From Acinetobacter baumannii (GTDB lineage Bacteria; Pseudomonadota; Gammaproteobacteria; Pseudomonadales; Moraxellaceae), in the NCBI RefSeq assembly GCF_009759685.1, contig NZ_CP046654.1, positions 2,480,001 through 2,544,000 of the forward strand: a stretch of DNA of 64,000 nt, written 5' to 3'. The translations under genes and the position numbers were made by a program. This document shows, in pieces, positions 1-64,000 of the stretch (position 1 is the first letter of the stretch; each line of letters opens with the position of its first letter). The notes beneath the pieces are model-generated. The model saw only the letters and a program-made list of their open reading frames with translations. It was not told where the DNA came from and did no database searches.

Positions 1-2882
1 ACGGTGAAACCAATATTGTCGATATTGCTGGCGCATCGGTAGAAGTCTTTCGACCAGGTGTAGATATTGTTTCAGGTGAGCCATATTTCTCGCTTGGTAC
101 CGAAATTACCACGCCGCCACTAACGGTTCAGCATCAAACTTCTGTTAATGGCCAAGTTTTACGTCCTGCTGATACACAATCTTTAGAAGGTACGAACTAC
201 CTTCATTTTGCATATCCAAACGAGATTCTTCGGGCAACGGCAAACAACACAGATTTAACCACTAAGTTTGTAAGTAATGACCGCGTAGAAATCACCAATG
301 CCTCATTCACGTTTAATGGCCAGACTTTTGATTTAAATGGTACTTATAGCGTTCTATCGGTAGCTGATGACCGTATGACGTTATCAAATCCGGCGGCCGT
401 TAATGCTAACTGGTTAAAGCTTAAAGAGTTAAATAACCAACAAACTGCAGCTTTGTCACCAAAGATCAGTTCAATAGGTGAAAAATGGATTGGTCCATTC
501 ATTCTGGACAATGTTGAACGTAGCCGGGTGCTGTGTAATTTTGTGGCCACCAATGGACTTTATACCGTTTCTTCAGGTGGGTATCAGGCCGCTGTTAATG
601 TCACGATTGAAGTTGAAGTAACACCGGTAAATGAATCTGGTGCAGCGATTGGTAATCCGATGCTGAAGCAGATCATTTTGAAAGGTTCGGCAAAGTCACG
701 TCAGACCGTTGGTGCAACACTTGATATGGTCACGTTTCAGGGGCGTTGTAGTGTCCGTGCACGCCGTTTAACTCCGACTCCGACAGTCACAACAGTTGTT
801 GATGAAGTAAAGTGGCAGGCGCTTTACGGTGCTTATCCTTTACAAAGCACAGTGTATGAACATGAAACGGTTTTTCGTGCGCGTACTTATGCAACCACTG
901 GAGCTTTATCTGTTAAGTCCCGCAAGATCAATTTTGATCTTCAGCGAATGTTGCCGACTTATAAAAACGGGGCAATGACAACAGAGCTATATCCAACGTC
1001 TAGCTTTGCTGATGCTTTGGTATCTATGGCACTCGATGACAAGATTGGCCGCCGTTCGATCGATGAGATTGATCTTGAAAACATCTATCGGACCTATAAT
1101 GATGTAGTTGATTATTTTGGTACGCCGCTAGCGGCTGAGTTCTGTACTACCATTGATGATACGAATCTATCTTTTGAAGAGCTGGTTACCAATCTTTGTG
1201 ATGCGGTGTTTTGTACTGCATATCGGCAAAACAATAAGCTCAAGCTTTATTTTGAACGGCCAACTGATAACTCGGTAATGCTGTTTAACTTCAGGAATAT
1301 CATTCCGGATAGTTACAAGCATGACCTGACCTTTGGCGTGATGGATGACTACGACGGACTGATCTATGAATACACGGATCCGACCGACGATAGCCGTATC
1401 AATATCTATTTACCGGATAAAGGAGCCAAAAACCCAAAAGAGGTGAAATCTGTTGGTGTACGAAACAAGTGGCAAGCGCATTTCAATGCATACCGGATTT
1501 GGAACAAGATGCGCTTCCAGCGCAAATCCATTACCTTTGATGCGGCACCAGAATCAGAATTACTGGTTTTACGTGACCGGATTGCTGTAGCGGATTATCG
1601 CAATGGTATTCATCAAAGCGGTGAGGTGGTACAGCAAGAAGGTTTAGTCCTCACCTTAAGCCATGATGTAGATTTCATTGCAGGCAAGAGCTATGTGATT
1701 TATCTGCAAATGGCGGATGGCACAGTGGACCTGATTCCTGTTACACCGGGTTCAGCCAAAAATAAGGTGGTTTTAGGGCGGTTGCCGAACGGGGCCTTAA
1801 AGCTAAGTCCTGATGATTTTGTAAATACCATCTATACAGTAGTTAATGATGATACTAAAGGTTCATTGCCTTATCTGGTTGCAAAAAGAGAACCGGTTGA
1901 CCAGTTCTCTAATACTATTACAGCAATTAATTACGATGAGCGCTATTACCTCAACGATAAAGACTTTATTGACGTGCCGGTTGATGATTCTCCAATTTAC
2001 ATTCGATATGACCAGCTGGATATTAATCTGGCGCGTTTATATCAGATGCAAAGAGGGGATTTGCCAACGACTGGCGAAATCAGTTTTGTAGTTGAATCTG
2101 GTGCACTAGTTTCTAGTTCGAGTTCTTATCGACCGGAAACCAGATTTGTCTATAAATTCGACTACAACTCCAGTCCGCCGAAACAGGAATTTATTGCCCC
2201 TGCAGCGACTGAACTACCCGCCATTGATACTGGTGAGTTCCCACCTGATCTGGTGGTAAATCTGACTATTAAAGGTGCTGTTGTTGGGCGTGGTGGTGAT
2301 GGCGGTTTACCTCATTTGGCATTTGGCGCATGGGAGTCCGATCCGGATTACAACTTTACTAAAACCCGACGTGATGGGTTTCAGGGAGCACCCGGTTTAT
2401 TGAACCGGCACAGCAAACTAAACCTGATTATTGATGGCGGCACTCTAGCTCGAGGTGGATCTGGTGGTGGAGCAACACCAAGCGGTATTTACACTGGGTT
2501 GTCTTATGGTGTTCAAGGTATTCCGGGTGGAGCTGGTGCACCATTTGGACGGGTCATGACAGGCCAGCCAATTTCAAGCGACTCACAAGATTGGCGCTGG
2601 TATTTTGGAAGTTACTTCAATGTCTTAAAAATTACTGATGCCGAAGCTTCGGTACCCGGAAAAGGCTACCGAACCCAAAATGACCGTTATGGATCCCCAT
2701 TATCAGGTGATGGCGGAAACTGGGGCGAACGTGGTACCAAGTCTACTAATGATGGAACATGGAACTGGAAATACCATGGCACAACTGAAGGTCAGCCGGG
2801 GCCAGGTGGACCTGCAATTGTGGGAGTTGCACCACTGACAACTCAATTGATTAATGGAGGGAAAATCTTACAAACCCTTTAA
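1..2882 (+). CDS. Phage tail tip / host specificity protein (J-like), 5' truncated by the window
   Basis: The reading frame is open from base 3, so the N-terminus lies upstream and about 959 residues are visible. The body looks like the beta-rich central tail hub or tip attachment proteins of siphophages, which contact the host surface. The last 200 residues are glycine-rich (runs such as GRGGDGG, GGSGGG and GQPGPGGP), as in the collagen-like or glycine-rich ends of phage receptor-binding proteins. Its place directly before the holin and endolysin fits the last large structural gene of a siphovirus late operon. A hairpin terminator follows. The J-like name rests on position and composition and is a family-level inference. 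Confidence 0.75.
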   Translation, partial: GETNIVDIAGASVEVFRPGVDIVSGEPYFSLGTEITTPPLTVQHQTSVNGQVLRPADTQSLEGTNYLHFAYPNEILRATANNTDLTTKFVSNDRVEITNASFTFNGQTFDLNGTYSVLSVADDRMTLSNPAAVNANWLKLKELNNQQTAALSPKISSIGEKWIGPFILDNVERSRVLCNFVATNGLYTVSSGGYQAAVNVTIEVEVTPVNESGAAIGNPMLKQIILKGSAKSRQTVGATLDMVTFQGRCSVRARRLTPTPTVTTVVDEVKWQALYGAYPLQSTVYEHETVFRARTYATTGALSVKSRKINFDLQRMLPTYKNGAMTTELYPTSSFADALVSMALDDKIGRRSIDEIDLENIYRTYNDVVDYFGTPLAAEFCTTIDDTNLSFEELVTNLCDAVFCTAYRQNNKLKLYFERPTDNSVMLFNFRNIIPDSYKHDLTFGVMDDYDGLIYEYTDPTDDSRINIYLPDKGAKNPKEVKSVGVRNKWQAHFNAYRIWNKMRFQRKSITFDAAPESELLVLRDRIAVADYRNGIHQSGEVVQQEGLVLTLSHDVDFIAGKSYVIYLQMADGTVDLIPVTPGSAKNKVVLGRLPNGALKLSPDDFVNTIYTVVNDDTKGSLPYLVAKREPVDQFSNTITAINYDERYYLNDKDFIDVPVDDSPIYIRYDQLDINLARLYQMQRGDLPTTGEISFVVESGALVSSSSSYRPETRFVYKFDYNSSPPKQEFIAPAATELPAIDTGEFPPDLVVNLTIKGAVVGRGGDGGLPHLAFGAWESDPDYNFTKTRRDGFQGAPGLLNRHSKLNLIIDGGTLARGGSGGGATPSGIYTGLSYGVQGIPGGAGAPFGRVMTGQPISSDSQDWRWYFGSYFNVLKITDAEASVPGKGYRTQNDRYGSPLSGDGGNWGERGTKSTNDGTWNWKYHGTTEGQPGPGGPAIVGVAPLTTQLINGGKILQTL

Positions 2883-2899
2883 ACCTTATAAGAACTTTG

Positions 2900-2923
2900 A
2901 GCACCCAATTCGGGTGCTTTTTT
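2900..2923 (+). terminator. Intrinsic terminator after the tail gene
   Basis: The stem GCACCC/GGGTGC with an AATTC loop is followed at once by a run of six T, 18 bases after the tail gene stop. It separates the structural operon from the lysis genes. Confidence 0.75.
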
Positions 2924-2949
2924 ATTACCTAAATTTTCTGGAGAAATTA

Positions 2950-3339
2950 ATGGAACCAGTTTCCACTAGCGGTTTTACAGCACTTTTAAAATTATATGGG
3001 ATTGCAATCATGGTGACTTTAGCAGTCGGTTTGGTTGCAGCAGTTGTATTAATGACTCGTATGCCACGCTCACCACAAGAGTGGGCAGTTGGTTTGATCT
3101 GTACGGTTGTATCAAGTTTGGCTGGCGGCTCATTCATTATTGTGAAGTGGGGACTTCATGAATGGGTTACTGATGTATGGGGGATGATTGCTCTAGGTGG
3201 GTTCTTCTTTGTTTGTGGTTTACCCGGTTGGGCTTTAGTCCGTTGGATTTTTAATTTTATAGATAAACAGGAAGGTAAAACGATCGTTGAAGTGATCAAA
3301 GAGTTTAAGAAAGCCAGAAAAGACATTGAAAACAGCTAA
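2950..3339 (+). CDS. Putative phage holin / small membrane protein of the lysis module
   Basis: This 129-residue protein has three likely membrane segments (about residues 10-35, 43-65 and 75-100) and a lysine-rich cytoplasmic tail. The reading frame opens upstream, but ATG 2950 is preferred because it is preceded by CTGGAGAA and lies after the upstream terminator. Its position just before a muramidase and its size fit a holin, which would open the inner membrane to let the endolysin reach the wall. I recognise no holin family signature by eye, so the function is inferred from context and topology. Confidence 0.65.
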   Translation: MEPVSTSGFTALLKLYGIAIMVTLAVGLVAAVVLMTRMPRSPQEWAVGLICTVVSSLAGGSFIIVKWGLHEWVTDVWGMIALGGFFFVCGLPGWALVRWIFNFIDKQEGKTIVEVIKEFKKARKDIENS

Positions 3340-3340
3340 T

Positions 3341-3362
3341 GCCGCCTTCGGGCGGTTTTTTA
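3341..3362 (+). terminator. Hairpin between holin and endolysin genes
   Basis: The stem GCCGCC / GGCGGT with a TTCG loop is followed by six T. It begins just after the holin stop codon and ends about 19 bases before the endolysin start. It may attenuate rather than stop lysis transcription. Confidence 0.65.
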
Positions 3363-3380
3363 CATCTGAAGGAAACCGAA

Positions 3381-3926
3381 ATGAACATTGAACAATATCT
3401 GGACGAGTTAATTAAGCGTGAGGGCGGGTACGTAAACAACCCAGCAGATCGAGGCGGTGAAACAAAGTACGGTATTACTGAAGCAGTAGCACGTACTAAC
3501 GGCTTTAAGGGCAACATGAAAGATTTACCGCTTGATGTGGCCAAAGCCATTTATAAAAAGCAGTATTGGACAGATCCGCGATTTGATCAAGTGAATGTAA
3601 TTAGCTCGTTAGTTGCTGAAGAGCTTTTAGATACTGGGGTAAATTGCGGTACCGGATTTGCAAAACCACTCTTACAGCGTGCTTTAAATTTGCTGAATAA
3701 CCAAGGTAAAGCAGGTTGGCCAGATTTAACAGTTGACGGAATTTATGGTCCAGCAACTCTTAATGCACTCAAAACTTATCTGGCCAAGCGTGGAAAAGAC
3801 GGCGAAAAAGTCCTGGTGCGTGTTCTTAATATCATGCAAGGGCAACGTTACATTGAAATCTGTGAACGCAATCCTAGCCAGGAACAGTTTTTCTATGGTT
3901 GGATCGCCAATCGAGTTGTTATATGA
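3381..3926 (+). CDS. Phage endolysin, GH108-type N-acetylmuramidase
   Basis: This 181-residue protein begins with a glycoside hydrolase 108 domain. The catalytic glutamate is Glu14 in the REGGYVNNPADRGGETKYGIT motif region, and a YKKQYW segment follows. The second half has the features of the type 3 peptidoglycan-binding domain usually found in this family (NLLNNQG, DGIYGPATLNAL). It cleaves the glycan strands of peptidoglycan at host lysis. There is no signal peptide, so export would depend on the holin. ATG 3381 follows GAAGGAAACCGA, a better site than the in-frame ATG at 3339, which overlaps the holin stop. Its stop overlaps the start of the next small gene (ATGA). Confidence 0.9.
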   Translation: MNIEQYLDELIKREGGYVNNPADRGGETKYGITEAVARTNGFKGNMKDLPLDVAKAIYKKQYWTDPRFDQVNVISSLVAEELLDTGVNCGTGFAKPLLQRALNLLNNQGKAGWPDLTVDGIYGPATLNALKTYLAKRGKDGEKVLVRVLNIMQGQRYIEICERNPSQEQFFYGWIANRVVI

Positions 3927-4054
3927 AAGTCTTTCATTGCAGACGATCAAAGATAGCTTTAACAATTACATTGCTGTGCATTCTATTTTCAGGATGCACA
4001 GCTCATACGATCAATAGCAATGTCAATGTCTCAATTTGCGCTAGAGCATTATAA
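3923..4054 (+). CDS. Small lipoprotein downstream of endolysin, possible Rz1-like outer-membrane spanin
   Basis: This 43-residue gene overlaps the endolysin stop by four bases (ATGA), a sign of translational coupling. The product has a short basic start, a hydrophobic stretch and a lipobox LFSGC with Cys25 as the acylation site, which leaves a mature peptide of about 19 residues. Position and topology resemble the outer-membrane spanin subunit Rz1. The mature part is not proline-rich, and I see no inner-membrane Rz partner. It could instead be an exclusion lipoprotein or a remnant. Confidence 0.5.
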   Translation: MKVFHCRRSKIALTITLLCILFSGCTAHTINSNVNVSICARAL

Positions 4055-4085
4055 AAAAAAGCCCTGAATGATCAGGGCTATTTAA
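4053..4085. terminator. Terminator closing the prophage lysis module
   Basis: The stem GCCCTGA/TCAGGGC (4061-4067 with 4072-4078) has a short loop. A run of eight A precedes it and a TATTTAAT tract follows, so it can act in both directions. Confidence 0.6.
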
Positions 4086-4365
4086 TAAACTTCAATTCAC
4101 ATACTTCTACAAAGCTCGAGTAGTCTTATGTTTGTTATTGTATAGCTTGATAATCCTCTATCTTTCATCCTAGGGTTGTGCACATACTTCTATCCTTAAA
4201 TTGTGTAATGAAATTTCTTCTGTTGTAGTTGAGAAGCTTTTCAATCTGTTAAAAGAATCCAAAAAGCATCAAATGAATAAAGAAACTACTTATTTAACTT
4301 GAATCATCATTTTCTGTTTACTAATAAATGAAAGTGCTTGGATGTATAGGGATTGTTTTTTTAAT
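4086..4365. other. AT-rich spacer between lysis module and cargo genes
   Basis: About 280 bases with no coding sequence that I can support. It ends in the regulatory site of the TonB receptor gene. The change from late phage genes to very AT-rich cargo happens here. Confidence 0.6.
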
Positions 4366-4383
4366 GTTATGTTATAATATAAC
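4366..4383 (+). promoter_or_regulatory. Zur-box-like palindrome overlapping a -10 hexamer
   Basis: The 18-bp GTTATGTTATAATATAAC is a palindrome with 8 of 9 matched pairs. It has the TGTTATAATATAAC core seen in gammaproteobacterial Zur sites. It contains a perfect TATAAT at 4373-4378 and sits 24 bases before the TonB receptor start, where bound repressor would block RNA polymerase. Zur binding is inferred from motif form. Confidence 0.65.
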
Positions 4384-4407
4384 CTTTTCTTAAAAAAGGG
4401 GGGGATT

Positions 4408-6726
4408 ATGAAACCTTTGGCAGCTTTACCGTTAATTTTTATAGCAATTCAGCAAGTGCAAGCTGAGGAGAGAATTGCAATTTTAAAGCCTCTTGTTTTT
4501 AAGGCAAATGCATTAAAGGAAAAAAATTATGTGGTGGACAAAGAAAAAGTAGAAAGTTCCAATACAATAGGTGATGCTCTTAAAAATATAACAGGTATAC
4601 AAAGTACTTCATTTGGACCCAATGCAGGTGCACCAGTTATACGTAGTTTGAGTGGAAATCGGGTTGGAGTAATTGAAAATGGAGAATTTATTAATGGAAT
4701 GAATGCATTTAGTGGAAATATTAATATACCATTCGATCCAATTTTTATAGAAAAAGTGATAGTGAACAAAAATACAGATAATATTCGTTATGGCGGAAAT
4801 GCAATAGGCGGGAGTGTTCAAATAGAATCGGGTTTAATTCCTAAAAAAATTGAAGAAAAGCCAAACAAATTAGATATTGTCTTTCGGAAAGGATTTAATG
4901 ATTTTGATGTAAAGGGGTTCAATTTTAACATCAATGATCAAAAAAACTGGTCTACAAATATAAGATATTCAGAATATGAAATTTCTTCTTATAAAATTCC
5001 AGGAAATAGTAAAGCCAAATTATGTGAAGACCAGATTTTTTCAAATTCAGGTGGGATCAATAGTGCATTAGCAGCTTCCTGTCAAAAAGATAGTAGAGTC
5101 CAACATATTTATAACAAGTCGTCACAACCATACATAGATAAATTTATGACTGAGAATCCTGATTGGGCAGATGGCGATTTTTCTTTTTATACAGATAAGC
5201 CCACATCTATATGGGGAGGAAAAACATATATAAATCCAAAAAATCCAGAGTACATACCTAATACTCCGCAAAATACAATAAAAAAGATCAATACGGATGT
5301 TACACCAAATTATTTTAAAAAATTAGGTAACAGTTATGCTCAGAATGAGAATATTGGGTTTGGAACAACATACTTTTTTGATAAAGGTTTCATTGGATTG
5401 AGTGCAGATAAGAAAAAAAGTGAATATGGTGTACCAGGATTTTCATTACAAAATCAATCTTTTGCTGATTCTTATGAAACATTACCGGTTGGTGTGAAAA
5501 TAGATCAAAATCGTTTTGTATTAAATTCCAATTTTATCCAACCAATTTCCTCTGCAGAAGAGATAAGTTTGAATTTTCAACAGCTTTCTAATAAATCTGG
5601 AGAATATGTTGGTACTGCAAAAGCTAATGAGTATAAAATTGATAATCAATTAATTGAATTAATAATGAAACAGTCATCCTTTAAGGGATTAGATGGGATA
5701 CTTGGTTTTAGCCTTAAAAATAGGAATATCGAAGGAAGTGGTACTCAGCGCTATTTACCTAATGTAAGTACTATTAGTAAAGCTATATTCTTACAAGAAG
5801 AATTAAATATCAAACAATTTACTTTAAATACGGGCTATCGTTTTGAAAGAATTGAACATGAGCTTCAAGATAATGATTTTAAACTAGCAAGAAATGCTAG
5901 TAATTCAAGAATAGAAAATAGAAAATATAATTTAAACCAATATTTTATCGGAGGAGAATATAAGGTTAATAATTTTATAAATTTAAAAGTTGATTATGGT
6001 ATTTCAGAAAGAGCACCTGAAGTGAATGAGCTCTATTCAAGTAATGTTCACTATTCTGTTATGGCACAAGAAGAAGGCGACCAGAATCTCAAACCAGAAA
6101 AATCTAAAAGTTTAGAGTTAGGTATGTTTTTGAATTGGAATAATTGGGTCATGCAACTTGTTGGGTATCAAATGGATTTTGAAAATTATATGTATTTATC
6201 TCATTCAGGTGTTGCTGTGCAAAATCGATTACCTTTAAAATACTGGAAACAGACAGACACTGACGTCAAAGGGTTTGAAATTGATTTAATTTATGATTTT
6301 AATCTAGCTCATATTGGGAATATTAAACTAGGTGGTTTAGCTGATTTTGTTAAAAATAAGGCTGTTAATCCTACAGATATAAGGTTAGCTAATGATGGAG
6401 TTTACCTACCAAATATGCCTACTAATCGTTATGGCATGTTTCTTGAGTGGAGAAATGATTCTTGGAAAGGTAAAATTTCAAGTATTTACTACGATGAGCC
6501 AAGATATCTAGGTAAGAATGTAATACAGGAAGTTCCTTTATCTGGTTACAACTTACTTGAATTTAAGATAGATAAAAAATTAAAGATTAAAAATGCTTCA
6601 TTTGATATATTTTTAAATGGTACAAATCTGCTGAACGAAGAGGCTAGACCACAAAACTCTCCTCTAAAATATATTGCCCCTCTACCAGGGCGAGCATTTC
6701 AACTGGGGATAACTATGCATATTTAG
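4408..6726 (+). CDS. TonB-dependent outer-membrane receptor, ZnuD-like (putative zinc uptake)
   Basis: The 772-residue product has a signal peptide ending near QVQA, then a plug domain (about residues 45-150: IGDALKNITGIQ, GAPVIRSLSGNRVGV, IRYGGNAIGGSVQIE), then a 22-strand-type barrel that ends in an aromatic-rich beta strand closing with GITMHI. The plug pattern and the KSEYGVPGF segment resemble the ZnuD family of zinc/haem receptors, and the Zur-type palindrome upstream points to zinc. The strong ribosome site AAAAGGGGGGG precedes ATG 4408. The gene is much more AT-rich than its neighbours and stands alone inside a prophage, which suggests separate acquisition. TonB receptor is secure; zinc as ligand is inference. 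Confidence 0.8.
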   Translation: MKPLAALPLIFIAIQQVQAEERIAILKPLVFKANALKEKNYVVDKEKVESSNTIGDALKNITGIQSTSFGPNAGAPVIRSLSGNRVGVIENGEFINGMNAFSGNINIPFDPIFIEKVIVNKNTDNIRYGGNAIGGSVQIESGLIPKKIEEKPNKLDIVFRKGFNDFDVKGFNFNINDQKNWSTNIRYSEYEISSYKIPGNSKAKLCEDQIFSNSGGINSALAASCQKDSRVQHIYNKSSQPYIDKFMTENPDWADGDFSFYTDKPTSIWGGKTYINPKNPEYIPNTPQNTIKKINTDVTPNYFKKLGNSYAQNENIGFGTTYFFDKGFIGLSADKKKSEYGVPGFSLQNQSFADSYETLPVGVKIDQNRFVLNSNFIQPISSAEEISLNFQQLSNKSGEYVGTAKANEYKIDNQLIELIMKQSSFKGLDGILGFSLKNRNIEGSGTQRYLPNVSTISKAIFLQEELNIKQFTLNTGYRFERIEHELQDNDFKLARNASNSRIENRKYNLNQYFIGGEYKVNNFINLKVDYGISERAPEVNELYSSNVHYSVMAQEEGDQNLKPEKSKSLELGMFLNWNNWVMQLVGYQMDFENYMYLSHSGVAVQNRLPLKYWKQTDTDVKGFEIDLIYDFNLAHIGNIKLGGLADFVKNKAVNPTDIRLANDGVYLPNMPTNRYGMFLEWRNDSWKGKISSIYYDEPRYLGKNVIQEVPLSGYNLLEFKIDKKLKIKNASFDIFLNGTNLLNEEARPQNSPLKYIAPLPGRAFQLGITMHI

Positions 6727-6788
6727 GTTGCTAAAGATATAAAGTTAGTTCTTATCTCCTGTCTTCAAATTTAGTAATAAAAATATAG

Positions 6789-6824
6789 TCTTAAAGCCGA
6801 ATAATTAATCGGTTTTAAGATTTT
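6789..6824 (+). terminator. Terminator after the TonB receptor gene
   Basis: The stem TCTTAAAGCCGA / TCGGTTTTAAGA is followed by TTTTA. It insulates the receptor gene from eptA, so the two cargo genes form separate transcription units. Confidence 0.6.
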
Positions 6825-6943
6825 AAAATAATCAATTATAAAGTTTAAAATTTTTTATTTATAAAATGTGTTCAAATAATGAACTGATTTTTTAGCTCAA
6901 GGAGCCATCGTCATATAAATAAAGAATATTACAAAGGTTCTTT

Positions 6944-6960
6944 TTTAATTTTTCTTTAAG
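6944..6960 (+). promoter_or_regulatory. PmrA-box-like direct repeat upstream of eptA
   Basis: TTTAAT-N5-TTTAAG fits the established PmrA consensus YTTAAK-N5-YTTAAK at every defined position, 47 bases before the eptA start. It would place the prophage gene under the PmrAB polymyxin/iron-response system. The region is AT-rich, so a chance match is possible. Confidence 0.5.
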
Positions 6961-7007
6961 GTATGGTATCTAATCTTAGCATTTTTTATATTTAATGGTT
7001 TTTAAAA

Positions 7008-8654
7008 ATGGCACTTAATGTTTTTAAATTCAAAAAAATATGCAAGGATGTTACACTATTAAATTTTAATTTGCTTTTATCTATCTGGCTAGGTTTATTT
7101 CTGAATATAGGTTTTTTTAAAAAAATCCATCAACTTACACCTTATAATGGTATTAAGTCAGTTCTTTTCTTAGGGGCGACATTAGTTATTTTAATAGCGG
7201 CATATAATTTAATTTTTCAATTAATAAATTGGAAATGGACTGCCAAAATCTTTGCAATTTTATTGATATTTATTGGTGGCTTTAGCTCTTATTTTGTAAA
7301 CACATTGGGTGTCATTATTTCACCCGACCAAATTCAAAATATGGTGCAGACCGATGTTTCGGAATTTACCGATCTAATCTCTTTACGCTTTGTTTTATGG
7401 ACAGTTTTTTTTGTTATTTTGCCCATTTTTTTAATTACTCAAGTTAAATTTAAACAAGAAAAAGCATCACGGTTGTTATTGAAGAAAGTATTCTCACTGG
7501 TAGCTTCATTTGCAGTGGTCGGTGTTTTACTTTTTACTTACTATGTCGATTTCGCTGCAATATTTCGTGAGCATCGTGATTTAAAAGGGATGATTTCACC
7601 GCAAAATAGTATTTCATCGCTTATGTCTTACTATCATAAGAAGGCTCCGAAGAAAAATCTGCCTCTTGTGATATATGGACAAGATGCTCATCAAGTTCAG
7701 CAAGTACAAAAGAACCTCCCTAAGTTAATGATACTTGTTGTAGGTGAAACGGCACGTGCCGAAAGTTTCTCTCTAAATGGGTATGCAAAAAATACGAATC
7801 CGGAGCTTTCTAAACAAGATATTTTCAACTTTTCGCAAGTGAGCTCATGCGGTACGGCGACAGCTGTTTCTGTGCCATGTATGTTCTCGGGTATGCCACG
7901 TGTAGATTATGATGAGCAATTAGCTAGTCACCGCGAAGGTTTATTAGATATTGCAAAACGTGCGGGTTACCAAGTGACTTGGATTGATAATAACTCGGGT
8001 TGTAAAGGTGCATGTGATCGCGTTGAACAATACCAGATTCCAGAAAACTTAAAGAAAAAATGGTGTAAAGATGGCGAATGTTATGATGACATTCTCATTG
8101 ACAGCTTAAAGCAGTATTTGGCTACTATTGCCAAAGATGATGATCGTCCGCGTTTGATTGTTCTGCATCAAGTGGGTAGTCATGGACCTGCATATTACAA
8201 GCGTGCACCTGAGGCATATCAACCTTTTAAACCGACTTGTGATACTAATGCGATACAGGGCTGTTCGCAAACTGAATTGCTAAATAGTTATGATAATACA
8301 ATTGTATATACAGACCATGTATTAAGCCAAATGATTAATACTCTAAAAGAAATATCAAAGTATCAGACAGGTTTATGGTATTTATCTGATCATGGCGAAT
8401 CAACCGGAGAACATGGTTTATATTTACATGGTTCACCTTATGCAATCGCACCGAGCCAACAAACACATGTACCAATGATTATGTGGTTCTCTGAAAGTTG
8501 GAAACAACATAATCTTGCTCAAGTGAATTGTTTAAGCCAACAAACTAAACAAAAGTTAAGTCAGGATAATTTATTCCCAAGTTTGTTAAGTTTGCTGGAT
8601 GTAAAAACTCAGGTAGTAAATAACAAACTTGATATGTTGAGCCAATGTAAATAA
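7008..8654 (+). CDS. eptA: Lipid A phosphoethanolamine transferase, EptA/PmrC family
   Basis: The 548-residue protein has about five N-terminal membrane segments (residues 20-190) and a periplasmic alkaline-phosphatase-like domain. Visible motifs are VVGETARAESFSLNGY (metal-binding Glu near 245), SSCGTATAVSVPCMFS (the acceptor Thr near 282), paired cysteines typical of the family, and SDHGESTGEHGLYLHG near 460. It moves phosphoethanolamine from phosphatidylethanolamine to lipid A and so lowers surface charge. Members of this family cause polymyxin resistance in Acinetobacter when overexpressed. The gene lies in prophage cargo between terminators and with a PmrA-like box upstream. The core pmrC of the pmrCAB operon would be elsewhere; no pmrA or pmrB is adjacent. 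Confidence 0.92.
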   Translation: MALNVFKFKKICKDVTLLNFNLLLSIWLGLFLNIGFFKKIHQLTPYNGIKSVLFLGATLVILIAAYNLIFQLINWKWTAKIFAILLIFIGGFSSYFVNTLGVIISPDQIQNMVQTDVSEFTDLISLRFVLWTVFFVILPIFLITQVKFKQEKASRLLLKKVFSLVASFAVVGVLLFTYYVDFAAIFREHRDLKGMISPQNSISSLMSYYHKKAPKKNLPLVIYGQDAHQVQQVQKNLPKLMILVVGETARAESFSLNGYAKNTNPELSKQDIFNFSQVSSCGTATAVSVPCMFSGMPRVDYDEQLASHREGLLDIAKRAGYQVTWIDNNSGCKGACDRVEQYQIPENLKKKWCKDGECYDDILIDSLKQYLATIAKDDDRPRLIVLHQVGSHGPAYYKRAPEAYQPFKPTCDTNAIQGCSQTELLNSYDNTIVYTDHVLSQMINTLKEISKYQTGLWYLSDHGESTGEHGLYLHGSPYAIAPSQQTHVPMIMWFSESWKQHNLAQVNCLSQQTKQKLSQDNLFPSLLSLLDVKTQVVNNKLDMLSQCK

Positions 8655-8670
8655 ATATATTTTTAATTTA

Positions 8671-8709
8671 TATAAAACGAAGCAAAATAGACTTGCTTCG
8701 TTTTATAAA
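8671..8709. terminator. Strong bidirectional terminator after eptA
   Basis: A long near-perfect stem (TATAAAACGAAGCA with TGCTTCGTTTTATA) has A and T tracts on its flanks. It lies 17 bases after the eptA stop and also faces the SRAP remnant on the other strand. Confidence 0.75.
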
Positions 8710-8729
8710 ATGTATTGGTTCTTTTATAT

Positions 8730-8849
8730 TTAAAAAATAAGAGGGCAGTCGTAACCCGGATAAACACCATTCTTATAGTCGAATGTCGGTTCGAATAGAT
8801 CTAGTAGGTGAACTCGATCTTTATTTATAGGTTCATAGTTCGCGCACAT
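8730..8849 (-). pseudogene. Truncated SRAP (YedK/HMCES-type) gene remnant
   Basis: A 39-codon minus-strand frame starts MCANYEPINKDRVHLL and stops after DCPLIF. The start Met-Cys is the hallmark of SOS-response-associated peptidases, whose Cys2 forms a covalent link with abasic sites in single-stranded DNA. The family is normally about 200 residues, so only the N-terminal fifth is left and the rest is gone. The frame runs into the terminator region of eptA, so the deletion probably occurred when cargo was inserted. I identify the family from the N-terminal pattern. Whether the fragment is translated is unknown. Confidence 0.6.
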
Positions 8850-8903
8850 ACAAAGTAACCTCTTTATGATTTTCGAAATTACTTTTCCATCATAACTAAT
8901 ATA

Positions 8904-8951
8904 AATAAAAAGAGGGTAAATAATAGACTGTAGACGCTATTATTCACCCTC
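8904..8951 (-). terminator. Terminator of the CC0125-type lipoprotein gene
   Basis: Read on the minus strand, a 15-bp near-perfect stem (GAGGGTGAATAATAG with CTATTATTTACCCTC) is followed by TTTTTATTT. It starts 13 bases after the lipoprotein stop. Confidence 0.75.
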
Positions 8952-8964
8952 ATGGTATATATCT

Positions 8965-9453
8965 TTAACGCCAGCTATTCGGAACTTTGAATTTACCTGT
9001 AGGCATTGGAGAACCCAGAACATACTTAACGTTGTAAATTAAACCAGGCAAAACAGTGTTTGGCTTTTCATTAAAGCAAACATAGGTATTGTTTCTGGAT
9101 GGTTTAATTAACTTATATTGTGTACCAGCACTTGAGACATAATAGACACCATTTGGGGTAGTCTTAAGGCCAGCATCAACTTTAGAAATATTTTGATTGT
9201 AACTCTGGCTTGTATTGTTAATAGCTGAGAAATAACTACACCCTAGCGATTTAGATACTTCAGCAGCTTTACGTAATGCGTACTGGTTTGCTATCGATTT
9301 ATGGGTATATCCGTTTACAGATGCGCGTACTTGAAAGACATTATCATCAATAATAGTGGCTTCAACGCCACCAGAAGCCCCCATTTCTTGATAAGGTGTA
9401 GTACAGGCTTGTAAACCAATTGTTGCTAAAGCAGCTAAAAATATCTTTTTCAT
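8965..9453 (-). CDS. Small secreted lipoprotein, CC0125/CC1285-type
   Basis: This 162-residue protein has a lipoprotein signal peptide with lipobox LQAC (Cys17). The mature part carries a GYTHKSIANQYALRKAAEVSKSLGCSYF segment like that of the CC0125/CC1285 family, in which short AAE/C-type motifs are kept. The function is unknown; lipidation would put it in the outer or inner membrane facing the periplasm. It is transcribed in the same direction as the integrase and lies 89 bases after it, with its own terminator. Such genes are common lysogenic cargo, but no role is supported here. Confidence 0.65.
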   Translation of the reverse strand: MKKIFLAALATIGLQACTTPYQEMGASGGVEATIIDDNVFQVRASVNGYTHKSIANQYALRKAAEVSKSLGCSYFSAINNTSQSYNQNISKVDAGLKTTPNGVYYVSSAGTQYKLIKPSRNNTYVCFNEKPNTVLPGLIYNVKYVLGSPMPTGKFKVPNSWR

Positions 9454-9542
9454 AATTTATATAAAGTGATAAATGCGTCACATTAATTTTAACTATTTAG
9501 AAGAATTTTTCAATTACTTAAGGATTTCTTAAAACTTGAGTT

Positions 9543-10916
9543 CTAAAAATCTAGAATTTGGCCTGCCATTTTAAAGTTATCTAACACTTGAATGTGGTGG
9601 TTAATTAATTCTTGAGCCTGATTTCTCGATTCATTTTTCTCGAAATATAAGCGACTTTTGATTAATGCTTTTACTGGTTCAGAAATAATCACGTCTTCAA
9701 TCATATTCATAGCTTTCTTTAAATCATCGAAAGAAACTTGAATATATCCATCAGTCACATCGTTATCATCATCGTCAGTGGTATGGTTAATTAGCCTTTT
9801 AATCGTATAGCTTCCTATGGCCAAGCTGTTCGCGATAGTGCCAAAGGTGCGGCGTAAATCATGGAACGTAAATTCGATACCAGAATTCTCAGTTACTTTG
9901 TCACGTGCTGCTCGGCGGTCTGAAATATGGGAAACACCATTTCTATCGGTAAAGACATATTTGTTATCACCGGCACGTTTTTTTCGTTCACGCATAATGT
10001 GCCAAAGGGTATCACCCATAGGTAGCAAAAGATCCTCATGGTTTTTCGTATTAATAATTTTGATGGTACCAAATTGAAGATCTACATTTTTCCATTCAAC
10101 AGATTCTGCTTCACTACGTCTAAAACCAGTTAGAGCAAGTAAGAATAAAAAGTCTTGGTTTGTGTACGCTCTAAAATCGTTATTTTGTTCACCCATCCAA
10201 TAAGTAGTGGCCACAGCCAATGCCCATGCTTCGCGCTGATCTGCACGAACATGGCCTTTTCTACGTTTAATTTTATTGAAAGCTTTTTCTTCTTTAACGA
10301 TAACAACCGGGTTTTTTATATTTAGAATTTTATTCCCGGACTCATCCTTATACCTGCTAATCGTATGGTTAAAGAGAGCATGTAAAAATTTTGATGCAAG
10401 ATTAGCTCGGGAAGGGCTTGCTTTCGAAAGCTTCAGATGACGATCAATAATCATTGCACTGGTGATTTGGTCAAGTTTTAAATCTTTCCAATCACTAAAG
10501 TAGTTTTCTATGCATCCGTCATAGGCAATTAAAGATGTTTCCGCCAGCTTTTTACGCAATTTATAGTATTGGTAAGCTTCACTAAGGGTAGGGACTAGCT
10601 TTTGTAAGGCATCATTTTGAATTGCTGAAGCTCGTAAATCACGCTTTTGCTTAACTGGATCTACACCTTCATCCATCAAGATAAGAAGCCGTTTAGCTTC
10701 AGTTCTGGCTTGTTCTAATGTATAGACGCCATGTTTTCCAATAACTTTACGTTTAGACTTGCCATTAGGCATTTTCTTTTCAGCAAAATAGCTTTTAGTT
10801 TTGCCCACACATAAGCCAAATCCTATAGTTACTGTATCTCTGTAAAAGATTTGTTTCTCTTCAGACAAAGGAATAGAGTCTATTACCGATTTAGTAAATT
10901 TAATGTGTTGAGCCAT
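9543..10916 (-). CDS. int: Prophage tyrosine integrase
   Basis: This 457-residue site-specific recombinase has an N-terminal DUF4102-like arm-binding domain (FTKSVIDSIP, GKHGVYTLEQARTEAK), a SAM-like core-binding domain (about 110-220), and a C-terminal catalytic domain. The catalytic residues are visible: Arg in LTGFRRSEAE, His-x-x-Arg in FHDLRRTFGT, His in LINHTTDDD and Tyr in DGYIQVS. The frame extends 15 codons upstream, but MAQHIKF at 10916 matches the family start. It integrates and, with an excisionase, excises the prophage. It lies next to the 6S RNA gene, with repeated motifs between, so the attachment site is probably there. Confidence 0.92.
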   Translation of the reverse strand: MAQHIKFTKSVIDSIPLSEEKQIFYRDTVTIGFGLCVGKTKSYFAEKKMPNGKSKRKVIGKHGVYTLEQARTEAKRLLILMDEGVDPVKQKRDLRASAIQNDALQKLVPTLSEAYQYYKLRKKLAETSLIAYDGCIENYFSDWKDLKLDQITSAMIIDRHLKLSKASPSRANLASKFLHALFNHTISRYKDESGNKILNIKNPVVIVKEEKAFNKIKRRKGHVRADQREAWALAVATTYWMGEQNNDFRAYTNQDFLFLLALTGFRRSEAESVEWKNVDLQFGTIKIINTKNHEDLLLPMGDTLWHIMRERKKRAGDNKYVFTDRNGVSHISDRRAARDKVTENSGIEFTFHDLRRTFGTIANSLAIGSYTIKRLINHTTDDDDNDVTDGYIQVSFDDLKKAMNMIEDVIISEPVKALIKSRLYFEKNESRNQAQELINHHIQVLDNFKMAGQILDF

Positions 10917-10925
10917 CTTTAAATT

Positions 10926-11007
10926 AAGCAATACAAAGCAATACCTAACGATACAATACAATAATTGTGAAGTCTATTAAGAGTCTATTTTGAAGGTTTG
11001 GTCTATT
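10926..11007. repeat. Short direct repeats between integrase and 6S RNA, candidate integrase arm sites
   Basis: Two families of repeats are visible. AAGCAATAC occurs twice in tandem at about 10926-10945, followed by CGATACAATAC. GTCTATT occurs three times (10972, 10983 and 11001). Clustered short direct repeats next to an integrase gene are typical of arm-type binding sites of attP. The core site cannot be fixed without the left end of the prophage. Confidence 0.45.
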
Positions 11008-11065
11008 AAAAAAGAGAGTTTTAAGTAGGGGATTTTGTTTTAAGTTATTGTTATCTATTAAAAAT

Positions 11066-11248
11066 AAATGCTCCGAAGATGCCGCTGCATGTCGTTACCC
11101 TTGAACCCTAAAGTTCAAGGTGGAGGTGACGCATACTTGCTGGGTTTCCTACTCGGGGTAGGCATACGCTCTAAATATGCAGAACACCATCCTAAAGAGA
11201 TGATATCGGCTCAGGGGAATCAGACCGGCTGGCGAACATCCCAGAGAC
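11066..11248 (-). ncRNA. ssrS: 6S RNA
   Basis: Read on the minus strand, the segment starts near CTCTGGGATGTTCGCC, contains CCCCTGAGCCGATAT and ACCTTGAAC...GTTCAAGGGTAAC, and ends near GCGGCATCTTCGGAGC. These match the conserved blocks of gammaproteobacterial 6S RNA, and the two ends pair to form its closing stem around an open central bubble. 6S RNA mimics an open promoter and sequesters the sigma70 RNA polymerase in stationary phase. It follows zapA on the same strand, as in other gammaproteobacteria. The usual downstream 5-formyltetrahydrofolate cyclo-ligase gene is displaced by the prophage. End points are approximate. Confidence 0.92.
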
Positions 11249-11254
11249 AGCTTT

Positions 11255-11282
11255 AGTATAACTGATCTGACTTCGTTGGCAA
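11255..11282 (-). promoter_or_regulatory. Sigma70-type promoter of 6S RNA
   Basis: On the minus strand, TTGCCA (11282-11277), a 16-base spacer and TATACT (11260-11255) lie about seven bases before the inferred 6S RNA 5' end. Confidence 0.55.
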
Positions 11283-11343
11283 TCATCTGAGCCTATCGAA
11301 CTGTAAACTTACTTTGCGTTTGATGAAGCTTTATGCGAATTGT

Positions 11344-11628
11344 TTACACTATTTGTTCAACATCTTCCAAAATAGTCTGGAGTAAACGTTCACAATGCGC
11401 ATATTCTTGCAAAGATTTATTTAAACTTAATACTTCTTGAGTAAGCTGTAGAGCTACCATGATGACAAGTTTATTATGCTCAACACGAGGGGCACTACGA
11501 CGCATATCATTGAATTTTTCATTGAGAAGCTCAGCTGCACGTTCAAGTTCTTCTCTTTTATCCGAAGTCGTTGCAAGCCTAAAAGTTTGTTCAATCAGCC
11601 GAAGCTCTACCATGACTTGTTCACTCAT
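11344..11628 (-). CDS. zapA: Cell division protein ZapA
   Basis: This 94-residue protein fits the ZapA family in length and pattern: VELRLIEQTFRLATTSDKREELERAAELLNEKF, then HNKLVIMVALQLTQEVLSL and a C-terminal helix. ZapA forms tetramers that cross-link FtsZ filaments at midcell. Its start overlaps the stop of the upstream coiled-coil gene (ATGA), so the pair is probably translated together, and the 6S RNA gene follows on the same strand, as in E. coli. Confidence 0.9.
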   Translation of the reverse strand: MSEQVMVELRLIEQTFRLATTSDKREELERAAELLNEKFNDMRRSAPRVEHNKLVIMVALQLTQEVLSLNKSLQEYAHCERLLQTILEDVEQIV

Positions 11629-12185
11629 GATTGTGTCTCCTCACCAGCTTCAGCATTTGGATGAGCAAGTTGCTGAATTTCTTGCGCATGTTGATCTTGA
11701 GCAGTACCTAAAATTGCTAAACGTTGAATGATGGCTTCAACTTTTGCTTTGGCAAGTTCATTTTTTTGTAACAAACGGTCACGATCTTGCTGCAAGTCGT
11801 GTAACTCTTGTTGAGTTTGACGTTGCTGTGACTGAAGTTTTTCTTTGGTAACACGTAATTCATTACGCTCTGCCAAAATTTCCTGAAAACGATTTTTTAA
11901 ATCGGTCGTACTTTTTTCTAGGCGGCTGTAACGCTCTGCAAGTGTGTTAGCATCTTGATTCAATTGTTGAAATTGGCCTTGTAACTGAGTGAGTTGCTCA
12001 GTTAATGTCTCAATTTCCTCTTGTTTTTTAGTGATGATGCTATTTTTTTGCACAACTTGTGCGTGATGCTCTGTTTCAGCCAGTTCTTTAGCTTCCGAGA
12101 GAGCAGAATTTTCACTCTCTAGATGATGTAAGCGTGTTTTTAAAACGCCAATATGCGCTTGTAGACGCTGTAATTGTTCTAACAT
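11625..12185 (-). CDS. Coiled-coil protein upstream of zapA (ZapB/TIGR02449-like context)
   Basis: This 186-residue protein is almost entirely coiled coil from residue 3 to about 165, rich in Gln, Glu and Leu, with a polar tail. ATG 12185 (MLEQLQRLQAHIG) is preferred; the frame opens nine codons earlier without a better start. In other gammaproteobacteria short coiled-coil proteins of ZapB/TIGR02449 type precede zapA, and this one is longer. A role with ZapA at the Z-ring is inferred only from the overlapping gene pair. Confidence 0.6.
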   Translation of the reverse strand: MLEQLQRLQAHIGVLKTRLHHLESENSALSEAKELAETEHHAQVVQKNSIITKKQEEIETLTEQLTQLQGQFQQLNQDANTLAERYSRLEKSTTDLKNRFQEILAERNELRVTKEKLQSQQRQTQQELHDLQQDRDRLLQKNELAKAKVEAIIQRLAILGTAQDQHAQEIQQLAHPNAEAGEETQS

Positions 12186-12249
12186 AACGAGGTCGCACAG
12201 AATTGCAATCAAAGGTAATATATACGAAGTATAGAGATTGGATAAACGA

Positions 12250-12882
12250 ATGCAAGACGATATTTCAGGCTGGACAGAATGGAACGCTCATTTTGAAGGA
12301 ATTGAAGAAATTTCAAGCCCTAGTGAGTTACATGGTTTATTAACAGGTATTGTTTGTGTGACAGAAGCGCCTACGCGTGAAGAATGGACACAAATCTTAA
12401 CAACTCTTAATGTGCCTGAGTTAAATGAAGAAGCTTTAGCGCTTTTAACAGATGAAGCAGAAGATGTAGCACATGCATTATCGGAAGATGAATTGGACTA
12501 TTTGCCAATGCTTCCAGATGATGAACATCTTCTTCAAGACCGTGTACAAGCGTTGTCAGATTGGTGTGCTGGCGTTGTGCTCGGTTTTGGTTTGGCCTCG
12601 GGACATGTTCGTACAGATGAGCGTGAATTGATCGAACATTTGCAAGATGTTGCAGCAGTAGAATTTGAAGACTCTGATAACGACGAAGAAGGCGAAAGCA
12701 GTTACGAAGAATTGTATGAATTTGTACGCCTTATTCCAGTGAGCTTATCTATTGGTAGAAAGAAAGTAACAGTGGCTGAAAGTTCATTGTTGAAAAACTT
12801 TTATGCAAAAAGTAAAACTTCTACTGTAGGCACCGCAGATCAAAATATTGTAGAAATGTTTACACCACATCGCCCAAGTTAA
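12250..12882 (+). CDS. UPF0149 / YgfB family protein
   Basis: This 210-residue acidic protein matches the YgfB/UPF0149 family: SSPSELHGLLTGIVC near the start, LSDWCAGVVLGFGLASG in the middle and a YEELYEFVRLIP segment near the end. YgfB in Pseudomonas affects the AmpDh3/alginate-regulator pathway; the general role is not settled. It stands first in the ygfB-pepP-ubiH-ubiI gene order, divergent from the zapA unit. ATG 12250 is chosen; an in-frame TTG at 12238 is less likely. Confidence 0.85.
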   Translation: MQDDISGWTEWNAHFEGIEEISSPSELHGLLTGIVCVTEAPTREEWTQILTTLNVPELNEEALALLTDEAEDVAHALSEDELDYLPMLPDDEHLLQDRVQALSDWCAGVVLGFGLASGHVRTDERELIEHLQDVAAVEFEDSDNDEEGESSYEELYEFVRLIPVSLSIGRKKVTVAESSLLKNFYAKSKTSTVGTADQNIVEMFTPHRPS

Positions 12883-12949
12883 TTGAGGCGATGTGTTATT
12901 GGCTGTGTTTAATTTTTTGACTTTAAAATTCTAAATCAAGTAGATCATT

Positions 12950-14272
12950 ATGAAATTGCCTCAAGCTGATTTTCAACATCGCAGAAACCGTCTAGCAGAA
13001 AAAATGGGTCCAAACAGCATTGCGATTATTGCGACGCGTGAGGAAATGTACCGTAATCGTGATGCGGATTATAAATTCCGTGCCGATAGTAGTTTTTTCT
13101 ATTTGACGGGTTTTGCAGAGCCTGAGGCAGTGGCTGTCATTGAAACCTTCGAAGATGCTACAGACTATAGCTATAGTCTTTTTTGCCGTGAACGTAATCG
13201 CGAGATGGAAATCTGGAATGGTTATCGTGCAGGAATTGACGGCGCAATTGAAGAGTACGAAGCAGATGAAGCTTATGCAATTGATCTGCTTGATGAAGAA
13301 ATTATTGAAAAATTATTAAATAAAGAGCGTCTTTATTATCGAATCGGACACAATGCTGGATTTGATGCCAGAGTAAGCCAATGGATCAAAAAAGCGAATG
13401 CCGAGCATCGTCATGAAGCCGCTCCAGCCCAGTTAGTTCAACTTGATCGCATTATTGATGAAATGCGGTTAATTAAATCACCGCAAGAAATTGAGCTGAT
13501 GCAAATTGCTTCAACAATTAGTGCTAAGGCACATACTCGTGCAATGCAAACTGTTCGCCCCGGCATGATGGAATATGCATTAGAAGCCGAGCTCAATTAT
13601 ATATTTGGGCAAAACGGCTGTGTGCCTTCTTACAACAGTATTGTTGGTGGCGGTGCCAATGCTTGTATTTTGCACTATGTTGAAAATAACCAAGCTCTTA
13701 AAGACGGTGATTTGGTTTTAATTGATGCTGCATGTGAATATGAGTTCTATGCATCGGATATTACCCGTACTTTTCCTGTAAACGGGAAATTTAGCCCCGA
13801 ACAAAAAGCATTGTATGAAGTGGTATTAGCCTCTCAATATGTGGCGATTGATGCAGTACGTATAGGTAACTCATACCGTGAGCCTCATGAGGTGGCAGTC
13901 AAAATTTTAACGGAAGGCTTAGTTGATTTAGGTTTGCTCAAAGGTGATGTGAGTGAGCTGATTGAAACAGAAGCCTATCGTCAATTTTATATGCATGGTA
14001 CAGGCCACTGGTTAGGTATGGATGTACATGATGTCGGTTCTTATAAAAAAGATGACGACTGGCGCCAATATGAAGAGGGCATGGTTGTTACTGTCGAACC
14101 AGGTTTATACATTGCACCAGATGACGAAACTGTAGATAAAAAATGGCGTGGTATTGGCATTCGTATTGAAGATGATGTGGTCGCAACGTCAAAAGGCCCA
14201 CGAGTTTTAACTGCCGATGTAGTTAAAGATATTGCAGACATTGAACATTTAATGGCGCAAGCTAAAGCATAA
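12950..14272 (+). CDS. pepP: Xaa-Pro aminopeptidase
   Basis: This 440-residue M24B metallopeptidase has an N-terminal creatinase-like domain (about 1-170) and a pita-bread catalytic domain. The five metal ligands are visible: Asp in LIDAACEYEFYASDITRTFP (two Asp), His in HGTGHWLGMDVHD, Glu in VTVEPGLYI and Glu in GIRIEDDV. It removes N-terminal residues that precede proline in cytoplasmic peptides. It is the second gene of the conserved ygfB-pepP-ubiH-ubiI cluster. Confidence 0.95.
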   Translation: MKLPQADFQHRRNRLAEKMGPNSIAIIATREEMYRNRDADYKFRADSSFFYLTGFAEPEAVAVIETFEDATDYSYSLFCRERNREMEIWNGYRAGIDGAIEEYEADEAYAIDLLDEEIIEKLLNKERLYYRIGHNAGFDARVSQWIKKANAEHRHEAAPAQLVQLDRIIDEMRLIKSPQEIELMQIASTISAKAHTRAMQTVRPGMMEYALEAELNYIFGQNGCVPSYNSIVGGGANACILHYVENNQALKDGDLVLIDAACEYEFYASDITRTFPVNGKFSPEQKALYEVVLASQYVAIDAVRIGNSYREPHEVAVKILTEGLVDLGLLKGDVSELIETEAYRQFYMHGTGHWLGMDVHDVGSYKKDDDWRQYEEGMVVTVEPGLYIAPDDETVDKKWRGIGIRIEDDVVATSKGPRVLTADVVKDIADIEHLMAQAKA

Positions 14273-14302
14273 TTAAACGTATTCGCCAAAGGAGCAAACT
14301 CG

Positions 14303-15511
14303 ATGCAACAACAAGTGATTATTGTAGGTGGGGGTATGGTGGGTTTGAGCCTTTCCCTCATGCTGGCGAAGGCTAATATCGCAGTCAAGCTATTAGAAGC
14401 TGTGAAATACCCAAACTATGATGATCAGAATGTTGCCCCTTACCATTCTAGTTTCGATGCACGTAATACGGCTTTATCACGTCGTAGTGTACAGATTTAT
14501 CAGAAGCTAGGGTTATGGGATGCATTACAACAACATGCTACCCCAATTTTGCAGGTTCACATTACTGAGCAAGGCAGTTTTGGTAAAGCACGTTTAGTTG
14601 CAGAACAAGAAAAAGTCGAAAGCTTTGGACAAGTCATTGAGAATGCGTGGCTCGGTCGTGTTTTATTAACTCAAGTACGCCAACAACCTTTGATTGAGCT
14701 AATTGATGGCGTACAAGTCACTGCCTTAACTCAAGATGCTGAACAAGTATATATCGAAGCTCAGCGCGGTGATGAAATTTTAAAGCTTGAGTCAAAATTA
14801 TTAATTGCAGCAGATGGGCGTGATTCTTTCTGTCGTCAAGCAATTGGTGTGGGTGTCGATGTCCACGACTATGATCAGGTTGCGATCGTTACGACTGTTC
14901 AGACTTCAAAACCGCATGAGCATGTAGGATTTGAGCGTTTTAGTGCATTAGGGCCTTTAGCTTTGTTGCCATTACCGGGTGAATACCGTCGCTCAGTGGT
15001 ATGGCCTGTTAAAAAAGGCACTGAAGGTGAGTGGTTGGGCGAAGAAAACGACCAACACTTTTTAGATGCTTTGCAAAAAACTTATGGTGACAGAGCGGGT
15101 AAATTTGAAAAAACGGGTAAACGCTTTAGTTATCCGCTTTCACAAGTGCTTGCGCATAAACAAGCTGTTGGACGCGTTATTTTAATGGGTAATGCAGCGC
15201 ATACAATCCATCCTGTTGCTGGGCAAGGTTTTAATTTATGTCTGCGTGATGCAGATGTATTGCTGCGTTATTTAGTGAACCAGTTAAGCGCATCTGATGA
15301 TATTGGTAACCCAGATAATTTACTTGCCTATGAACAAGCCCGTTTATCTGACCAGCAGCGAGTAATTAAATTCTGCGATACCGTAGTTCGGGGCTTTAGT
15401 AACCAAAACCCATTATTAAAATTAATCCGTAATACGGGATTAATTGCATTTGATGTCATTCCGGGTGTGAAGCCACTGGTAGCAAACTATGCAATGGGGT
15501 TAAAAGCATGA
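14303..15511 (+). CDS. ubiH: 2-octaprenyl-6-methoxyphenol hydroxylase UbiH
   Basis: This 402-residue FAD-dependent monooxygenase has the dinucleotide motif IIVGGGMVGLSLSLMLAKA at the start, a DGRDSFCR motif mid-chain, and GNAAHTIHPVAGQGFNLCLRDA near residue 295, which are the three FAD/NADPH motifs of the UbiH/COQ6 family. It hydroxylates the ring of the ubiquinone precursor. A good ribosome site (AAAGGAGCAAAC) precedes ATG 14303. Its stop overlaps the next hydroxylase start by four bases. Confidence 0.92.
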   Translation: MQQQVIIVGGGMVGLSLSLMLAKANIAVKLLEAVKYPNYDDQNVAPYHSSFDARNTALSRRSVQIYQKLGLWDALQQHATPILQVHITEQGSFGKARLVAEQEKVESFGQVIENAWLGRVLLTQVRQQPLIELIDGVQVTALTQDAEQVYIEAQRGDEILKLESKLLIAADGRDSFCRQAIGVGVDVHDYDQVAIVTTVQTSKPHEHVGFERFSALGPLALLPLPGEYRRSVVWPVKKGTEGEWLGEENDQHFLDALQKTYGDRAGKFEKTGKRFSYPLSQVLAHKQAVGRVILMGNAAHTIHPVAGQGFNLCLRDADVLLRYLVNQLSASDDIGNPDNLLAYEQARLSDQQRVIKFCDTVVRGFSNQNPLLKLIRNTGLIAFDVIPGVKPLVANYAMGLKA

Positions 15512-16740
15512 GTGAAGTGTTAGATGTCGTCATTGTTGGTGGTGGACTAGTTGGTGGCTTAACTGCTTTATTACTTGCACAAGGTGGTGTACAGCCTACC
15601 GTGCTTGATGCTGCCCCTGTACTTGATGTTGAAAAAACATTAAGCGTGATGAATCCACGTGTTTTAGCACTTAGCCAAGCGACGATTCATTTACTTAAAA
15701 CAGTCAATGTTTGGGATGATCTGGCACGTCAAATGCCTTATACCGGCATGCAAGTGTGGAACTTAAATGGCTATGGTGAAATTAATTTTGGCCATGAGTC
15801 TGTGCAAAGACCAATGCCAGAGCAAGCCTTGGGTTCTATGGTTGAGCCAAGTGTATTGAATGTTGCGATTCAACAAAAAATGCTTGAGCAGTTAACAGAT
15901 TATCGTACTCAAGTTCGTGTTACCCGTATTGAGCAAGGTGTTGGGTGTTGGCATATTCAATTGGCAGATGGCGCGACACTTAAAACTAAACTGCTTATTG
16001 GTGCTGATGGCGCCAATTCATTTGTACGTGAGCAAGCCTTTATTGATCTAGATGTACTAGATTACAAACAAGCAGCGATTAGCTGTGCGATAAAAACGTC
16101 TAAGCCTCATCATTATGTTGCTCGGCAAATCTTTTTACCTACTGGACCTTTGGCATATTTGCCGATGGCGAGTCTTGAAGAAAGTGAAAATGGCTACTGG
16201 CAGTCCATTGTCTGGACACTACCAGATGATTATGCCGATGAATATTCGGCTTTAAGTGATAGCGAGTTTATGCAGCTTTTAACTCGAGAAAGCCAACATA
16301 TGTTGGGTGAAGTGTTAGATGTTCGTTCAAGAGCACAATTTCCATTGAAAGCGCGCGCTGCAAAACAATACGTTAAAGCTGGTCTAGCCCTAATCGGTGA
16401 TGCAGCTCATGTGATTCATCCACTTGCTGGACAAGGGGTGAATATTGGTTGTTTAGATGCAGCTGTACTCTGTGATGCACTATTGCATGATTTAGGTCGT
16501 GGTGTATGGGCGCATGAACAAACCTTAATGCGTTATGAACACCGCCGTAAAGGACAGAATGATGCGATGATGCATAGTATGTCGGCAATTGGTTGGCTAG
16601 AAAGCAGTGAGCTATTTCCATTGATTTGGGCCCGGAATGTGGGACTCAAGCAAGTTGAACAAATTTCGTTCTTAAAAGAGAGTTTTATGCAACAAGCAAA
16701 TGGTTTAGGGGCTTTACAAAACACCCAGTATAGTCGTTAA
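15508..16740 (+). CDS. ubiI: FAD-dependent ubiquinone hydroxylase, UbiI/VisC type
   Basis: The 410-residue paralogue of UbiH carries VVIVGGGLVGGLTALLLAQGG, GADGANSFVREQA and GDAAHVIHPLAGQGVNIGCLDA. It follows ubiH with an ATGA overlap, the same order as ubiH-ubiI (visC) in E. coli, where UbiI adds the C5 hydroxyl in aerobic ubiquinone synthesis. In Acinetobacter the split of tasks between UbiI and UbiF types cannot be told from sequence alone. Confidence 0.85.
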   Translation: MSEVLDVVIVGGGLVGGLTALLLAQGGVQPTVLDAAPVLDVEKTLSVMNPRVLALSQATIHLLKTVNVWDDLARQMPYTGMQVWNLNGYGEINFGHESVQRPMPEQALGSMVEPSVLNVAIQQKMLEQLTDYRTQVRVTRIEQGVGCWHIQLADGATLKTKLLIGADGANSFVREQAFIDLDVLDYKQAAISCAIKTSKPHHYVARQIFLPTGPLAYLPMASLEESENGYWQSIVWTLPDDYADEYSALSDSEFMQLLTRESQHMLGEVLDVRSRAQFPLKARAAKQYVKAGLALIGDAAHVIHPLAGQGVNIGCLDAAVLCDALLHDLGRGVWAHEQTLMRYEHRRKGQNDAMMHSMSAIGWLESSELFPLIWARNVGLKQVEQISFLKESFMQQANGLGALQNTQYSR

Positions 16741-16949
16741 AATAATTACGAAGTTTATGCTCTACTGATCTAAATAAATATCAGTAGATATTTTTTAAAC
16801 AATCATTTATATATCATTACCAATTCGGTCAGAAAAGATACGGATTTGACCAATTTGGCTCTTTGCTAAATGCAAAGAGATTGCTAAATTTCTGAGGTCT
16901 TGAAGACCATAGCGATGATGCAATACAAATCATTGTGGGGAGTGTAAAA

Positions 16950-17201
16950 ATGACAGATATCAATGATTATGAAGATGCAGAAGATTCTGCTGTAGATGAA
17001 GATGAAGCCAAAGCGGCTGAAAGTGGTGCAGCTGATGAAGAAGCAGGCAACTTAACTGATGCCGATCTTGCAGAAGCAGAAACACTTACCGTAACCGCGA
17101 AACAAAAACAACGCCAAGCGTTGGAAGATGAAGTCGCTGCGTTTTTAGCTCGTGGCGGAAGAATCACAGAAGTTCCACCAGATGAACATAGCGATCGTTA
17201 A
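16950..17201 (+). CDS. SutA-like RNA polymerase-associated regulator
   Basis: This 83-residue protein has a very acidic, disordered N-terminal half and a C-terminal TAKQKQRQALEDEVAAFLARGGRITEVPP segment. That segment closely follows the pattern of Pseudomonas SutA (AKQK-R-AL, then FL-RGG), which binds RNA polymerase and promotes transcription in slow-growing cells. ATG 16950 follows TGGGGAGTG. It stands alone, with a terminator after it. The call rests on the C-terminal motif and acidity. Confidence 0.65.
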   Translation: MTDINDYEDAEDSAVDEDEAKAAESGAADEEAGNLTDADLAEAETLTVTAKQKQRQALEDEVAAFLARGGRITEVPPDEHSDR

Positions 17202-17205
17202 TATT

Positions 17206-17236
17206 AAAAAAGCATCACTTGAGTGATGCTTTTTTA
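17206..17236. terminator. Bidirectional terminator
   Basis: The stem AAAAAAGCATCACTT / GAGTGATGCTTTTTT is a near-perfect inverted repeat between two convergent genes. Confidence 0.8.
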
Positions 17237-17255
17237 TTGCCCGTTTTATGATGAT

Positions 17256-17657
17256 TTAAGGATGGTTTTGTAGTTCTTTTAAAATGCCGCATTCATCTAC
17301 TGTACGGTCGGTAGAGCAGTGTTGTTTTAAATCGATTAGGGTTTCTTTTAAAAGCAACAGTCGCTCAATCTTTTCCGATACTTCTATCAAGTATTTATTC
17401 ACCAAATTATCAACTTCCGTACAAGCCCGTTTCGGCTGAGCTTTCATTTCTTTTAGCGTTTTAATATCACTGAGAGAAATATCTAATTCACGGCAATGTT
17501 TAATAAATAATAGGTCTGCGAGTGTTTGATCTGTGTAAACACGATAATTATTTTCTGAGCGCTGAATGCGGTCCAGCACACCTACTTTTTCGTAATAACG
17601 AATAGTATCGATCGGGACATCCGCTTTTTTTGATAATTGACCAATAGAAAGACTCAT
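17256..17657 (-). CDS. MerR-family Cd/Pb/Zn-responsive regulator, CadR/PbrR type (chromosomal copy)
   Basis: This 133-residue protein has a winged-helix DNA-binding domain (IGQLSKKADVPIDTIRYYEKVGVL), a dimer helix and metal-site cysteines in RACTEVD, QHCSTDRTVDECG, the pattern of CadR/PbrR regulators. It should twist the divergent promoter into an active form when cadmium, lead or zinc binds. It faces a small cation transporter gene across a MerR-type operator. A second, transposon-borne copy of the same pair occurs near 60 kb. Confidence 0.85.
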   Translation of the reverse strand: MSLSIGQLSKKADVPIDTIRYYEKVGVLDRIQRSENNYRVYTDQTLADLLFIKHCRELDISLSDIKTLKEMKAQPKRACTEVDNLVNKYLIEVSEKIERLLLLKETLIDLKQHCSTDRTVDECGILKELQNHP

Positions 17658-17662
17658 AAGAC

Positions 17663-17693
17663 TTGACTCTGGAGCTACTCAAGGGTTTTTAAT
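17663..17693 (+). promoter_or_regulatory. MerR-type promoter/operator of the chromosomal cation transporter
   Basis: A TTGACT -35 and a TTTAAT -10 are separated by 19 bases, the long spacer that defines MerR-activated promoters. Within it is a dyad with half sites ACTCTGGAG and CTCAAGGGT, close to known CadR operators. Confidence 0.75.
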
Positions 17694-17722
17694 CACTATA
17701 AAAGAGTTTTTGAGGAAATAAA

Positions 17723-18364
17723 ATGGCTGGATGTGGATGTGCTTCAACCTGCTCTCCTACAAAGAAAGCAAGCCCGCGCTTTAGAAAAGCGTTATGGATT
17801 GCTCTTGTAATTAATGCACTCATGTTTGTCGTTGAGATAGTCGGCGGTTATAAAGCCCAATCTGTTTCATTATGGGCAGATGCATTAGATTTTGCCGGAG
17901 ATGCTGCAAATTATGCTCTGTCTTTAGTCGTGCTTTCGATGAGCCTTTACTGGCGTGCAACCGCAGCACTTGTTAAGGGTATAACGATGGCCGCTTTTGG
18001 GTTCTTCGTTATTGCAAAAGTCGTTTGGTCATTTTTTCATGGCGTTTCACCTGAACCGATGGTCATGGGGGCAATTGGGGTAATCGCTTTAATTGCTAAC
18101 GTTTCTGTTGCTTTAATGCTTTATGCATTCCGCGATGGTGATGCCAATATGCGCTCTGTCTGGTTGTGTAGTCGAAATGACTCTATCGCTAACATTGCTG
18201 TTGTTTTGGCAGCTGTAGGCGTGTTTGGAACAGGCACTATATTTCCGGATTTATTCGTAGCCTTTGTTATTGCATATTTAGGTGTATCTTCGGGTTATGC
18301 TGTGATTAAGCAATCATTACAAGAAAGAAAACAATCAAAGTTAATGTTGGGTTCAGAAGCTTAA
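17723..18364 (+). CDS. CDF-type cation transporter (cadmium/zinc efflux)
   Basis: This 213-residue membrane protein has six hydrophobic segments and the cation-diffusion motif WADALDFAGDAANY, with a second acidic site in SRNDSIANIAVV. The N-terminus is Cys-rich (MAGCGCASTCSP), probably a metal-binding tail. It is shorter than full CDF exporters because the cytoplasmic C-terminal domain is missing, as in other CadR-linked transporters. The divergent regulator and the operator imply induction by cadmium, lead or zinc. Confidence 0.8.
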   Translation: MAGCGCASTCSPTKKASPRFRKALWIALVINALMFVVEIVGGYKAQSVSLWADALDFAGDAANYALSLVVLSMSLYWRATAALVKGITMAAFGFFVIAKVVWSFFHGVSPEPMVMGAIGVIALIANVSVALMLYAFRDGDANMRSVWLCSRNDSIANIAVVLAAVGVFGTGTIFPDLFVAFVIAYLGVSSGYAVIKQSLQERKQSKLMLGSEA

Positions 18365-18376
18365 TTTTGATTGCAT

Positions 18377-18410
18377 AAAAAAGTACCATGCTTACATGGT
18401 ACTTTTTTTG
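18377..18410. terminator. Bidirectional terminator
   Basis: The stem AAAAAAGTACCATG / CATGGTACTTTTTT with loop CTTA sits between the convergent transporter and argO genes. Confidence 0.85.
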
Positions 18411-18422
18411 TTTTTGAATGCA

Positions 18423-19031
18423 TTAGATGAGAAGTGATATTGCGATACTCCACATAACGCAACCAATCATGAAATCTAAAATTTTCCAAGCTTTTGGATT
18501 GATAAATAATGGTTTTAGAAATCTTGCACCATAGCCTAGACTGAAAAAGAAGATCCAAGAGGCAAGAATGCTGCCTAAGGCAAAACTGATTTTATCTTCT
18601 AGCTGTGTCGCAACCGAACCAATCAGTACAATGGTATCTAAATAGACATGTGGATTCAGCCAAGTAAAGGCAAGACAGGTTATAAGTGCTTGAGTTAAAG
18701 TCTGCTTTTGGCTGCTATCAAGCTCCATGCCTTGGTTAGTTTTAAACGCGGCATAGAAGGCTTTTGCACCGTAGATGAATAAGAACGTTGCCCCTAAATA
18801 TTTAGCGACTGTGATTAAGATGGGTGATGCTGTCATAATTTCGGCAAAACCTAATACACCACAGGCGATTAAAATCGAATCGGACAGGGCACAAATTAAG
18901 CATAGCCAAAATACATATTGCTGTTTAAGCCCTTGCTTTAGAACAAAAGCGTTTTGGGCACCAATTGCTACAATTAGGCCGCTACCAATACCTAAACCTT
19001 TAAAAAACACACTCAGAGAAAGCATAACCAT
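18423..19031 (-). CDS. argO: LysE/ArgO-type basic amino acid exporter
   Basis: This 202-residue inner-membrane protein has five or six hydrophobic segments and the LysE-family GLIVAIGAQNAFVLKQGL motif near the start and FTWLNPHVYLDTIVLIG mid-chain. It exports arginine or lysine. The divergent gene is an ArgP-like LysR activator, the usual partner. Two start codons lie two codons apart (19031 and 19025); neither has a clear ribosome site. Confidence 0.85.
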   Translation of the reverse strand: MVMLSLSVFFKGLGIGSGLIVAIGAQNAFVLKQGLKQQYVFWLCLICALSDSILIACGVLGFAEIMTASPILITVAKYLGATFLFIYGAKAFYAAFKTNQGMELDSSQKQTLTQALITCLAFTWLNPHVYLDTIVLIGSVATQLEDKISFALGSILASWIFFFSLGYGARFLKPLFINPKAWKILDFMIGCVMWSIAISLLI

Positions 19032-19132
19032 TAAGCAGAAACAAATCAGATGGGGGAATTATCTGACTTTTTATTGAGAAATAAGTAAAATTAAGAATAT
19101 TTAGGTTTGGCTAAAAATAATTTAGGTTTTGT

Positions 19133-20023
19133 ATGTTAGATAGTAAGCAATGTGAAGCTTTTCTGGCGGTTGCAGAAGTCGGGAGTTTTGATGCGGCAGG
19201 AGAGCACTTATGTATAACTCCCTCTGCTGTATCACTACGTGTACAAGCACTAGAAAAATATTTAGGGCAGATTTTAATTATACGGGGCCGCCCTTGTGTA
19301 CTCACACAAGCAGGGCAAACCTTGCTCCAGCATTTACGTCATACAAGGTTAATGGAGCAAAATCTTTTACAAGGTTTAATGGGTAAATCTTCTGAATCGG
19401 AATTTTATAAAATTGCTTTAGCTTCAAATGCAGACTCATTAGCAACTTGGCTTTTACCCACTATTCAGCAAACATTGTTTAAAGAAAAAATAGTGTTAGA
19501 GCTAAAAATTGATGATCAATCACACACGCATACTTTGCTAGAAACGGGGCAGGTCAATGCATGTATTACAGCAGAAGAGCAGGTGATGGCGGGTTGCTTA
19601 GCTCAGCCTCTTGGTAAAATGCGCTATAAAATGCTGGCATCGGCCGAGTTTGTAAATCGGTGGTTTAGTGGTGGAATTAACCGAGAAGTTTTAAGAAAAA
19701 CACCGGCGGTTATTTTTAACCATAAAGATTTAATGCATTCAGAGGTTTTATTAAAAGGATACGGTTTACCAATGCAGAGTTATCCTTATAGTTTTATTCC
19801 GGCAACAGATGCTTTTGTTAAAGCAATTCAACTAGGTTTGGGCTATGGTATGGTGCCCGAGCTTCAGGTTCAACCATTACTCGAAAATGGAACACTTATT
19901 GATATTATGCCTGAGGCTCAACTTGATGTTCCTTTATATTGGCATCACTGGAAAAGACAGTCGAAACAACTTGATGTACTGACTGAGACCATTGTTGAAT
20001 CAGCAAAACAGATATTGAGATAA
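19133..20023 (+). CDS. argP: LysR-family regulator ArgP
   Basis: This 296-residue protein has an N-terminal winged helix (LDSKQCEAFLAVAEVGSFDAAGEHLCITPSAVSLRVQALEKYLG) and a periplasmic-binding-like effector domain, and it matches ArgP/IciA in length. ArgP senses lysine and arginine and turns on argO. The 100-base gap to argO should hold the shared operator; I could not define it by eye. Confidence 0.85.
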   Translation: MLDSKQCEAFLAVAEVGSFDAAGEHLCITPSAVSLRVQALEKYLGQILIIRGRPCVLTQAGQTLLQHLRHTRLMEQNLLQGLMGKSSESEFYKIALASNADSLATWLLPTIQQTLFKEKIVLELKIDDQSHTHTLLETGQVNACITAEEQVMAGCLAQPLGKMRYKMLASAEFVNRWFSGGINREVLRKTPAVIFNHKDLMHSEVLLKGYGLPMQSYPYSFIPATDAFVKAIQLGLGYGMVPELQVQPLLENGTLIDIMPEAQLDVPLYWHHWKRQSKQLDVLTETIVESAKQILR

Positions 20024-20025
20024 TT

Positions 20026-20412
20026 TTAGATCTTAGTTTTTAAATGACGATTTGAAATGTGTTGAATATAAAACTCTATATCTTGTGTTGAGTAACCTAA
20101 AAGTTGTCCGATTCTACGGTCAAGCTCTAAGCGATCTTCGAGCTGAGTCTCCTTTAGTGATTTTTCAATACATAACATGAGTTCATTCAAATCTGCCAAA
20201 GACGCATCTTTATAGATCAACATAATTGAAAAGGGGAGAGACAGAGAAGTTTCAATGTCTTTACTGAGCATAGATAAAGATCCTTGCTCAAGATGTTTTA
20301 TAAATTCAATAGGTAATAACTCATAAAAATAAGCGATAGGTTTTTTGCCTGAGAGTAATAATTCTAGTTCTTGTCCTTCATGCGGGCCAAGTTTTCCAAG
20401 TGATTCAGTCAT
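20026..20412 (-). CDS. Conserved hypothetical protein
   Basis: This 128-residue soluble protein has no motif that I recognise. It seems mostly alpha-helical, with a predicted helix-rich second half (LNELMLCIEKSLKETQLEDRLELDRRIGQLLGYS). No signal peptide or membrane segment is visible. It ends two bases from the end of the convergent argP gene and starts 95 bases before the rsmI stop. Codon use looks native, so this is probably a real Acinetobacter gene of unknown role. Confidence 0.6.
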   Translation of the reverse strand: MTESLGKLGPHEGQELELLLSGKKPIAYFYELLPIEFIKHLEQGSLSMLSKDIETSLSLPFSIMLIYKDASLADLNELMLCIEKSLKETQLEDRLELDRRIGQLLGYSTQDIEFYIQHISNRHLKTKI

Positions 20413-20463
20413 ATCAATACTCTTATTTTTTTATCTTTAATATTGTTATGCAAAATTTATGCG

Positions 20464-20493
20464 CGGTGATGACATAGGCGTTGGTCATCACCG
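20464..20493. terminator. Perfect stem-loop after rsmI
   Basis: The inverted repeat CGGTGATGAC / GTCATCACCG has a ten-base loop, 14 bases after the rsmI stop on the minus strand. The T tract is weak, so termination may be only partial or Rho-assisted. Confidence 0.45.
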
Positions 20494-20506
20494 TTTAGTT
20501 AATAAA

Positions 20507-21343
20507 TTAAGATTGTGTTAACTCAAGCGCACGTTGATAAGCGACTTTTTTCTTAATACCCATTAAATCAGCAGCCAGTTGAGATGCTGCTTTAACTGAT
20601 AAATCTTGAAGTAAGCGCTTTAAAAGCTCATCTAGTTTTTCTTGTTCCAGATCGGTTTTTTCTGGTGCACCGCCAACTACAAGAACAATTTCACCTTTTT
20701 CTTGGTTATGGTCATTTTCAATAAAACTAACCAAATCTTTTAAGGTCATTTTTTTGATCGTTTCAAATGTTTTGGTAATTTCACGCGCGAAACCTACAGG
20801 GCGGTTTTCACCAAATACTTCAGCCATATTTTTTACGCATTCTAAAATACGATGTGGCGCTTCATAGAAAATTAAGGTTTGAGTTTCATTTTTAAGTTTT
20901 TCGAGTTGCGTAATACGTTGAGAAGCCTTTGATGGTAAAAAGCCTTCAAAACTAAAACGGTCACTTGGTAGGCCCACAGCACTTAACGCCGCAATTGCAG
21001 CACATGCACCCGGTACAGGTACAACCCTAATACCATTTTCTTGAGCAGCTCGAACCAGTTTGAAACCGGGGTCGCTAATAAGTGGTGTACCTGCATCACT
21101 AATCAAAGCAATATTTTCACCAGCGAGTAACTTTTGAACTAACTGCTCAATTTTGTTGCTTTCATTATGGTCGTGGCATGCGGTAAGTGGGGTAGATATA
21201 TTATAGTGTTTGAATAATTGAGCTGATTGGCGTGTATCTTCGGCAGCAACAACAGAAACTGATTTTAAGATATCAATTGCACGGAAAGTCATATCATCTA
21301 AGTGCCCGATTGGGGTGGCTACAACAAATAACTGAGCACTCAT
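20507..21343 (-). CDS. rsmI: 16S rRNA 2'-O-ribose C1402 methyltransferase
   Basis: This 278-residue class III SAM methyltransferase has the start VATPIGHLDDMTFRAIDIL, the AAEDTRQSAQLFKHY segment, GTPLISDPGFKLV and the VPVPGACAAIAALSAVGLPSDRF loop, the set of motifs of RsmI. It methylates the 2'-OH of C1402 in the ribosomal P site. It is divergent from yraN, an arrangement found in many gammaproteobacteria. A GGAGTAAAAACCAA ribosome site precedes the start. Confidence 0.95.
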   Translation of the reverse strand: MSAQLFVVATPIGHLDDMTFRAIDILKSVSVVAAEDTRQSAQLFKHYNISTPLTACHDHNESNKIEQLVQKLLAGENIALISDAGTPLISDPGFKLVRAAQENGIRVVPVPGACAAIAALSAVGLPSDRFSFEGFLPSKASQRITQLEKLKNETQTLIFYEAPHRILECVKNMAEVFGENRPVGFAREITKTFETIKKMTLKDLVSFIENDHNQEKGEIVLVVGGAPEKTDLEQEKLDELLKRLLQDLSVKAASQLAADLMGIKKKVAYQRALELTQS

Positions 21344-21536
21344 TTGGTTTTTACTCCGTACAGATAAACAATTTTAATGGGTTAGTGTACCCGAAATTAT
21401 GTTTTTGGCGTGAACAATGTCAGTAGGCTTTTTATTTTTCGAAACATCTGCTTTTGATTTGTTCAATTCAAAAATAAAAAGGCATAGAACCGGCATTAAC
21501 AGTATTTACATTTTTAATTGGGGAAACAAAAAAATT

Positions 21537-21938
21537 ATGTTAGTTGCACAGCAGTTGGGCCAATGGGCGGAACAAACAGCACTAAAACTTTTAAAAGAAC
21601 AAAATTATGAATGGGTCGCCAGTAATTATCATTCACGCCGTGGAGAGGTCGATCTGATTGTAAAACGCGGTAACGAATTGATTTTTGTTGAGGTAAAAGC
21701 GCGAGGGCAGGGAAATTATGGTCAAGCTTGTGAAATGGTGACCTTGAGTAAACAGAAAAAAATAATTAAGACGGCGATGAGGTTTTTACAGCGCTACCCA
21801 TCTTATCAGGATTTTTATTGTCGTTTTGATGTGATTTGTTTTGATTTTCCACAGAAAATTGCAAAAACAGTACAGCAAGACTTTTCGAAATTCCATTATG
21901 ATCTGCAATGGATCGAAAATGCATTTACTTTGGATTAA
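21537..21938 (+). CDS. yraN: YraN / UPF0102 family endonuclease-like protein
   Basis: This 133-residue protein has the Holliday-junction-resolvase-like fold signature [46 protein letters not shown], in which Glu, Asp and Glu-x-Lys form a nuclease-type site. The actual role in cells is unknown. The frame stays open far upstream, but ATG 21537 gives the family length and follows TTGGGGAAAC. Confidence 0.88.
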
Positions 21939-22018
21939 GAGTTCATTACTCTTTTGAGCAAATTAAAGACCGATGTTTTATGATCAAGCCAAGAAGAGAT
22001 TGATAGGAGTCTGGTGGA

Positions 22019-22726
22019 GTGTTGAAACGTATTGCTGTAACAGCGCTTTGTGTCGCAAGTTTGTCAGGTTGCGCAAGTTTTATTTCTGGTGGAACAGGTA
22101 CAGCTCCAGTTGGAACAGATAGTGGTGTACGTAGCTTAGGCCAAGTATTTATTGATTCTTCAATTAAGCGTACAGCGAATATTAACCTCTATAAGCTTGA
22201 TCAGCGTTTTAAACAATCTCGTATTAACATCGAAAGCTTCCATAGCACAGTATTGTTAACTGGACAGGTGCCAGACCCATACTTAAAACAGTTGGCAGAA
22301 GACAACGTTAAAGCCATGAGTGATGTGAAAGCTGTACATAACTACATTACCGTGGGTAACAAAGTAAGCTATAACACGATCATGCAAGATGCTGGGGTAA
22401 CCGCAAATACACGTGCTTTATTAATGAAAGCGCCAGTAGTATCGGACAGTAAAGTACTGGTCCATACCGAAGATGGTGTTTTATATGTGATGGGCCGTTT
22501 AAACACAGCTGAAATTAATGATTTAAACAATGTGCTTCAAAATGTCGGTAACGTGACTAAGATTGTAACGCTCATTGATAATATTGATTTAGCGCCTGCT
22601 CCGGCAGCGAGTACTGCCAGCGCAACAACTACACCAGTAATTAATAACGTTCTTGCTCAACCAACAGTTCAAACTCCTGTTGCAATTGATCCGGACCAAA
22701 CAGATCCAGCATCTTCTGCACAATAA
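22019..22726 (+). CDS. dolP: Outer-membrane BON-domain lipoprotein DolP (YraP)
   Basis: This 235-residue lipoprotein has lipobox LSGC and two BON domains (about 40-110 and 115-190), including INIESFHSTVLLTGQVPDP and VLVHTEDGVLYVMGRL. DolP binds anionic phospholipids at the division site and supports outer-membrane integrity. A low-complexity Ala/Thr/Pro tail of about 45 residues follows the second domain. The start is GTG 22019 (or TTG one codon later) after AGGAG. It follows yraN as in E. coli. Confidence 0.88.
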   Translation: MLKRIAVTALCVASLSGCASFISGGTGTAPVGTDSGVRSLGQVFIDSSIKRTANINLYKLDQRFKQSRINIESFHSTVLLTGQVPDPYLKQLAEDNVKAMSDVKAVHNYITVGNKVSYNTIMQDAGVTANTRALLMKAPVVSDSKVLVHTEDGVLYVMGRLNTAEINDLNNVLQNVGNVTKIVTLIDNIDLAPAPAASTASATTTPVINNVLAQPTVQTPVAIDPDQTDPASSAQ

Positions 22727-22729
22727 AAT

Positions 22730-23593
22730 ATGAACCTGATTGAACAATTACAAAGCAAAATTGAGCAGGCGAGAACTCTTTATAAAGAGTTCCGTCTGTA
22801 TGATTTGGGGAGCTTTGCTTTAAACCGTTTTACACCAAAAGATGGTTTTGAGCAGGTTTTAAATGTGCGTTATGGCTTAAAGCCTCGCCATCGTCTAGAT
22901 ATTTATCGTTCTACTAAGCGCTTAGCTCATCGACCACTCATTGTTTTTGTACATGGTGGTGCTTGGCAACATGGTAATAAACGAGACTATTTATTTATAG
23001 GTGAAGCGTTTACGAAAGAAGGTTATGACGTTGCTGTCATTAACTATCAGCTCGCACCGAAGAATATTTTTCCAAGTTATGTAGATGACTTAACGCAAGC
23101 GTTAAACTATTTACACCAGAACCAAGAAAAACTGGAAATCTCGACAGAGAATATTGTGCTTATGGGGCATTCGGCAGGTGCATTTAATGTGATGTCTGCT
23201 GTTTATCACCCAAAACCAAATACAATTCAGTGTTTAGGTAATATTAAAGCAATTTTTGGTTTGGCAGGTCCTTATCATTTTGATTATAAAGGTGATCCGC
23301 TTGCCGAAGATGCTTTTGATCAAAGCATTTCTTATAAAGAAGTGATGCCATATTATTTTGTAAATCAAAATCATATTAAGCATTATCTGCTCATGGCTGA
23401 AAATGATCAGCTTGTAAAAAAAGAAAATACCTTTGATCTTGATCAGGCACTTAGACAAAGCGGAAATCACAGTCATATCGCTGTGATCCCTAAAACAGGT
23501 CATATTACAATTTTGGCTAGTTTATCGAGTTTTGTAAGTCATTACTTCCGAACTAAACGGACCATTTTGCACTTTCTGGATGAAGTATTCTAA
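22730..23593 (+). CDS. Alpha/beta hydrolase, carboxylesterase type
   Basis: This 287-residue esterase has the oxyanion motif VFVHGGAWQHGNK, the nucleophile elbow GHSAGAF, the acid in LMAENDQLV and the final histidine in PKTGHITILAS, so the catalytic set looks intact. It belongs to the HSL/BD-FAE-like esterase group. No signal peptide is seen. It starts three bases after dolP, so it is probably in the same operon. The natural substrate is unknown. Confidence 0.8.
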   Translation: MNLIEQLQSKIEQARTLYKEFRLYDLGSFALNRFTPKDGFEQVLNVRYGLKPRHRLDIYRSTKRLAHRPLIVFVHGGAWQHGNKRDYLFIGEAFTKEGYDVAVINYQLAPKNIFPSYVDDLTQALNYLHQNQEKLEISTENIVLMGHSAGAFNVMSAVYHPKPNTIQCLGNIKAIFGLAGPYHFDYKGDPLAEDAFDQSISYKEVMPYYFVNQNHIKHYLLMAENDQLVKKENTFDLDQALRQSGNHSHIAVIPKTGHITILASLSSFVSHYFRTKRTILHFLDEVF

Positions 23594-23609
23594 AACATCT
23601 GTTTGAGAG

Positions 23610-23638
23610 CGCAGATTACTTCGCTTGAGTAATCTGCG
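23610..23638. terminator. Perfect stem-loop overlapping the nudC 3' end
   Basis: CGCAGATTACT pairs perfectly with AGTAATCTGCG across a seven-base loop between two convergent genes. The last codons and stop of nudC (from 23616) lie inside it. No strong T tract follows. Confidence 0.45.
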
Positions 23639-24359
23639 TAATCATTGCATGTGCAATACTGCCTTTAAATGGAATTTCAGGTAACTGATCAAATTTAAAG
23701 AATTGTGCATCGGCAATTTCATCTTCTTGCAAAGAAATTTCACCTGACTCATATTCAGCTCTAAATGCAATCATGAGATTGCTTGGAAAAGGCCAAGGTT
23801 GGCTTGACATATATTGGATATTTTTGAGTTTAAGCCCCACTTCTTCTAAAGCTTCGCGCTGAACAGCTTCTTCAAGCGTTTCCCCAACTTCTACAAATCC
23901 TGCGATCAAGCCATACATATTGGTTTTATTGTGAATAGATTTCGCCAATAAAATTTCATCATCGCCTTTAGTAATGATGGTGATAATACATGGGTTTACA
24001 CGCGGATATTGGTGGTAGCGACAAGAAGGGCACACCATAGCATATTCTGTAGGGTGTACTTCGGTAGCATGCCCACAGTGGCTACAAAACTTGTGATTAC
24101 GTCGCCATTCGAGCAACTGTACAGCACGACTTGCCTGTAAAAATTGTTCTTTTGACCAGTTGGAAATAAGTTGACGAATTGGAACGAGTTGCAGGCCTTC
24201 CGGAATGGCTTCTTCACTCAACAGGTCACGTGCAATGACCTGTTCATCATGAGTGAAAAGCAGATCACTTGCTAACTTTTCGACTTTGGGTAATTGAAGG
24301 TTTTGGTCAACCAATAATTGTTGATGATGAAAAATATAAGCAAGTGATAACTCAGACAT
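23616..24359 (-). CDS. nudC: NAD+ diphosphatase / RNA NAD-cap decapping hydrolase NudC
   Basis: This 247-residue protein has a four-cysteine zinc ribbon (CSHCGH and CPSCRYHQYPR), then the Nudix box GFVEVGETLEEAVQREALEEVG and the NudC-specific SQPWPFPSNLM motif. It hydrolyses NAD(H) and removes NAD caps from RNA. It overlaps the end of the upstream fimL gene by eight bases, and the nudC-fimL pair is also found in Pseudomonas. Confidence 0.95.
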   Translation of the reverse strand: MSELSLAYIFHHQQLLVDQNLQLPKVEKLASDLLFTHDEQVIARDLLSEEAIPEGLQLVPIRQLISNWSKEQFLQASRAVQLLEWRRNHKFCSHCGHATEVHPTEYAMVCPSCRYHQYPRVNPCIITIITKGDDEILLAKSIHNKTNMYGLIAGFVEVGETLEEAVQREALEEVGLKLKNIQYMSSQPWPFPSNLMIAFRAEYESGEISLQEDEIADAQFFKFDQLPEIPFKGSIAHAMITQITQAK

Positions 24360-26001
24360 TAAGCTGCCTTTTTTGAAGTTGTTGACTACTTAGCAATGCT
24401 ACATCAAACATGGATTGTAGAACAGGCTGTTTATTTTTTAAATTGTCAACTAACATATCTAGCCCAGCTAAAACGTTAAAAATACAGTGAATCTGATCAT
24501 GATTGAAAGGCTGATTTTGATCGATTTGCTGTTGTACAAACTTGGCAGTTTCAAGTAAAGCATTTTGTTGAACTGTGCTTCCTAAAAATTCAGCCGCGCC
24601 AGCCAACTCTTTTAAAGAGCCTGCAATTGCTTCAATATTTTGAGTTTGATCGTTGGCATAGAGAGTCAAACTTTGGCATACAAAATCGATTAAATTTTTG
24701 GTCTCATTCAATAATGTCTGATGTGCTTCATCTAAACGATCTAGAGAGATATTGGTATTGTTCACACGAATTTGTAGACGGTTAGATGAATAATGGCGCA
24801 CCAAAATACCAATGGCATTCATGGCAGATAAAATGCTTTTCATCAACTGCTGAGCATAGTTTTCATTACTCAATATATTGATTTGGCTTAAACTGCTGGC
24901 TTGTTGAGAAAGCTCTGAAGCAGCCTCGTTTAAGTTGAGTAATTTAAAAGTATGAGCAAGCTGCATAAGATTGCTTTGTAGTTGATGAGCTTTTTCTGGT
25001 GACATGTTTTGGTAGTTATATTCAATATCATTACGAACTTTGTTCATTTCGCTTAAGATTAATTGACTTACTGTTTGCATGGTATCAAAGTCTGGACCAT
25101 ACAAATGTTGGCTCAGGGTTTTGAGTTGAGTGTCGGTGAGAAACTCATGACCAATGTTTAACTGACTACGGATTTGCTGCGCAAGTTGGTCTTCTTGTCC
25201 AATCACAATACTCAGGATATCTGCTAGAGCAGTTAAGTTTGCTTCAAAGCCTTCAGGTGAAGCTAAAAATAAACTTATGGCATTTTCAAGGTTAATGAAC
25301 ACACGTAGGCGAGCATCATTTAAAACAAGTTCATCAATATGACTAAAGGCAGAGTTTACCAATTGCCAGTATTGCTGGCTTGGTTGACCTTGAGCCATAC
25401 TCACTAAATAACCGCCAATCAGTTTAAATGCTTGAAAGTCTCGAGCATTTTCAGTTTTATTTAAAAATTGATGTAGTGATAATTTATAAAGCTGATGGAT
25501 AAACTGAGTTCTTTCATTAATAAGCACTTCGGGTAACGGTAACTCAAGTGAAGCTGTTGAAAGCTTTGATGCAATCTGTTTTCCAGAAGAGGTTAGTGGC
25601 TTATTTAAAGCTTTTTCTAAATTATTTAAGGTGTCTAAAAGAAACTGAGGTACTTCGACTTCACGTAAACAGATGAATTCAATATAACGTTTAACCATGG
25701 TTGTGCCTTCACTTAAAGCAACAACGTCATCGGTATTGATGTGCTCTGGATTCGCCATAATCTTTTGCATCAACTCGGTTGAATATTGAGTGATTTTTGC
25801 CAAATACGGAATATCAATGAGACGTAAGACTTGAGTACATTGTTTAAATTGTTCTAATGCATCATCAATACCAAAAGGGAGAGCCTGTTCTTCAATTAAG
25901 GTACTTACAGCGCCTTCCACCAGTTTTATTGAATTATCAATTTCATTTTTAATGATGAGTAACGCTGTTGGATCAAATTGAATCGAATTATGCTCAGACA
26001 T
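24352..26001 (-). CDS. fimL: FimL-like scaffold protein (ChpA N-terminal homologue)
   Basis: This 549-residue cytoplasmic helical protein repeats histidine-phosphotransfer-like bundles (EQFKQCTQVLRLIDIPYLAKITQYSTELMQ and similar) like the N-terminus of the twitching-motility kinase ChpA, but without kinase domains. FimL of Pseudomonas has this design and nearly the same length, and there it lies beside nudC, close to the rnhA, dnaQ and mltD genes that also occur here. FimL links the Chp system and the FimV hub to adenylate cyclase and type IV pili. The name rests on architecture and gene order. Confidence 0.72.
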   Translation of the reverse strand: MSEHNSIQFDPTALLIIKNEIDNSIKLVEGAVSTLIEEQALPFGIDDALEQFKQCTQVLRLIDIPYLAKITQYSTELMQKIMANPEHINTDDVVALSEGTTMVKRYIEFICLREVEVPQFLLDTLNNLEKALNKPLTSSGKQIASKLSTASLELPLPEVLINERTQFIHQLYKLSLHQFLNKTENARDFQAFKLIGGYLVSMAQGQPSQQYWQLVNSAFSHIDELVLNDARLRVFINLENAISLFLASPEGFEANLTALADILSIVIGQEDQLAQQIRSQLNIGHEFLTDTQLKTLSQHLYGPDFDTMQTVSQLILSEMNKVRNDIEYNYQNMSPEKAHQLQSNLMQLAHTFKLLNLNEAASELSQQASSLSQINILSNENYAQQLMKSILSAMNAIGILVRHYSSNRLQIRVNNTNISLDRLDEAHQTLLNETKNLIDFVCQSLTLYANDQTQNIEAIAGSLKELAGAAEFLGSTVQQNALLETAKFVQQQIDQNQPFNHDQIHCIFNVLAGLDMLVDNLKNKQPVLQSMFDVALLSSQQLQKRQLNV

Positions 26002-26134
26002 AAAAAATTCCCCTTTGCAAAAAAATCAATTGTTATATTCGTCATGGCTCAATAGTTTGAGCTAAAAATCTATACGACTAATATAACTTAACTTGCAAAA
26101 GGGGAAACTAAAAAAACATTAGAGAATCAAAAAT

Positions 26135-27514
26135 TTATTTTGCAAAAAGGCAAGGTTCTCCATGTTTTTTCTCAAATTCTTTGACCCAAGTCTCATGTAT
26201 GTTTAGCTCTTCATCTGAAGGGTAAATAACAGGTAATTCAATTTGAACTCTAGCTTTGGTCGTTTTTTGCTGGTCACTTTCACTTTGCGATAGGGCATCC
26301 ATATCAAAGGAAACTTGACCACCGGTCATTGCCAAGTAAACATCAGAAAGAATTTCAGCATCGAGTAATGCGCCGTGGAAAGTACGGTCACGCGCTGGAA
26401 TTTCATAACGTCTAACTAAGGCATCAAGTGAGTTTTTCTGCCCAGGATGCTTATTTTTCGCTAAAGCTAAAGTATCGGTAACTTCACAAACTTCTGAAAG
26501 AGCAGGTAACCCAACACGCTTAAACTCCATATCTAAGAAGTTCATATCGAAGGTTGCGTTATGGGCAATAATTTCTGCGCCTTTTAGGTATTCAAATAAG
26601 GTATCTGCAATTTCTGCATATTTTGGTTTGTCGACCAAAAACTCATCAGTAATACCGTGGACTTGAACAGAGTCACCCACTGGTTTTTCAGGATTAATAT
26701 AAATATGAATCGAACTACCCGTAAGCTTACGGTTAATCATTTCGATGGCACCGACTTCAATAATGCGGTCACCATCTTGGAAATAGAAACCAGTTGTTTC
26801 CGTATCGAGTATGAGTTGTCTTGGGCCTTGTAATTTAAGCTTGGCTTCAGTCATCACAATTTGTGGATGAATATTGGTATTTTGCTGTTGTTCTTCTTGT
26901 TCTACAGCCTTAACTACATTCATTTCTTCATCCACAACAATCATCTCAACTTCTTGTGTCTGCTCTAAAGTGACCGTTTCATCTTCGGTTGTTTCAACCA
27001 GATCGAATCCGAAAGGATCGTCTAGTAACCAGTCTTGTTCAGGCTTTTTTATATCTTGCGATACAGTGGCTGACTGTGGTTGCTTAAGTTCTTGAGCAGT
27101 TTTGTCTGCACCTAAATTCGCAAGTTGGTCAGCCATTTCATTACCTGCATGTCCTGCATGGCCTTTAATCCAGTTCCATTCAATATTTCTACCCGCACAA
27201 ACGGCATCGAGTTTTTGCCATAGGTCAGGATTTTTAACATCTTTCCAGTTTTTCTTTTTCCAACCATGAATCCATTCTGTAATACCTTGCTTCACATAAT
27301 TTGAGTCTGTCCAGACAATTAATTGAGCATCAGGAGGGCAAAAAGAAATTCCTTCAATAGCCGCAGTAAGTTCCATACGGTTATTTGTTGTGTCGGGTTC
27401 ACCGCCAAATAATTTATGTTCACCCTGCTCGGTAATGACATATGCACCCCAACCGCCTAAACCCGGATTGCCACGACATGCACCATCAACATACAGTGTG
27501 ATTGTTTGAGACAT
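26135..27514 (-). CDS. rnhA-dnaQ: RNase HI fused to DNA polymerase III epsilon subunit
   Basis: This 459-residue protein joins two replication enzymes. Residues 1-150 form RNase HI with active-site Asp10 (YVDGACRGNPG), Glu48, Asp70 and Asp129. A Glu/Gln-rich linker spans about 150-228. Residues 232-459 form the DnaQ proofreading exonuclease with LDTETTGFYFQDGDRIIEVGAIE, HNATFDMNFLD and HGALLDAEILSDVY. After the exonuclease there is a GGQVSFDM segment where E. coli epsilon has its clamp-binding motif. In E. coli rnhA and dnaQ are adjacent divergent genes. The frame opens 38 codons upstream, but MSQTITL is the family start. The fusion seems to be known in the genus. Confidence 0.93.
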   Translation of the reverse strand: MSQTITLYVDGACRGNPGLGGWGAYVITEQGEHKLFGGEPDTTNNRMELTAAIEGISFCPPDAQLIVWTDSNYVKQGITEWIHGWKKKNWKDVKNPDLWQKLDAVCAGRNIEWNWIKGHAGHAGNEMADQLANLGADKTAQELKQPQSATVSQDIKKPEQDWLLDDPFGFDLVETTEDETVTLEQTQEVEMIVVDEEMNVVKAVEQEEQQQNTNIHPQIVMTEAKLKLQGPRQLILDTETTGFYFQDGDRIIEVGAIEMINRKLTGSSIHIYINPEKPVGDSVQVHGITDEFLVDKPKYAEIADTLFEYLKGAEIIAHNATFDMNFLDMEFKRVGLPALSEVCEVTDTLALAKNKHPGQKNSLDALVRRYEIPARDRTFHGALLDAEILSDVYLAMTGGQVSFDMDALSQSESDQQKTTKARVQIELPVIYPSDEELNIHETWVKEFEKKHGEPCLFAK

Positions 27515-27746
27515 AAATCGAAACCTAAACTGAAAGAAAAAGAGCTGAATTTGGTGTATTGTATACGCAAAAAGTTCGGTTCCATCGTTACAAAGCAAGC
27601 TTTTTTTAATTTCTTGTAACATTTCCATGCAAATGACATTAAATTATTGCCTTGTCTATCTTGCATGCTTTACTACAATGGCATCGAAGACCTAGGGTTT
27701 GTGGGCAGACCCCAAGAAATATTACGCGAGTTGTTTGGAAGTTTTT

Positions 27747-30700
27747 ATGTATAAACCAACCACATTTGTGTGGCAGCCATCTGCAGCATCATTATTCAAA
27801 ATTACAGTCCTTAGCTCTGCTTTAGCTGCGTTGGGTATTACAACAGGCTGTTCTTCGACTCGGCAATCTGCAAAAACCTCGAAAACAAAACAGGTGAGTG
27901 GAGCAGGCTATCTTGATGCAAGCAGTCTGGACTCTTTAGAAGACTTACTTTCAGCAACAGATATGCGTGCTGTAGAGGGCGACCGTTTACTTATTTTAAA
28001 ACACGGTGATGTCTGGAAGCGTATGGCCGTAGGCTTCAAAATGGACCTCAATCATTGGGATCCACGTATTGAAGCACAGCGTAGTTGGTTTATCTCACGT
28101 CAGCCCTACCTTGACCGCTTAAGTGCTCGCGCAAGTCGTTATTTATATCATACTGTTAAAGAAGCAGAACGCCGTGGTCTTCCAACCGAACTTGCATTAT
28201 TACCAGTGATTGAAAGTTCATATGACCCAGCTGCAACAAGTAGTGCGGCGGCGGCGGGTTTATGGCAATTTATTCCAAGTACTGGTCGTATTTATGGTTT
28301 ACAACAAACGGGTATGTACGACGGACGCCGTGATGTTGTGGAATCTACTCGTGCTGCCTATGAGTTTTTAGGAAGCTTATATAACCAGTTCGGTTCATGG
28401 GAATTAGCTTTGGCTGCTTATAATGCTGGTCCGGGTCGTATTCAACAGGCGATTAACCGAAATCAGGCTGCTGGTTTGCCAACAGACTATTGGTCACTAA
28501 AATTACCGCAAGAAACCATGAACTATGTTCCGCGTTTCTTGGCTGTTGCACAAATTATTAAAAACCCACGCGCTTATGGGGTTTCGTTACCTCCGATTGC
28601 AAACAGGCCCCATTTCCGTGAAGTTACCTTATCTGCACCATTATCTTTAAATGAAATCGCATCGGTAACGGGCCTTAGCCGTGCTGAGTTATATGCATTA
28701 AACCCAGGCTATCGTGGTGAAACAGTAGACCCTGCAAGTCCAATGCGTATTTTGATTCCAGCTGATATAAGTCCTTCAGTGGATAACAAGTTAAAAGGGA
28801 TGAAAGCAGGTGGAAGTTCAGGCTGGTGGGCAAGTGTTACTTCGCCGTCTAAACCGACCACAACGACTTCAACTTCAGTCACAGTTAGAACTACTCCATC
28901 AACTCCAGCTCAGCCAGTAAGACCATCGACGCCTGCTAAAACAAGTAGCAGCTCGGTAACGGTAAAAACTGCAACACCTCGTGGTTCTGATGCGCTAGCT
29001 GCTTTTGCAGCGTCAGCTGATGTACCAAGTGCACCGCGTATTCCTGTTGCGGTCACTCCGGCTGCAAATATCAAACCTGTGAGAACGGAACCACCAATTT
29101 CAGCAACTGAACGCGAGAAAATTTTAGCGGCAGTGCGTGCTGAAGGAGAAAAGGAAACAGTTGATCAAGCTTTAGAGCCTCAAGCTACTCAAGCTGAAAA
29201 AGACCAAGTTGTTGCCGAGTTAAAAGCACTTGCACCTCAGGGTACAGAAATTGTCGATCCGTATGATGGCAAAATTAAGTTAACCGCAATTCAGACCAGC
29301 CAATCTGTTGCTGAGCAGCAAGGTAAAGAAGTAAGTAAAGGTTTTGCTTATCCAAAAACTTTAGCTGAAGATGCAACTCTTGCAAACTCTGAAGATGCTC
29401 AGCGTAATAAAGATAAGCCTTATATTAAGACTGATACAGATGTTGTGGTTGTACAACCTAAAGGTAAGCGTAGTACTTATACAGTACAACCTGGCGATAC
29501 TTTAGCAGTTATTGCCATGAAGAATGGTGTGAACTGGCGTGATGTAGCTAAATGGAACCAGATTGACCCTGAAAAGACTTTATTTGTAGGAACCAGCCTA
29601 TATCTCTATGATGCTAAGCCTCAAGAGGTGGAAAATACGGCAAAATCGGCAGCTAAACCTGATGTCTATGTTGTTCAAGCAAATGACAGTTTAACAGGAG
29701 TGGCAAATCAATTTAATTTGTCAGTGAAACAGCTAGCTGAATATAACGATTTGTCTGTAACAGATGGCTTGTTTGTAGGGCAAAAATTACAGTTAAAAGA
29801 GCCTAAAGGTAATCGTGCTGCTAAAGTAGAACCAAAGGCAATTCAAGCAAGTACACGTCGCATTACAACGAAGAGTTATACTGTTAAACGCGGCGAATAT
29901 TTGAAATTAATTGCAGACCGTTATGCATTATCTAATCAAGAGTTGGCAGACCTAACACCGGGATTATCAGCTGGTAGTAATTTAATTGTAGGCCAAAAAA
30001 TTAATGTACCTGCAAAAGAAATCACTGTTGATGAAGTTGATGACAGCAAGGCTTCTGGTAAATATGAAAAGCTTGCAGCAGGTCCATCATATAAAACTGA
30101 AAGTTATAAAGTGCAGCGTGGTGATACATTATCAAGCATTGCGACCAAGTCTAAAATTAGCCTAGCTGAGCTTGCTGAACTGAACAACTTAAAAGCGAAC
30201 AGTCATGTCCAACTGGGACAAACTCTAAAAGTTCCGGCTGGTGCATCAGTTCCTGACCAATATGTTGTGCAGTCAGGCGATAGCTTAAATGCAATTGCAG
30301 CTAAATATAACTTACAAACCAGTTATTTGGCTGATTTGAATGGTTTGTCACGTACTGCAGGCCTTCGTGCTGGTCAGCGTTTAAAATTAACTGGTGAAGT
30401 TGAAACAACTAGCAAAGTTTCGGCTAAAAATACCAAAGAAGAAACACCAGAGACCTACACAGTTAAATCTGGTGATAGCCTAGGAAATATCGCCAACCGC
30501 TATCATTTACAGTTAGATTACCTTGCTGCATTGAACGGTTTGTCTCGCAACAGTAATGTTCGTGTTGGTCAACGCTTAAAATTAACAGGTGATTTACCAA
30601 CAGTAGAAACAGCTAAAACGGATACAGCAAAATCGTCTCCAAAAGCTGTAGTTGCAGGAAAAAATACTGAAAAGTACACGGTTAAGGCTGGTGAGTCGTT

Positions 30701-30962
30701 AAATGCTATTGCGAGTCGTGCAGGTATTTCAGTTCGTGAACTTGCTGAAATGAATGCATTAAAAGCAAATGCCAATTTACAGCGTGGACAAAATATTGTG
30801 ATTCCAAAAACTGTAGTGGAATACAAAGTCAAACGTGGTGATACCTTAATTGGTCTTGCGAGTAAATATGGTTTAGAAACCACTTTACTGGCGGAACTCA
30901 ACAACCTAACACCGTCGACTCAATTGCGTATTGGCGATATCATTAAAGTGCCTAATTTATAG
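27747..30962 (+). CDS. mltD: Membrane-bound lytic murein transglycosylase D with eight LysM repeats
   Basis: This 1071-residue protein starts with a lipoprotein signal (lipobox GITTGC). A family 1 lytic transglycosylase domain lies at about 100-270, with catalytic Glu near 155 in PVIESSYDP, then AAGLWQFIPSTGRIYGL and ALAAYNAGPGRI. A degenerate LysM-like unit near 300 and a long Thr/Ser/Pro linker follow. Eight LysM domains, each opening YTVQPGDTL or a variant, fill residues 577-1071. It cuts glycan strands to 1,6-anhydromuropeptides at the outer membrane. E. coli MltD has two LysM units, so the repeat array is much expanded. ATG 27747 is chosen. Confidence 0.92.
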   Translation: MYKPTTFVWQPSAASLFKITVLSSALAALGITTGCSSTRQSAKTSKTKQVSGAGYLDASSLDSLEDLLSATDMRAVEGDRLLILKHGDVWKRMAVGFKMDLNHWDPRIEAQRSWFISRQPYLDRLSARASRYLYHTVKEAERRGLPTELALLPVIESSYDPAATSSAAAAGLWQFIPSTGRIYGLQQTGMYDGRRDVVESTRAAYEFLGSLYNQFGSWELALAAYNAGPGRIQQAINRNQAAGLPTDYWSLKLPQETMNYVPRFLAVAQIIKNPRAYGVSLPPIANRPHFREVTLSAPLSLNEIASVTGLSRAELYALNPGYRGETVDPASPMRILIPADISPSVDNKLKGMKAGGSSGWWASVTSPSKPTTTTSTSVTVRTTPSTPAQPVRPSTPAKTSSSSVTVKTATPRGSDALAAFAASADVPSAPRIPVAVTPAANIKPVRTEPPISATEREKILAAVRAEGEKETVDQALEPQATQAEKDQVVAELKALAPQGTEIVDPYDGKIKLTAIQTSQSVAEQQGKEVSKGFAYPKTLAEDATLANSEDAQRNKDKPYIKTDTDVVVVQPKGKRSTYTVQPGDTLAVIAMKNGVNWRDVAKWNQIDPEKTLFVGTSLYLYDAKPQEVENTAKSAAKPDVYVVQANDSLTGVANQFNLSVKQLAEYNDLSVTDGLFVGQKLQLKEPKGNRAAKVEPKAIQASTRRITTKSYTVKRGEYLKLIADRYALSNQELADLTPGLSAGSNLIVGQKINVPAKEITVDEVDDSKASGKYEKLAAGPSYKTESYKVQRGDTLSSIATKSKISLAELAELNNLKANSHVQLGQTLKVPAGASVPDQYVVQSGDSLNAIAAKYNLQTSYLADLNGLSRTAGLRAGQRLKLTGEVETTSKVSAKNTKEETPETYTVKSGDSLGNIANRYHLQLDYLAALNGLSRNSNVRVGQRLKLTGDLPTVETAKTDTAKSSPKAVVAGKNTEKYTVKAGESLNAIASRAGISVRELAEMNALKANANLQRGQNIVIPKTVVEYKVKRGDTLIGLASKYGLETTLLAELNNLTPSTQLRIGDIIKVPNL

Positions 30963-30977
30963 AATAATTAGTACTTT

Positions 30978-32813
30978 ATGCAAAAGTTATATTCTCAACT
31001 GAGCCTGCTAGTCGGGCTCAGTGTTTTTTCGCAAGCTATATTCTCTGCTCAGCAAACCACGCCGTATATCGCAATTCATTCTAAGCCTAAATATCTGGCA
31101 ATGGCTGCTATGCCTTATGCCAACCCGAATGCACCTAAAGGCGGAGTATTGAGTCAGGCTGCGCAAGGGACATTTGATAACTTAAACAGTATGAACGGTA
31201 AGGGAAATGCGACAGAAGGGGTAAATTATCTTTTTGATACTTTAATGACCCAGTCACTTGATGAAGTGGGGGTGTTATATCCACTTCTGGCAGAAAAAGT
31301 TTCGTATGATCCTATAAAAACTCAGTCAGTTATTTTTTATTTAAACCCAAAAGCTCGATTTAGTAATGGGCTGCCCGTAACAGCTGAAGATGTGAAATTT
31401 AGCTTTGATACCTATCAAACCAAATCTAATTTTGGTCTACAAATGTATCTTGCAGACTTAGCGAAAACAGAAGTGATAAACCCACATCAAGTTAAATTCA
31501 CTTTTAAGTCCAGCCATAATCCTAAAATGCCATTTGTTGTAGCGAGTTTACCGATTTACTCAAAAGCAGATTGGCAGAAACGTGATTTTACCCGTATTAG
31601 CTTGCAACCGATTATAGGTTCTGGGCCTTACGTGGTTGAGAAAATTGATGCAGGACGAAGTATTAGTTATAAACGTAATCCGAATTATTGGGCAAAAGAC
31701 TTACCTATTAATAAAGGACGCTATAACTTCGATCATTTAAAGTATGTTTATTACCGAAATTGGGATATTGCATTCGAAGGTTTTAAATCTGGGCAATATA
31801 CCTTGCATGAAGAAACTAATCCTAAAAAATGGGTCACTGACTATCATTTTCCGGCTGTAAAAGCAGGTTTGGTAACGCAATATAAATTTAGACATCATAA
31901 CCCCATTGCAACCGAGAGTTATGTTTTTAACACACGGCGCAAACCTTTCAATGACATCCGCTTTAGACAAGCCTTGACTTATGCCTATGATTTTGAATGG
32001 CAAAATAAAGCTTTGTTTTACGGACAATATCAAAGACTACAAAGTTATTTTGAAAATAGTGATTTGGCAGCGACAGGTCGTCCTTCAAACAATGAAATGG
32101 CCATATTAAAGCCTCTGTTACCAAAGCTTTCTCCAGTCATGCAAAAAGCTGTTTTGACAGACTGGAAATATCCTGTCTCGGATGCCAGTGGTTTTAACCG
32201 GCAAAATTTATTAATTGCTAGACAGTTGTTGATTCAAGCGGGTTATAAAATTAAAGAAGGGCAATTATATACACCCGAAGGCAAACCTGTAAAAATTGAG
32301 TTTCTCATTCAGCAAGATGGCAAACAAAGAACACTGATGCCATTTGTAAGAAATTTAAAAAAATTAGGAATTAATATTAATTTACGGCAGGTTGATGCGC
32401 CGCAATATTTAGAGCGTACACGCCGTTATGACTTTGATATGACTACGATGAATTTGCCGCAATCTTTAAACCCGGGCAATGAACAGGCTCAGTTCTGGGG
32501 AAGTGCAGCAGCAGTTCAAGATGGCAACTATAACTACGCTGGTATTCGTAATCCGGTAATTGATGAGGTGATTTCAAAACTGGTCACTGCCAAAGACCGT
32601 GAACAGCAAATCACTTATACTCATGTTCTTGACCGATTGCTTCGTGCAGGATATTACCAGATCCCGACTTATGGAAAAGGGGATTATTGGTATGCGTACT
32701 GGAATATGTATCAGCAGCCTAAAGTGAAACCTGTGCTCTCTGCCGGTATAGAGTATTGGTGGAGTAATGCAAACCAAGCTAAGAAAGTTGCTCAATATTT
32801 ACATCAACAATAA
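30978..32813 (+). CDS. yejA: Peptide ABC transporter substrate-binding protein YejA
   Basis: This 611-residue periplasmic protein of the oligopeptide-binding family (SBP_bac_5) has a signal peptide ending near IFSA. Typical segments are PNAPKGGVLSQAAQGTFDNLN, ARFSNGLPVTAEDVKFSFDTY and the GSGPYVVEKIDAGRSISYKRNPNYW ligand-cleft region. YejA delivers peptides, including peptide-nucleotide antibiotics of the microcin C type in enterics. It heads a four-gene operon whose order matches yejABEF. Confidence 0.9.
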   Translation: MQKLYSQLSLLVGLSVFSQAIFSAQQTTPYIAIHSKPKYLAMAAMPYANPNAPKGGVLSQAAQGTFDNLNSMNGKGNATEGVNYLFDTLMTQSLDEVGVLYPLLAEKVSYDPIKTQSVIFYLNPKARFSNGLPVTAEDVKFSFDTYQTKSNFGLQMYLADLAKTEVINPHQVKFTFKSSHNPKMPFVVASLPIYSKADWQKRDFTRISLQPIIGSGPYVVEKIDAGRSISYKRNPNYWAKDLPINKGRYNFDHLKYVYYRNWDIAFEGFKSGQYTLHEETNPKKWVTDYHFPAVKAGLVTQYKFRHHNPIATESYVFNTRRKPFNDIRFRQALTYAYDFEWQNKALFYGQYQRLQSYFENSDLAATGRPSNNEMAILKPLLPKLSPVMQKAVLTDWKYPVSDASGFNRQNLLIARQLLIQAGYKIKEGQLYTPEGKPVKIEFLIQQDGKQRTLMPFVRNLKKLGININLRQVDAPQYLERTRRYDFDMTTMNLPQSLNPGNEQAQFWGSAAAVQDGNYNYAGIRNPVIDEVISKLVTAKDREQQITYTHVLDRLLRAGYYQIPTYGKGDYWYAYWNMYQQPKVKPVLSAGIEYWWSNANQAKKVAQYLHQQ

Positions 32814-32842
32814 AAGCACGTACCTAAAGGAAATCCTGTTAT

Positions 32843-33895
32843 ATGGGTTCATATATTCTAAAGCGACTTCTTTTAATGATTCCAACGTTGTTCATTATTT
32901 TATTGATCAACTTTGTGGTCGTGCAAATTGCACCGGGTGGACCAGTTGAACAGGCAATTCATGAAGTAGAAAGTGGCTTAGGAGCAGGGCGTATATTAGG
33001 CACTGAAATGTACTATCAAGGAGCTAAAGGCTTAAGCCCCGAAATGGTTGAGCAAATTAAAGCCCAATACGGGTTTGACCATCCTCCAGTGGAACGTTTC
33101 TTACTGATGTTAAAAGGCTATTTGACTTTAGACTTTGGACAAAGCTTTTTTAAAGATAAATCAGTGGTTGAGCTGCTCTGGGAAAAAATGCCTGTGTCAA
33201 TTTCACTTGGGCTATGGAGCACTTTGCTGATTTATCTTATTTCAATTCCGCTCGGTATTAAAAAAGCCAAACAACAAGGTACATGGTTTGATCGTTCCAC
33301 TTCTTTATTGCTAGTGGTGGGTTATGCAGTACCCAGCTTTGTCTTTGGTATACTGCTTATTGTCTTTTTTGCTGGCGGTTCATATTTTCAGTGGTTTCCA
33401 TTACAAAACCTAGTGTCAGATAATTTTTATCAATTGAGTTGGTTCGGAAAAATTACGGACTATTTATGGCACATGACGTTGCCGCTTATTACCATGGTGT
33501 TGGGTGGTTTTGCCAGCCTAACTTATCTAACCAAATATTCATTTTTAGAAGAGCTTAATAAACCTTATGTCTTGGCAGCTTATGCAAAAGGTTTAAATAG
33601 CCAACAAGTCTTATATAAACATGTATTCCGTAATGCCATTTTAGTGGTTCTTGCTGGATTGCCTGAGGCTTTAGCAGGCATTTTCTTTGTGGGAAATCTT
33701 TTTATTGAAATTATTTTTCACCTAGATGGTGTGGGGTTGTTGGGCTTTGAAGCAATTGTTCAGCGAGACTATCCGGTTATTTTTGGCGTATTATTTTTCT
33801 TCACGCTGTTTAGTCTGCTTTTACGACTTATTTGCGATGTACTGTATCAATGGATTGATCCGCGTATTCACTTTGACGCACAAGGAGGCAAATAA
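32843..33895 (+). CDS. yejB: Peptide ABC transporter permease YejB
   Basis: This 350-residue inner-membrane permease has six hydrophobic segments and the DppB-type EAA loop (YAKGLNSQQVLYKHVFRNAIL). The start is ATG 32843, after a CTAAAGGAAATCC ribosome site. It pairs with YejE to form the channel. Its stop shares a base with the next start (TAATG). Confidence 0.92.
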   Translation: MGSYILKRLLLMIPTLFIILLINFVVVQIAPGGPVEQAIHEVESGLGAGRILGTEMYYQGAKGLSPEMVEQIKAQYGFDHPPVERFLLMLKGYLTLDFGQSFFKDKSVVELLWEKMPVSISLGLWSTLLIYLISIPLGIKKAKQQGTWFDRSTSLLLVVGYAVPSFVFGILLIVFFAGGSYFQWFPLQNLVSDNFYQLSWFGKITDYLWHMTLPLITMVLGGFASLTYLTKYSFLEELNKPYVLAAYAKGLNSQQVLYKHVFRNAILVVLAGLPEALAGIFFVGNLFIEIIFHLDGVGLLGFEAIVQRDYPVIFGVLFFFTLFSLLLRLICDVLYQWIDPRIHFDAQGGK

Positions 33896-34905
33896 TGTCT
33901 TTTATTGTGCGATCACGACTGCAAAAGTTTAGGCAACATAAATTAGGGTGGGCAAGCTTTGTTTTGTTTAGTCTCATTTTGATGATGTCCTTGGCTGCTG
34001 AGCTCATTGCTAACGACAAACCATTGTTGGTGAAATATGAGGACGCTTATTATTTGCCTGTCTTTAAAACATATCCCGAAACCACTTTTGGTGGCGTGTT
34101 TGAAACAGAAGCAGATTATAAAGATCCCGCTGTACAAGAGCTTATCAATCATAAAGGATGGGCTATTTGGCCCCTTATAAGATTTTCTTACCAGACTCCT
34201 AATTTAGACTTGGCTGTACCTGTGCCATCGCCACCTTCTAAGCAGAACTGGTTAGGAACAGATGACCAAGGGCGAGACGTGTTTGCACGTATTCTCTATG
34301 GGCTTAGAGTCTCATTACTTTTCGGCTTGGCTTTAACAGGTTGTGCAGCACTACTTGGCATTTTTGTGGGTGCTATACAAGGCTACTATGGTGGCTGGGT
34401 CGATTTGTTAGGGCAACGGTTGGTAGAAGTCTGGAATGGTTTACCTATGCTCTTTATGGTCATGATTTTGGTCAGCATGTTTACCCCAAATGTATATTGG
34501 CTATTTTTTATTATGCTGTTCTTTAGCTGGACTGTACTTGTGGGAATTGTCCGTGCCGAATTTTTAAAAGCGCGTCAACTTGACTATGTACGTGCGGCTC
34601 AGGCTTTAGGTTTAACTGATAGAGCAATTATCTTTAAGCACATTTTGCCAAATGCCATAAGTTCTAGTCTATCGCAGTTACCTTTTATTTTGACCACAAA
34701 TATTATTGCTTTAACCGCACTTGATTTCTTGGGCTATGGTTTGCCGCCAGATGCAGCCTCTTTAGGTGAGTTGTTGTTGCAAGGTAAAAATAACTTAGAC
34801 GCACCGTGGTTGGCTTTATCTGGGTTTTTTAGCCTTGCTTTTGTGTTGTCATTATTAATTTATATTGGGGAGGCGGCACGTGATGCATTTGACCCAAGAA
34901 AATAA
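33895..34905 (+). CDS. yejE: Peptide ABC transporter permease YejE
   Basis: This 336-residue DppC-type permease has a long periplasmic loop after the first membrane segment (about 40-120) and the EAA loop YVRAAQALGLTDRAIIFKHILPNAI. The LGTDDQGRDVFARILYGLR motif marks this permease family. The start ATG overlaps the yejB stop and is served by AGGAGGCAAATA. Its last 23 bases overlap the yejF start. Confidence 0.92.
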   Translation: MSFIVRSRLQKFRQHKLGWASFVLFSLILMMSLAAELIANDKPLLVKYEDAYYLPVFKTYPETTFGGVFETEADYKDPAVQELINHKGWAIWPLIRFSYQTPNLDLAVPVPSPPSKQNWLGTDDQGRDVFARILYGLRVSLLFGLALTGCAALLGIFVGAIQGYYGGWVDLLGQRLVEVWNGLPMLFMVMILVSMFTPNVYWLFFIMLFFSWTVLVGIVRAEFLKARQLDYVRAAQALGLTDRAIIFKHILPNAISSSLSQLPFILTTNIIALTALDFLGYGLPPDAASLGELLLQGKNNLDAPWLALSGFFSLAFVLSLLIYIGEAARDAFDPRK

Positions 34906-36472
34906 CTTAAATGTAGATGCTAGATTGCTAAATATAGAAAACCTTTCAATCTCTACGCAAGATCAGCCTTTATTAGAAGGTCTCAATTTACACTTAAAAG
35001 CTGGTGATACGCTTGCAATTGTAGGTGAAAGTGGTTCAGGTAAAACAATAAGCTGCTTGGCGATGATGGGATTATTACCAGAAAAATTAAAAACATCTGG
35101 TCGTATTATTATTGATTCAAAAAATATTTTACAAATAGACGAAAAGACTGGAACTTATTTACGTGGTCATCATATTGCCATGATTTTTCAGGAGCCTTCT
35201 ACGGCTTTAAATCCATTGCATCGTGTTGAAAAAATTGTCGGTGAAAATTTTATTTTACAAGGTGGGTCAAAAGCGAAAGCTCAACAGCAGGTAATTCAAT
35301 TATTAAAAGATGTAGGAATTGCTAATCCAGAGTACATTTTAAAACGTTATCTGCATGAGCTTTCAGGTGGTCAAAAACAGCGGGTGATGATTGCGGCTGC
35401 GCTAGCTCTTCAACCTAAAATTTTAATTGCAGATGAACCAACCACCGCGCTTGATGTGATTTTACAGACGCAAATTTTAGAATTATTAAAATCTTTGCAA
35501 AGCAAATATGGTATGGCACTGATTTTGATTAGCCATGATTTAAATTTGGTACGCCGTTATGCTGATGAACTGATTGTATTACATAAAGGACAAGTTGTAG
35601 GGCAAGGTAAGCTTCAACAGATTTTTGAACACTCAACTTCAGTTTATACCCAGCAATTGTTAGATCATGATCTTGGTTTCGCTGAGCAACATTCAACCAG
35701 TCATAAAATTTTATCTGTTCAACAACTCAATGTTAAATATCCAATACGACGTGGTTTCTTTAATCGAATTCAGGGTTATACCAATGCGGTTGAAAATGTA
35801 AATTTTGAGCTTGCTCAAGGCGAAGCATTAGGCATTGTGGGTGAAAGTGGATCCGGAAAATCTTCATTGGCTTTGGCTCTGGTTCGATTAATTAAAAGTG
35901 AGGGACAGATTAACTTTCTAGGGCAAGATATAAACCACTTAGAACAAAAAGCTTTACGCAAGATCAGGTCAGACTTACAGATTGTTTTCCAAGATCCATT
36001 TGGTAGTCTAAACCCACGTATGACGGTAGGGCAGATTATTGCTGAAGGGTTAAAAGTCAAAGCGATAACTGATAAAGAAATTAAACAGCAAGTTGAATCA
36101 GCTTTGATAAAAGTTGAGCTGGCAGAGGGCTTTCAACATCGCTATCCACATGAACTTTCTGGTGGGCAACGACAACGTGTTGCTTTAGCGCGAGCTTTAG
36201 TAGTTCAACCTAAACTTTTAATTTTAGATGAACCAACGTCTGCCTTAGACCGAACCACGCAAAAAGCGATGATTCAATTATTACGACGTTTACAGCAAAC
36301 AGAGCACTTGAGCTATATTTTTATTAGTCATGATTTAAATGTGGTCAAAGCACTGTGTCATAAAGTGATGGTATTACGACATGCAAAAGTTATGGAATAT
36401 CAGCCGACTGAGCAGTTGTTTAATGCCCCAAAAACTGAATATACCAAGCAGTTAATTGCGGCAAGTTGTTAA
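34883..36472 (+). CDS. yejF: Peptide ABC transporter ATPase YejF (fused tandem ATPases)
   Basis: This 529-residue protein carries two ABC ATPase domains. The first has Walker A GESGSGKT, signature LSGGQKQR and Walker B ILIADEPT. The second has GESGSGKS, LSGGQRQR and LILDEPTSA. YejF is the fused form of the DppD/DppF pair and powers YejABE. ATG 34883 is chosen because GGGGAGGCGG lies just upstream; the frame opens six codons earlier. Confidence 0.93.
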   Translation: MHLTQENNLNVDARLLNIENLSISTQDQPLLEGLNLHLKAGDTLAIVGESGSGKTISCLAMMGLLPEKLKTSGRIIIDSKNILQIDEKTGTYLRGHHIAMIFQEPSTALNPLHRVEKIVGENFILQGGSKAKAQQQVIQLLKDVGIANPEYILKRYLHELSGGQKQRVMIAAALALQPKILIADEPTTALDVILQTQILELLKSLQSKYGMALILISHDLNLVRRYADELIVLHKGQVVGQGKLQQIFEHSTSVYTQQLLDHDLGFAEQHSTSHKILSVQQLNVKYPIRRGFFNRIQGYTNAVENVNFELAQGEALGIVGESGSGKSSLALALVRLIKSEGQINFLGQDINHLEQKALRKIRSDLQIVFQDPFGSLNPRMTVGQIIAEGLKVKAITDKEIKQQVESALIKVELAEGFQHRYPHELSGGQRQRVALARALVVQPKLLILDEPTSALDRTTQKAMIQLLRRLQQTEHLSYIFISHDLNVVKALCHKVMVLRHAKVMEYQPTEQLFNAPKTEYTKQLIAASC

Positions 36473-36593
36473 ATTTATTTAATAAAATTATGTTTTATAA
36501 AAATAAATTTTATTTAAATTTTTAATGCAAAAAGTTGCATTTTTTTATATTTTTTAAATTTGACATGTGCTATTGTCAGTTATCGATTTTCCC

Positions 36594-36637
36594 TTGACAT
36601 GACCTATAACTCATCTAAATTAGAGTAATTGCTCTAA
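36594..36637 (+). promoter_or_regulatory. Promoter with an 18-bp palindromic operator
   Basis: A TTGACA -35 (36594-36599), a 16-base spacer and a TAAATT -10 (36616-36621) precede the flavin oxidoreductase gene. A perfect inverted repeat TTAGAG-N6-CTCTAA (36620-36637) overlaps the -10 and start region, the form of a TetR- or MarR-type operator. No regulator gene is adjacent. Confidence 0.5.
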
Positions 36638-36657
36638 AATATTAAAAGAGGTTAACC

Positions 36658-37902
36658 ATGAGCCAGATTGCACAACCAATCACAATTCGAAATACCACAT
36701 TTAAAAACCGGATTATTAAAGGTGCAATGAGTGAGGCACTTGCAAACTATGAAGGCCAGCCGAATGAATTACATTTAGGTTTGTATAGTGCATGGGCCAA
36801 AGGTGGTTTGGGCTGTGCGATTACTGGAAATGTTATGGTCAATGTAGAGGCCAAAAACGAACCTGGGGTAGTGGTGATTGAAACCGAGCGTGACCTAGAG
36901 CGTTTAAAAGAATGGGCAGCAGTCGGTAAACAATATGGGATGGTACAACTTATCCAATTGTCTCACCCTGGTCGTCAGTGTCCAAAGGGCCTAAATAAAG
37001 AAACAGTTGCACCTTCGGCAGTTCCTTTTAGCCCAGCTTTAGCGACTATGTTTGGTACTCCACGTGCTCTTACGCATGAAGAAATTTTGGATATTATTAA
37101 ACGTTTTGCGAACGCTGCTCGTATTTGTGAAAAGGCGGGTTTTGAAGGGGTACAGTTACATGGTGCACATGGCTATTTAATTAGCCAGTTTTTATCACCA
37201 TTAACCAATAAACGTACAGACCAGTGGGGTGGTTCAATCGAAAACCGTACTCGCTTTTTACTAGAAGTTTATAAAGCAGTACGTGAAGCAACTTCTGATA
37301 ATTTTATTATTTCCGTTAAGCTCAACTCTGCCGACTTCCAGCGCGGTGGTATTAGCGAACAAGATGTGATTTCGGTATTTAAAGCAGTTGATGAAGCAGG
37401 GATCGACTTAATTGAAATTTCAGGTGGAACTTACGAAGCACCTGCAATGGCTGGTGCAAAAGCCGATAAACGTAAAGCAAGTACCATTGCACGTGAAGCG
37501 TATTTCTTAGACTTCGCTGAAAAAATCCGTCAGCATGTAAAATGTAAACTTATGGTGACAGGTGGCTTCCGTACAGTAGAAGGCATGAATGCTGCTTTGG
37601 CAAGTGGTGCATGTGATTTTATTGGTATTGCTCGTCCACTTGCAGTTGAAACAGATTTAACAGAACGTTTAATTGCAGGACAAGACGTTCGTTATGCAGT
37701 AAAACCGATTAAAACAGGTTTACCTTTTGTCGATAAAATGGCGATTATGGAAATCATTTGGTATGCAGCACAATTTAAAGCTATTGGGCAGGGTAAAAAG
37801 CCAAATCCTAAACTGTCACCTCTAATTGTGTTTCTAAATTATGCCAAGGGTAATATTAAGGCTGTTGTTCAAGGACGCGTGAATTCACGTAAGTCAGCGT
37901 AA
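36658..37902 (+). CDS. NADH:flavin oxidoreductase, old yellow enzyme family
   Basis: This 414-residue TIM-barrel flavoenzyme has the family motifs NRIIKGAMSEALA, QLSHPGRQ, GFEGVQLHGAHGYLISQFLSPLTNKRTDQWGGS and IENRTRF, and the FMN phosphate site near MVTGGFR...FIGIARPLA. It lacks the FeS and FAD/NADPH domains of the FadH type, and reduces activated alkenes or similar compounds. It stands alone behind its own palindromic operator, as expected for an electrophile-inducible reductase. Substrate unknown. Confidence 0.85.
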   Translation: MSQIAQPITIRNTTFKNRIIKGAMSEALANYEGQPNELHLGLYSAWAKGGLGCAITGNVMVNVEAKNEPGVVVIETERDLERLKEWAAVGKQYGMVQLIQLSHPGRQCPKGLNKETVAPSAVPFSPALATMFGTPRALTHEEILDIIKRFANAARICEKAGFEGVQLHGAHGYLISQFLSPLTNKRTDQWGGSIENRTRFLLEVYKAVREATSDNFIISVKLNSADFQRGGISEQDVISVFKAVDEAGIDLIEISGGTYEAPAMAGAKADKRKASTIAREAYFLDFAEKIRQHVKCKLMVTGGFRTVEGMNAALASGACDFIGIARPLAVETDLTERLIAGQDVRYAVKPIKTGLPFVDKMAIMEIIWYAAQFKAIGQGKKPNPKLSPLIVFLNYAKGNIKAVVQGRVNSRKSA

Positions 37903-37916
37903 AAATTTCTTAAAGT

Positions 37917-37951
37917 AAAGGTACTATTTCTAAGGATGAAATAGTACCTTT
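37917..37951. terminator. Bidirectional terminator between convergent genes
   Basis: A perfect 13-bp stem AAAGGTACTATTT / AAATAGTACCTTT has a nine-base loop between the flavin oxidoreductase and siderophore receptor genes. Confidence 0.75.
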
Positions 37952-37960
37952 ATACTCAAT

Positions 37961-40075
37961 TTAGAACGTATAGCTCATACCTAATTGAACGGTACGTGAT
38001 TCACCCGGATAAGCATATAAATTGAAAGCACTTTCATCATAAACTTTATCAAAAATGTTCTTCACATCTAAGTTAAGACGAAGTTTTGGTGTCGCCTGAT
38101 AATAAGAAACCAAATCTGTAACTGCATAACCTTTCATGATATAGGTACTATTGGCTGTCTGACCTGCACGTTTATCAATATATTTTTGATTGATGCCTAG
38201 ACCTAAGCCTTGTAAAGGGCCATCTTGAAATTCATAGATATTTAAAAGATTAAAACTATTCTTTGGAATATTGGCTAGAGCTGTTCCTTTGTGCAAAGTA
38301 TTGTCTTTAGTTACTTCCGCATCTGTATAAGCATATCCACCAATAATTTTCCAGGCAGGTGTAATTTGACCAGCAATATTTAACTCAATGCCACGGCTAC
38401 GAACTTCGCCAGCAGCGACTTTATAAGCTGAATCAACAGGGTCTAGTGTTAAGACATTTTCTTTATTGGCGTAAAAAATAGCGGAATCAATCGATAACAT
38501 ATTATCAAGTGCTTGCCATTTAAAACCTAACTCGTAAGCCGTACCTTCTTCAGGATCAAAACCTTCTCCGTTACGGCTGGCGCCAGTATTTGGTTTAAAA
38601 GATTTTGCAGCATTGCCATAGAATGAAAGGTCATCACTTGCTTTATAAACTAAGCCTAAACGTGGAATAAATGCATCATGACTGGTATTCCAGTTGGTAG
38701 TATTTGGTAATAGGTTTTTGTAATCGTGCTCGTAATGCTCAAATCGTAAGCCTAAGAGTGCGCTTAAACGCTCATTTAAGTCGATTTGGTCTTGTACGAA
38801 AAGGGCCGTTGTTTTTAAGCTTTCACGGTCATGTGTGGTTACACGATTGAGCTCAGGTAAAGGTTGCCCTAAAACTGGATTATAAATATTAATAGGGTAG
38901 CTACCGATATCTCCGCTTGAGCGAATAATGTATGACTTATAATCATAATTTTCATATTCAAGCCCAGTCACTAAAGTATGGGCTAAACCTAAAAGCTGAA
39001 AATTACCTGTGAGATTAATTTGGGCATCGGTATCTTGCCATTTTAATTCGCGATAATTGTAATTTCGCCCTAATGTTTCTCCATCAGCCTGAATGCCATT
39101 TGCTTCTACTGCATAGCCATGCAATTTGCCATTTAAATATTGCACGCCAGCATTTAGCTTCCAGTCATTCCCAAGGTCATGTTCAACTCGTAATTGAGTC
39201 ATATTGTTATCATTGTAGAGTCGATTGTAGTATTTACCCGTTTCCCATAAATAGGTTTCTGGTGAGCTATTAAAAGATTTCTGTGTTGGATAACGTGTAT
39301 GACCACGGTCGAGTGGATGTTGGTTTCTTAAAATATCGGCTTCAAAAGTAACCTTGGTGGCATCAGTAGCTTGCCATTGAATGACTGGTGCAATTCCATA
39401 ACGTTTAGATTCGACATGGTCACGGTAACTATCCCCACCTTCTGCAATTACATTTAGGCGATAACCAATATTTTCTGCATTTGGGATAGTACCTGTTGTA
39501 TCGACAGTAGTGCGATATAAACCTTCACTACTGAGCTGTGCACCTAAAGTGGTTTGTTGCTCAGACTTTGGTGTTTTAGAAATTAAGTTAAATGTACCAC
39601 CTGGGTCACCACGTCCATATAAGCTAGAAGAGGGGCCACGTAAAACGTCTACACGTTCAATTGTGTTGCTATCCGGCGCATTTGGATAGCCACGGTTAAT
39701 TGGAAACCCGTTTCGATAAAACTCACCACTGGTAAACCCGCGCACGTTAAAACCAGTTAAACCTTGACCACCAAAGTTATTAGCACGAGTCACGCCACCA
39801 GCTAAATCAAGTGCTTCAACTAAGCGAGTTGCACCAATATCTTCAATTACTTTTTGGGTTACCACGCTCACAGATTGCGGGGTATCTTGTAATGCAATTT
39901 CACTACGCGTAGCACTACTGGAACTATCCACTTTATAAGTCTGGTCAGATGCCTGTTGGGCTTTAATTTTGATAGTTGCAAGAGTAGTTGAAGAGTTGTT
40001 CGTGTCTGCAAAAGCAGCTGGAATACAGCATAGTTGTGCAATACTCAGGGAGAGAAGGCGAAGCTTAAGATCCAT
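37961..40075 (-). CDS. TonB-dependent siderophore receptor
   Basis: This 704-residue outer-membrane receptor has a signal peptide (cleavage near AFA), a plug domain (about 60-170: LQDTPQSVSVVTQKVIEDIG, NVRGFTSGEFYRNGFP, IERVDVLRGPSSSLYGRGDPGGTFNLISK) and a siderophore-type beta-barrel ending in a final aromatic strand (QLGMSYTF). It fits the FhuE/FpvA-like class for ferric hydroxamate or mixed siderophores. The ligand cannot be read from sequence. A Fur-box-like AT palindrome lies upstream, and there are no siderophore synthesis genes nearby, so it may take up xenosiderophores. Confidence 0.88.
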   Translation of the reverse strand: MDLKLRLLSLSIAQLCCIPAAFADTNNSSTTLATIKIKAQQASDQTYKVDSSSSATRSEIALQDTPQSVSVVTQKVIEDIGATRLVEALDLAGGVTRANNFGGQGLTGFNVRGFTSGEFYRNGFPINRGYPNAPDSNTIERVDVLRGPSSSLYGRGDPGGTFNLISKTPKSEQQTTLGAQLSSEGLYRTTVDTTGTIPNAENIGYRLNVIAEGGDSYRDHVESKRYGIAPVIQWQATDATKVTFEADILRNQHPLDRGHTRYPTQKSFNSSPETYLWETGKYYNRLYNDNNMTQLRVEHDLGNDWKLNAGVQYLNGKLHGYAVEANGIQADGETLGRNYNYRELKWQDTDAQINLTGNFQLLGLAHTLVTGLEYENYDYKSYIIRSSGDIGSYPINIYNPVLGQPLPELNRVTTHDRESLKTTALFVQDQIDLNERLSALLGLRFEHYEHDYKNLLPNTTNWNTSHDAFIPRLGLVYKASDDLSFYGNAAKSFKPNTGASRNGEGFDPEEGTAYELGFKWQALDNMLSIDSAIFYANKENVLTLDPVDSAYKVAAGEVRSRGIELNIAGQITPAWKIIGGYAYTDAEVTKDNTLHKGTALANIPKNSFNLLNIYEFQDGPLQGLGLGINQKYIDKRAGQTANSTYIMKGYAVTDLVSYYQATPKLRLNLDVKNIFDKVYDESAFNLYAYPGESRTVQLGMSYTF

Positions 40076-40104
40076 TTAAAACCTTTTTGATAATAAATAT
40101 CAGT

Positions 40105-40127
40105 ATAAAAATAAGAATTATTATATT
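40105..40127 (-). promoter_or_regulatory. Possible Fur-type site upstream of the siderophore receptor
   Basis: The AT-rich stretch around AATAAGAATTATTAT resembles the GATAAT/ATTATC half-site pattern of Fur boxes and lies about 30-50 bases before the receptor start. The match is only partial. Confidence 0.35.
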
Positions 40128-40258
40128 GTAAATCTATGTAAAGGGAATACTGGATCAGTGATATATTTGCACAAGTGTATTTTATTTAGAAATAAAGAAA
40201 AATATAAAAAGAATAAGAAGACAGAACTTAGAGAGAAAAATTTTATATGAAGAGAATA

Positions 40259-40334
40259 TGGCGTCCCTACGGGGATTCGAACCCCGGTTACCGCCGTGAA
40301 AGGGCGATGTCCTAGGCCTCTAGACGATAGGGAC
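40259..40334 (-). tRNA. tRNA-Glu (anticodon TTC)
   Basis: On the minus strand, a 76-base cloverleaf starts GTCCCTATCGTCTAGAGG, has the anticodon loop CTTTCAC (anticodon TTC), a T-arm with GGTTCGAATCC, and ends TAGGGACG plus an encoded CCA. It differs little from E. coli tRNA-Glu. It lies just downstream of rnt on the same strand. Confidence 0.95.
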
Positions 40335-40352
40335 GTTGAGGATGGCGGTATC

Positions 40353-41015
40353 TTAAGAAGCCGCCACCAAACTGTCAAGGAGGTAAGGAGACAGTTTGTT
40401 CAAAATATAGCAAAACAGTTCAGCAGTCTTTTGAGTATCGTATAAAGCAGAGTGTGCTTCTTTACCATCAAACTCAATTCCAGCTTGAATACATGCTTTT
40501 GCAAGTACAGTTTGTCCAAACATTACTGCACTTAAAGTGACCGTATCCATCACTGAAAAACTATGGAACGGGTTTTGGTTTTTTGTGCCTGAGCGAGCAA
40601 TGGCCGCTTGTAAAAACCCAAGGTCAAAATGCGCGTTGTGGCCTACGAGTACTGCATGAGTACAATGTTGCTGTTTACGAACTTCATTAACCGATTTAAA
40701 AATGCGACGTAAAGCAGTTCTTTCATCTTCAGCCATTGCAATACGCATTGGGTTGAATGGGTCAATACCAATGAAGTCTAGCGAACGGCGGTCGAGGTTA
40801 GCCCCTTCAAAAGGGTTAATATGTGCATGAAATGCAGGACCAGGGACAAATTGTCCCTGCGCATCATACACAATCGGAATGCATGCGATTTCTAGCAATG
40901 CATCTGTCTGGGCATTAAAACCTGCCGTTTCAACATCGACAACAACAGGTAAGAAGCCACGAAAACGTTGGCCAATGACCGGGACAGAGTTTTCTTGTGT
41001 CACACTTTTCTCCAT
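40353..41015 (-). CDS. rnt: Ribonuclease T
   Basis: This 220-residue DEDDh exonuclease has [34 protein letters not shown] and the closing His-Asp motif [14 protein letters not shown]. RNase T trims the 3' ends of tRNA and other stable RNAs. It overlaps the end of pyrC by 16 bases, and a tRNA gene follows directly. Confidence 0.95.
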
Positions 41016-42034
41016 TGCAGCGTTTTCCCGGCATGCAGCGGGATGATTTTTTGATTATTTAAATAATCAAAAGATTCTGGAACGAGGTTATCTTCTTTAA
41101 CCAAAGTAATGGTAGAAGTATTACGTGGTAGACCGTAGAAGTCCGCACCAAAATGGCTAGCAAAACCTTCTAGACGCTCTAATTTACCGACTTGGTCAAA
41201 TGCTTGTGCATAAAGCTCAATTGCATTTGGTGCACTATAGCAGCCTGCACATCCACAAGCATTCTCTTTTGCATTTTGTGCATGAGGAGCGCTGTCTGTA
41301 CCTAAGAAAAATTTAGGATTACCGCTTGTCGCTACTTCAAGTAAAGTCGTTTGATGCGTTTGGCGTTTTAAAATTGGTAAACAGTAGAAGTGCGGTTTAA
41401 TACCACCGACCAACATATCATTACGGTTAAATAATAAATGTTGTGGAGTGATTGTTGCCGCCACATTACGGTCTTGTTCTAAAACAAAGTGTGCTGCATC
41501 ACTAGTAGTGATGTGCTCAAGCACAACTTTAAGTTTCGGGAACTGTTTCAATAGAGGTGATAATACCTCATCTAGGAAGCGTTTTTCACGATCAAAAATA
41601 TCTACATGATTGTGAGTTACTTCACCATGAAGCAATAACGGAACTTGATGCTCTTCTAATTGCTCAATGACTGCATAAACTTTACGAATATCACTCACAC
41701 CATTATCGGAGTTTGTGGTCGCACCAGCAGGATAAAGCTTAATCGCATTTACATGTTCTGATTCTTTAATTTTACGAACTTCATCTGGTGAAGTGTGGTC
41801 AGTAAAATAAAGCACCATACGAGGGTCAAAATTATTGCCTTCCGGAACATGAGCAAGAATGCGTTCGCGATAAGCTAAAGCTTCTTCTACTGTTTTTACA
41901 GGCGGAACAAGGTTAGGCATACAAATCGCGCGGGCGAATTGTTTAGCCAAATCTGGAACAGTACGTTTTAATGCTAAACCATCACGTAAATGTGCATGCC
42001 AATCATCTGGCTGGAGCAGGGTAATAGAGTTCAA
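41000..42034 (-). CDS. pyrC: Dihydroorotase, class II
   Basis: This 344-residue zinc amidohydrolase has the metal-binding [10 protein letters not shown] near the start, [12 protein letters not shown] with the carboxylated Lys, LLHGEVTH, and HITTSDA. It forms dihydroorotate from carbamoyl-aspartate in pyrimidine synthesis. The length fits the E. coli type. It overlaps rnt. Confidence 0.96.
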
Positions 42035-42183
42035 GGCAGTTCAAACTTCGAAATAAAACAAATGATAATCGATAAAGTGTGAAAATGGTAACGAGAATTA
42101 CGGACAAGTGGCAAAATAAAGCGCAGGGAGCTTTAAAAAATAATGTTATATTTTGTTAATGCAGAATATGTAGGAATCGACTA

Positions 42184-43446
42184 GTGGCGAATAGGGGAAA
42201 TGTACATCAATTACTCAAATCTAAAGAAGAAATCGAGTATTTGGTCACTCTACATACCCATCGTTATGCCAATATGCCTTTGCCCAAACAACTGGAAAAA
42301 AAATTCTGGTGTTTAAATCTTGATCGAACTAGACAGAACATCTCAAAGTTTCTAGCAAGTGGTGTACTCACTTATTTAATTTTTATTTTACTGGCCCTGC
42401 CGACCGACTATTTAGTGATTGGGGTACCTTATATTACTTTGGATTTTATTCATTGCTTACTTAGTGCAATGAATATTGCACTTGCCCTGTTATTGTTCTG
42501 GGTTTTTGCCAAATTTACAAAACTCTCCGAACACTTTTATTTAGCTGCATGTGGTATTGTATTTTTAACCATTATTATTAATGCGATGTTATTGCTTAGT
42601 GTCGGAAATATGGCGCTTAAGAACCAGTCTATGTTGCTTCTTTCATTTTTATATATGCTCGGGTTCATATTAAGCGGTATTAAACCTTTGCATATGCTCT
42701 GTGTTGGTTTATTGGCAGCATTTTTAGTTTTTGCTTTTCTTATTTTGTTAGATGTAAATTGTGATTATATTGCGCTGGGCCGTGCTTTGTTCGGTAGTTG
42801 TATTTTAGGTTTCTCGATTAGCAGTATGCTCATCTCAAGAGAAAGAAGTCTTTTTTTAAATAACCAGCTTGCTGAAATTAATGAACAGATCTTACGGATT
42901 GAAGCGTCGGAGTTATTGCATTTAAGCCAGCAGGATGCCCTGACTCAAATTTCGAATCGACGTACATTTGATGAGATGTTTGATTTTTTCTACTACCGAG
43001 CAAATCAAGAGAAGCGTCCTTTAGCTGTTTTATTTATTGATATTGATTTTTTTAAAAACTATAACGATTTTTACGGGCACCAGATGGGAGATAAAGTCAT
43101 CTCTAGCATTGCCGCAGCAATTAAAAACTCAATTCGTCATGTCGACTTTGTTGCGCGTTATGGGGGCGAGGAGTTCGTTGTACTATTACCTGAAACACCT
43201 GCACAGGGTGCTTATTCAGTGGCTGCAAATATCTATAAAGCCATTGAGCGGCAAGCGATTCCTCATGCAGCTTCTTTAGTGTCGAAGTATGTCACTATCA
43301 GTTTAGGGTTTACCGTATATACGGGTGGGCTAAAGATGGGACAAGATAGGCTTATTCATGCGGCAGATCAGGCTTTATACCGGGCAAAACAGCTTGGCCG
43401 TAATCAAATTTATTATCAGCCATTACAAGTCGCCGAAATTGCCTAA
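42184..43446 (+). CDS. Membrane-bound diguanylate cyclase (GGDEF)
   Basis: This 420-residue protein has about six membrane segments (residues 58-225), a short coiled linker, and a C-terminal GGDEF domain (about 250-412) with the active motif RYGGEEFVVLLPE near 325. The substrate loop FIDIDFFKNYNDFYGHQMGDKV is intact, so it should make cyclic di-GMP. No EAL domain and no recognised sensor domain other than the membrane part are seen. The start is GTG 42184. Confidence 0.88.
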   Translation: MANRGNVHQLLKSKEEIEYLVTLHTHRYANMPLPKQLEKKFWCLNLDRTRQNISKFLASGVLTYLIFILLALPTDYLVIGVPYITLDFIHCLLSAMNIALALLLFWVFAKFTKLSEHFYLAACGIVFLTIIINAMLLLSVGNMALKNQSMLLLSFLYMLGFILSGIKPLHMLCVGLLAAFLVFAFLILLDVNCDYIALGRALFGSCILGFSISSMLISRERSLFLNNQLAEINEQILRIEASELLHLSQQDALTQISNRRTFDEMFDFFYYRANQEKRPLAVLFIDIDFFKNYNDFYGHQMGDKVISSIAAAIKNSIRHVDFVARYGGEEFVVLLPETPAQGAYSVAANIYKAIERQAIPHAASLVSKYVTISLGFTVYTGGLKMGQDRLIHAADQALYRAKQLGRNQIYYQPLQVAEIA

Positions 43447-43462
43447 CTTAATTTTAAATATA

Positions 43463-43492
43463 AAAAAGCCACCTATTGAGGTGGCTTTTTTG
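43463..43492. terminator. Bidirectional terminator
   Basis: The stem AAAAAAGCCACCT / AGGTGGCTTTTTT lies between the convergent GGDEF and argG genes. Confidence 0.85.
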
Positions 43493-43505
43493 ACGTTATA
43501 AGAAA

Positions 43506-44864
<1,359 letters not shown>

Positions 44865-45036
44865 TTATGAAAAAGACCCCGTTGAGGCGGTCTCGAGAAT
44901 TCTGAATGGCGGCTATTGTAGCACTATTCATGGTGCTTTTTTTGGCAAAAAAAGCATTAATTCACTTGTTGTGATGGCTATTTATTATTTAAAGAATAAT
45001 ATGGGATTATCTGCTTCATTTATAGATTGACCATAA

Positions 45037-47160
<2,124 letters not shown>

Positions 47161-47245
47161 AATTGATGAAACAATATGCACTTGAACACAAAGCGATGAT
47201 TTTTTTCTTGAATAAAATGAATAAGCTTTGTATTCTTACGCACAT

Positions 47246-47335
47246 GGAAGCGTGGCAGAGCGGTTTAATGCACCGGTCTTGAAAACCGACGAGGGTGTGA
47301 GTCCTCCGTGAGTTCGAATCTCACCGCTTCCGCCA
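47246..47335 (+). tRNA. tRNA-Ser (anticodon TGA)
   Basis: This 90-base class II tRNA starts GGAAGCGTGGCAGAGCGG, has anticodon loop TCTTGAAAA (TGA), a long variable arm (GAGGGTGTGAGTCCTC), T-arm GTTCGAATC and an encoded CCA. An integrase gene lies 168 bases downstream, so its 3' end is the likely attachment site of the island that follows. Confidence 0.95.
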
Positions 47336-47454
47336 AATTCAAATTTCTGACACTGTTTAACGCTGTATAAGTATATGATTTATAAGGTTAAAGTTGGAAA
47401 TAAGTGATACTACAAGCCATGACACAGTACGTCAATTGGCAGTTATAAAGTAGT

Positions 47455-47492
47455 AAAAAATGCAGTAAGATTCGCTCTTACTGCATTTTTTT
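47455..47492 (+). terminator. Strong terminator between tRNA-Ser and integrase
   Basis: The stem AAAAAATGCAGTAAGA / TCTTACTGCATTTTTTT encloses a loop TTCGC. It ends 12 bases before the integrase start and would stop read-through from the tRNA. Confidence 0.8.
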
Positions 47493-47503
47493 ATGTCTGG
47501 ATT

Positions 47504-48712
47504 ATGACGACCCGTGGAATAAACAAGCTTAGTGCTTTGCAAGTTAAAAAAGCTAAACCTGATCCTAATAAGATGTATAAGTTGTCAGATGGAGGCAACC
47601 TGTATTTGCGTATTGACCAGAGTGGTAGCAAATACTGGATATTCAATTATACACGCCCGTTTTTGGGCAAACGTAATGATTTATCTTTGGGTACTTATCC
47701 AGAAGTTTCGCTAGAAGATGCTCGTACCATTCGGGATAAATATAAGAAGCTCATTAAGCAGGGTATCGACCCAGCGATGGAGCGGATTGAAACCAAGTCA
47801 CAAAAGCAGAAAGAAGCTGAAAATACCTTCCGTGTTATTGCTGAGCTATGGTTGCATAAACGCGAACTTGAACAAAAACAGGATGAAGAAACAATCCGTC
47901 GTTTAAATCACGATGTTTACCCTTATATTAGCGAATTAACTTTTCCTCAGCTTACTTTGGAAATACTTGAGACTAAAGTCTTCAAACGCATTGTAGAACG
48001 TGGTGCTTTGTCTGTTGCCAAACGTCTTAAATCTGATCTCAATCAAATATTTAAATCGGCCCGTAAGAAAAAGCTGATTCAATACAATCCTATTGAAGAT
48101 ATTGAACTGCCAAAACCACAGGCAGGGAATTTTCCAGCAGTAACAGAGGAGCAAGACTTGGCTCCTATGCTAAACAAAATTTGGAACTACTCCAAACTCT
48201 ATCCTCGTTGTTTGCTGACAACACAGGTTGCGTTAAAAATCTCTGTATTGACCTTCCAGCGACCGGGTGAGATACGAATGCTGAAAAAGGAATTTTACTA
48301 TCGTGAGGAGCGTTGTTTTAAATTTACTGCTAGCAAAACCAAACAGCTTCATATTGTGCCCTTATCAGATCAAGCCTTTGATCTGATAGAGTCAATCATT
48401 GATTTGCATCCTTACAGTGAATATATCTTTGTAGGGCGGGATGGTAAAACAGTCATTTCAGACAATACAATCAATTCGGCTTTAAAGCGTTTAGGCTACG
48501 GCGGTGAGCAGACAGCACATGGTTTCAGGGCAACTGCACGTACTATGCTGGATGAGATTTTAGAGCAACGTGTAGATTTCATTGAGCATCAATTAGCTCA
48601 TAAGGTTAAGGATAACAATGGTACAGCCTACAATCGAACCAAGTTCTTGAATAACCGTCGTGAGATGATGCAGGAGTGGGCAGATTATTTAGAGTCATTG
48701 CTTTCAGATTGA
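47504..48712 (+). CDS. int: Island tyrosine integrase, P4 type
   Basis: This 402-residue integrase has the N-terminal DUF4102 domain (INKLSALQVKKAKPDPNKMYKLSDGGNLYLRI, LGTYPEVSLEDAR), a core-binding domain (about 110-200) and a catalytic domain with Arg in TFQRPGEIRML, His-x-x-Arg in HGFRATARTML, His in EHQLAHKV and Tyr in TAYNRTKFL. P4-type integrases insert islands into tRNA 3' ends, as here at tRNA-Ser. It reads away from the tRNA gene. Confidence 0.93.
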   Translation: MTTRGINKLSALQVKKAKPDPNKMYKLSDGGNLYLRIDQSGSKYWIFNYTRPFLGKRNDLSLGTYPEVSLEDARTIRDKYKKLIKQGIDPAMERIETKSQKQKEAENTFRVIAELWLHKRELEQKQDEETIRRLNHDVYPYISELTFPQLTLEILETKVFKRIVERGALSVAKRLKSDLNQIFKSARKKKLIQYNPIEDIELPKPQAGNFPAVTEEQDLAPMLNKIWNYSKLYPRCLLTTQVALKISVLTFQRPGEIRMLKKEFYYREERCFKFTASKTKQLHIVPLSDQAFDLIESIIDLHPYSEYIFVGRDGKTVISDNTINSALKRLGYGGEQTAHGFRATARTMLDEILEQRVDFIEHQLAHKVKDNNGTAYNRTKFLNNRREMMQEWADYLESLLSD

Positions 48713-48765
48713 ATGGTATGCTTTTCGACTTAACTTGGTAGTAAGACATTATAGAGAAGCCTAAT

Positions 48766-48796
48766 AAAGCCAATTTGTTTCAAATTGGCTTTATTT
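48766..48796 (+). terminator. Terminator after island integrase
   Basis: The stem AAAGCCAATTTG / CAAATTGGCTTT has a three-base loop and a TATTTATTT tail. Confidence 0.7.
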
Positions 48797-48893
48797 ATTT
48801 AGGAAACCATCGAGTGACTTTAGATTTCTATATGTTTCATATTAGATCTATCCTACTGAATAGGGTGTAAAATAAACTTTACATTATCTTTTT

Positions 48894-48922
48894 TTAGGAT
48901 TATTATTATCCTAATTTAGGAT
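48894..48922. promoter_or_regulatory. Triple TTAGGAT operator-like site
   Basis: TTAGGAT and its complement ATCCTAA form a perfect inverted repeat with a seven-base spacer (48894-48914), and a third TTAGGAT follows at 48916-48922. The cluster ends 15 bases before the next start codon, which suggests repressor binding, perhaps by an island regulator. Confidence 0.5.
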
Positions 48923-48937
48923 AAATTGGATTTTGAA

Positions 48938-49291
48938 ATGATTGTTCCTGTTGAACGAGTTGCTTATTTATTGGCACTTATGTTGAAAAGAAGTAATAAA
49001 ACAAAAGGACGTATAAGTGAAAAAACGTTAAGAATAATATCTGGAAGGCAGCGTCTTAGAGGAGCTTTTTACATTTCCCTTTATGAGAATCTGGCAAGTT
49101 TAGGCTTGGAAATAATTGAACTGGATAGAGGTGGTTTTGCTCTTTTTTATAGATCAATCTTGGAGGGAGTTCCTGTTTTAAGAGCTAAGGATCTGATACC
49201 TAGAGAAGAGAGAGCGTCATTATCATTAGAGGACATTATTAAGGAGTTTGATGATGAGGCTGATGATGTTAATGTTGATGTAGAAGAGTGA
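48938..49291 (+). CDS. Hypothetical island protein
   Basis: This 117-residue protein has a basic helical first half (RVAYLLALMLKRSNKTKGRISEKTLRIISGRQRLRGAFYISLYENL) that could fold as a DNA-binding helix bundle. An acidic tail ends EFDDEADDVNVDVEE. I recognise no family. The triple TTAGGAT site just upstream makes an autoregulator a fair guess. The frame opens at TTG 48926, but ATG 48938 is preferred. Confidence 0.55.
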   Translation: MIVPVERVAYLLALMLKRSNKTKGRISEKTLRIISGRQRLRGAFYISLYENLASLGLEIIELDRGGFALFYRSILEGVPVLRAKDLIPREERASLSLEDIIKEFDDEADDVNVDVEE

Positions 49292-49363
49292 AGTGAACCT
49301 ATTTTTAATTTAGATACATTAAAAACTTTTCATGCGAAATGCCGTGGTTCAATGTACCATTTC

Positions 49364-49394
49364 AAAAAACAGCCTGTCATAGACAGGCTGTTTT
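49364..49394. terminator. Bidirectional terminator
   Basis: A perfect stem CAGCCTGTC / GACAGGCTG with loop ATA has A6 before and T4 after. It lies between the convergent hypothetical and alpA genes. Confidence 0.8.
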
Positions 49395-49397
49395 ACT

Positions 49398-49664
49398 TTA
49401 TGCTGCTTTAGGACTTTTCGATTCAAGCCAAGCTTTGATTTGGCTTTCAGTCCAAGTGGGCATACTTGCTGTTAAATAAATGGGTTTAGGGAAGTCACCA
49501 CGGCGAATCATTTTCCAAAAAGTTGACTCTGCAATATTCAATAAGCCCTTACTCGCAGGTTTATGAGACAGACGACGTCTACGGCCACTACGATCTACAT
49601 AATCTTTCGCTGCACGTTCGGGATAATTCACAAGATCCTTTACTCGATAGCGCGCTTCTAACAT
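49398..49664 (-). CDS. alpA: AlpA-family transcriptional regulator / excisionase-like protein
   Basis: This 88-residue protein has the MerR-like helix-turn-helix of AlpA: GLLNIAESTFWKMIRRGDFPKPIYLTASMPTWTESQIKAWLESK. AlpA proteins act as activators or excisionases of P4-like elements and phage satellites. A basic RSGRRRRL stretch comes before the domain. It lies 20 bases after the PrtN-family gene on the same strand, so the two form one operon. Confidence 0.85.
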   Translation of the reverse strand: MLEARYRVKDLVNYPERAAKDYVDRSGRRRRLSHKPASKGLLNIAESTFWKMIRRGDFPKPIYLTASMPTWTESQIKAWLESKSPKAA

Positions 49665-49684
49665 TTTCTTTTTCCTATAGTTTC

Positions 49685-49975
49685 TTAATTTAATTGCTGA
49701 ATTGCTTTTTGGGTTCTGTTCTGAAAAATAGTGTATTGCTTACGGTGGATATCATCGATCACGCCAGCAAGCTCCCGTATATCCACAAAGAGTGTTCCTT
49801 TTTGACTGTCATCCATTCTGAAGCATGAAAAGGGGAATCTATTCTGGCGTACTCCTGCCAGCATGTTTTCTTTGCATAGGTGCGGATAATATTCCTTTAC
49901 AACATCTTCAAGCTTTACGTGTAGTGAACGAAACTTCAAAAATAGATAATCGTAAGTTGATAAATCTGAAACCAT
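49685..49975 (-). CDS. PrtN-family activator-like protein
   Basis: This 96-residue protein follows the pattern of the pyocin activator PrtN: YDYLFLKFRSLHVKLEDVVKEYYPHL, a short linker and FRMDDSQKGTLFVDIRELAGVIDDIHRKQ. In Pseudomonas PrtN turns on pyocin genes after DNA damage; here the target is unknown but may be the island itself. ATG 49975 is favoured because AAAGGAAAAGAC precedes it; an ATG five codons upstream is in frame. Confidence 0.72.
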   Translation of the reverse strand: MVSDLSTYDYLFLKFRSLHVKLEDVVKEYYPHLCKENMLAGVRQNRFPFSCFRMDDSQKGTLFVDIRELAGVIDDIHRKQYTIFQNRTQKAIQQLN

Positions 49976-50174
49976 GTCTTTTCCTTTCATGTCCTGCTGT
50001 ACTAGAGCATTTCAAGTTGCATTAGAGTGTGTGATCACGGTTGCTATTATTCACATTAAGATTGGCCCTATTAAGGATTCAACAGCCGTAAAAATAATTT
50101 TTTATAAGTTAGTTAGATGTAAAATTTTAAACTGGGGCTATGAACTATGATTTAAGAGGTTATTACAGGGTGGT

Positions 50175-51152
50175 ATGAAAGTATTCGATAAACATTTAAT
50201 TGAAGAGTTAGAAACAGAGTTGCTGAACCAATACCTTAATATTAGTTGGCTAGCGGACTATCTGGATGATGGGTTTCAAAAGTTAAAGCTTGATATGTTT
50301 TGTGGTGAACTTGATTCAAAGAAAGGTTCCATGTCATTAACAGTTAAAGATTTATTGAAGGCTCTAATTGATATTAATGTGGACATTACACGAAAGGAGA
50401 GTCTTGATTCACACTTGCATTCCCAGTCAAGTTTTACTGTGGAAGAGCGTAATCGTATTTATCAGGAAATGGTCGAGAATTGTCAGAAAACACGGTATGA
50501 GGCTTTTAGGCAACAGTATGGCTATTCAATAAGTGACTTGGTTAACCTTCTGGATCAACTGGAAGTTTTGAGAAGTGATTTGGAAAAATTAAATGAGAAA
50601 GAACAACATAAGGCCTATAAGGAAATACTTCATGAATACATTGGCCTAGACCTGCTCAATTATGGATTTCAGAATTCATCTTTGAAAATCAGAATAGCTA
50701 AAGGTAGAAGCACTCAAGGCGAATATCAAAAAATTGTAAGGGCTAAAAAGAAAATATTCTTTGATCTGTTGATTGAACAAGTACAGCAGAATAAGAAGAA
50801 ATACCCGAGTGTATATAAAGCCGTGAAAGAAAACATAGATGAAGTCACGCGGAGGTTCAAAATACATGACGAGGAATGGATCAAGTCAAAGTTGGAAGTT
50901 AGTAGGGAACGAGTAAACGTGCTACATGAAGAAATGCTGAGTAAAGCATTAACAGCTTCAAAAGAGGATAAATTGCACAAAGAAATAGCAAAGCTCTCAG
51001 CTTTCATGGAGCAGCTTGAGGGTGGTTCAAGTGGAGGTTATCCCTTCGAAAAGCTTAAAGATATCCTTCCCTTTAACACAGCTTCTCTGAATGAAGTGTT
51101 GATGAAGACTCTAAAGTTTGAAAGAAATATAAAAGAGCAATGTATAGAATAA
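50175..51152 (+). CDS. Unknown helical island protein, 325 residues
   Basis: I do not recognise a family. The product is charged and mostly helical, with likely coiled coil around 235-285 (KSKLEVSRERVNVLHEEMLSKAL region), a GGSSGGYPF turn near 290 and no membrane segment or enzyme motif. ATG 50175 follows ACAGGGTGGT. It is divergent from the PrtN-family gene and convergent with the next large unknown gene, with its own promoter region of about 200 bases. It may be a cargo or anti-phage gene, but nothing in the sequence shows that. Confidence 0.6.
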   Translation: MKVFDKHLIEELETELLNQYLNISWLADYLDDGFQKLKLDMFCGELDSKKGSMSLTVKDLLKALIDINVDITRKESLDSHLHSQSSFTVEERNRIYQEMVENCQKTRYEAFRQQYGYSISDLVNLLDQLEVLRSDLEKLNEKEQHKAYKEILHEYIGLDLLNYGFQNSSLKIRIAKGRSTQGEYQKIVRAKKKIFFDLLIEQVQQNKKKYPSVYKAVKENIDEVTRRFKIHDEEWIKSKLEVSRERVNVLHEEMLSKALTASKEDKLHKEIAKLSAFMEQLEGGSSGGYPFEKLKDILPFNTASLNEVLMKTLKFERNIKEQCIE

Positions 51153-51261
51153 CATCTATAGGCTTTAAAGAGCGCTCTCGGCAAATCGCTAACCAATACT
51201 CGACTTAATTTAAGATTCATGGATGGGAGTTCCCATCCATGATCTCTATGTATTGGGATAC

Positions 51262-52203
51262 TTAGCCCGTAGGCGAATAAAGATGATTACCGTTTGCGTC
51301 CATGCACTCCGTGGCGTAGTGCTCATTGATAAGGTTTTCGATCATCTTTTCTTCGGTCACATTGTGCTTCTCTGCCAATATATTTAAGCAATAAAGGGCT
51401 TTATCAGTTAGATAGTAATGATGCTTACGCCCTTTGTTTTTCTTGCGGTAGTTTTTTTGGTACGCAGCATTCGATAACCTATCTTTTAGCGCTCTATATA
51501 TGTTGCTATCTATAGCTAACAAATTGTCAAAGATTGCATTAACGACAATACTACACTCTTTGGCATTTAGAGGCTTATAGCTTGTACTATTGAGTACCCT
51601 AGCATTTTCTCTATCTTGATCCATATAAGTTTTAGCCCATGGGTAGAACTCATCACTGTCAAAGCTTTTAAAGTGTAATGGTTTCTTGCTTATGATTTTA
51701 CTAAAACTGGCTTCCAGATCATCAAGGGTGCGGTTTGTGTCGTAATAGTTGGGTAGCATGAATATCGTATAGAGGAACCTAAAATATTCATTCTGTATAT
51801 CACGGAAAGTATTATATTGATCCTCCTTGTGGTTAATCTGGTTGAGTACAAAATATAATAGACGCTTGTTGCTCTTGTATGTGGATAAGTCTCTTCCTCG
51901 TATTTTTAACGTGCTTTGAAAGTCTTTTAAAGTATCGATGAATTGGTTAATAAATTCTTCCCTAATTTCCTCATAACTGTTTATAACCTTGCTTCTAATT
52001 TCATCCATATTAGTCATGGTATTTAAGGTTTTAATATCTAACCGGACTAAAGCAGAGTCCATATCATCAATGTTTCTTCCAAGATAATGTTCCTCATGAT
52101 CTTTATTCATGACATGCAAAACCCAAATCATATCCTCATCAGAAAATTGTTTGAGAGTCTGTTTTAATTCTTTATGTGCAGAGCTTTGATACATAATTGA
52201 CAC
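51262..52203 (-). CDS. Unknown island protein with possible C-terminal ribbon-helix-helix domain
   Basis: This 313-residue protein has a helical N-terminal part without known motifs. A basic patch (YRKKNKGRKHHYYLTDKALYCLNILAEKHNVTEEKMIENLINEHY) at about 252-297 looks like a MetJ/Arc-type ribbon-helix-helix DNA-binding unit. That suggests an island regulator or a replication/partition accessory protein. It is divergent from the Gp2-type gene across a 600-base G-poor region, which may contain its binding site. Confidence 0.6.
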   Translation of the reverse strand: MSIMYQSSAHKELKQTLKQFSDEDMIWVLHVMNKDHEEHYLGRNIDDMDSALVRLDIKTLNTMTNMDEIRSKVINSYEEIREEFINQFIDTLKDFQSTLKIRGRDLSTYKSNKRLLYFVLNQINHKEDQYNTFRDIQNEYFRFLYTIFMLPNYYDTNRTLDDLEASFSKIISKKPLHFKSFDSDEFYPWAKTYMDQDRENARVLNSTSYKPLNAKECSIVVNAIFDNLLAIDSNIYRALKDRLSNAAYQKNYRKKNKGRKHHYYLTDKALYCLNILAEKHNVTEEKMIENLINEHYATECMDANGNHLYSPTG

Positions 52204-52818
52204 CTTCTTACAGTAAGCTTTCCGTTTAGTTTAGCCAAATGTAGGAAGGGTTTTTGGGCGGTTTCTAGTATGATTTAAGACGATTTCGCATGTTTTTTTT
52301 ATAAGCTTCTAATAATGTATATAAAGTGATATAGGCACCTCTATGGGGCAACCTCATACAGAATCTCCACAAGTGAGGGAGTATTTTTCAGCTTCGTTTG
52401 TAGGTCTTCTGTTTGGCAAGGAACTTACATGCCTCTGCTAATTGATATTTTAGCATCGGATAACTTGACATGAACTAGGCAATTCATCATAGATGAAAAA
52501 CTGCCACTACATCATATATGGGTATATTAATATATCGATCAGATTGGGAAAATCATATTGCATATATCAGGTATAGATTAGGTGTAATGACTTAGTTAAT
52601 ACCACCAATACATTCTAGTTAATACATACCAACATATTCAATATCCAATCTCTAAATCATAGCTTATATCCATAACCCTATTATCTAACTACTTAAAACC
52701 TATTAACCTCTCACCTTATTAAATAACCATATCACTTCACCATGATCTTAAAACCTTTAGGTAATTAATAACACCATAGCCATTTCATGTAGTTCTAAAT
52801 AACTACAGGTAAGTGAAC
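52204..52818. other. Non-coding, G-poor origin-like region
   Basis: About 610 bases hold no gene that I can support. From about 52580 to 52800 the plus strand is almost free of G and rich in C, A and T, a strong strand skew. TAGTTAATAC occurs twice 23 bases apart (52593 and 52616). A 7-bp inverted repeat TGTAGTT / AACTACA (52788-52807) precedes the Gp2-type start. Such a region next to a Rep-like gene could be a replication origin or initiator operator; this is inference. Confidence 0.45.
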
Positions 52819-53697
52819 ATGAACGTTAGCCTAAACCAAAATGAAATCAACGAAGCATCCCTACTGATGGCAATTGAAAGATTTGTCCTAACTAGTCTCG
52901 ATGCTACAAGACAGCCAAGATCATTTTATGAAACCTTCACAGACCTTCTCTTAGCCTTCGATCAAATCTATAACCCTGACTTTAGCTATACCTGTTTAAT
53001 CGATCTCTTTTGTAGTTTGCTCCATGACTACGACCTGCAATATGAAACTTCATCATCACTTTGCAATCGCTTGAAACGAACAACCTTTAAAGACTGGCAA
53101 GCTTATTTCAATCAAGCTAGAGCTGATCACCTGAATGAATTACGCCAACATCGTTATAGCGAAACATTAAATGCTGCCAAGCTTGATAATCGCCTTGAAG
53201 AAATATTGAAAAGCTATTCTGCTGTGCTGGTGGTAAGGGTTGATTTAGCCTATGTGGTTAGTCCAGATATTGAACAGGTGGATAATGATTTAGAAACGCT
53301 TCGGAGAAAGATCAAGCGATCCGAATATGGAAAGGATATATTGCTACTGGTATGGGCATTAGAGCAGGGAGAAAAGAAAGGCTATCATTGCCATATTGCA
53401 TTGATCTTTAATGAGCGTAAGCGCACGAGTGCATGGAAGATTGCTAAGGTTGTAGGGGAGTTATGGGAAGATGTTACTGATGATGAAGGGAGTTACTTTA
53501 ATTGCCATGATCGTAGGTACTTAAAGCAATACGAGGATCAAGATACTTTAGGGGTTGGCATTATCTATAGCGGAGTTGATTATCAGGTGCGAAGAATGTG
53601 TTCAACGCTATCCTATTTAGCACGACCTGAAAAAGAACAATATCTCCGAGTAAAAACAACGAGGAAGATGCGTACCTTTGGCATGTCACAGCGTTAA
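52819..53697 (+). CDS. Inovirus Gp2 / YagK-YfjJ-type protein (putative replication initiator)
   Basis: The 292-residue protein has, in its second half, VLVVRVDLAYV, then GEKKGYHCHIALIFNE (a His-x-His motif as in HUH-type nucleases), and GVDYQVRRMCSTLSYLARPEKEQYLRVK near the end, the pattern of inovirus Gp2 and YfjJ proteins found in filamentous phages and satellites. The role would be rolling-circle initiation, although not all members keep the catalytic tyrosine. ATG 52819 is chosen after ACAGGTAAGTGAAC; GTG 52813 is in frame. Confidence 0.72.
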   Translation: MNVSLNQNEINEASLLMAIERFVLTSLDATRQPRSFYETFTDLLLAFDQIYNPDFSYTCLIDLFCSLLHDYDLQYETSSSLCNRLKRTTFKDWQAYFNQARADHLNELRQHRYSETLNAAKLDNRLEEILKSYSAVLVVRVDLAYVVSPDIEQVDNDLETLRRKIKRSEYGKDILLLVWALEQGEKKGYHCHIALIFNERKRTSAWKIAKVVGELWEDVTDDEGSYFNCHDRRYLKQYEDQDTLGVGIIYSGVDYQVRRMCSTLSYLARPEKEQYLRVKTTRKMRTFGMSQR

Positions 53698-53710
53698 TTG
53701 GAATCATACA

Positions 53711-53732
53711 CAGATATGTACCATCTAGATGA
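53711..53732 (+). repeat. 22-bp motif, copy 1
   Basis: The core AGATATRTACCATCTARATG occurs here and at 56259-56280 with 20 of 22 positions equal. In both cases a hairpin and then a gene follow. It may be a regulator site or a promoter element of the island. Confidence 0.5.
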
Positions 53733-53751
53733 GAAACATCTTCTCTTTATT

Positions 53752-53777
53752 GGCTTATCGCATTGGTAAGCCTTTTC
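53752..53777 (+). terminator. Terminator-like hairpin in the leader of the zinc-ribbon gene
   Basis: The stem GGCTTA / TAAGCC is followed by TTTTC and lies 20 bases before the next start codon, downstream of the 22-bp motif. Confidence 0.5.
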
Positions 53778-53796
53778 TATTTCAGAGGTATATCTT

Positions 53797-54063
53797 ATGA
53801 ACATTACTTGCCCAAACTGCCATTCAGAACATGTTATTCGGGTGGTGAACCATCATTCCCAAACAGGAAGCCAGAGCCTGGCATCGTCAGCATCATTTGC
53901 CACGATGGGTGCTGCATTATCAAAGAGTTTGCCAATTTCACCTATAGTGGGTGGGATTGCAGGAGCCGTAGTCGGTGGTATTTTCAATAGTTTGTTTGAT
54001 CGTGCGCCTGTCACCCCAAGTTGCAGCTTTCAATGCCAAAGCTGTGGTCAATTGTTTTATTGA
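53797..54063 (+). CDS. Small zinc-ribbon protein with glycine-rich hydrophobic core
   Basis: This 88-residue protein starts with CPNCHSEHVIRVV and ends with CQSCGQLF, together a four-cysteine zinc ribbon. A hydrophobic, glycine-rich stretch between them (PISPIVGGIAGAVVGGIFNSLF) could insert in a membrane or form a glycine-zipper. An AGAGGTATATCTT ribosome site precedes the start. The function is unknown. Confidence 0.6.
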   Translation: MNITCPNCHSEHVIRVVNHHSQTGSQSLASSASFATMGAALSKSLPISPIVGGIAGAVVGGIFNSLFDRAPVTPSCSFQCQSCGQLFY

Positions 54064-54150
54064 TGGATGGGCATAAAGTTGGGGAGGGTGAACCTCCCTG
54101 ATTTTCATATGGAGTTAGAATAAGATTGAAATTTTAGTTCTAGAGAGTGG

Positions 54151-54450
54151 TTAACTACAGATAACACCTGTGGTTTGAATAACCATTTTATTCTCAACCT
54201 TAACCCGAATTTCACAACTGATGATATCGCCTGAGATACCTAGATCATATGCAATGGTATATTCATGTGGATGTTCATCTTTATTGACTCCAATATTGAA
54301 GGCATTTCCATTGTCAGGTTGGCGATTTGCTGACACGATCTGACCAGCTTTTTGCTTGACCAGTTTTAGGTCTGGGTCAGTTTTTGCTTCGGCAAACATT
54401 GTTGTAAATAAGGTAAGGAATGTAACTAAGGCAATGATTGTTTTTTTCAT
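54151..54450 (-). CDS. Small exported protein
   Basis: This 99-residue protein has a clear signal peptide (MKKTIIALVTFLTLFTTMFAEA) and a mature part with two cysteines (ISCEIRV and the C-terminal VICS), probably disulphide-bonded in the periplasm. No known family. The frame opens 24 codons earlier inside the upstream gene, but MKKTI at 54450 gives the signal peptide. It lies 58 bases after the next minus-strand gene. Confidence 0.6.
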   Translation of the reverse strand: MKKTIIALVTFLTLFTTMFAEAKTDPDLKLVKQKAGQIVSANRQPDNGNAFNIGVNKDEHPHEYTIAYDLGISGDIISCEIRVKVENKMVIQTTGVICS

Positions 54451-54508
54451 AGATTTCTTCTTTGCTTCTTTAACATACTTTGAGTTGAATATAAAAAGCA
54501 GTCCGTGG

Positions 54509-54952
54509 TTATGGAGTGGCAATCAGGTTATACAGCATACTCCCCATCCCATTTTTACCTTGGCTAACTACTTTAAACTTTCCTGTTAAATGGCCTGTTT
54601 GAGGATTCCATTTGACATAGGGTGCACATTGACCAATGGTGGTGGTTGCATTTGGATGTTTGATTTTGTCGCAATCGATATAAACTTCATAATTAAGTTT
54701 ACCCAGTGGTGCCACGTAAAAGGTTGGGCTTACACCCCGATAGCCATAGGTGATATCGTCAAACTCAGCCGGATTTCGAATCGTGAGATCAAGCTGAACA
54801 ATCTGATTATGGTTTTTCTTAAGAAACTGCGGAAACTGGCTGTCGGTTTTAGGAACACCTTTGTACACAGGTACCGGGCTTGCTGACAGATGGAATGAAA
54901 ATCCCATCAATGAAGTGATCAGTAATATTTTTGATAGGTTTATCATTTTCAT
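54509..54952 (-). CDS. Small exported protein
   Basis: This 147-residue protein has a signal peptide (cleavage near LSASPVPVYKG) and a mature domain with two cysteines (YIDCDKI and GQCAPYVKW) and many aromatic residues, likely a beta-rich periplasmic domain. No family is recognised. It probably shares an operon with the next exported protein gene downstream. Two start codons lie two codons apart. Confidence 0.6.
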   Translation of the reverse strand: MKMINLSKILLITSLMGFSFHLSASPVPVYKGVPKTDSQFPQFLKKNHNQIVQLDLTIRNPAEFDDITYGYRGVSPTFYVAPLGKLNYEVYIDCDKIKHPNATTTIGQCAPYVKWNPQTGHLTGKFKVVSQGKNGMGSMLYNLIATP

Positions 54953-55033
54953 GGTTGATGATATCCAATGCTATTATTTCTGTGATTTATATAAGATGGC
55001 GCTGTGTCGCTCATCTACACCAGGAGATGTAAA

Positions 55034-55078
55034 GCCACTGTAGGTTCACCTAGAGATACATTTTCAACATACAGTGGC
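55034..55078. terminator. Long inverted repeat between exported-protein genes
   Basis: GCCACTGTA pairs with TACAGTGGC across 27 bases, downstream of the minus-strand small membrane protein genes. A T tract is not clear, so terminator function is uncertain. Confidence 0.35.
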
Positions 55079-55095
55079 ATTTGACGTAGCAACTT

Positions 55096-55320
55096 TTATT
55101 TGGGTTTTAATACAATAAAAATAATGAACAGCAAGATCAGAATACCGCCTACAATCTTTCCCAGGGTTGGAAACATGATAAAAGGCCAGGCCAGCCCTTG
55201 ACCTAAGTTAAAGGCAAAACCTTTATAGCTATAGAGTCCCCAGAAATGTTGATAGATGGCATAAAAGAAACCAATGACCAAATAAACAACAATGGTGATC
55301 TGTTTGAGGTTCTTATCCAT
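55096..55320 (-). CDS. Small membrane protein, two transmembrane segments
   Basis: This 74-residue protein has hydrophobic segments at about 9-30 and 53-72, with a short loop between. No family is recognised. Its start codon follows the stop of the 43-residue gene without a gap (TAAATG), so the two are likely translated together. Confidence 0.6.
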   Translation of the reverse strand: MDKNLKQITIVVYLVIGFFYAIYQHFWGLYSYKGFAFNLGQGLAWPFIMFPTLGKIVGGILILLFIIFIVLKPK

Positions 55321-55452
55321 TTATTGATCTCCCCCAAGAGCATAGTTTGCTAAACTGATAAAAACCCATAACACCAGCATGGCAAGAATAACGGGTAAAC
55401 CGAGAAAGCAGATGGCTGCAATGATGCAAGTTAGACCAGCCAGATTTCGCAT
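55321..55452 (-). CDS. Membrane peptide of 43 residues
   Basis: A short frame (MRNLAGLTCIIAAICFLGLP start, LANYALGGDQ end) encodes a peptide that is one hydrophobic helix pair or one long helix. Its stop touches the start of the next small membrane gene, and its start is four bases from the end of the upstream lipoprotein gene, so it fills the gap in a compact operon. That packing is the main evidence that it is real. Confidence 0.6.
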   Translation of the reverse strand: MRNLAGLTCIIAAICFLGLPVILAMLVLWVFISLANYALGGDQ

Positions 55453-55456
55453 AACC

Positions 55457-55714
55457 TTACTCCCGTGCACATTGGAAGCTTGCCTGAACCATGTCATGCT
55501 GAAAGCTTTCGGATTGGCTTAAGGTATAGAGATTATTTTTAAAACCATCTTCACCATATTTATTTTCTAACTTGTCATAGATACATTCACAGGTGCTATG
55601 TTCGAGTCCCCCTGTTTTACAGCCATTCACGAATTCACGTTCAGCTTTGCTGGCACAGGCAGTCAGGCCAAGTACGGTAATGCTGATGATAAAAAGGCAT
55701 GATGCAGTCTTCAT
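55457..55714 (-). CDS. Small lipoprotein
   Basis: This 85-residue protein has a lipoprotein signal peptide with lipobox LTAC (Cys20) and four or five further cysteines in the mature part (NGCKTGGLEHSTCECIYDKL, FQCARE), probably paired. It is first in a compact minus-strand operon with two membrane peptides. The function is unknown; entry exclusion or phage-like surface roles are possible but unsupported. Confidence 0.65.
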   Translation of the reverse strand: MKTASCLFIISITVLGLTACASKAEREFVNGCKTGGLEHSTCECIYDKLENKYGEDGFKNNLYTLSQSESFQHDMVQASFQCARE

Positions 55715-56258
55715 AAATTCTTCCTATTTAATTGTTTTGATATACGTTGTTATCGAAGTTATGGATTGATGCTTTAGTTGCTAGTTGGTTCTGCTGAGTC
55801 AAATAATAGGCGAGCAGAAGTCTAAGCGCTCAATACAAACGGTATTGGAGGCTAGCTGAAAGCAACGAGCTTATTTGAATAATCGCTTAACTGAGAATAA
55901 ACCAATAAAAACAGAGAAGGGCGTTGAAGAATAATGTGCGCCATAGTAACCACTCCTATATAGATAAGAAGTTCTACCAGACATGAAAGATTAATGGTGG
56001 CAGAACGAAAGAGGGTTGACAGACTGGCCTTAAGAACCCAGCACGCGCGAGGCGTCCCTCTTCCGTCCTACCGCAACAAAAAAGAGGGACGGGTACACAA
56101 CACCAAAAAACGAGTTTTTTGGTGACTTAAGGATCAGCCTGTCAAAGCCGGCTGGCAATGTAGGCCAGCAACGTCATCATAATCTCTGAAAATGATCCCG
56201 TCAATTTACTGTGCGGTAAAGTTGCATCATGTGTCTAAAAAATAATTTAAAAAACTTT
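55715..56258. other. Non-coding region with a cluster of perfect stem-loops
   Basis: No gene is supported here. Three stems lie within 116 bases: GTCCCTCTT (56054) with AAGAGGGAC (56082); CACCAAAAAA-CGAG-TTTTTTGGTG (56101-56124); and GCTGGC-N7-GCCAGC (56151-56169). This could be a structured RNA, an origin of transfer or a single-strand replication signal. Confidence 0.45.
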
Positions 56259-56280
56259 CAGATATATACCATCTAAATGA
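56259..56280 (+). repeat. 22-bp motif, copy 2
   Basis: It matches the motif at 53711-53732 at 20 of 22 positions (AGATATATACCATCTAAATG core). It is 43 bases before a terminator and about 120 bases before the DUF932 gene. Confidence 0.5.
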
Positions 56281-56322
56281 ACTCATTCTGATTGAATCCC
56301 TTTTCAGAAAACTTCCCGTTTT

Positions 56323-56348
56323 GGCCTGCTCCCCGCAGGCCTTTTTTT
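56323..56348 (+). terminator. Terminator in the leader of the DUF932 gene
   Basis: The stem GGCCTGC / GCAGGCC with loop TCCCC is followed by seven T. It lies downstream of the 22-bp motif and 54 bases before the start codon. Confidence 0.75.
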
Positions 56349-56401
56349 ATGCAGCAATTCAATTTTTACATTTTAGTTATCGTGAATAGAGAGGTTACTT
56401 T

Positions 56402-57442
56402 ATGGCACATTTAGTAGAAACAATGGCATTTGTTGGCGATACCCCATGGCATGGATTAGGCAATCCACTCAGTCCAAATCAGCCGATAGAAGTATGGGCA
56501 CAACAGGCAGGCATGGACTGGCGTATTGAATCATCTAATGTCAGTTATATGGCAAAGAATGAACGCGGGCAAAATATCCTTATGCCTTATGAGGAACAGC
56601 GTGTGTTATATCGCTCAGATACACATGCACCGTTATCCGTCGTAAGTCAACGTTTTCAAGAAGTACAGCCTAAAGAGATTCTAGAGTTTTATCGTGACCT
56701 GACTGAGCAATCGGGCTTTGAGCTGGAAACGGCGGGCGTACTCAAAGGTGGACGTAAATTTTGGGCATTGGCTCGTACAGGGCAATCGGCAGCACTGAAA
56801 GGCAAGGATGTGAGTAATGGCTATATTTTGTTGGCAACGGCATGTGACGGCACACTCGCAACAACGGCGCAATTTACCTCTATACGTGTGGTGTGTAACA
56901 ACACTTTGGCGATTGCTTTGAAAGGGCAGAACTCTAATGCAGGAGTCGTGAAAGTTCCACACAGTACCAAGTTTGATGCAGAAAAGATCAAGCAACAACT
57001 TGGTATTTCAGTGCGTGCATGGGATGAACACATGTATGAAATGAAGCAACTCAGTCAACGTAAAGTTACCCAGAATGAAGCTGCTGCTTACTTTGATGCG
57101 GTGTTTAATAACACAGCGATGAGTATTGCCGAACAGGATGACAATATCATTCAGTTTTACCGTGATGTTGCTACCCAAGCTCAAGCCAATAGCAAAGAAA
57201 AACCTGAACCGAATGCTAAATCCATGAGTAAAGCTATGGAGATGTTTAATGGACAAGGGCGTGGAGCAAGCCTCTCTTCAGTTAAAGATACTGCCTATGG
57301 ATTACTCTGTTCGATCACCGAGTTTGTCGACCATGAACGTCGTGCGATGAGTACTGATCACCGCCTTGACTCTGCTTGGTTTGGTGCAGGGGCAGCATTA
57401 AAGCAACGTGGATTAGAGCAAGCATTATATCTTGCAGCCTAA
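56402..57442 (+). CDS. DUF932 (phage/plasmid-like TIGR03299) protein
   Basis: This 346-residue protein has the DUF932 pattern: an AFVGDTPWHGLGNPL opening, SVVSQRFQEVQPKEILEFYRDL, FWALARTGQSA, and GYILLATACDGTLATTAQFTSIRVVCNNTLAIAL. Such proteins are common on plasmids, ICEs and phages, often beside ssDNA-annealing or exonuclease genes. The biochemical role is unknown. It is first of three genes of recombination type in a row, each with a terminator in the gap before it. Confidence 0.85.
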   Translation: MAHLVETMAFVGDTPWHGLGNPLSPNQPIEVWAQQAGMDWRIESSNVSYMAKNERGQNILMPYEEQRVLYRSDTHAPLSVVSQRFQEVQPKEILEFYRDLTEQSGFELETAGVLKGGRKFWALARTGQSAALKGKDVSNGYILLATACDGTLATTAQFTSIRVVCNNTLAIALKGQNSNAGVVKVPHSTKFDAEKIKQQLGISVRAWDEHMYEMKQLSQRKVTQNEAAAYFDAVFNNTAMSIAEQDDNIIQFYRDVATQAQANSKEKPEPNAKSMSKAMEMFNGQGRGASLSSVKDTAYGLLCSITEFVDHERRAMSTDHRLDSAWFGAGAALKQRGLEQALYLAA

Positions 57443-57464
57443 ATTTTATCTTGTATCCCTCTTT

Positions 57465-57491
57465 GCCACATCTTCGGATGTGGCTTTTTTT
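57465..57491 (+). terminator. Terminator after the DUF932 gene
   Basis: The stem GCCACAT / ATGTGGC encloses CTTCGG and is followed by a seven-T run and ATGCCG. Confidence 0.8.
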
Positions 57492-57530
57492 ATGCCGTTT
57501 TTTAGAACGTATTGAGATGAGGAACATCAC

Positions 57531-58622
57531 ATGAACCCAAACATGACCACAACACCAACAGTGCATCACAGCACTTTAACTACAACCAATTCAACTGCTG
57601 TCGTTGATTCAGGACGGCTACATCCACCACCAAGCCCTTCAAAACGTAGTTTAAATGCCAAACGTCTGATCAACACCAAACAACTGGAGTATCAAGCATG
57701 GCTGGAAGTGCGTAAACAGGGAATAGGCAGTAGTGACGCCGCAGCCGCCTGTGGCTTGAATCCTTATATGTCGATACTGGAACTGTGGATGATCAAAACA
57801 GGACGGGTACAGCAAAACATTGATGATGAAAGCTCAGGACATGCACCTTTATATTGGGGCAAGCAGTTAGAACCCTTAGTCGCAGAATACTACAGCATGC
57901 ACACCAACCATAAAGTCCGTCGGGTTAATGCGGTGTTACAGCATCCTGATCCTGATAAAGCCTTTATGTTGGCGAACTTGGATTATGCCGTAGTGGGCAA
58001 TGAAGACGTGCAAATCCTAGAATGTAAAACCGCTGGGGAACATGGTGCCAAACTGTGGCGAGATGGTGTGCCGTTATACGTGTTGTGTCAGGTACAACAT
58101 CAACTGGCGGTAACAGGTAAGCAAGCGGCACATATTTGTGTGTTGCTATGTGGACAGGAAACTAAAATCTACAAAGTCAGTCGTAACGAAGCCCTGATTG
58201 AACAAATCATTCAGGCAGAACGGCTGTTTTGGGAGTGTGTTGAAAATAACGTTCCACCAGTAGTGGATGCCAGCGAATCGGCAGCCAAAGCTTTACAGCA
58301 GCTCTATCCTGAACATACCCCGCTCAGTTGTGTTGATCTAACGGAGGTCGAACTTGCCAATGAACTGTTTGATCAGCTGATTGATGAAAAGAAGCAGATT
58401 GAACAACACCAAAGCAAGTATGACCTACTCAAACACCGAGTTCAGGCACTGATGCAGGAACATGAACGTGCTGTATTTCAGCAAGGTTCAGTGACATGGA
58501 AGAAGAGCAAGGACAGTATCAGCCTAGACACCAAATCCTTACTACAGCACCAACCTGAACTCATCCAACAGTATCCACTACAGAAAGCAGGCAGTCGTCG
58601 TTTCAACATTTATCAAGATTAG
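57531..58622 (+). CDS. YqaJ-family viral recombinase / exonuclease
   Basis: This 363-residue protein has the YqaJ/lambda exonuclease-type nuclease fold: WLEVRKQGIGSSDAAAACGLNPYMSILELWMIKTG, APLYWGKQLEPLVAEYY, then FMLANLDYAVVG, ILECKTAGEHGAKLW (Glu-x-Lys) and VLCQVQHQLAVTGK. It should process double-strand ends in homologous recombination of a mobile element. A serine/threonine-rich tail of about 40 residues precedes the nuclease. It is flanked on both sides by strong terminators. Confidence 0.85.
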   Translation: MNPNMTTTPTVHHSTLTTTNSTAVVDSGRLHPPPSPSKRSLNAKRLINTKQLEYQAWLEVRKQGIGSSDAAAACGLNPYMSILELWMIKTGRVQQNIDDESSGHAPLYWGKQLEPLVAEYYSMHTNHKVRRVNAVLQHPDPDKAFMLANLDYAVVGNEDVQILECKTAGEHGAKLWRDGVPLYVLCQVQHQLAVTGKQAAHICVLLCGQETKIYKVSRNEALIEQIIQAERLFWECVENNVPPVVDASESAAKALQQLYPEHTPLSCVDLTEVELANELFDQLIDEKKQIEQHQSKYDLLKHRVQALMQEHERAVFQQGSVTWKKSKDSISLDTKSLLQHQPELIQQYPLQKAGSRRFNIYQD

Positions 58623-58663
58623 CTCAAAGCTTAGAGCCAATCACTCTGCAAGAAGCAATCTGA

Positions 58664-58694
58664 AATCCCGTGCAGCCCTGCATGGGATTTTTTT
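58664..58694 (+). terminator. Terminator after the YqaJ-type gene
   Basis: The stem AATCCCGTGCA / TGCATGGGATT encloses GCCC and is followed by an eight-T run and ATGCCG. Confidence 0.8.
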
Positions 58695-58761
58695 ATGCCG
58701 ATTTTAATTTAAGCAAACAGTGCAACACTTCTAAACATATCAACGACAGAGGAATTTCAAC

Positions 58762-59658
58762 ATGATTAAAGGTCTAGCCATTACACCGCCTATTTTAGGG
58801 CGAATCAGTATCGGCAAAGTTGTCGAAAAGAACGGGAAACGCATCCCTGAGAAAGACGATCAGTTCACTATTACAAGTCAAATACAGGGGAAGGACGGTT
58901 GGATTAAACACCCCTTGGATGAGCAATTGCGTAGTCAAGCACCGAATCAAAAGTTACGTAGCATCCCTGTACGTATGATCTTCAATGATCCTGAATTGAA
59001 CTTACGTGCCGAGTACAGCTTGTTTGACCGACAGACAGGTCGCCCGATTTGTGTGGGGAATGGTCAAACCTGCCAACGTATGACATCACAAGGTGTAGAG
59101 CAACATCCTTGTCCATCCCCCGATTTATGCCCACTTGGACAAGGCGGGCACTGTAAGCCTTATGGACGCCTGCATGTCAATTTAGGCGAAGCCGATGAGT
59201 TTGGGACTTTTATTTTCAGAACCACTGGTTTTAACAGCATTCGCACTTTGGCAGCACGTTTGAATTACTACCATGCAGCATCAGGTGGTTTGTTGTCGTG
59301 TTTACCATTGCAACTCACGTTAAGGGGAAAAAGTACCACCCAAAGCTATCGTCAGCCCGTGTATTACGTAGATTTAACGTTACGGGAAGGCGTGGATTTG
59401 CAAACAGCAATTCAGACGGCTAAGGAGATTGACCAACAGGGAAAACAGGCAGGGTTTGATCAGGCGGCATTAGATCAGATTGCACGGCAGGGTTTTGCCA
59501 ATGCCAAGTTTGAGGTGCATGCAGAGGAGGGGATGGAATTGCTGGAGGAATTTTATCCACACAGTGACAGTGCTGTAGATACAGAGCATTCAGCGCAATT
59601 GAGCTATGTGCAGGAGATTCAGCAGGGGTTGCAGCAGAGTGTTAGAGCTGTGAATTGA
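58762..59658 (+). CDS. Cys-rich phage/ICE-type protein, recombination-directionality-factor-like
   Basis: This 298-residue protein resembles the 'hydrolase or metal-binding' / RDF-like proteins found beside YqaJ and DUF932 genes in ICEs. A cysteine cluster (CVGNGQTCQRM, CPSPDLCPLGQGGHCKPYGRL) at about 92-133 probably binds zinc, and FRTTGFNSIRTLAARLNYY is a family segment. A role in DNA binding or single-strand annealing is inferred from neighbours. Confidence 0.68.
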   Translation: MIKGLAITPPILGRISIGKVVEKNGKRIPEKDDQFTITSQIQGKDGWIKHPLDEQLRSQAPNQKLRSIPVRMIFNDPELNLRAEYSLFDRQTGRPICVGNGQTCQRMTSQGVEQHPCPSPDLCPLGQGGHCKPYGRLHVNLGEADEFGTFIFRTTGFNSIRTLAARLNYYHAASGGLLSCLPLQLTLRGKSTTQSYRQPVYYVDLTLREGVDLQTAIQTAKEIDQQGKQAGFDQAALDQIARQGFANAKFEVHAEEGMELLEEFYPHSDSAVDTEHSAQLSYVQEIQQGLQQSVRAVN

Positions 59659-59731
59659 GCACAGTTGAATTATCTAGTCAGCTTGGTAAGTCAATTAATG
59701 GACTCTGAACAAGTTGGCTAGTCACTAATTG

Positions 59732-59760
59732 AAGGGAGCTTTGGCTCCCTTAATTTTTTT
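59732..59760 (+). terminator. Terminator closing the recombination gene block
   Basis: The stem AAGGGAGC / GCTCCCTT is followed by AATTTTTTT. The next base is where the GC-rich insertion element appears to begin. Confidence 0.75.
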
Positions 59761-59847
59761 GGGTAAGCGGATTAAATGGTTGATCTTACCTTTGCATGAG
59801 AGTGAGACAGACCGGCATCTCATCGGATTATCTGGTTGATGCTTCAC

Positions 59848-60255
59848 CTACTGCTGGTGCATGTTTCCTTCGCTAATTCCAGCAAGAACCCCACACGCCT
59901 TAACTTCCCGGTCATCGTTGCAACGCGCTCTTAGTGAAACGAGTTGTTTCTCAAGCGCCTGTAGAGCGGTTATCTGCGAGCGCACATGAGAGATGTGATC
60001 ATCGAGCAAGGCATTGACAGCGGTACAGGACTGATGAGGGTCGTCCTGATAGCGCTTTAGTTCGTGAATTTCTGCCAGTGACAGATCCAGGATGCGGCAG
60101 CGACGAATAAAGGCCAGCCGCTCAACGTGTTTCTCGGTATAGACACGGTAACCGTTCTCCTGCCGACCAGGCGGCGGCAACAAGCCCTGCCGTTCGTAGA
60201 AGCGGATCGTCTGTGTATCTACCCCTACTGACTGTGCCAACTGACCAATACGCAT
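59848..60255 (-). CDS. cadR: MerR-family Cd/Pb/Zn-responsive regulator, CadR/PbrR type (IS-borne copy)
   Basis: This 135-residue regulator has RIGQLAQSVGVDTQTIRFYERQGLL, then metal-site cysteines in HQSCTAVN, RARCNDDREVKACGVL. The frame opens five codons earlier at a TTG, but ATG 60255 has a GGAGG ribosome site. It is divergent from the CDF gene across a MerR-type promoter, the same layout as the chromosomal pair near 17.7 kb, but only distantly related in sequence and far more GC-rich. Confidence 0.88.
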   Translation of the reverse strand: MRIGQLAQSVGVDTQTIRFYERQGLLPPPGRQENGYRVYTEKHVERLAFIRRCRILDLSLAEIHELKRYQDDPHQSCTAVNALLDDHISHVRSQITALQALEKQLVSLRARCNDDREVKACGVLAGISEGNMHQQ

Positions 60256-60286
60256 CGGGTTCCTCCGCAACGGATTCTCTACGCTA

Positions 60287-60317
60287 TTGACATTATAGCT
60301 ACTATATAGTTTTAAAT
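60287..60317 (+). promoter_or_regulatory. MerR-type promoter/operator of the IS-borne transporter
   Basis: A TTGACA -35 is followed after 19 bases by TTAAAT. The spacer contains a dyad (TTATAGC / CTATATAG) with the spacing of MerR operators. Confidence 0.65.
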
Positions 60318-60350
60318 GAAAACCCGATCACATTCAAGTGGAGTCATATC

Positions 60351-61247
60351 ATGAGTAAAAACTGCGGAGGCCCCTGTGGCGACCATGCAAGGCCTGCGGC
60401 GGATATCGATATGCAGGCCTCCTCCGAGGCGCCAGGGAGATGGGTCAGTGTTTATGCCGTGCCGAAGATGGACTGTCCATCAGAAGAGCGCATGATTCGC
60501 CTGGCCCTGAACGGCGTTGAGGGGATTCGGGCACTGTCCTTCGACTTGTCGAACCGCCGGTTGAAGGTCGTGCATGACGGCGAGGCTGAGCCCATTACCG
60601 CGAAACTGGCGACCTTGGGGCTAGGCGCCTTGCTTCAGGAAACCGTCATTGCCGACCCAGAGACGATCAAGGCCGCTGAGAGCTCGGCAGTCTCTGCTAC
60701 GCAGGAGTCAGGCACTCTGCGCGTGTTGCTCGGTATCAATGCGATCATGTTCGTGGTGGAAATGACTGCTGGCCTGATCGCCCAGTCTACCGGCCTGATC
60801 GCTGATTCCCTGGATATGTTTGCCGATGCAGCCGTCTATGGCCTGGCTCTCTATGCCGTAGGGCGCAGTGCGAAAATGCAGGTACGTGCCGCGCATCTGG
60901 CAGGGGTACTGCAACTGATTTTGGCTATCGGCGTACTCGTCGAGGTGGTGCGACGCTTTGTTTTCGGTAGTGAGCCTGAATCGCTGATGATGATGGCGAT
61001 CGCCTTCGTCGCATTGATTGCCAATACCAGTTGTCTGCTGCTCATATCCAAACATCGGGAGGGCGGAGCGCACATGAAGGCAAGCTGGATATTCTCGGCC
61101 AACGACGTGGTGATCAACCTGGGGGTCATCACCGCCGGCGCTCTGGTCGCGTGGACCGGGTCCAATTATCCGGATCTGATTATCGGCACCATCGTGGGGG
61201 TAATTGTACTTAACGGTGCTAGACGCATTTTGGCGTTGAAGGGTTAA
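60351..61247 (+). CDS. czcD: CDF cation transporter with N-terminal HMA-like domain
   Basis: This 298-residue protein has a Cys/His-rich start (MSKNCGGPCGDHA), an HMA-like metal-binding domain (about 30-95, with KMDCPSEERM, one cysteine of the usual pair), and a six-segment CDF domain with LIADSLDMFADAAVYG and FSANDVVINLGV. It exports cadmium, zinc or lead ions. It sits between cadR and lspA; its stop is three bases before the lspA start. It parallels the shorter chromosomal CDF protein. Confidence 0.85.
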   Translation: MSKNCGGPCGDHARPAADIDMQASSEAPGRWVSVYAVPKMDCPSEERMIRLALNGVEGIRALSFDLSNRRLKVVHDGEAEPITAKLATLGLGALLQETVIADPETIKAAESSAVSATQESGTLRVLLGINAIMFVVEMTAGLIAQSTGLIADSLDMFADAAVYGLALYAVGRSAKMQVRAAHLAGVLQLILAIGVLVEVVRRFVFGSEPESLMMMAIAFVALIANTSCLLLISKHREGGAHMKASWIFSANDVVINLGVITAGALVAWTGSNYPDLIIGTIVGVIVLNGARRILALKG

Positions 61248-61250
61248 ATA

Positions 61251-61763
61251 ATGCTCATTATTGGCAAAAAGCTCTCGCCGTATGCCCTATTGTCCATATC
61301 GGGCCTGCTGGCAGCGTCTGATCAGGCCGTAAAATGGCTGGTGCAACAATCAATGGCATATGGCGAGTCTATTTCAGTGACCTCATTCTTTAACTGGGTA
61401 CACGTATGGAATACCGGTGCCGCATTCAGTCTTTTTGCGAATGGTGGAGGCTGGCAGCGCTACTTTTTTATCGGAATCGCGGTAGTGGTCTCGATTTTTC
61501 TGATCAAGCTGATCCTTGAAAATCGTCATAAAGGAGAAGCCATCGCTTACAGTCTTATCCTCGGTGGCGCCATGGGCAACCTGATTGACCGGGTCTTTCG
61601 CGGCTATGTTGTGGATTCCTTTGATTTCTATTGGCGAGACTGGCATTGGCCGGCCTTCAACCTGGCTGATATTGCAATTGTCCTCGGTGCCTTACTTTTA
61701 GTTTCCAGCAGCTTGTTGGGTAAAAAAGCAAACACCAATGCCGAGTCGGATGGATCTGACTGA
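61251..61763 (+). CDS. lspA: Lipoprotein signal peptidase II (element-borne)
   Basis: This 170-residue inner-membrane aspartyl protease has four membrane segments and both family motifs: NTGAAFSLF (near 50) and GGAMGNLIDRVFRGYVVDSFDF with the catalytic Asp pair completed by AFNLADIAI. It removes signal peptides from prolipoproteins. The host must have its own copy, so this is an accessory, as is typical of ISPpu12-like elements. Its benefit there is unknown. Confidence 0.92.
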   Translation: MLIIGKKLSPYALLSISGLLAASDQAVKWLVQQSMAYGESISVTSFFNWVHVWNTGAAFSLFANGGGWQRYFFIGIAVVVSIFLIKLILENRHKGEAIAYSLILGGAMGNLIDRVFRGYVVDSFDFYWRDWHWPAFNLADIAIVLGALLLVSSSLLGKKANTNAESDGSD

Positions 61764-61784
61764 CACCTACGCCTATACAACACC

Positions 61785-61996
61785 ATGACCGAACTTCCCG
61801 ACAACATCCTTCACCTGCCGCAATACCAAGTACTGGGCTGCAAATCAACCGACGACGAAATGCACTTCCAGGTGGACGTGCCCGATCCCATCGCCTGCGA
61901 GGAATGCGGCGTGCAGGGTGAGTTCGTACGGTTCGGCAAGCGTGACGTTCCCTATCGTGATCTGCCCATCCACGGCAAGCGGGTCACTCTCTGGGT
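61785..61996 (+). pseudogene. tnpA: ISL3-family transposase, 5' part, interrupted by a mercury transposon
   Basis: About 71 residues of an ISL3-type transposase remain, with the N-terminal zinc-binding segment CEECGVQGEFVRFGKRDVPYRDLPIHGKRV. At 61997 the frame runs into the terminal repeat of the Tn21-like element and ends after eleven more codons. The remainder may lie past the right end of the transposon. Confidence 0.82.
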
Positions 61997-62034
61997 GGGG
62001 GCACCTCAGAAATCGGAAAATAAAGCACGCTAAG
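61997..62034. repeat. 38-bp Tn21-type terminal inverted repeat (mer end)
   Basis: The segment starts GGGGGCACCTCAGAAATCGG and ends with CGGAAAATAAAGCACGCTAAG, which matches the Tn21 terminal repeat except for one base in the middle as I recall it. Transposase of the Tn3 family binds here. It lies exactly at the break in the ISL3 transposase. Confidence 0.88.
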
Positions 62035-62464
62035 GCATAGCTGACCTTGCCAGGCCTGCTTCGCCCTGTAGTGACGCGATCAACGGGCAGGAAACATTCC
62101 CCATTCGTGCATGGCAGGCGCACACGAGTTCAGACAGCACGGTTTCCATGCGCGCCAAGTCGGCCATCTTCTCGCGCACGTCCTTGAGCTTGTGTTCGGC
62201 CAGGCTGCTGGCCTCCTCGCAGTGGGTGCCATCGTCGAGCCGCAACAGCTCGGCAATCTCGTCCAGACTGAACCCCAGCCGCTGTGCCGATTTCACGAAT
62301 TTCACCCGAACCACGTCCGCCTCCCCATAGCGGCGAATGCTGCCATAGGGCTTGTCTGGCTCCGGCAGCAGGCCCTTGCGCTGGTAGAACCGGATGGTCT
62401 CCACATTGACCCCGGCCGCCTTGGCAAAAACGCCAATGGTCAGATTCTCAAAATTAATTTGCAT
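62030..62464 (-). CDS. merR: Mercuric resistance regulator MerR
   Basis: This 144-residue regulator has the DNA-binding helix [27 protein letters not shown] and the three mercury-binding cysteines in [18 protein letters not shown]. It represses the operon without mercury and activates it with mercury. Its stop codon lies inside the terminal repeat of the transposon. Confidence 0.96.
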
Positions 62465-62469
62465 ATCGC

Positions 62470-62500
62470 TTGACTCCGTACATAACTACGGAAGTAAGCT
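62470..62500 (+). promoter_or_regulatory. mer promoter/operator
   Basis: TTGACT and TAAGCT are separated by 19 bases that contain the dyad CCGTAC / TACGG, the classic MerR operator with overlong spacer. Confidence 0.92.
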
Positions 62501-62535
62501 TAAGCTATCCAAACCAAATTTGAAAGGACAAGCGT

Positions 62536-62886
62536 ATGTCTGAACCACAAAACGGGCGCGGCGCGCTCTTCGCCGGTGGGCTGGCCGCCATTCTTGCGTC
62601 GGCCTGCTGCCTGGGGCCGCTGGTTTTGATCGCCTTGGGGTTCAGCGGGGCATGGATCGGCAACCTGACGGTATTGGAGCCGTATCGGCCGATCTTCATC
62701 GGCGCGGCGCTGGTTGCACTGTTCTTTGCCTGGCGGCGCATCGTCCGACCGACCGCAGCCTGCAAGCCGGGCGAGGTGTGCGCGATTCCGCAAGTGCGCA
62801 CCACCTACAAGCTCATTTTCTGGTTCGTCGCCGTGTTGGTCTTGGTCGCGCTTGGTTTTCCCTACGTCATGCCATTTTTCTACTAA
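62536..62886 (+). CDS. merT: Mercuric ion transporter MerT
   Basis: This 116-residue inner-membrane protein has three membrane segments, the first with the Cys-Cys pair ASACCLGPLVLIALG and a second pair in ACKPGEVCAIP on the cytoplasmic loop. It takes Hg2+ from MerP and passes it to MerA. It is first in the operon after the MerR-controlled promoter. Confidence 0.96.
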   Translation: MSEPQNGRGALFAGGLAAILASACCLGPLVLIALGFSGAWIGNLTVLEPYRPIFIGAALVALFFAWRRIVRPTAACKPGEVCAIPQVRTTYKLIFWFVAVLVLVALGFPYVMPFFY

Positions 62887-62899
62887 TCAGGAGTTCATC

Positions 62900-63175
62900 A
62901 TGAAAAAGCTGTTTGCCTCCCTCGCTCTCGCCGCTTTCGTTGCCCCCGTGTTCGCCGCCACTCAGACCGTAACGCTGTCCGTGCCTGGCATGACCTGCGC
63001 CTCTTGCCCGATCACTGTCAAGCACGCGCTTTCCAAGGTTGAGGGCGTGAGCAAGACCGACGTAAGTTTCGACAAGCGCCAGGCCGTCGTCACCTTCGAC
63101 GATGCCAAGACCAACGTCCAGAAGTTGACCAAGGCGACCGAGGACGCGGGCTATCCGTCCAGCCTCAAACGCTGA
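62900..63175 (+). CDS. merP: Periplasmic mercury-binding protein MerP
   Basis: This 91-residue HMA-fold protein has a signal peptide (cleavage near VFAATQ) and the metal motif GMTCASCP. It binds Hg2+ in the periplasm and hands it to MerT. ATG 62900 follows TCAGGAGTTCATC; the frame extends upstream into merT but that is not the start. Confidence 0.96.
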   Translation: MKKLFASLALAAFVAPVFAATQTVTLSVPGMTCASCPITVKHALSKVEGVSKTDVSFDKRQAVVTFDDAKTNVQKLTKATEDAGYPSSLKR

Positions 63176-63202
63176 TCCGTTAACCGAACTCGGGAGCGAC
63201 AC

Positions 63203-63628
63203 ATGGGACTCATCACGCGCATCGCTGGCAAAACCGGCGCGCTCGGCAGCGTCGTTTCCGCGATGGGCTGCGCCGCCTGTTTTCCTGCCATCGCCAGCTT
63301 TGGCGCGGCCATCGGACTGGGCTTCTTGAGCCAGTACGAGGGGCTATTCATTGGCATCCTGCTGCCGATGTTCGCCGGCATCGCGTTACTCGCCAATGCT
63401 ATCGCTTGGCTCAATCATCGACAGTGGCGACGCACGGCGCTCGGCACGATAGGCCCGATCTTGGTGCTGGCAGCGGTGTTTTTAATGCGGGCTTACGGCT
63501 GGCAGAGCGGTGGACTGCTCTATGTCGGCCTGGCCTTGATGGTTGGGGTGTCGGTCTGGGATTTCATCTCGCCAGCACATCGCCGCTGCGGGCCGGACAG
63601 CTGTGAATTGCCAGAACAACGTGGCTGA
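63203..63628 (+). CDS. merC: Mercury transport protein MerC
   Basis: This 141-residue inner-membrane protein has four membrane segments, a Cys pair in MGCAACFPAIAS and cysteines near the end (RRCGPDSCELP). It is an extra Hg2+ importer found in Tn21-type operons. It is followed 38 bases later by merA. Confidence 0.94.
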   Translation: MGLITRIAGKTGALGSVVSAMGCAACFPAIASFGAAIGLGFLSQYEGLFIGILLPMFAGIALLANAIAWLNHRQWRRTALGTIGPILVLAAVFLMRAYGWQSGGLLYVGLALMVGVSVWDFISPAHRRCGPDSCELPEQRG

Positions 63629-63666
63629 CGGCAACAGCCGTAGCCACCACAGAAAAGGAAAAATAC

Positions 63667-64000
63667 ATGACCACCCTGAAAATCACCGGGATGACCTGCG
63701 ACTCGTGCGCGGCTCACGTCAAGGAAGCCTTGGAGAAAGTGCCCGGCGTGCAATCGGCGCTGGTGTCCTATCCGAAGGGCACAGCGCAACTCGCCATTGA
63801 GGCGGGCACGTCATCGGATGCGCTGACTACCGCCGTGGCCGGACTGGGCTACGAGGCAACGCTTGCCGATGCGCCACCGACGGACAACCGCGCCGGCCTG
63901 CTCGACAAGATGCGCGGCTGGATAGGGGCCGCTGATAAGCCCAGTGGCAACGAACGCCCGTTGCAGGTCGTCGTCATTGGTAGCGGTGGCGCGGCAATGG
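63667..64000 (+). CDS. merA: Mercuric reductase MerA, 5' part only
   Basis: About 111 residues are visible before the window ends. The N-terminal HMA domain with GMTCDSCAAHVKEALEKVPG is present, followed by a linker and the start of the FAD domain (VVVIGSGGAAM). MerA reduces Hg2+ to volatile Hg0. The start ATG follows GAAAAGGAAAAATAC. Confidence 0.95.
   Translation, partial: MTTLKITGMTCDSCAAHVKEALEKVPGVQSALVSYPKGTAQLAIEAGTSSDALTTAVAGLGYEATLADAPPTDNRAGLLDKMRGWIGAADKPSGNERPLQVVVIGSGGAAM

What the first reader, a model, noticed from the sequence alone, without database searches (positions are those of the whole stretch)
4366..6726. Prophage carries a TonB receptor under a Zur-type operator
The sequence shows an 18-bp near-perfect palindrome with the core of Zur boxes directly over a TATAAT, then a strong ribosome site and a ZnuD-like receptor, all between phage lysis genes and the integrase. 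Zur control of zinc receptors is established. A phage cargo gene wired to the host zinc regulator would let a lysogen gain zinc uptake under host starvation, for example against calprotectin. It could also be a phage receptor trade-off or a route for colicin-like toxins.
Basis: partly seen in the sequence, partly recalled or inferred. Interest (0 to 1): 0.75.

Follow-up and report, generated by a model that had tools for sequence, protein, structure and literature searches.

The report
Phage-carried zinc-type receptor, host-switched
A bacterial virus sitting in an Acinetobacter chromosome carries an outer-membrane receptor resembling zinc-uptake receptors, behind a DNA site that matches the bacterium's own zinc-starvation switch, so an infected cell probably gains an extra uptake route when zinc is scarce.

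Summary
A 772-aa TonB-dependent receptor (4408-6726) lies in a 52.7-kb prophage of an A. baumannii-complex genome, behind a strong Zur-type operator over an extended -10. The prophage is bounded by a 60-bp att repeat at the 3' end of the 6S RNA gene. The receptor is identical to that of PhiAb1656-2, a mitomycin-induced, plaque-forming phage whose record holds the attP junction. The operator is a nested double dyad. It scores like seven other sites of the same genome, and nothing else in the window comes near. Of 29 related Acinetobacter receptors, 28 have such a box close upstream, so gene and operator travel together. A second, different phage contig carries a family member with the box, most simply a second capture. 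The nearest solved structure is ZnuD, but identity is low, and of ZnuD's four zinc ligands two are kept (E399, H548) while one is Asn and one Ile: a ZnuD-like receptor of its own clade, neither ZnuD1 nor plasmid ZnuD2. Zur binding, the ligand and any benefit are inferred, not shown. Best reading: a moron giving zinc-starvation-induced uptake, beside a second cargo gene, eptA.

The parts
375..2882 (+). TipJ/J-type tail gene of the prophage
   Evidence: NCBIfam NF040662 464 bits; PHROG tail families
3339..3926 (+). endolysin (N-acetylmuramidase type)
   Evidence: PF05838 and PF09374; phrog_315
4060..4079 (.). hairpin between lysis genes and receptor
   Evidence: -13.9 kcal/mol, z -4.4; listed as terminator-like on the - strand only
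4365..4384 (.). nested double Zur-type operator: dyads 4365-4379 (2 mismatches) and 4370-4384 (1 mismatch)
4370..4378 (+). extended -10 TGTTATAAT inside the operator
   Evidence: read; no -35 match
4398..4404 (+). G-rich ribosome site
4408..6726 (+). TonB-dependent receptor, ZnuD-like, 772 aa
   Evidence: phrog_5687 full length
6787..6822 (.). hairpin after the receptor gene
   Evidence: -16.6 kcal/mol for 6770-6830, z -5.2; not listed by the terminator scan
7008..8654 (+). eptA, phosphoethanolamine-lipid A transferase, second cargo gene
   Evidence: NF028537 728 bits, above its cut-off of 500
8965..9453 (-). CC0125-type lipoprotein gene
   Evidence: NF047637 50.1 bits, cut-off 40
9543..10961 (-). 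tyrosine integrase
   Evidence: PF00589 and PF13356; phrog_1
11058..11117 (.). attR, 60 bp; the other copy (attL) is at genome 2438390, outside the window
11066..11250 (-). 6S RNA gene, whose 3' end is the integration site
   Evidence: Rfam RF00013, 113.7 bits

Best explanation
The receptor is a moron (independent cargo gene) of a temperate Vieuvirus-type phage. Shown by sequence: it sits in a prophage that excises in a sister strain, behind its own operator and -10, between hairpins, and belongs to a receptor clade that in Acinetobacter nearly always carries a Zur-type box. Inferred: when zinc is plentiful, host Zur with zinc covers the nested operator over the -10 and shuts the gene. When zinc is scarce Zur leaves, the receptor is made, and a host TonB-ExbB-ExbD system (one is itself predicted to be under Zur in A. 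baumannii) drives import of zinc or a zinc complex into the periplasm, where ZnuABC takes over. The lysogen thus gains a further zinc-starvation receptor beside chromosomal ZnuD1.
For: Operator strength; box in 28 of 29 Acinetobacter relatives and two dyads 5 bp apart in 26 of the 28 of them examined for it, at up to three mismatches each; same core in the window and 11 other copies read; zur and znuA under a like box in the own genome; Zur binds the znuA site, 14 of 15 core bases the same, in the presence of zinc, and znuD1, znuD2 and tonB1 rise in TPEN (PMC3516566, passages); ZnuD best by sequence and fold; E399 and H548 kept; inducible identical phage; not found in relatives with the same lysis genes; dN 0.160 against dS 1.143 to the G150 copy.
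Against: No expression, binding or uptake data. Zinc ligand site half changed (N104, I105) and no His-rich capture loop. Curated ZnuD cut-off not met. The loose pattern is not enriched genome-wide. One of the seven strong sites used for the matrix lies between convergent genes, not in a promoter. The model is of middling quality (mean pLDDT 68.9).
Confidence: 0.68

Rival explanations
1. Zur-controlled, but the ligand is not zinc itself: haem, an organic metal chelate or another metal, taken up as part of the zinc-starvation response.
For: The next relatives are haem receptors (PhuR, ShuA) and the copper receptor OprC. H548 sits in the ERAP...H...NQNL stretch that recalls the FRAP/NPNL motif of haem receptors (motif recalled; residues). 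H100 of ZnuD is Ile here. One relative, L085, lies next to HphA and Slam haem-uptake genes.
Against: ZnuD outranks the haem and copper receptors by sequence and fold; ZnuD itself was once taken for a haem receptor (PMC4557270, passages); the box is of the zinc regulator, not Fur.
Confidence: 0.2
2. A passenger of no present use: captured by chance and redundant with ZnuD1.
For: Low G+C, recent-cargo look; ZnuD1 is present in the genome.
Against: dN well below dS; reading frame whole in the window, Ab1656-2, L029 and L164 while the neighbouring eptA of Ab1656-2 is split by an insertion sequence; in L164 the receptor differs at 4 of 2316 bases though endolysin and tail gene are only 82% and 89% alike, so the cargo moved between backbones lately.
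Confidence: 0.08
3. The receptor serves phage warfare: it alters entry of other phages or toxins, or competes for TonB.
For: Phages do carry surface-changing genes (general knowledge); the neighbour eptA changes the cell surface too.
Against: Regulation by a zinc box and presence of the clade on chromosomes beside host-type genes point to nutrition; no data on entry.
Confidence: 0.04

Closest known systems
ZnuD (Neisseria meningitidis; A. baumannii ZnuD1)
   Same: TonB plug and barrel, Zur-type control, two of four zinc ligands; nearest solved structure
   Different: 19-30% identity to ZnuD1 in pieces; N104 and I105 in place of Asp and His; no His-rich loops; curated cut-off not met
ZnuD2 on A. 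baumannii plasmids (A1S_3475)
   Same: Mobile, Zur-boxed, TonB-dependent receptor of A. baumannii (PMC3516566, passages)
   Different: Plasmid, 40% to ZnuD1; only 25% over 158 aa to the window receptor for the one open piece compared; znuD2 primers do not match the window
Zur-regulated genes on Vibrio cholerae island VSP-II
   Same: Mobile-element cargo under the host zinc regulator (PMC12409362, passages)
   Different: Genomic island, not an infectious phage; hydrolase and chemotaxis genes, not a receptor
Phage toxin genes under host iron regulators (diphtheria toxin/DtxR, Shiga toxin 1/Fur; recalled, no call)
   Same: Phage cargo wired to a host metal repressor
   Different: Toxins and iron; here an uptake-type receptor and zinc
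A. baumannii prophage survey (PMC6193963, passages)
   Same: Lists a TonB-dependent receptor and phosphoethanolamine transferases among prophage genes
   Different: Receptor read there as a siderophore function; the word zinc does not occur in its main text

Membership tests
ZnuD zinc receptor family | TonB plug and beta-barrel | tested here: met
   PF07715 and PF00593 above cut-off
ZnuD zinc receptor family | Curated NCBIfam ZnuD model above its cut-off | tested here: not met
   134.2 bits against 950
ZnuD zinc receptor family | Four zinc ligands D99, H100, E340, H499 | tested here: not met
   N104, I105, E399, H548; ligands from PMC4557270
ZnuD zinc receptor family | His/Asp-rich extracellular clusters | tested here: not met
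   no such cluster in the aligned loop region
ZnuD zinc receptor family | ZnuD fold as nearest structure | tested here: met
   Foldseek ranks 1-4 are ZnuD; mean pLDDT 68.9
ZnuD zinc receptor family | Transport of zinc | not testable with these tools
   needs uptake or growth assays
Zur regulon of A. baumannii | Zur-box match at the promoter | tested here: met
   box over the -10
Zur regulon of A. baumannii | Zur binding and derepression without zinc | not testable with these tools
   shown for znuA and other genes in PMC3516566, not for this gene
Phage moron / lysogenic-conversion gene | Inside a phage genome able to excise and infect | tested here: met
   identical receptor in Ab1656-2 with attP in its record; plaques (PMC8473069)
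Phage moron / lysogenic-conversion gene | Missing from close phage relatives, deviating composition | tested here: met
   1 of 55 records sharing the tail-lysis stretch has it; 31.0% against 38.1% G+C
Phage moron / lysogenic-conversion gene | Own promoter and terminators | tested here: inconclusive
   extended -10 and hairpins; consensus scans list no promoter and no + strand terminator at these places
Phage moron / lysogenic-conversion gene | Changes the phenotype of the lysogen | not testable with these tools
   needs experiments

The most novel reading that the evidence does not exclude
A phage-borne zinc module: the prophage pairs a Zur-derepressed zinc receptor with EptA, an enzyme whose periplasmic domain needs zinc (recalled), so that lysogens facing zinc withholding both regain zinc and keep a zinc-dependent envelope enzyme at work; different phages have taken up Zur-boxed receptors more than once because zinc scarcity is where lysogens gain most.
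Probability: 0.12. Interest if true: 0.8.

Novelty: new variant of a known kind. Interest (0 to 1): 0.52.

Why it matters
If true, an infectious temperate phage spreads a host-regulated metal-acquisition gene among A. baumannii strains, making lysogeny part of the answer to zinc withholding by the host. It also points to a Zur-boxed receptor clade in Acinetobacter and Stenotrophomonas that annotation leaves as plain 'TonB-dependent receptor' and PHROGs as 'unknown function'. Ten searches of the held library listed no paper whose title or shown abstract describes a phage-borne Zur-controlled receptor; I did not open most of the papers listed, and subscription journals are mostly not held.

Tried and rejected
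Rejected: that the receptor is the known ZnuD2 (primers do not match; low identity). Rejected: that it is a ZnuD ortholog by the curated definition. Tried: counting loose pattern matches genome-wide, uninformative (control higher). Tried: Janthinobacterium/Duganella loci for the box, 0 of 15 at up to three mismatches; a different palindrome near TGCAATANNATTGCA turned up there at 0-3 mismatches, not followed. L161 (Stenotrophomonas-type receptor beside an integrase) could not be placed inside or outside its phage: contig cut, no tRNA found. Left out of the box tallies: L142-L145 (distant; scanned, best 3-6 mismatches), L146-L152 (distant, not scanned) and L161 (start cut off). Paper PMC11481511 was searched for five terms with no hit. 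Mortensen 2014 on Zur is not held.

Full report
What is there. The window starts inside a prophage. In order it holds a TipJ-type tail gene, lysis genes with an endolysin (3339-3926), a 772-aa TonB-dependent receptor (4408-6726), a phosphoethanolamine transferase gene, eptA (7008-8654), a lipoprotein gene and a tyrosine integrase (9543-10961). A 60-bp exact repeat lies at window 11058-11117 and at genome 2438390 and bounds 52,728 bp, both copies included. The repeat covers the 3' end of the 6S RNA gene (11066-11250). The host stretch 12900-18400 matches four A. baumannii records at 95.4-97.7%.

The phage is real. The receptor protein and the DNA of the tail-lysis stretch (1-4100) and integrase stretch (8900-11000) are 100% identical to Acinetobacter phage Ab1656-2. 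That record holds right arm, one att copy and left arm in one piece (attP), while CP040048 holds the integrated right junction. The paper on it (PMC8473069, passages) reports induction by mitomycin C and plaques on ATCC 17978. IMG/VR gave eight loci with the identical receptor, one cut at a contig end. The receptor's 90% protein cluster counts 1118 member sequences.

It is cargo. Of 55 phage records sharing the tail-lysis stretch, only Ab1656-2 has this receptor; the three other phage records with any match are 21-29% identical. I looked at five of the other 54. In H13, H17 and H20 the endolysin is followed by short or other genes and then an integrase; in H27 by a short gene and an unnamed gene of the size of H13's integrase; in H28 the endolysin is another. 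None shows a receptor. The receptor has 31.0% G+C against 38.1% for the prophage and 44.9% for the tail gene. Strong hairpins lie before and after it, but the scan lists only the first, and on the minus strand, so insulation from the late genes is likely, not shown.

The operator. TGTTATAATATAACC (4370-4384) overlaps a second dyad (4365-4379); both cover an extended -10. In the own genome the strict pattern has eight places at up to one mismatch, this one included. By inspection six of the other seven lie just upstream of genes that read as znuD1, znuA/zur, zigA, its neighbour, a second L31 gene and a short ORF before an ABC-transporter gene, which fits the predicted Zur regulon of Hood 2012 (PMC3516566, passages); the seventh lies between the convergent ends of lpxC and a neighbour. 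A matrix from those seven gives 23.2 for the window site; their left-out range is 17.4-26.7 and the best of 100 shuffled windows 19.7. At up to two mismatches the pattern is rarer than its reversed control (18 against 40 per strand), so weak matches mean nothing here. In Hood 2012 Zur binds the znuA site, which shares 14 of 15 core bases, in the presence of zinc.

The family. Of 175 Acinetobacter genomes 30 carry a relative at E 1e-30 or better, own included. Of the 29 others, 28 have a box at up to two mismatches close upstream; the exception, L058, is the most distant at 41%. Of the 28 examined for it (L030-L057), 26 have two dyads 5 bp apart at up to three mismatches each. Among named genomes, 21 of 21 Acinetobacter loci have a box at up to two mismatches (many are the same genomes as above, so not independent) and 20 of 24 Stenotrophomonas loci (one titled [Pseudomonas] hibiscicola) at up to three; three of the four misses have less than 180 bases upstream held. 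None of 15 Janthinobacterium/Duganella loci has it. So the box is an old property of the clade in Acinetobacter, and the phage most simply took gene and operator together.

A second phage. Virus contig L160 (34.5 kb) carries a 57% identical receptor about 3 kb downstream of tail, holin and lysozyme-type genes, with a box at one mismatch and an antirepressor gene beyond it. No integrase was found in that contig. On the tree L160 pairs with an A. radioresistens protein, and the window copy falls in a fully supported group of five with A. pittii and A. calcoaceticus proteins, which is most simply two captures. The nearest relative (G150, 73%) lies beside phage-type genes too. Relatives in L063 and L065 have host-type neighbours (AlkZ-like, fumarase, acyl-CoA dehydrogenase), though some neighbours match PHROGs of unknown function. 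In the sibling prophage L164 the receptor differs at 4 of 2316 bases, while endolysin and tail gene are 82% and 89% alike by ungapped comparison, so the cargo has moved between phage backbones.

What the receptor does. ZnuD is the best solved relative by sequence and takes Foldseek ranks 1-4, followed by PhuR, OprC and ShuA; the model is middling (mean pLDDT 68.9). ZnuD's zinc ligands D99, H100, E340 and H499 (PMC4557270, passages) fall on N104, I105, E399 and H548. E399 and H548 are invariant in the 25 aligned sequences. The His-rich clusters are missing. I place it near ZnuD in function but outside the family as defined. Zinc or a zinc complex is the likeliest ligand because of the regulation; haem or another complex remains open.

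The neighbour. A published eptA primer matches 7158-7177, and the same paper notes eptA flanked by a phage integrase (PMC10655397, passages, read). It is split by an insertion sequence in Ab1656-2. EptA is a zinc enzyme (recalled), the basis of the bold reading.

Verdict. Observation confirmed; interpretation partly supported. Precedents are plasmid znuD2, which with znuD supports growth in zinc-poor medium (double mutant, PMC12912691, passages), and Zur-regulated genes on V. cholerae VSP-II (PMC12409362, passages); iron-regulated phage toxins are recalled. I found no description of a receptor under a host zinc operator on an infectious phage in the ten searches made of the held library.

Noticed in passing
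window 4392-4404 (A6 G7 before the start codon): The A-run and G-run at the ribosome site vary among the 12 copies read: A6-A8 and G6-G7. Slippage that tunes translation, or sequencing error.
   Followed up: partly
window 7008-8654; L028 22601-25436: eptA of the colistin literature is a gene of this same prophage; in Ab1656-2 it is split by an insertion sequence.
   Followed up: partly
L164 10710-12590: In the sibling prophage a transposase ORF lies next to a cut-short integrase ORF (326 aa against 472 aa), which may have locked that prophage in place.
   Followed up: no
L165 (NZ_CP049364, labelled ATCC 17978 plasmid pAB1, 21.8 kb): The record is a piece of this phage running from the receptor through the integrase and att into the left arm, so it looks like excised phage DNA filed as a plasmid.
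   Followed up: partly
L009 1501-1515 (genome 1159173-1159187): A strong Zur-type box lies between the convergent ends of lpxC and a neighbour, with no gene start near.
   Followed up: no
L107, L116-L118, L120, L121, L124-L129, L135-L137: Janthinobacterium/Duganella relatives lack the box but have a palindrome near TGCAATANNATTGCA upstream at 0-3 mismatches, perhaps the local zinc box.
   Followed up: partly
L085 5145-10262: A relative in a record named A. baumannii ACIN00150 sits just after HphA (hemophilin) and Slam genes, a hint at haem.
   Followed up: no
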